From NCBI GenBank assembly GCA_017623955.1, contig JAGAOA010000170.1, positions 1 through 16,775 on the forward strand: a DNA stretch of 16,775 nt, written 5' to 3'. The position numbers were made by a program, and so were the translations under genes. Source of the stretch: Opitutales bacterium (GTDB lineage Bacteria; Verrucomicrobiota; Verrucomicrobiae; Opitutales; CAG-312). Under the pieces are notes generated by a model. It was not told where the DNA came from. It did no database searches and was given only the letters and a program-made list of their open reading frames with translations. Of the stretch, positions 1 to 16,775 are shown one piece after another. Each line of letters starts with the position of its first letter. The first letter of the stretch is position 1.

Positions 1-1124
1 CAGTTAAAGATGTTCAGTTCCGTCAACCATTGTTTGAATTCTCTGGCAGTTGTGCAGGTTGTGGTGAAACTCCATATGTACGTACACTTACACAGCTCTT
101 TGGAGATAGACTCTTCATCGCTAATGCCACAGGTTGTTCGTCTATTTACGGTGGTAACTTGCCAACAACTCCATATTGCGTAAATCAAGATGGTCGTGGT
201 CCAGCATGGGCAAACTCGTTGTTTGAAGACAATGCAGAATTTGGTTTCGGCTTCAGAATTTCATTAGATATGAAAGAAGCTATGGCAAAAGACCTTATTC
301 AGCGTTTGGCTGGAAAACTTGGCGATGACTTCGTAAAGGAAATTCTAACAGCAGATCAATCGACTGAAGCTGGTGTTGTTGCACAACGAGCACGCGTAGT
401 AGCTTTGAAAGATAAACTTGCTGGAGATACATCATTAGAAGCACAAGCACTCAAGTCTTTGGCTGATGATCTCGTAAATCGCACAGTTTGGATTATCGGT
501 GGAGACGGTTGGGCATACGATATCGGTTACGGTGGTCTCGACCACGTACTCGCTAGTGGTAAGAATGTAAACATATTGGTTATGTATACCGAAGTTTACT
601 CGAATACAGGTGGTCAGCAAAGTAAGGCAACTCCAATTGGAGCTATTGCTAAGTTTGCAACACAGGGTAAGAGTGTTCCAAAGAAAGACCTCGGTATGCT
701 TGCAGTTGATTATGGCAATGTTTATGTTGCACAAATTGCTCTCGGTGCAAATGATGCTCAAGCAATCAAAGCTATGGCAGAAGCAGATAGCTACGAAGGT
801 TCTTCGCTCATTATCGCATACAGTCATTGTATCAATCATGGTTATAACCTCATCAATGGTCCTGCACAGCAGAAAGCAGCAGTTGATTCTGGTTATTGGC
901 CATTGTATAGATATGACCCACGTCGCATAGAGCAAGGTTTGAATCCATTCCAGTTGGATTCTAAGGATCCAAAGCTCCCAGTAGGCGAGTATATGAAAGC
1001 TGAAAATCGCTTTAGTGCATTGTTGCGTCAAAACCCAGAACGTGCAGCAGAACTCACAGCAAGATTGCAGAACTTTGTTGACGCTCGTTGGGCAAAGTAC
1101 AAATATATTGCTGAACGCAAATAA
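1..1124 (+). CDS. nifJ: Pyruvate:ferredoxin (flavodoxin) oxidoreductase, C-terminal part (5'-truncated by window edge)
   Basis: This is the C-terminal part of a single-chain pyruvate:ferredoxin oxidoreductase, which converts pyruvate and CoA to acetyl-CoA and CO2 while reducing ferredoxin in the cytoplasm. The frame is open from base 3 (reading VKDVQFRQPLFEFSG), so the gene begins outside the window and the TTG at base 30 is internal. Visible are the cysteines of an Fe-S cluster (SCAGCGETPY and ATGCSSIYGG) and the thiamine-diphosphate/Mg domain: GGDGWAYDIGYGGLDH at about residues 157-172 counted from base 30, followed by TEVYSNTGGQ. The family normally has an Asp before TEVYSNTGG; here it is Tyr (codon at 585-587). 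The reading frame is intact to a TAA stop. A strong hairpin terminator follows about 30 bases downstream. The enzyme points to anaerobic fermentative metabolism. The identification is secure; only the N-terminal domains are missing from view. Confidence 0.95.
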   Translation, partial: VKDVQFRQPLFEFSGSCAGCGETPYVRTLTQLFGDRLFIANATGCSSIYGGNLPTTPYCVNQDGRGPAWANSLFEDNAEFGFGFRISLDMKEAMAKDLIQRLAGKLGDDFVKEILTADQSTEAGVVAQRARVVALKDKLAGDTSLEAQALKSLADDLVNRTVWIIGGDGWAYDIGYGGLDHVLASGKNVNILVMYTEVYSNTGGQQSKATPIGAIAKFATQGKSVPKKDLGMLAVDYGNVYVAQIALGANDAQAIKAMAEADSYEGSSLIIAYSHCINHGYNLINGPAQQKAAVDSGYWPLYRYDPRRIEQGLNPFQLDSKDPKLPVGEYMKAENRFSALLRQNPERAAELTARLQNFVDARWAKYKYIAERK

Positions 1125-1152
1125 TAAAAATCAAGTAGTAAAGCTTGAAATC

Positions 1153-1190
1153 AAAGAGCATTCCGTTAGGAATGCTCTTTTGTTTTTTTT
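1153..1190 (+). terminator. Rho-independent terminator after nifJ
   Basis: A perfect 12-bp stem (AAAGAGCATTCC at 1153-1164 and GGAATGCTCTTT at 1169-1180) closes a GTTA loop and is followed by a nearly uninterrupted T run to 1190. It lies 28 bases past the nifJ stop and reaches the stop codon of the converging AraC-family gene. It may act in both directions, but the minus-strand T run is poor. Confidence 0.9.
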
Positions 1191-2094
1191 AGTATAAACT
1201 TGGTGATATATGTTTTTCGCGTTTAAAGATTTTTGAAAATGTATACTGGTCGGGGAAGCCTCCAATTTCAGATGCTTGCCGTACATTCATACCATTTTGT
1301 AACGCATTTATAGCAATATCTAAACAAATGTCTAGTTGTGCTTTTGCAAATGACTTTCCAACTAAACTTTTTGATATTTTATTTATCTCGTATGGAGATG
1401 TTTTTAATTTCTTAGCAAATTTATTTGTTTGTATAGATAATTTTGCGTTACTTTGTAGGTTTTTAAAATGTTCTAATATATTTTTTTCTATTGGATTTCT
1501 GTATTGTTTGGCAAGTTCAGTTTTCAATATTAACGTTAATGTTTCTGCCAAAGAATTTAATATTTGTTCGTTGCGATTTGATGTAAAAATATTTCTAACA
1601 TAGCTATCAACAGTGTTTTTTATGTCTTCAAAATATTGCGAATTTTTTATAATACGCAGTTCTTTTCCTATGTAAGCCTTCCAAAAATTAGATTTTAAGT
1701 GTAGCCAAAAGAAGTCCCATTTTGTTCTATTTTTTATGGTGAAACTACTTCCTAGTGGTGCAATCATTATTGTCTTAGGTGATAGATTATACTTTTTACC
1801 GTTGTGTTCTATCGTTGCAGAACCCTTGTAGCTTACTGTTACAAAGGTAAAACTTTCGTTGTCTCTGTTTTGATAGAATCCCTTGGCGTGTTCTGTTATG
1901 GCAGCTTCGATAATGCCACGTTGCTTTAGAAAATCGCGTTTAAGAGGTTTGGGGATTTTTATTTTATTCTTCCAACGTAATTTTATTTCTTCTGGTTTCG
2001 ATGATTGTGTTAAATTTATTTCGGAGCTTTTTTTTGGCCAAAATTGTAGAGTATGGTCTGTTGTTTTTATCCAAAGAATATTCTTTTTTTGCAT
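1189..2094 (-). CDS. AraC-family transcriptional regulator
   Basis: This is a DNA-binding regulator of the AraC/XylS type. The N-terminal part contains a cupin-like ligand-sensing segment (FVTVSYKGSATIEHNGKKY, then MIAPLGSSFTI). The C-terminal hundred residues contain the double helix-turn-helix; the second helix pair reads VRQASEIGGFPDQYTFSKIF, close to the family consensus. I chose the ATG at 2094, giving 301 aa, a normal family length. A TTG at 2175 would add 27 residues with a membrane-like hydrophobic run, but that stretch overlaps the A/T-rich divergent promoter region and looks spurious. Neither start has a clear Shine-Dalgarno site. The gene diverges from the two secreted glycosidase-like genes, the usual arrangement for an AraC regulator controlling a sugar-use operon, so those genes are its likely targets (inference). 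The effector sugar cannot be read from the sequence. Confidence 0.88.
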   Translation of the reverse strand: MQKKNILWIKTTDHTLQFWPKKSSEINLTQSSKPEEIKLRWKNKIKIPKPLKRDFLKQRGIIEAAITEHAKGFYQNRDNESFTFVTVSYKGSATIEHNGKKYNLSPKTIMIAPLGSSFTIKNRTKWDFFWLHLKSNFWKAYIGKELRIIKNSQYFEDIKNTVDSYVRNIFTSNRNEQILNSLAETLTLILKTELAKQYRNPIEKNILEHFKNLQSNAKLSIQTNKFAKKLKTSPYEINKISKSLVGKSFAKAQLDICLDIAINALQNGMNVRQASEIGGFPDQYTFSKIFKREKHISPSLY

Positions 2095-2139
2095 AAAATA
2101 ATAATGTCTAAAATAAAATAATAATGCAAATAATAAAAA

Positions 2140-2168
2140 TGGAAAATTTTTTATTTTTTTGATATACT
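2140..2168 (+). promoter_or_regulatory. Putative promoter of the secreted glycosidase-like pair
   Basis: TGGAAA (2140-2145), a 17-base spacer and TATACT (2163-2168) form a plausible sigma-70-type promoter, giving a start point near 2175 and a leader of about 14 bases. The -35 is weak, as expected for a promoter that needs an activator such as the divergent AraC-family protein. No clear Shine-Dalgarno site precedes the ATG at 2189. Confidence 0.4.
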
Positions 2169-2188
2169 CATACAAAAGTATCTAAATT

Positions 2189-3967
2189 ATGAAGAACACA
2201 ATAATATTTTTTCTTATAGGGGTAATCTTTTCAGTAAATGCATTTGCAATGGAAATAGCTACAGTCCGCTTTACAAAAAAAGATGGCACGCAAACTACAA
2301 AGCAAATTAAAATGCAAAAACATAATGAGGGTTTTTATCGAGCTTGTGTTCCGGTTGCCGATATTCGTCGCGATGTAAAATTTGTAGATGTTATTGCCAC
2401 TGATGCAGTGGCACAAAAAGGAGAGGATGGTTTCTTTGTTTTAGGCGATAGTTCGTATGGAGAGTTTACACAAGATAATGGTTTTTATTCTCCACGTAGG
2501 TCGCATATGCCAATCTTTGGTATGAAGAATTCAAATGGTGTATTTGTTGCAATCGTTAAAGGTTTGGTTTATGAGCAAAAGCCAACAATAGAAGCAGTTA
2601 ATGGCAAATATTCATTGTTTGCTCGTTATCTAATCGGCGATATGTCTTTTGATCCATACGAAGATATTGTAGTAGATTTTTATCCGCTTGCAAAAAATGC
2701 AGGGTATAGCGAAATGGCAAAGGTGTATCGCAATTACCAGTTGGGTCGTGGCGAAGTAAAGCTATTGCGTGAGCGTATAAAGAATAATCCAACATTGGCA
2801 TATACTGCAGAATCTATTTATGTGCGTATAAAGCATTGTAGAAAAGTTCGCAATGGAAAAGATAAATCTTTGCGTATGCAAACTGTAGAAACCGAACCAC
2901 CACTTGAAGTTTACTTCACTTTCGATGATTTGGCTCGGATTATGCGTGATATGAAATCTGAAGGTATAGACAAAGCTGAAATTTGCTCAGTTGGTTGGAA
3001 TGTAAGTGGTCATGATGGTCGTTTCCCTCAGTATTTTCCAGTAGAAGAAAAAATTGGTGGTGAAAAGAAATATAGAGAAGTTATCAAATTGGGTAAGTCG
3101 ATGGGCTATCAACTTAACTGTCATATAAATCAGATGGCAATGTTTTTTATTTCTGATAGATGGAATGTCAATGATGTCGCAAAGCGTGCCGATGGTTCGT
3201 TGTTTGCTGATTATTATCAACCAAGTGGAATGGCGTATCGTCCATGTTTTCAGCGTGTTCACGATTTGTGGATAAGAGATGATTTTCCACAAATAAAAAA
3301 TCTTGGTCTAAATGGAATTTTTCATGTTGATGTAACGTCATATATTGATCCGTTTGAGTGTTGCGATTCTCGTCATCCGCTCACAAGGAAACAGACTGCG
3401 GAATATCAAAATAAGATAAACGCTTACGCTCAAAAAATCTTTGGAGGTTTTGCTTCAGAAGGGGGAATGGACCACGTTGCAAAGACACTTGATTATGCAT
3501 TATATTTATGGTCGTATCCATCATGGGAAGGTAAGCCTGAACGCTTGGCAACAAAGCATGTTCCATTTTGGCAGTTAGTTTACCATGGTATTATTTTGAG
3601 TAATCCTTATTACACAACAATTGATGCGTTGTATCCTAAGAAATATTCAACCTCAGACCAACGTAAAGCTTACGATTATCTTGAAAATCCTGAAAATCGT
3701 TGGTTGAAAGTTATCGAGTTCAGTGGTCGTCCAACATTCTATTATAGCGATTATGTCGATTTTGCGCCAATGAAACGAGCCTACGAAGAATTTAAAAAAT
3801 TGCGTCACTTGCAACTTCAACTTATGATATATCATGGCGAGCTCGCCAAAAATGTTACTATCACACGTTTTGAGAACGGCGAAGAAATTGTTGTAAATTA
3901 CACCGATAAACCTTACACATATAAGGGACAACAAATTTCAGCAAAATCGTACAAACATTTTAAATAA
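2189..3967 (+). CDS. Secreted putative glycosidase, tandem paralogue 1
   Basis: A 592-aa exported protein with a signal peptide (MKNTIIFFLIGVIFSVNAFA, likely cleaved after AFA). I do not recognise a named family with certainty. The pattern of strand-like blocks ending in acidic residues suggests a TIM-barrel glycoside hydrolase, perhaps related to DUF5696 or to GH101/GH129-like enzymes. Candidate active-site segments are SVGWNVSGHDG (about residues 267-277), GIFHVDV with Asp381 and ASEGGMDH with Glu424. These also occur, at the same residue numbers, in the downstream paralogue. An N-terminal beta-rich region (about 21-200) precedes the presumed catalytic region and a short beta-rich end follows. 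It is the first gene of a two-gene unit (18-base gap) next to a divergent AraC-family regulator, which suggests induced breakdown of a host or dietary glycan. The enzymatic role is inference; the export signal and paralogy are seen directly. Confidence 0.7.
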   Translation: MKNTIIFFLIGVIFSVNAFAMEIATVRFTKKDGTQTTKQIKMQKHNEGFYRACVPVADIRRDVKFVDVIATDAVAQKGEDGFFVLGDSSYGEFTQDNGFYSPRRSHMPIFGMKNSNGVFVAIVKGLVYEQKPTIEAVNGKYSLFARYLIGDMSFDPYEDIVVDFYPLAKNAGYSEMAKVYRNYQLGRGEVKLLRERIKNNPTLAYTAESIYVRIKHCRKVRNGKDKSLRMQTVETEPPLEVYFTFDDLARIMRDMKSEGIDKAEICSVGWNVSGHDGRFPQYFPVEEKIGGEKKYREVIKLGKSMGYQLNCHINQMAMFFISDRWNVNDVAKRADGSLFADYYQPSGMAYRPCFQRVHDLWIRDDFPQIKNLGLNGIFHVDVTSYIDPFECCDSRHPLTRKQTAEYQNKINAYAQKIFGGFASEGGMDHVAKTLDYALYLWSYPSWEGKPERLATKHVPFWQLVYHGIILSNPYYTTIDALYPKKYSTSDQRKAYDYLENPENRWLKVIEFSGRPTFYYSDYVDFAPMKRAYEEFKKLRHLQLQLMIYHGELAKNVTITRFENGEEIVVNYTDKPYTYKGQQISAKSYKHFK

Positions 3968-3971
3968 AATA

Positions 3972-3977
3972 GAAGGA
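3972..3977 (+). promoter_or_regulatory. Shine-Dalgarno site for paralogue 2
   Basis: AGAAGG lies eight bases upstream of the ATG at 3986, in the 18-base gap between the two paralogues. It supports that start and translation from a shared transcript. The upstream paralogue lacks such a site. Confidence 0.6.
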
Positions 3978-3985
3978 CAAAAATT

Positions 3986-5791
3986 ATGAAAAAAGTAATA
4001 TTAGCAATGCTATCGGTTGCATTGACAACTATTGCATTTGCGTTAGAAAACGTTACAATTCGTACAACCTATGTAGATGGTAAAGTTACTTACGATACCC
4101 AGAAACTCAAAAAACAAAATGGTGGTTTTTACAGAGTTCATATTCCAGTAGATAAAATCAAACGCCATATGGCACACATCGACATCATTGCCGATGATGC
4201 TGTAGCAATAAAGGGCGAGCATGGTTTTTGGGTGATGGGCAATGGAGCTTCTGGCGAGTTCAACAAATATAGCGGACAATATCAGCCTCGTATGTGTGCA
4301 ATGCCAATCTTTGGTATGAAAAATCCACGAGGAGTTTTTGTAGCAATCGTCAAAGGATTACAGTTCGAGCAGCGTCCGCGCGTAGTTTCAGAAAAAGGCA
4401 CATATAGAATTTATACGAGATTTTTAATTAGTCAAAGTGCGTTTGATCCATACGAAGATATCATTGTCGATTTCTATCCACTTCCGCTCACTGCTGATTA
4501 CAATGATATGGCTGCAGTTTACCGCAAATATCAGTTAGAGCGAGGCGAAGTGAAGCTTTTGCGTGAGCGTATCAAAAACAATCCCAAACTTGCCTATTCG
4601 GCAGATAGTATTTTTGTTCGCATAAAGCATTGTGTAAAAAATGCTAATCGGAAAAATCCCAATCATTGCGAGCAAACTCCAGAAAATAAAGCTCCTCTGC
4701 ACGTTATGAAGACTTTTGATCAGTCTATGGAACTTATGAAACAGATGAAAGCTGAGGGTATAGACAAGGCAGAAGTTTGTTCTGTTGGTTGGAATATTGA
4801 TGGTCATGATGGTCCGTTCCCACAATATTTTCCTGTTGAAGAAAAGCTTGGTGGTGAAAAGAAATTTCGTGAGATGCTCGCTTTGGGTAAGTCGCTTGGT
4901 TATAATATGACCTGTCATATAAATCATCATGCGTATTTTTCGCTTTCAAATCGTTGGGATCCAGCTGAGACTGTTAAAAAAGCCGATGGCAAAACACTAT
5001 TTAGATATGGGTTTCAGCCAAGTGGAAATGTTTATTTGCCATGTATGCACCGCCTCTATAATCTATGGGTAAAAGATGATTTCTTAAAGATAAAAGATTT
5101 GGGAATCACTGGTATTTTTCATATCGATGTTCATTCGTGTGAAATTCCCTTTGAATGTTGCGATTCTCGTCATCCGCTTAATAAAAAACAATGGGTAGAA
5201 TATCAAAATAAAATTATAGATTATGCTCATAAAGTTTTTGGTGGCTTTACATCTGAATGTGGAATGGATCACGTTGCCAAAGGCTTAGACTATGCACTTT
5301 ATATGTGGTGGAGTTATCATAGCGATTGGAATACAAAAGATGGTATGGTTCAAAAATATCTACCAATGTGGCAACTTGTTTATCATGGTATAATAATGAG
5401 CAATCCATTCTTATCTACGATTGACCCGCTTTATAAGCATCCTAAACCTGCCAGCGATAAGGAGTGGTTTTTGAATTGCTACAATTTTATTTCTGATCCA
5501 GAACAGCAGTGGTTAAAGGTTATAGAACTCGGAGGTCGCCCGACATATTACTTCCAAAATTATAATACAATCAAACCAATAGTGCGTGCTTATAAAGAAT
5601 ATCAACCATTAAAATATTTGCAGTTGCAGTTGATGGTCTATCATACAGAACTTGCTGATAGAGTAACGCTTACACGCTACGAAAAGGGCGATGAAGTTGT
5701 TGTAAATTACAACAAAGATAATCCCTTTACATACAAGGGCAAAACTATAAAACCAATGGGATATAAACTTTTCAAAAAAAGTAAAAAATAA
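3986..5791 (+). CDS. Secreted putative glycosidase, tandem paralogue 2
   Basis: A 601-aa exported protein, colinear with the preceding gene over nearly its whole length and clearly its duplicate. The signal peptide reads MKKVILAMLSVALTTIAFA. Long stretches are shared with paralogue 1, such as VKLLRERIKNNP, FPQYFPVEEK, FECCDSRHPL and the segments GIFHIDV (Asp381) and SECGMDH (Glu424), so the presumed catalytic apparatus is kept in both copies. Differences cluster around residues 215-245 and 315-355, where loops might set substrate preference. The family is not one I can name securely; a DUF5696-like or GH101/GH129-like TIM barrel is my best suggestion. It is probably co-transcribed with paralogue 1 and ends before a large hairpin that separates it from the converging tatD-family gene. 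Extracellular or periplasmic glycan processing is inferred from the signal peptide and the AraC neighbour. Confidence 0.7.
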   Translation: MKKVILAMLSVALTTIAFALENVTIRTTYVDGKVTYDTQKLKKQNGGFYRVHIPVDKIKRHMAHIDIIADDAVAIKGEHGFWVMGNGASGEFNKYSGQYQPRMCAMPIFGMKNPRGVFVAIVKGLQFEQRPRVVSEKGTYRIYTRFLISQSAFDPYEDIIVDFYPLPLTADYNDMAAVYRKYQLERGEVKLLRERIKNNPKLAYSADSIFVRIKHCVKNANRKNPNHCEQTPENKAPLHVMKTFDQSMELMKQMKAEGIDKAEVCSVGWNIDGHDGPFPQYFPVEEKLGGEKKFREMLALGKSLGYNMTCHINHHAYFSLSNRWDPAETVKKADGKTLFRYGFQPSGNVYLPCMHRLYNLWVKDDFLKIKDLGITGIFHIDVHSCEIPFECCDSRHPLNKKQWVEYQNKIIDYAHKVFGGFTSECGMDHVAKGLDYALYMWWSYHSDWNTKDGMVQKYLPMWQLVYHGIIMSNPFLSTIDPLYKHPKPASDKEWFLNCYNFISDPEQQWLKVIELGGRPTYYFQNYNTIKPIVRAYKEYQPLKYLQLQLMVYHTELADRVTLTRYEKGDEVVVNYNKDNPFTYKGKTIKPMGYKLFKKSKK

Positions 5792-5817
5792 AATTTAGAA
5801 TATAGCTATATTGCCTC

Positions 5818-5907
5818 GTGTGTTGAATTGCAATAATTGATTTTTTTGCAAAGCAAAAATTCTTAATCAAAACCTCAATTAAAATAGTAATTTAACACAC
5901 TCTTTTT
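5818..5907. terminator. Complex hairpin between convergent genes
   Basis: GTGTGTTGAATT (5818-5829) pairs with AATTTAACACAC (5889-5900) through 12 pairs including one G-U, and a T-rich tail follows (to 5907). Inside, AATTGA (5835-5840) can pair with TCAATT (5875-5880), and TTTTTGC/GCAAAAA (5843-5849/5853-5859) closes an AAA loop. A 14-bp palindrome, AATATAGCTATATT, lies just upstream at 5799-5812. It sits in the 132-base gap between convergent genes and probably terminates the secreted-protein operon; action on the minus strand is less certain. Confidence 0.6.
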
Positions 5908-5923
5908 ATATTATGTAGCAATG

Positions 5924-6718
5924 TTATAGTTCAAAAAAATCAATCGCATTTTGAGTTGTTATGCGTGCTAAATTTTCCGTATCAGTATTAAATAACTTAG
6001 CAGCAGCTTCTACTGTATATTTTACAAATGCAGGTTGATTTGTGTTTTTTCGCATGGGTATTGGGGCAAGATATGGACAGTCTGTTTCAAACATCAGTTT
6101 TTCTAGTCCTTGTTGAAGCATGCAGTTACGCATTTCATCTGCCGATGGATATGTTATAATTCCCGTAAAAGACGCTCGAGCACCTAAATCATTTAAGCGT
6201 TTTAGTTGTTGAGTAGTTCCTGCAAAACAATGAAAAACGGCATTGTTAAAATTAAAGTCAACATCTAACATTATCTCGATTGCATCATCTACTGCATCTC
6301 TAGCATGTACACATATTTTAGTGTTGAGTTCAGATGCAATTAGAAGTTGACGTTTAAATATTTCTTTTTGTCTTTTTACAATATCATTTGCTTCAGATTT
6401 GTCTTTTGGTAAAAAGTGAAAGTCTAGTCCAATCTCACCAATCCCAACTGGTTTTATATCGGCTATAAAATAAGTTGTTAGAGCATCAATAGCTAAGTTC
6501 GAATTTTCATCTATGTCGCTTGGATGAATTCCTATTTGCCACGATAAAAAATCTGAATTTTCTTTTGTTACTTTTTCGTATTCATTCCAGTTTTCAGGAT
6601 TAGCCGATGCTATTACAATCTTTTTTATTCCATTATCTTTGGCGTTATTGAGAATCTCGTCGAGCATTTCTCGACGTATAAAGTAGTCTAAGTGAGCGTG
6701 CGTATCAATAAATTTCAT
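5924..6718 (-). CDS. tatD: TatD-family metal-dependent hydrolase (DNase)
   Basis: A 264-aa cytoplasmic metal-dependent hydrolase of the TatD/YcfH/YjjV family, whose members act as 3'-5' DNases and have been linked to DNA repair and turnover. All expected metal ligands are visible: His7 and His9 in DTHAHLDYF, Glu95 in GIGEIGLDF, His138 in CVHARDA, His163 in FHCFAG and Asp213 in FETDCPYLAP. Length matches the family. The ATG at 6718 gives the canonical MKFIDTHAHLD beginning. It is a single minus-strand gene, divergent from trxB and convergent with the secreted-protein pair. Which TatD subgroup (TatD, YcfH or YjjV) it belongs to cannot be decided by eye, so the gene symbol is a family label. Confidence 0.93.
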   Translation of the reverse strand: MKFIDTHAHLDYFIRREMLDEILNNAKDNGIKKIVIASANPENWNEYEKVTKENSDFLSWQIGIHPSDIDENSNLAIDALTTYFIADIKPVGIGEIGLDFHFLPKDKSEANDIVKRQKEIFKRQLLIASELNTKICVHARDAVDDAIEIMLDVDFNFNNAVFHCFAGTTQQLKRLNDLGARASFTGIITYPSADEMRNCMLQQGLEKLMFETDCPYLAPIPMRKNTNQPAFVKYTVEAAAKLFNTDTENLARITTQNAIDFFEL

Positions 6719-6791
6719 AAAAAATATTTAGAATATTTGATACATCAAATGCGTTCATTTTCAAGACATTTCAGATTATTATAAAAAAACC

Positions 6792-6821
6792 TTGCCCCAG
6801 TCTTAAAAATTGTCTTATTTA
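6792..6821 (+). promoter_or_regulatory. Putative promoter of the trxB operon
   Basis: TTGCCC (6792-6797), 18 bases, then TATTTA (6816-6821) lies 25 bases before the trxB ATG. It is the best sigma-70-like pair in the 128-base gap between the divergent tatD and trxB genes, but both boxes are imperfect. Confidence 0.35.
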
Positions 6822-6846
6822 GAGCAGAAACAAATACAGATTTTAT

Positions 6847-7761
6847 ATGGAAGAATTAATAATAATTGGTAGTGGTTGTGCTGGTATGGGTGCGGCAATT
6901 TATGCAGCTCGTGCAGGAATGTCGCCATTGGTGCTTGAAGGGTCACAACCTGGAGGATTATTGACAACTACTAGTGATGTCGAGAATTTTCCTGGTTTTC
7001 CTGAAGCTGTAAATGGCTTTGAGTTAGTTTGGAAAATGCGTCAACAGGCTGAAAAATTTGGAGCGCGTGTTGAAAATGCAATAGTGGAAAGTGTCGATTT
7101 TTCTGGAGAAATAAAGAAATTAAATTTGCAAGGTGGTAAAATATTAGAATCAAAAAAAGTAATCATAGCAACAGGTTCATCGCCTCGTATGACTGGTGCT
7201 AAGGGTGAAAAGGAATTGTATGGTGGCAAGGGTGTATCTGCTTGTGCTACTTGCGATGGGGCTTTTTATCGTGGCAAGGATGTAATTGTAATTGGTGGTG
7301 GCGATACTGCTTGCGAAGAAGCAATTTTTCTAACTCGTTTTTGTTCATCAGTAAAATTGGTTCATCGTAGAGATAAACTAAGAGCCTCAAAAATTATGGC
7401 AGAACGTTTGTTGGCAAATGAAAAAGTTGAACCTGTTTGGAATTGTGTTTTAGATGAAGTTGTGCCCGATGAAACAGGTGTATGTACTGCTGCAGTTTTA
7501 AAAAACGTAAATACAGGCGAACTTATCAAAGTTGATTGTAAGGGCGTTTTTGTTGCCATCGGACACGTTCCAAATACCGCATCTTTTAAAGGTGCCGTAG
7601 ATATGGACGAAGATGGTTATATTATCGCTAAAGATTCTGTACATACAAATATAGAAAATGTTTTTGTTGCTGGCGATTGTGCCGACAGAGATTTTCGTCA
7701 AGCTATAACAGCGGCAGCTTCGGGATGTAAAGCTGGTATTGTAGCAAGTAATCAACAATAG
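6847..7761 (+). CDS. trxB: Thioredoxin-disulfide reductase
   Basis: A flavoprotein of 304 aa that passes electrons from NADPH to thioredoxin in the cytoplasm. It shows the FAD-binding start IIIGSGCAGMGAAIYAARAG (about residues 5-24), the redox-active pair CATC (133-136) in SACATCDGAF, the NADPH-binding VIGGGDTACEEA, the HRRDKLRA segment that contacts the NADP phosphate, and the second FAD motif VFVAGDC near the C-terminus. Length is as usual for bacterial TrxB. The first glycine motif reads GSGCAG, within the normal range for the family. It is the first gene of a six-gene plus-strand run; prmA follows after six bases. No thioredoxin gene is in the window. Confidence 0.96.
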   Translation: MEELIIIGSGCAGMGAAIYAARAGMSPLVLEGSQPGGLLTTTSDVENFPGFPEAVNGFELVWKMRQQAEKFGARVENAIVESVDFSGEIKKLNLQGGKILESKKVIIATGSSPRMTGAKGEKELYGGKGVSACATCDGAFYRGKDVIVIGGGDTACEEAIFLTRFCSSVKLVHRRDKLRASKIMAERLLANEKVEPVWNCVLDEVVPDETGVCTAAVLKNVNTGELIKVDCKGVFVAIGHVPNTASFKGAVDMDEDGYIIAKDSVHTNIENVFVAGDCADRDFRQAITAAASGCKAGIVASNQQ

Positions 7762-7767
7762 AATATC

Positions 7768-8649
7768 ATGGTAAGAATTTCTTTAAATATAAAAAGTACA
7801 ATAGTTGAGCCATTGGAATCGTGGTGTTGCGAAATGGATTGCCCAAATTGGGGAATTGAAAAAATTGATGACAAACATGCAACGGTTTTGTTCGGATATT
7901 TTGAAACTCGTAGAGAAGCTCTCGATAACTTCACGCAACTTCGTACAGTATTCCCAGAACTCCCAACAGCTCATGTTATAGAAGACATAAATGATTGCGA
8001 TTGGCAGAACGAATATAAAAAGTTTTTGACTGCATGGAATTATCGCGATTTAAATTGGGTTCCACTTTGGATGCGTGGAGATTTTAAAGAACCAGAAAAT
8101 CAAAAGGTTTTTTATTTTGATGCAGGTCTGGCTTTTGGTACGGGAGATCATCCAACAACTCGCCTATGTGCTATGAGTATGCTTGATTATATAGATGATT
8201 GCGGTGGCGATGTTTCCGACAAATTTATAATTGATGCAGGTTGTGGTTCTGGTATTTTGGCACTAACTGCTAAAATGTATGGTTTTGGCAAGGTCTTTGG
8301 TTTTGATAGAGACGAAGAAGCTGTGCGTGTAAGTATCGAAAATGCCGCACTAAATAATATTGCTATGCAAAATATGAGTTTTGAACATGCTGGTATTGAG
8401 CGTGCTCTTGAGGGAAAAAAGGCTGATATTGTTTTAGCAAATATAATTTCCGATGTTCTCTGTATTTATGCCGACAATCTTATCGATTCTGTAAAAGCTG
8501 GTGGAACGCTTGTTTTGAGCGGTATTTTAGCCACAGAAAACGAAAAAGTAAAAGAGTATTTCTTATCGCGTTTAGACGGTCGTCAACAATCATGCGAAGG
8601 AATGCCAATGGGCGAGTGGTCGCGTTTGGTAATTAAAATGAAGGAATAA
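7768..8649 (+). CDS. prmA: Ribosomal protein L11 methyltransferase
   Basis: A 293-aa S-adenosylmethionine-dependent methyltransferase that trimethylates ribosomal protein L11. The diagnostic PrmA motif FGTGDHPTT is at about residues 123-131, followed by the SAM-binding DAGCGSG (156-162), the acidic loop FGFDRDEEAV and the catalytic-site motif VLANI (about 222-226), here LANIISDVL. The N-terminal hundred residues match the separate substrate-recognition domain in length. The start at 7768 is six bases after trxB, and the stop abuts the next ATG with no gap, so translation is probably coupled. Confidence 0.93.
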   Translation: MVRISLNIKSTIVEPLESWCCEMDCPNWGIEKIDDKHATVLFGYFETRREALDNFTQLRTVFPELPTAHVIEDINDCDWQNEYKKFLTAWNYRDLNWVPLWMRGDFKEPENQKVFYFDAGLAFGTGDHPTTRLCAMSMLDYIDDCGGDVSDKFIIDAGCGSGILALTAKMYGFGKVFGFDRDEEAVRVSIENAALNNIAMQNMSFEHAGIERALEGKKADIVLANIISDVLCIYADNLIDSVKAGGTLVLSGILATENEKVKEYFLSRLDGRQQSCEGMPMGEWSRLVIKMKE

Positions 8650-9612
8650 ATGTTGAAGATTTCAGACTTAAAAAATTTCAAAGAAGACGATGGTAAAATT
8701 TCATTTGAACTCATCGCGGTTCTTAAGGCTTTAAGTATACGATTAGCGAAAAACGGAAGTGAATTTTTGATGATTGAATTTGGTGACAATTCATCATCAT
8801 TTTCAACGATGTGTTTCGATAATTCTCCAGTATTCGATATACTTAAAGATTCAGAAATTGGCGATGTTTTTGAGGTGCGTGGAACTACCGATTTTTATCA
8901 AGGTCGGTTAAGTCCAAAATTAGATTCCGTTCGTAAGTTGGAAGATGTTGAGGTTGCTGAAGTTTACGCAGCTATTGCTCCGGTTTCTCCTCATGATCCA
9001 GAAAAAATGCGTCAAGAATTAGAAACTATTATAGCATCTATCGAAGATTTAACACTGCGTGAAACAGTAAATTTTGCATTAGAAAGTACCGCAGGAAAAT
9101 TTTTTACCTCAACCGCGGCGGTAAAAATGCATCATGCATATATGTTTGGTTTGCTTGAACATTCTTTGCGTTGTGCTAGAATGGTGGCAACGTTGGCACC
9201 ATTATATCCAGAAGTAGATAGAGATTTGGCTTTGGCGGGTGCAGTCTTGCACGATATTGGGAAAGTCTTAGAATATTCGCAAAATCTTGCTCCCGATAGA
9301 ACTAGAATTGGTATTTTGCAAGGTCATGTTGTTCTAGGATATAGAATTATTCGTCGTGCAGGTATAAAATGTGGTTTGAATTCCGATTTGCTTGAACGTT
9401 TAGAACACATAATTTTAAGTCATCAAGGCGAGCCAGAGTGGGGCGCAGCCGTCAGAGCCGCAACTCCAGAAGCCATATTTGTATCGAATGTAGATAACTT
9501 TGATGCAAAAATGGGCGCATTAGAAGCTGCAATGGCAGAATCTAGCAATGAATTTGTTGATGTTCCTGCTTTGCGTGTAAAAGTGTTGAATACTAAAATA
9601 GAACACGAATAA
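8650..9612 (+). CDS. YhaM-like 3'-5' exoribonuclease (OB-fold plus HD domain)
   Basis: A 320-aa protein with the architecture of the YhaM/Cbf1 exoribonucleases. There is a nucleic-acid-binding OB-fold at about residues 18-100 (FEVRGTTDFYQGRLSPKLD is typical), then an HD-type phosphohydrolase domain with His162 and His171 (HHAYMFGLLEH), the His201-Asp202 pair (VLHDIGK), His226 (LQGHVVLG), His253 and His258 (LEHIILSHQG) and Asp282 (SNVDNFDAK). These are the expected metal ligands. The family degrades RNA, and sometimes single-stranded DNA, from the 3' end. The gene starts directly after the prmA stop, and its own stop overlaps the rdgB start (TAATG), which points to tight co-expression. The biochemical role is from family knowledge. 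Confidence 0.88.
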   Translation: MLKISDLKNFKEDDGKISFELIAVLKALSIRLAKNGSEFLMIEFGDNSSSFSTMCFDNSPVFDILKDSEIGDVFEVRGTTDFYQGRLSPKLDSVRKLEDVEVAEVYAAIAPVSPHDPEKMRQELETIIASIEDLTLRETVNFALESTAGKFFTSTAAVKMHHAYMFGLLEHSLRCARMVATLAPLYPEVDRDLALAGAVLHDIGKVLEYSQNLAPDRTRIGILQGHVVLGYRIIRRAGIKCGLNSDLLERLEHIILSHQGEPEWGAAVRAATPEAIFVSNVDNFDAKMGALEAAMAESSNEFVDVPALRVKVLNTKIEHE

Positions 9613-10226
9613 TGAGAATTTATATAGCGACATCAAATAAACATAAAGTTCTGGAATTTTCGCAAATGTTTGAGAATGCTGGAATTGATTGCGATGTTCT
9701 GGGGAGCGATTGTGTAGATGGTTTTGCTTCGCCTCTTGAAGATGGTAAAACATTTGCCGAAAACTCATTTATAAAAGCAAGAGCATTGAAAAAACTAGTG
9801 CAAGATGCTTATGTTATGGCTGATGATAGCGGAATAGTTGTCGATGCTTTAAATGGAGCACCTGGGATTTATTCCGCACGCTATGCAGGAGTTGATGGGG
9901 CTAATGCAGACTTATGTAATAACGATAAGCTCTTAAAAGAATTAGAAAATGTTCCCAATGATAGACGTTCGGCACGCTTTGTATGTGCCATAGCTTTGAT
10001 ATCTCCAGATTCTGAAGAATATCTATTTGAGGGAAAAATAGAGGGGTTTATCAATCATGGAGCAGTTGGTTGTGGTGGTTTTGGTTATGATCCATTGTTT
10101 TACGTCCCACAACTCGATAAAACAACCGCTGAATTGACCGCAGAAGAAAAGAATAATATAAGCCATCGTGGTATGGCATTCAAAAAAATGGTAGAATTTT
10201 TAAAAAAACAAAAGGAAATATTATGA
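9612..10226 (+). CDS. rdgB: XTP/dITP diphosphatase (RdgB/HAM1)
   Basis: A 204-aa house-cleaning nucleotide pyrophosphatase that hydrolyses dITP, ITP and XTP to monophosphates and so keeps deaminated purines out of DNA and RNA. Motifs in order are the N-terminal IATSNKHKVLE (about residues 5-15), MADDSGIVVDALNGAPGIYS (69-88) with its catalytic Asp-Asp, GGFGYDPLFYVP, and SHRGMA (184-189), which contacts the base. Length is standard. Its ATG overlaps the stop of the upstream nuclease gene, and its TGA overlaps the next gene's start (ATGA). It is grouped with two nuclease genes in this operon. Confidence 0.96.
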   Translation: MRIYIATSNKHKVLEFSQMFENAGIDCDVLGSDCVDGFASPLEDGKTFAENSFIKARALKKLVQDAYVMADDSGIVVDALNGAPGIYSARYAGVDGANADLCNNDKLLKELENVPNDRRSARFVCAIALISPDSEEYLFEGKIEGFINHGAVGCGGFGYDPLFYVPQLDKTTAELTAEEKNNISHRGMAFKKMVEFLKKQKEIL

Positions 10227-11350
10227 AAAAATATGTATCAATTATAATAGCCACAGTAATAGCGTGTACTGCATTTGGGCAGTCGATAAAAGAGTCAAAC
10301 TTTGGTAAGACTAAAAATGGCGAATCAACAAAGCTTTTTACATTGAAAAATGATAATGATGTTGTTGTTAAGATAACAAATTATGGGGCAATTATTACCG
10401 AACTTCATCTTCCTGATCGCAATGGTAAATTTGTCGATGTTGTTTTGGGTTTTGATAATATTGCAGACTATGAAACTCTAAGCGATTATTTTGGTGCAGT
10501 TGTCGGACGCTATGGAAATAGAATTGCCAACGCAAAATTTAAGTTGTTTGGTAAAGAATATACTTTAGAACAAAATAATAATGGCAACTCTTTGCATGGT
10601 GGCTTTGTTGGTTTTGATAAGAAAGTTTGGAAAGTTGTCGAAGCCTCATCAAATGAAAATTCTGCCATACTCAAGTTAGAATTATTTTCTGCTGATGGCG
10701 AAAATGGTTTTCCTGGAAATTTGAAAGTAGTCGTAACTTATACGCTCGATAATAAAAATCAACTTACAGTAAATTACAAGGCTACAACCGATAAACCAAC
10801 GGTTTGTAATTTAACCCAACATTCGTATTTCAATCTTTTCGGTGCTGGAAATGGATCTATTTTAAATCACGAAGTAACAATCAATGCCGATAAGTTTACC
10901 CCAGTAGATAAATATTTAATTCCAACAGGAGATTTAGATGAAGTAGAAGGTACTCCATTTGATTTTCGTCGTCCTAAGACGGTAGGTTCGCGTATAGAAG
11001 AAGATAATTGTCAATTAAAGTATGGCGGTGGGTACGATCATAATTGGGTTCTCAATAAAGGTGGAAATCTTTCTGCTATGACCTTTGCAGTTCGTGTTTA
11101 TGAGCCAATTAGTGGTAGACAAATGGATATTTTCACAACAGAACCTGGTGTACAGTTCTATTGTGGTAATTTCTTGAAAGGTCAAAAAGGTAAGGCTGGT
11201 AAGGAGTATAGATATCGCTATGGTATGTGTTTTGAAACTCAACACTTCCCCGATTCTCCAAATCAAGACGCTGAAGATTTCCCAACAACAACTTTAATTC
11301 CTGGTCAAACATACGATACCACAACTATCTTCAAATTTTCTGTTCAGTAA
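10223..11350 (+). CDS. galM: Aldose 1-epimerase, exported
   Basis: A mutarotase of 375 aa that interconverts alpha and beta anomers of aldoses. The catalytic residues align with the known enzymes: His125 in NSLHGG, His200 in NLTQHSYFNL and Glu338 in CFETQHFPDSPN; the TEPGVQFYCGN block is also present. An N-terminal export signal (MKKYVSIIIATVIACTAFG) makes this a periplasmic or lipid-anchored form. Cleavage could be after AFG, or VIAC could act as a lipobox with Cys15. Exported GalM proteins are known in bacteria that use glycans. It overlaps rdgB by four bases (ATGA), so although its role is metabolic it is translated in step with housekeeping genes. The family call is firm; location is predicted. 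Confidence 0.93.
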   Translation: MKKYVSIIIATVIACTAFGQSIKESNFGKTKNGESTKLFTLKNDNDVVVKITNYGAIITELHLPDRNGKFVDVVLGFDNIADYETLSDYFGAVVGRYGNRIANAKFKLFGKEYTLEQNNNGNSLHGGFVGFDKKVWKVVEASSNENSAILKLELFSADGENGFPGNLKVVVTYTLDNKNQLTVNYKATTDKPTVCNLTQHSYFNLFGAGNGSILNHEVTINADKFTPVDKYLIPTGDLDEVEGTPFDFRRPKTVGSRIEEDNCQLKYGGGYDHNWVLNKGGNLSAMTFAVRVYEPISGRQMDIFTTEPGVQFYCGNFLKGQKGKAGKEYRYRYGMCFETQHFPDSPNQDAEDFPTTTLIPGQTYDTTTIFKFSVQ

Positions 11351-11359
11351 TAATTTTAA

Positions 11360-11373
11360 AGGAGATACTTATA
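11360..11373 (+). promoter_or_regulatory. Shine-Dalgarno site placing an ATA start codon
   Basis: AGGAGA (11360-11365), inside a longer AAAGGAGA, is the strongest ribosome-binding site in the window. With the AGGAG core at 11360-11364 it lies six bases before ATA at 11371. There is no ATG, GTG or TTG near this distance in the exonuclease frame. The site argues that translation starts at the ATA. Confidence 0.65.
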
Positions 11374-12282
11374 AATTATACCGCTCTAGATTTTGAAACA
11401 GCTAATTCCGATAGAACTTCTATTTGTTCTGTCGGAATTGTTCGTGTTGAGAATGGACACATTGTCGAGAAAATTCATCAGTTGATAAATCCGTTAGCTC
11501 CTTTTCAATATTGGAATACTAGAGTTCATGGTATAACACAATACGATGTACGTAATGCTCCTACACTCCCAGAATATTGGGATAACATTAGCGACAAATT
11601 TTCCGATATCGTCGTTGCTCATAATGCGGCGTTTGATATATCTTGCTTGAGAAGTGTAATTGAGCATTACGGTTTGAAAAAACCAGATTTTGACTATTAC
11701 TGTACCTTGTGTATAAGTAAGAAAAATCTTTCCATAGATAGCCATAAACTTGATTCTGTCGCTAGGTATTTTCAACTTCCAGCTTTTAATCATCACAATG
11801 CGCTAGACGATGCTGTAATCTGTGCAAGGATTTTTCATCGTCTTAGTAACAAGTTTGATATTTCTTCTTTTAAAAAGAGTTTTGATGCCCCAATTAAGCC
11901 TAGAAAAGTATCAAAAATTGTTCCAATAGCAAAACGCACAGTGCAAAACAAGCAACGAGATGTCGCTAAAATAGTTGGACTTAGAGGAGAACGCGTTGTA
12001 TCTGCCGATAATTTTTTTGATTATTCGCAAATAGATTTTAGAAAATCATTTAGAGTCGTTGGCAATTTTTCTGATATGACAATCGGACAGGTTGAAAGCT
12101 TGATTCTTCGTCAGGGTGGGTCAATTGTTGAAAGTATTTCTTCGTATCCAGACTATGTTGTTGTTGGGGCAAAGCAGAGTGTTTATACTCCGTATGGAGA
12201 GTTTGACGAAGATGTTTATGTAGCTAAAAAAGCGGGAATTCCTGTGATTTCTGAACGGCATTTTTTATCACAAATTTACTGA
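11371..12282 (+). CDS. DEDDh 3'-5' exonuclease (DnaQ-like) with C-terminal BRCT domain, probable ATA start
   Basis: A 303-aa protein if read from ATA at 11371. The N-terminal domain is a DnaQ-type exonuclease: Exo I is ALDFETAN (Asp7, Glu9), Exo II is VVAHNAAFD (Asp89), and Exo III is HNALDDA (His142, Asp147). After a lysine/arginine-rich linker, about residues 225-303 form a BRCT domain (FRVVGNFSDM, RQGGSIVESI, DYVVVG, ISERHFL). Such exonuclease-BRCT fusions are found in several bacterial groups and are presumed to act in DNA repair or proofreading. The first conventional start in frame, TTG at 11482 (codon 38), would delete Exo I and inactivate the enzyme. The ATA sits at ideal distance from a strong Shine-Dalgarno site and yields the family-typical MNYTALDFETAN beginning. 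The gene lies 20 bases after galM and ends the operon. Function is from family knowledge. Confidence 0.85.
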   Translation: MNYTALDFETANSDRTSICSVGIVRVENGHIVEKIHQLINPLAPFQYWNTRVHGITQYDVRNAPTLPEYWDNISDKFSDIVVAHNAAFDISCLRSVIEHYGLKKPDFDYYCTLCISKKNLSIDSHKLDSVARYFQLPAFNHHNALDDAVICARIFHRLSNKFDISSFKKSFDAPIKPRKVSKIVPIAKRTVQNKQRDVAKIVGLRGERVVSADNFFDYSQIDFRKSFRVVGNFSDMTIGQVESLILRQGGSIVESISSYPDYVVVGAKQSVYTPYGEFDEDVYVAKKAGIPVISERHFLSQIY

Positions 12283-12304
12283 TAAATACGGCTAATTTTA
12301 GTTA

Positions 12305-12342
12305 AAAAAGGCATAAAAATGTTGTTTTTTTATGTCTTTTTA
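12305..12342 (+). terminator. A/T-rich terminator of the trxB-to-exonuclease operon
   Basis: AAAAAGGCATAAAAA (12305-12319) pairs with TTTTTATGTCTTTTT (12327-12341) over 15 positions including one G-U, with a 7-base loop and T residues within and after the right arm. It lies 22 bases after the exonuclease stop. Confidence 0.65.
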
Positions 12343-12374
12343 TTGCAAAAATTGCAAAAAAATGAAAAAAGTGC

Positions 12375-12405
12375 TTGCTTTTGTACAAAAAATATGGTCT
12401 ATATG
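12375..12405 (+). promoter_or_regulatory. Putative promoter of the initiator tRNA gene
   Basis: TTGCTT (12375-12380) is followed after 17 bases by TCTATA (12398-12403), or after 19 bases by TATATG (12400-12405). Either would start transcription about 8 bases before the mature tRNA 5' end. The boxes are imperfect, but the position after a terminator and directly before the tRNA supports the call. Confidence 0.45.
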
Positions 12406-12417
12406 TACAGATAATGT

Positions 12418-12494
<77 letters not shown>

Positions 12495-12502
12495 ATTTTT
12501 AG

Positions 12503-12533
12503 AAGAAGCCGTTTCATTGAAACGGCTTCTTTG
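12503..12533 (+). terminator. Terminator after initiator tRNA
   Basis: A perfect 13-bp stem, AAGAAGCCGTTTC (12503-12515) with GAAACGGCTTCTT (12519-12531), closes an ATT loop eight bases past the tRNA. The T tract is short and broken by G, but the stem is strong. Confidence 0.8.
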
Positions 12534-12557
12534 TTGTCCAAAAAAATGAAAAAACAT

Positions 12558-12586
12558 TTTACAAATTTATTAGGTTTCCATAAAAT
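12558..12586 (+). promoter_or_regulatory. Promoter of the lipoprotein operon
   Basis: TTTACA (12558-12563), a 17-base spacer and TAAAAT (12581-12586) match sigma-70 boxes at five of six positions each. The expected start point near 12593 leaves a leader of only about 8 bases before the GTG at 12601, so the messenger is nearly leaderless. Confidence 0.6.
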
Positions 12587-12600
12587 AGCATTTATAAAAG

Positions 12601-14028
12601 GTGAGAATTGTTTTTTTAGTTTTAATATCTTTAATTGTTGCGGGGTGTGCTACTTATACATCGCAGACTGCAAGCTTGCGTGCATCTTGGAAAGCTGGAG
12701 ATGTTTCGGTTGCAGAAGTAAAAGTCAAAAAGGCTACAAATGATAGCAACGATAGCGATATGCTTATTTGGCTTTTGGAGGAAGGTGCCATCGCTAGAGC
12801 CAATGCAGATTTTATAAGTAGTAAAAAATCATTCAAAAAAGCTTTTGAAAAAATTTGCTATTACGAAAATCAACCCAAAGTAAGATTGACTGAAGAGGCT
12901 ACATCCTTTTTTACAAATCAATCGTACACTGATTACAAAGGATATAATTACGATAAAATAATGCTTTGTATCTATCAGGCTCTCAATTACATTGAAACAA
13001 AGTGCTTCGATGAGGCTGCTGTTGAACTAAAACGATTGCAAAATTTTCAGGATAGTGCTAAACATTATAATTTAGAGCGAATTCAAGAAAAGTCTGATGC
13101 TTTAAAATCTGCACAGGCAAAGAGTTCTGTAAATTCTGTAAATGCACTACAAAGTATATCGGCGGTAGAGGCGCAATTAAAGATTATTTACGGCAACGCT
13201 TATAAAACCGATGTTAGTCGTCAGTCGGAGGCGTTATATGTAAATCCATTTGGATATTGGTTAGGGGGGTTATTTTTTGCAAATTATGCACAAACTAGAG
13301 CTGATATTGAATTGTCTGCTTCAATGTTTAGAAATTGCTCGGAAATATTGGGAAATAAATCATCGGCAATAATTGAAGACATAACGGCTATTGAAGCTAT
13401 GGCGAATGGTAAATCGCAATCAATGGGGAATATTACATACATAATTTGGGAAACTGGTGTAGCTCCGATTAAAAAGCAAGTTCGTTTAGATTTGCCAATA
13501 TTTGTTGTGGCTAGAAATGCTCCACATATTGCTGTAAATTTTCCTTATTTACAAAAACAAAGTTCTTTCAGATCTCGTTTGAATGTTGTTGCAGGGAACA
13601 AAAACATTAACTTTGATACGATTGCAGATTTAGATGCTATTATTCAGGAAGAGTTTGATATTGAATTACCTTATGTAATTACTCGCTCAATTCTAAGTGC
13701 TGCTGCCAAGTCGACTGGCGAATATTTTGCCGCACGTGCGGCAGGAGATTATGGAATTTTAGTTCATGCTGCGATGGGATTGTATCAATCACTTATGAAT
13801 GATGCTGATTTACGCATCTGGACTACACTGCCAAAACAGATAAAAATTGCTAGATTCGCAACACCTCTTAATTGTAAAATTAACATAGAAGGCAAAATTG
13901 TAGATGTTGACAAGCAAGGCGTAAATGTTATCTATGTAAAAACAATGGGGGGAACTGGTAATATTATAATTCGCAAGTTTGATTTTAAGAAGAAGAAAAC
14001 CGATATATCTAAAATAAAACAAAATTAA
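12601..14028 (+). CDS. COG3014-family lipoprotein, first gene of LpoB cluster
   Basis: A 475-aa lipoprotein; the signal MRIVFLVLISLIVAGC has a clear lipobox with Cys16. The GTG at 12601 is the only usable start, since an in-frame TAA lies just upstream at 12595. The body begins with helical, TPR-like segments (for example DMLIWLLEEGAIARANADF, then DKIMLCIYQALNYIE) and continues into a region with conserved-looking YVNPFGYWLGGLFFA and VYVKTMGGTGNIIIRKFDF-like blocks. I identify it as COG3014 mainly by this pattern and by its neighbours: YcfL and LpoB homologues follow, an arrangement known in some Gammaproteobacteria. The molecular role is unknown; a part in envelope or peptidoglycan synthesis is inferred from context. 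Two G6 runs lie in the coding sequence (13264-13269 and 13947-13952), but the frame is intact. Confidence 0.8.
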   Translation: MRIVFLVLISLIVAGCATYTSQTASLRASWKAGDVSVAEVKVKKATNDSNDSDMLIWLLEEGAIARANADFISSKKSFKKAFEKICYYENQPKVRLTEEATSFFTNQSYTDYKGYNYDKIMLCIYQALNYIETKCFDEAAVELKRLQNFQDSAKHYNLERIQEKSDALKSAQAKSSVNSVNALQSISAVEAQLKIIYGNAYKTDVSRQSEALYVNPFGYWLGGLFFANYAQTRADIELSASMFRNCSEILGNKSSAIIEDITAIEAMANGKSQSMGNITYIIWETGVAPIKKQVRLDLPIFVVARNAPHIAVNFPYLQKQSSFRSRLNVVAGNKNINFDTIADLDAIIQEEFDIELPYVITRSILSAAAKSTGEYFAARAAGDYGILVHAAMGLYQSLMNDADLRIWTTLPKQIKIARFATPLNCKINIEGKIVDVDKQGVNVIYVKTMGGTGNIIIRKFDFKKKKTDISKIKQN

Positions 14029-14032
14029 TATT

Positions 14033-14455
14033 ATGAATATTTTTACAACATATATCTTAGTTTGCTTAACAATACTAGTGTGTTCATGTTCTTCGACTGT
14101 GAACACATACAAACCTGCCGAAGAGTTCGCAAAACCTCAATACATAGAGGATAAACGCATTATAACCGATTCATCTCTAAAGGATTATGCCAAAGTTGTT
14201 GCTATTAATCAGGCATACGTTGAAGGTCTCTTGAAAATTCAAGTCCGTCTTGCGAATGTATCATCTGACGTTCGTTCTGTAAATTACCAGTTTTCATGGA
14301 TAGATGCAAACGGAATGCAGATTGGAACGTCGACATCAAAGTGGGAAACTGTCGTATTAGAAGGTGGAGAACATAAATTTATTTCGGCAGTAGCTCCGTC
14401 TGTTTCTGCGGTAGATTTTACATTGAAATTTCTTGCAGATGTTCGCGAATATTAA
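14033..14455 (+). CDS. YcfL-family (DUF1425) lipoprotein
   Basis: A 140-aa protein with a lipoprotein signal ending VCSC (Cys19). The mature part matches the YcfL/DUF1425 family: VEGLLKIQVRLANVSSDVRS, then YQFSWIDANGMQIGTSTSKW, and APSVSAVDFTLKF near the end. This is a small beta-sandwich-type family of unknown biochemical role. In E. coli ycfL lies directly before lpoB, and here also the LpoB-like gene follows, after 18 bases. It starts four bases after the COG3014-family gene, so the three are almost certainly one transcript. The domain call rests on the conserved W-DANGM and AP-DF segments, and I am fairly sure of it. Confidence 0.85.
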   Translation: MNIFTTYILVCLTILVCSCSSTVNTYKPAEEFAKPQYIEDKRIITDSSLKDYAKVVAINQAYVEGLLKIQVRLANVSSDVRSVNYQFSWIDANGMQIGTSTSKWETVVLEGGEHKFISAVAPSVSAVDFTLKFLADVREY

Positions 14456-14473
14456 TTCTAAAGAAGATAATAT

Positions 14474-15046
14474 ATGAAAAGTAAAAAGATTATTAGTTTT
14501 TTATGTGCATTGGGGATAATCGTTATTTCTGGATGCGCAGGAGATGAAAATGCTAGATATGTTGAATCGGGTGGCGCTCGCACTATCATATCTACAAATA
14601 AAATAAATATTGCTGATTGGAACACTGCTGCGATTACTTTAGTTAATGAAATGCTTTCATCGGGGGCTTTTGAAAGAATTCCGGAGCAGAAGCCAATTAG
14701 GTTGGTTGTAAGCAGAATTGTCAATAGAACATCTGAAAATATTGATACCGATATGCTTACGAAAAAGATAGAAATTACGCTTACAAATTCTGGAAAAGCC
14801 TTGATTGTTAGTTCTGACCCGACTACCTACAATATGGCTCAAAATCAAGCCAAAGTATTGGGGAAAAGTGTGCCTAGCCCCAAGATAACTTTAACTGGTA
14901 AAATTTTGGAAGACAGAGAACGCAATTCAAGCCTAAATGAAGTGACTTATACTTTTCAATTAGAGCTGAATTATGCTGGTGCGGCTGTATGGATTGGTGA
15001 AAAGCAAATAACAAAACAGCAGGGGCGTTCCTCGTTTGGTTGGTAA
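14474..15046 (+). CDS. lpoB: LpoB-like penicillin-binding-protein activator lipoprotein
   Basis: A 190-aa outer-membrane-type lipoprotein: MKSKKIISFLCALGIIVISG then Cys21. After a short linker (about 22-45), in place of the long disordered linker of E. coli LpoB, comes the LpoB fold: MLSSGAFERIPEQKPIRLVV, then RIVNRTSENIDTDMLTKKIE and LTNSGKALIV, which are family hallmarks. In E. coli LpoB reaches through peptidoglycan to stimulate the synthase PBP1b. Whether this homologue does so here is inference; no penicillin-binding protein is in the window. It is the last gene of the lipoprotein trio, and a hairpin terminator follows about 60 bases downstream. Confidence 0.87.
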   Translation: MKSKKIISFLCALGIIVISGCAGDENARYVESGGARTIISTNKINIADWNTAAITLVNEMLSSGAFERIPEQKPIRLVVSRIVNRTSENIDTDMLTKKIEITLTNSGKALIVSSDPTTYNMAQNQAKVLGKSVPSPKITLTGKILEDRERNSSLNEVTYTFQLELNYAGAAVWIGEKQITKQQGRSSFGW

Positions 15047-15068
15047 CCATAAAAAACGGGTGTGGACG

Positions 15069-15161
15069 TACCACTGTTGCGAAAAATAAATGTTTTCTAA
15101 ATACCTTAAAGGCGTTTCAGTAGAAACGCCTTTTTTGTATATAGATTTCGCCACAGTGGTG
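15069..15161. repeat. Inverted repeat surrounding the lpoB terminator
   Basis: CCACTGTTGCGAAA (15071-15084) is the reverse complement, at 13 of 14 positions, of TTTCGCCACAGTGG (15146-15159). The match extends two bases outward on each side if one wobble is allowed. The terminator hairpin sits between the arms. It may be part of an interspersed element, since a second repeat arm begins 11 bases further on. Confidence 0.7.
15108..15136 (+). terminator. Terminator of the lipoprotein operon
   Basis: AAAGGCGTTTC (15108-15118) and GAAACGCCTTT (15123-15133) form an 11-bp stem around an AGTA loop, with a T run 15131-15136. It is 61 bases past the lpoB stop. Confidence 0.9.
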
Positions 15162-15171
15162 CTCGGTTCAT

Positions 15172-15210
15172 AAAACGCGAAAGTATCGGGACAATCTCGC
15201 ACGTTTTACT
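15172..15210. repeat. Left arm of inverted repeat bracketing the PEP-CTERM gene
   Basis: It has two blocks, AAAACGCG (15172-15179) and TCTCGCACGTTTTACT (15195-15210), separated by 15 bases. Both occur as exact reverse complements, in the mirrored order, at 16674-16698. Within the arm, AAAACGCGA can also fold on TCGCACGTTTT with a two-base bulge. Confidence 0.8.
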
Positions 15211-15308
15211 TCTTACAACCCAAGTTTGTTCTAAGCCGATTTTTTCCAATTATCTTTTGTAATTAGATTGTTTCGTGTTGCGTCTATAAATTTTTTTTAA
15301 AAAAAGAC

Positions 15309-15338
15309 TTGACAAATTTTCTAGGGGGGGGGTATTCG
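15309..15338 (+). promoter_or_regulatory. Promoter with poly-G spacer, putatively phase-variable
   Basis: A perfect -35 (TTGACA, 15309-15314) is followed by an 18-base spacer that ends in nine consecutive G (15324-15332), then TATTCG (15333-15338) as a weak -10. An A/T tract (T8A7, 15291-15305) directly upstream could act as an UP element. The expected start is near 15345, with a leader of about 26 bases. Loss or gain of a G by slippage would change the box spacing and so promoter strength, as at the meningococcal porA promoter. Phase variation is inferred. Confidence 0.65.
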
Positions 15339-15357
15339 TTGCTACTGTTGTAATAAG

Positions 15358-15363
15358 AAAGGA
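15358..15363 (+). promoter_or_regulatory. Shine-Dalgarno site of the PEP-CTERM gene
   Basis: AAAGGA lies seven bases before the ATG at 15371 and fixes that start. Confidence 0.65.
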
Positions 15364-15370
15364 TTTTAAA

Positions 15371-16678
15371 ATGAACAAATTTTCAACTTTATTTTCAGCA
15401 TTTCTGTTGGGATCATCAGTATTGGCTTTCGCTGATATTGGAAGTGGAGTAAAAACCGAAAGTGATTATGGCTTGATAGTTCAGTATCCCCAATTTGATA
15501 TTGGTGCAAACGATGTAACTATTACTCATTATCGTGGTTCGGCTCGCCATATAGGTAATAAGGACTTAACATGTTATATAGATGCTCACAATTATACAGG
15601 TACAAAACTTGTTTCTGATGAAACTTCTGGCGGTACAGGTACAAATTGTTTCGGTTTTAATGGTATGGTATTTCGTGCAGATAGCAACGATTACGATATA
15701 ACAATTTCTGCAACAGAAAGAGCTTCTTCTGTTGGTATTTTGACATACGGTATTCATGCCGATAATGTTACTTTAAACGTAAATCTCAGCGGAAAATCAC
15801 ACTTTTCAAATGATGGAAATGCTACAATATCTGCAAAAAATAATGCAATATTAAATTGGAATTCTGCTCAGACTACAGAAGTAAGAAAAGCTTCGTTTAT
15901 TATCGAAGCTGGTTCGGTTCTAAATGCAAAATTCGATAATACTTCTTATAAGACTTACCTTGGTTCAAACTCGTTGGGTGGTAAGTTTACATTTGGTTTG
16001 AATGCCGTAAATGGAACCATTAATCCTGATACACATCATTGGTTCTTCTGGTCTGGAGCATCTTCAATATCGGGACAATCTGCTACTAACAAGTCGAACT
16101 TTAATGGTAGATGGGAAATTTCTCATGGTGCTACTGTGACTGTTAGTGATTCTGATGAAGGTTCTATTATTATAGGTGATTACAATCTCATTATGAGAAG
16201 TTCCACTTTGCAATTAAATTCATCTAACGCATTGGCAATATCTGATACTCAAGGTCAGGAAAATATCACTTTAGAGGTTGGTAAAGATTGTTCGGCTAGA
16301 CTTGAATTAGGTGCTGATAATTCGTTTGAAGGATTGATGCTTAATTCTGCTACTACAAACACTTTGAGCGTTTTATTGGGTGGAAATTCATTAAGCTTTA
16401 GTACTGTTTCAACTGGAATCATTGGTAAGATGTATATTGAAGATTTCTCTGAAAATCTTGTAAAAATTGATTCGATAGACGAAAAATTCTTGGGTGAAGA
16501 TGGTTCTGTTTCTTTCATATTGGCTGGAAGCAAAGAGAATGCGGACTTGGCTCAATCTGTATATTGGGACAAAAATTCAGGATACTTATCTTTGGTTGCA
16601 GTACCAGAGCCAGCCGAATGGGCAATGATATTCGGAGCAATAGCTTTAGCATTTGTAGCCTATCGTCGCCGTAAGTAA
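15371..16678 (+). CDS. PEP-CTERM sorting-domain surface protein
   Basis: A 435-aa exported protein. The N-terminal signal peptide is MNKFSTLFSAFLLGSSVLAF, likely cleaved near residues 21-22. The last 25 residues (411-435) form a PEP-CTERM tail: VPEP, a hydrophobic span including IFGAIALAFVA, and the basic end YRRRK. Exosortase recognises such tails and anchors or releases the protein at the envelope. The central region is rich in Ser, Thr, Asn and Gly with short strand-turn repeats (for example DNVTLNVNLSG, NAILNWNS, NLIMRSSTLQLNSSNALAIS). This suggests a beta-helix like that of autotransporter passengers or adhesins; no enzyme motif is visible. A terminator follows, the promoter has a poly-G spacer, and inverted repeats bracket the gene, one arm covering its stop codon. 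The sorting tail is certain; an adhesin or surface-layer role is a guess. Confidence 0.92.
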   Translation: MNKFSTLFSAFLLGSSVLAFADIGSGVKTESDYGLIVQYPQFDIGANDVTITHYRGSARHIGNKDLTCYIDAHNYTGTKLVSDETSGGTGTNCFGFNGMVFRADSNDYDITISATERASSVGILTYGIHADNVTLNVNLSGKSHFSNDGNATISAKNNAILNWNSAQTTEVRKASFIIEAGSVLNAKFDNTSYKTYLGSNSLGGKFTFGLNAVNGTINPDTHHWFFWSGASSISGQSATNKSNFNGRWEISHGATVTVSDSDEGSIIIGDYNLIMRSSTLQLNSSNALAISDTQGQENITLEVGKDCSARLELGADNSFEGLMLNSATTNTLSVLLGGNSLSFSTVSTGIIGKMYIEDFSENLVKIDSIDEKFLGEDGSVSFILAGSKENADLAQSVYWDKNSGYLSLVAVPEPAEWAMIFGAIALAFVAYRRRK

Positions 16679-16698
16679 AACGTGCGAGACCGCGTTTT
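16674..16698. repeat. Right arm of inverted repeat bracketing the PEP-CTERM gene
   Basis: AGTAAAACGTGCGAGA (16674-16689) and CGCGTTTT (16691-16698), separated by one base, are exact reverse complements of the two blocks at 15172-15210. The arm includes the TAA stop of the PEP-CTERM gene and can fold by itself (AAAACG with CGTTTT). Confidence 0.8.
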
Positions 16699-16775
16699 CT
16701 TTGATGATGAGTTTTAATTTATACTATAAGGCACTTCAACGAAGTGCCTTTTTTTATTAAATAAACTCATCAAAG
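16699..16775. repeat. Inverted repeat surrounding the PEP-CTERM terminator
   Basis: CTTTGATGATGAGTTT (16699-16714) pairs with AAACTCATCAAAG (16763-16775) apart from a three-base bulge, with the terminator hairpin between. The right arm reaches the window end, so it may continue further. Confidence 0.6.
16728..16755 (+). terminator. Terminator after the PEP-CTERM gene
   Basis: AAGGCACTTC (16728-16737) and GAAGTGCCTT (16741-16750) form a perfect 10-bp stem with an AAC loop, followed by T residues to 16755. Confidence 0.9.

Follow-up and report, generated by a model that had tools for sequence, protein, structure and literature searches.

A promoter in the DNA of an Opitutales bacterium carries nine consecutive guanines between its -35 and -10 elements and stands before a gene for a PEP-CTERM protein, a member of a large bacterial class of which few functions are known. 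Is this run a switch, and does it stand alone? We addressed both questions with the window, i.e., the whole analysed stretch of 16,775 nucleotides (contig JAGAOA010000170.1), and with related genomes, above all the nearest one, a 2.4 Mb metagenome-assembled genome of Verrucomicrobiaceae bacterium SIG74 (hereafter G001). The best explanation is quite probably a regulon of exosortase substrates that undergoes slipped-strand phase variation through the promoter spacer.

The preliminary description of this DNA had placed a G9 run between TTGACA and TATTCG, with a spacer of 18 nt, before a PEP-CTERM gene, and had called the run out of character for the genome. Sequence and a script check of the spacer reproduced the arrangement exactly (Table 1), the promoter ending 38 nt 5′ of the ATG at 15371. 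The run is the sole G/C run of at least 7 in the 16,775 bases, which contain two G6 runs besides, and a first-order Markov model predicts 0.008 runs of at least 9 in the window. TATTCG is a weak, putative -10 element. A generic sigma-70 scan of 14300-16775 returned fewer promoter-like sites than were found in shuffles and did not list the TTGACA/TATTCG site; the scan accepts only -10 hexamers whose position 6 is T, and TATTCG has a G there. The -10 assignment therefore rests on comparison with other copies. The two terminator-like hairpins, one 3′ of the upstream gene and one 3′ of the PEP-CTERM gene, suggest that the latter is a single-gene unit.

Table 1 Features of the window around the G9 tract.
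Feature	Position	Strand	Basis
-35 element TTGACA	15309..15314	+	Sequence; fixed by search construction in G001 copies
Spacer left part AATTTTCTA, 9 nt	15315..15323	+	Sequence; 8 to 10 nt in G001 copies
G9 tract, proposed variable spacer part	15324..15332	+	Sequence; G8-G10 in G001 copies
-10 element TATTCG	15333..15338	+	TAGCAT/TAGTAT in 20/28 G001 copies, TATTCG in one
TTGCT after -10	15339..15343	+	Conserved positions, mostly TTG in G001 copies
AAAGGA, likely ribosome-binding site	15358..15363	+	Sequence, inference
PEP-CTERM protein gene, 435 aa	15371..16678	+	N-terminus of the signal type; all-beta body; VPEP, helix and RRRK at the C-terminus
Terminator-like hairpin 3′ of upstream LpoB-like gene	15108..15133	+	
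Terminator-like hairpin 3′ of PEP-CTERM gene	16728..16750	+	

The product of this gene scores 16.5 bits against the PEP_CTERM profile TIGR02595, half a bit above the curated cut-off of 16, and ends as a PEP-CTERM substrate does, with VPEP, a hydrophobic helix and a basic end (VPEPAEWAMIFGAIALAFVAYRRRK). Structure prediction (mean pLDDT 84) gave a body made of beta strands throughout and a helix at the C-terminus. Together with the exosortases of the related G001, where three matches to PF09721 were found, the sorting signal and the model would be compatible with a surface location. A full-length relative, P0002, is 75% identical. No Pfam match was obtained with this protein, none of the 134 matches of a PDB fold search at E up to 10 reached 0.001 or better, and no relatives were found in viral contigs. 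Genes for a DUF1425 protein and an LpoB-like protein lie upstream. An exact 14-bp direct repeat (TATCGGGACAATCT) occurs upstream of the PEP-CTERM gene and again inside it (15184-15197 and 16068-16081). Elsewhere in the window, two adjoining DUF5696 genes (2189-3967 and 3986-5791) show weak similarity, under the cut-off, to endo-alpha-N-acetylgalactosaminidase.

Relatives were reached through the YhaM-like protein of the window (8650-9612), which finds Opitutales and other Verrucomicrobiota; among the best 80 of 142 confirmed loci, the nearest lies on SUVO01000008.1 of G001 (78% identical). The G001 stretch that matches the window around this gene has no G/C run of at least 7, and the window promoter is therefore absent from the matching place. 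A search of 88 relatives, G001 included, with the pattern TTGACA-N6..13-G7-N0..5-TA returned 32 rows in G001, corresponding to 29 distinct places of the form TTGACA-N8..10-G8..10-TA, against none for the reversed pattern in that genome. Seven other relatives had 1 to 4 rows each and 80 had none, while the reversed pattern gave 1 or 2 rows in 4 relatives other than G001. A stricter pattern matched 22 times in G001 and not once in a sample of 383 further genomes of the class, and a pattern in which only TTGA was required, run on 19 genomes, gave 29 matches in G001, 1 in Marseille-Q1082 (G007), and 0 in the other 17. Among the genomes searched, the module is thus restricted in lineage.

Long G runs in G001 largely coincide with this module. 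All 37 rows for runs of G9 or more were listed and correspond to 25 distinct runs, 22 of which lie inside the module. We fetched 40 stretches of this genome (372,477 bases) around such runs and around PEP-CTERM matches, plus three 20 kb backgrounds; in these 372 kb there were 67 G runs of 5, 8 of 6, 0 of 7, and 37 of 8-11, and 29 of the last 37 followed a TTGACA within 18 nt, in stretches that had been picked around such runs. Many copies lie well inside contigs and several near contig ends. Judged by its sequence, the window promoter belongs to a repeated module of ~45 bp found in the nearest genome, and from this one copy we infer that the window's own genome has the same promoter set. The slip-prone spacer tract that had been proposed for one promoter finds support in G001, where 28 other complete copies all have a run of 8, 9 or 10 G between TTGACA and TA (31 rows minus the window and two G6 sites; a copy cut by the end of contig C21 is absent). 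A slippage switch at a surface-protein promoter thus stands as the reading, and the idea of a single switch does not, the window promoter being a member of a genome-wide set.

The set is tied to PEP-CTERM genes. The suggestion that further poly-G tracts should be sought in the promoters of such genes was followed in G001, where 25 of the 29 module places stand before them. Conversely, 25 of 47 PEP-CTERM open reading frames (ORFs), about half, have the module, at 34-67 nt before the ATG; the 47, some of them fragments, are the ORFs of at least 100 residues that a script found in the fetched stretches, 46 of them being profile matches (47 matches, with a 36-residue frame left out) and one being extra. 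If the genome is assumed to have 2,000 genes, 47 of them of this kind, the chance of 25 of 29 places falling at them is ~2e-40. Two of the other four places, at the ends of contigs C15 and C26, look like one locus and precede a protein of 1,228 residues that has immunoglobulin-like domains; another lies before a 1,135-residue Sel1-repeat protein, and the last sits where contig C21 ends and shows no gene. The PEPA type, as opposed to PEPS, accounts for 24 of the 25 ORFs with the module and 10 of the 22 without it (Fisher p 0.00016, a value flattered by kinship among the ORFs).

Two other arrangements were observed in G001. On the minus strand of stretch L138, a gene that starts at 6510 has upstream of it a TTGACA followed by TA-C8-TAATAAAT, like a G-run spacer turned round. 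The motif GGGTATTT-N1..3-AATA, preceded by TGCAAT or TTGACA-like bases, gave six matches near PEPST-type PEP-CTERM genes (L149, L150, L158, and L166) and perhaps marks a second regulon.

The 28 complete copies differ in the length of the run (G8 in 7, G9 in 12, and G10 in 9) and in the spacer (19 nt in 14, 18 in 12, and 17 in 2). The proposal that eight G would give an optimal spacer of 17 bases was not upheld by these spacers, among which 18 and 19 predominate. Substitution accounts for some of the variation in G number, as the tenth spacer base is A or G and copies with A have one G less at the same total. Different runs also occur behind the same left flank, AAGATTGTT being found with G9 and G10, and AAGATTATTA with G8 and G9. 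In 20 of the 28, the -10 element reads TAGCAT or TAGTAT; TTG follows in most copies, and there is little in common upstream of TTGACA beyond GC and a T-rich stretch. One G001 copy, L134 (G8, spacer 17), has TATTCG-TTG as in the window (G9, spacer 18); its protein matches that of the window at the C-terminus only.

One pair of contig ends bears on variation at a single locus. The 3′ end of C26 and the start of C15 share a 154-base overlap; the 117 bases that precede the run and the 27 that follow it are the same in both, but the run is G10 in C26 and G9 in C15. Two alleles in one sample would give such a pair, and a read error could too at the stated depth of 3.9 (from a G001 contig title). Tract lengths of 8-10 were thus seen across paralogous copies, and G9 and G10 in one contig-end pair of a low-depth assembly. 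G001 and the three further genomes that were queried have MutS, so slippage is not favoured there by a defect of mismatch repair.

On the minus strand of G001 stretch L141, two PEP-CTERM genes (starting at 6493 and 4264) have no module and carry G8 in the codons of their signal peptides (SLxGGGYVIA), in frame in both as assembled. These may be tracts of the same kind that act at the level of translation; a G8 at such a place in module-less genes is expected if it is slippage, and not a protein-binding site, that is kept.

Runs of other kinds were seen in further relatives. The relative G002 has 14 PEP-CTERM matches, with nearby runs of G8 or more that lie mostly outside such a promoter, and G runs of up to G28 occur in this genome; on the minus strand of one of its stretches (L200, G002:C26:15000-16898), the start codon of a homologue of the window protein is closely followed by C23, which in the assembly leaves the gene out of frame. 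In Marseille-Q1082, TTGACT and TAAATT flank a G16 in promoter position; the signal-type start of the gene behind it contains a stop in the assembled sequence. The same genome has a G9 in the first codons of an exosortase gene, in frame as assembled (L235, G007:C1:1113500-1117500), so that the sorting enzyme may itself be switchable, to judge by its sequence. In G004, a G9 follows TTGAAC, with a spacing of 18, before a 447-residue exported-type protein. G003 has many PEP-CTERM matches, and the module search gave 0 matches there; no G/C run above 4 was found in 20 upstream regions fetched from it.

Four viral contigs matched the promoter pattern, one of which looks like chance. The IMG/VR contigs L174 (2269-2297), L175 (11466-11494), and L176 (883-913) carry promoters of the form TTGACA-N8-G8/G8/G10-TAGAATTGTCTTGCAA, with TAGAAT as the -10 element, unrelated genes downstream, and a run length that differs between similar copies. 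A looser scan found the same three contigs and six chance-like others. Sixty residues of one such phage protein gave one match in PHROGs (E 0.17).

These observations could be read otherwise. The run might be a fixed motif of near-constant length that does not switch and serves as a mark of the PEP-CTERM regulon, recognised by a regulator or by a variant sigma factor. The narrow spacer range of 17 to 19 in the 28 copies and the conserved bases on both sides of the run, including the TTG after the -10, agree with such a motif, as do the runs of up to G28 in G002, by which runs need not stay short. The sister genome G003, which is rich in PEP-CTERM genes, lacks the module and counts against slippage. 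A motif of that sort is hard to square with runs of 8 to 10 G, also behind identical left flanks, with G9 and G10 at the C26/C15 locus, or with G8 in the coding sequence of two module-less PEP-CTERM genes, where a promoter factor would not act, and we regard it as unlikely.

Poly-G can be an artefact of some sequencing machines, and several of the G001 copies lie near contig ends, so the run might be meaningless or a product of sequencing chemistry. Its recurrence at the same place within conserved flanks in two separate assemblies, and the many copies well inside contigs, speak against this; with 29 places in G001 against 0 for the reversed control, and the strict form at 0 in 383 genomes of the class, chance or artefact was rejected as scarcely conceivable. 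Finally, a perfect 17-bp inverted repeat (TCTCGCACGTTTTACTT at 15195-15211 and AAGTAAAACGTGCGAGA at 16673-16689) surrounds the promoter and gene of the window, and an inversion might flip both and leave the G run incidental. In Akkermansia muciniphila, PEP-CTERM genes are indeed among those enriched near invertons, group 138 being the inverton group concerned (PMC11892184). Where an inverton switches a gene, the repeats enclose the promoter and the flip parts it from the gene; here they enclose the promoter and the whole gene, which a flip would not part. The G runs would also be left unexplained. Since G001 has a sequence close to the left arm (CTCGCACGTTTTACTT) in front of a different PEP-CTERM gene (L159), the repeat is probably a dispersed intergenic one, and inversion is very improbable as the switch.

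Slippage in a promoter spacer, the reading that we prefer, has known counterparts. In Neisseria meningitidis, a homopolymer tract between the -35 and -10 elements of porA and fetA alters the transcription of surface proteins (PMC2791445), and the tract of opc lies over the -35 rather than in the spacer (PMC7864442). These are single genes with their own promoters, whereas in G001 one module stands before ~25 genes. Treponema pallidum has a poly-G between the -35 and -10 of tp0126, with output best at a distance of 17, and poly-G promoters at tprE, G, J and tprL as well, i.e., at several outer-membrane protein genes of one genome (PMC7864442). The likeness lies in poly-G in several surface-protein promoters of one genome; the differences are that T. 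pallidum belongs to another phylum, that no exosortase substrates are named in the cited portion of that paper, and that length variation and reporter output were measured there, whereas ours is a reading of sequence. The spacers of G001 are mostly 18 or 19, as against the best 17 of tp0126, so that either length could be the ON state; one module, moreover, recurs 29 times in G001. In A. muciniphila, of the same phylum, surface genes are likewise under random switching, the mechanism at PEP-CTERM genes being DNA inversion (PMC11892184); homopolymer phase variation has been suggested there (PMC3048395), although the homopolymers highlighted in that study lie within two capsule-type genes and not in PEP-CTERM promoters. 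With a homopolymer between -35 and -10 at 15309-15338 and in the 28 complete G001 copies, the window is of the porA/tp0126 kind by tract position as read.

Under slipped-strand phase variation, the G9 would make the spacer of a sigma-70-type promoter variable in length. The promoter would serve one gene only, whose beta-rich product is exported, sorted by exosortase and placed on the surface. Mispairing at replication would add or remove one G, the distance between the -35 and -10 elements (18 here) would change by one, and transcription would be raised or lowered in a heritable and reversible way. Slippage is read from the length differences between copies and from the C26/C15 pair; the switching and its effect on transcription are probable. 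With the module before about half of the PEP-CTERM genes of G001, a population would come to hold many combinations of surface proteins.

The mechanism itself is known from porA, fetA, and Treponema; what is new, as far as the literature searched goes, is the lineage, the exosortase target class, and the number of genes under one module. No description of slippage control of PEP-CTERM genes was found in the accessible portions of that literature, outside which lie most subscription journals and all bioRxiv preprints. If true, this would rank, to our knowledge, among the largest sets of promoter-spacer slippage switches that a single genome has, and would be the first to target exosortase substrates.

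We lean towards the view that an Opitutales-related lineage runs its exosortase-sorted surface as a contingency regulon, in which a module of ~45 bp with a slipping G8-10 run would stand before ~25 PEP-CTERM genes (24/25 PEPA), each mainly with a spacer of 18 or 19, while some module-less genes would keep G8 in their signal-peptide codons. If the view is true, very many surface combinations would arise from one clone. A countable switch before ~25 PEP-CTERM genes would suggest that these are outward-facing proteins under changing selection, by phages, hosts or rivals, and would open this to test in metagenome reads, where the number of G at each such site can be tallied.
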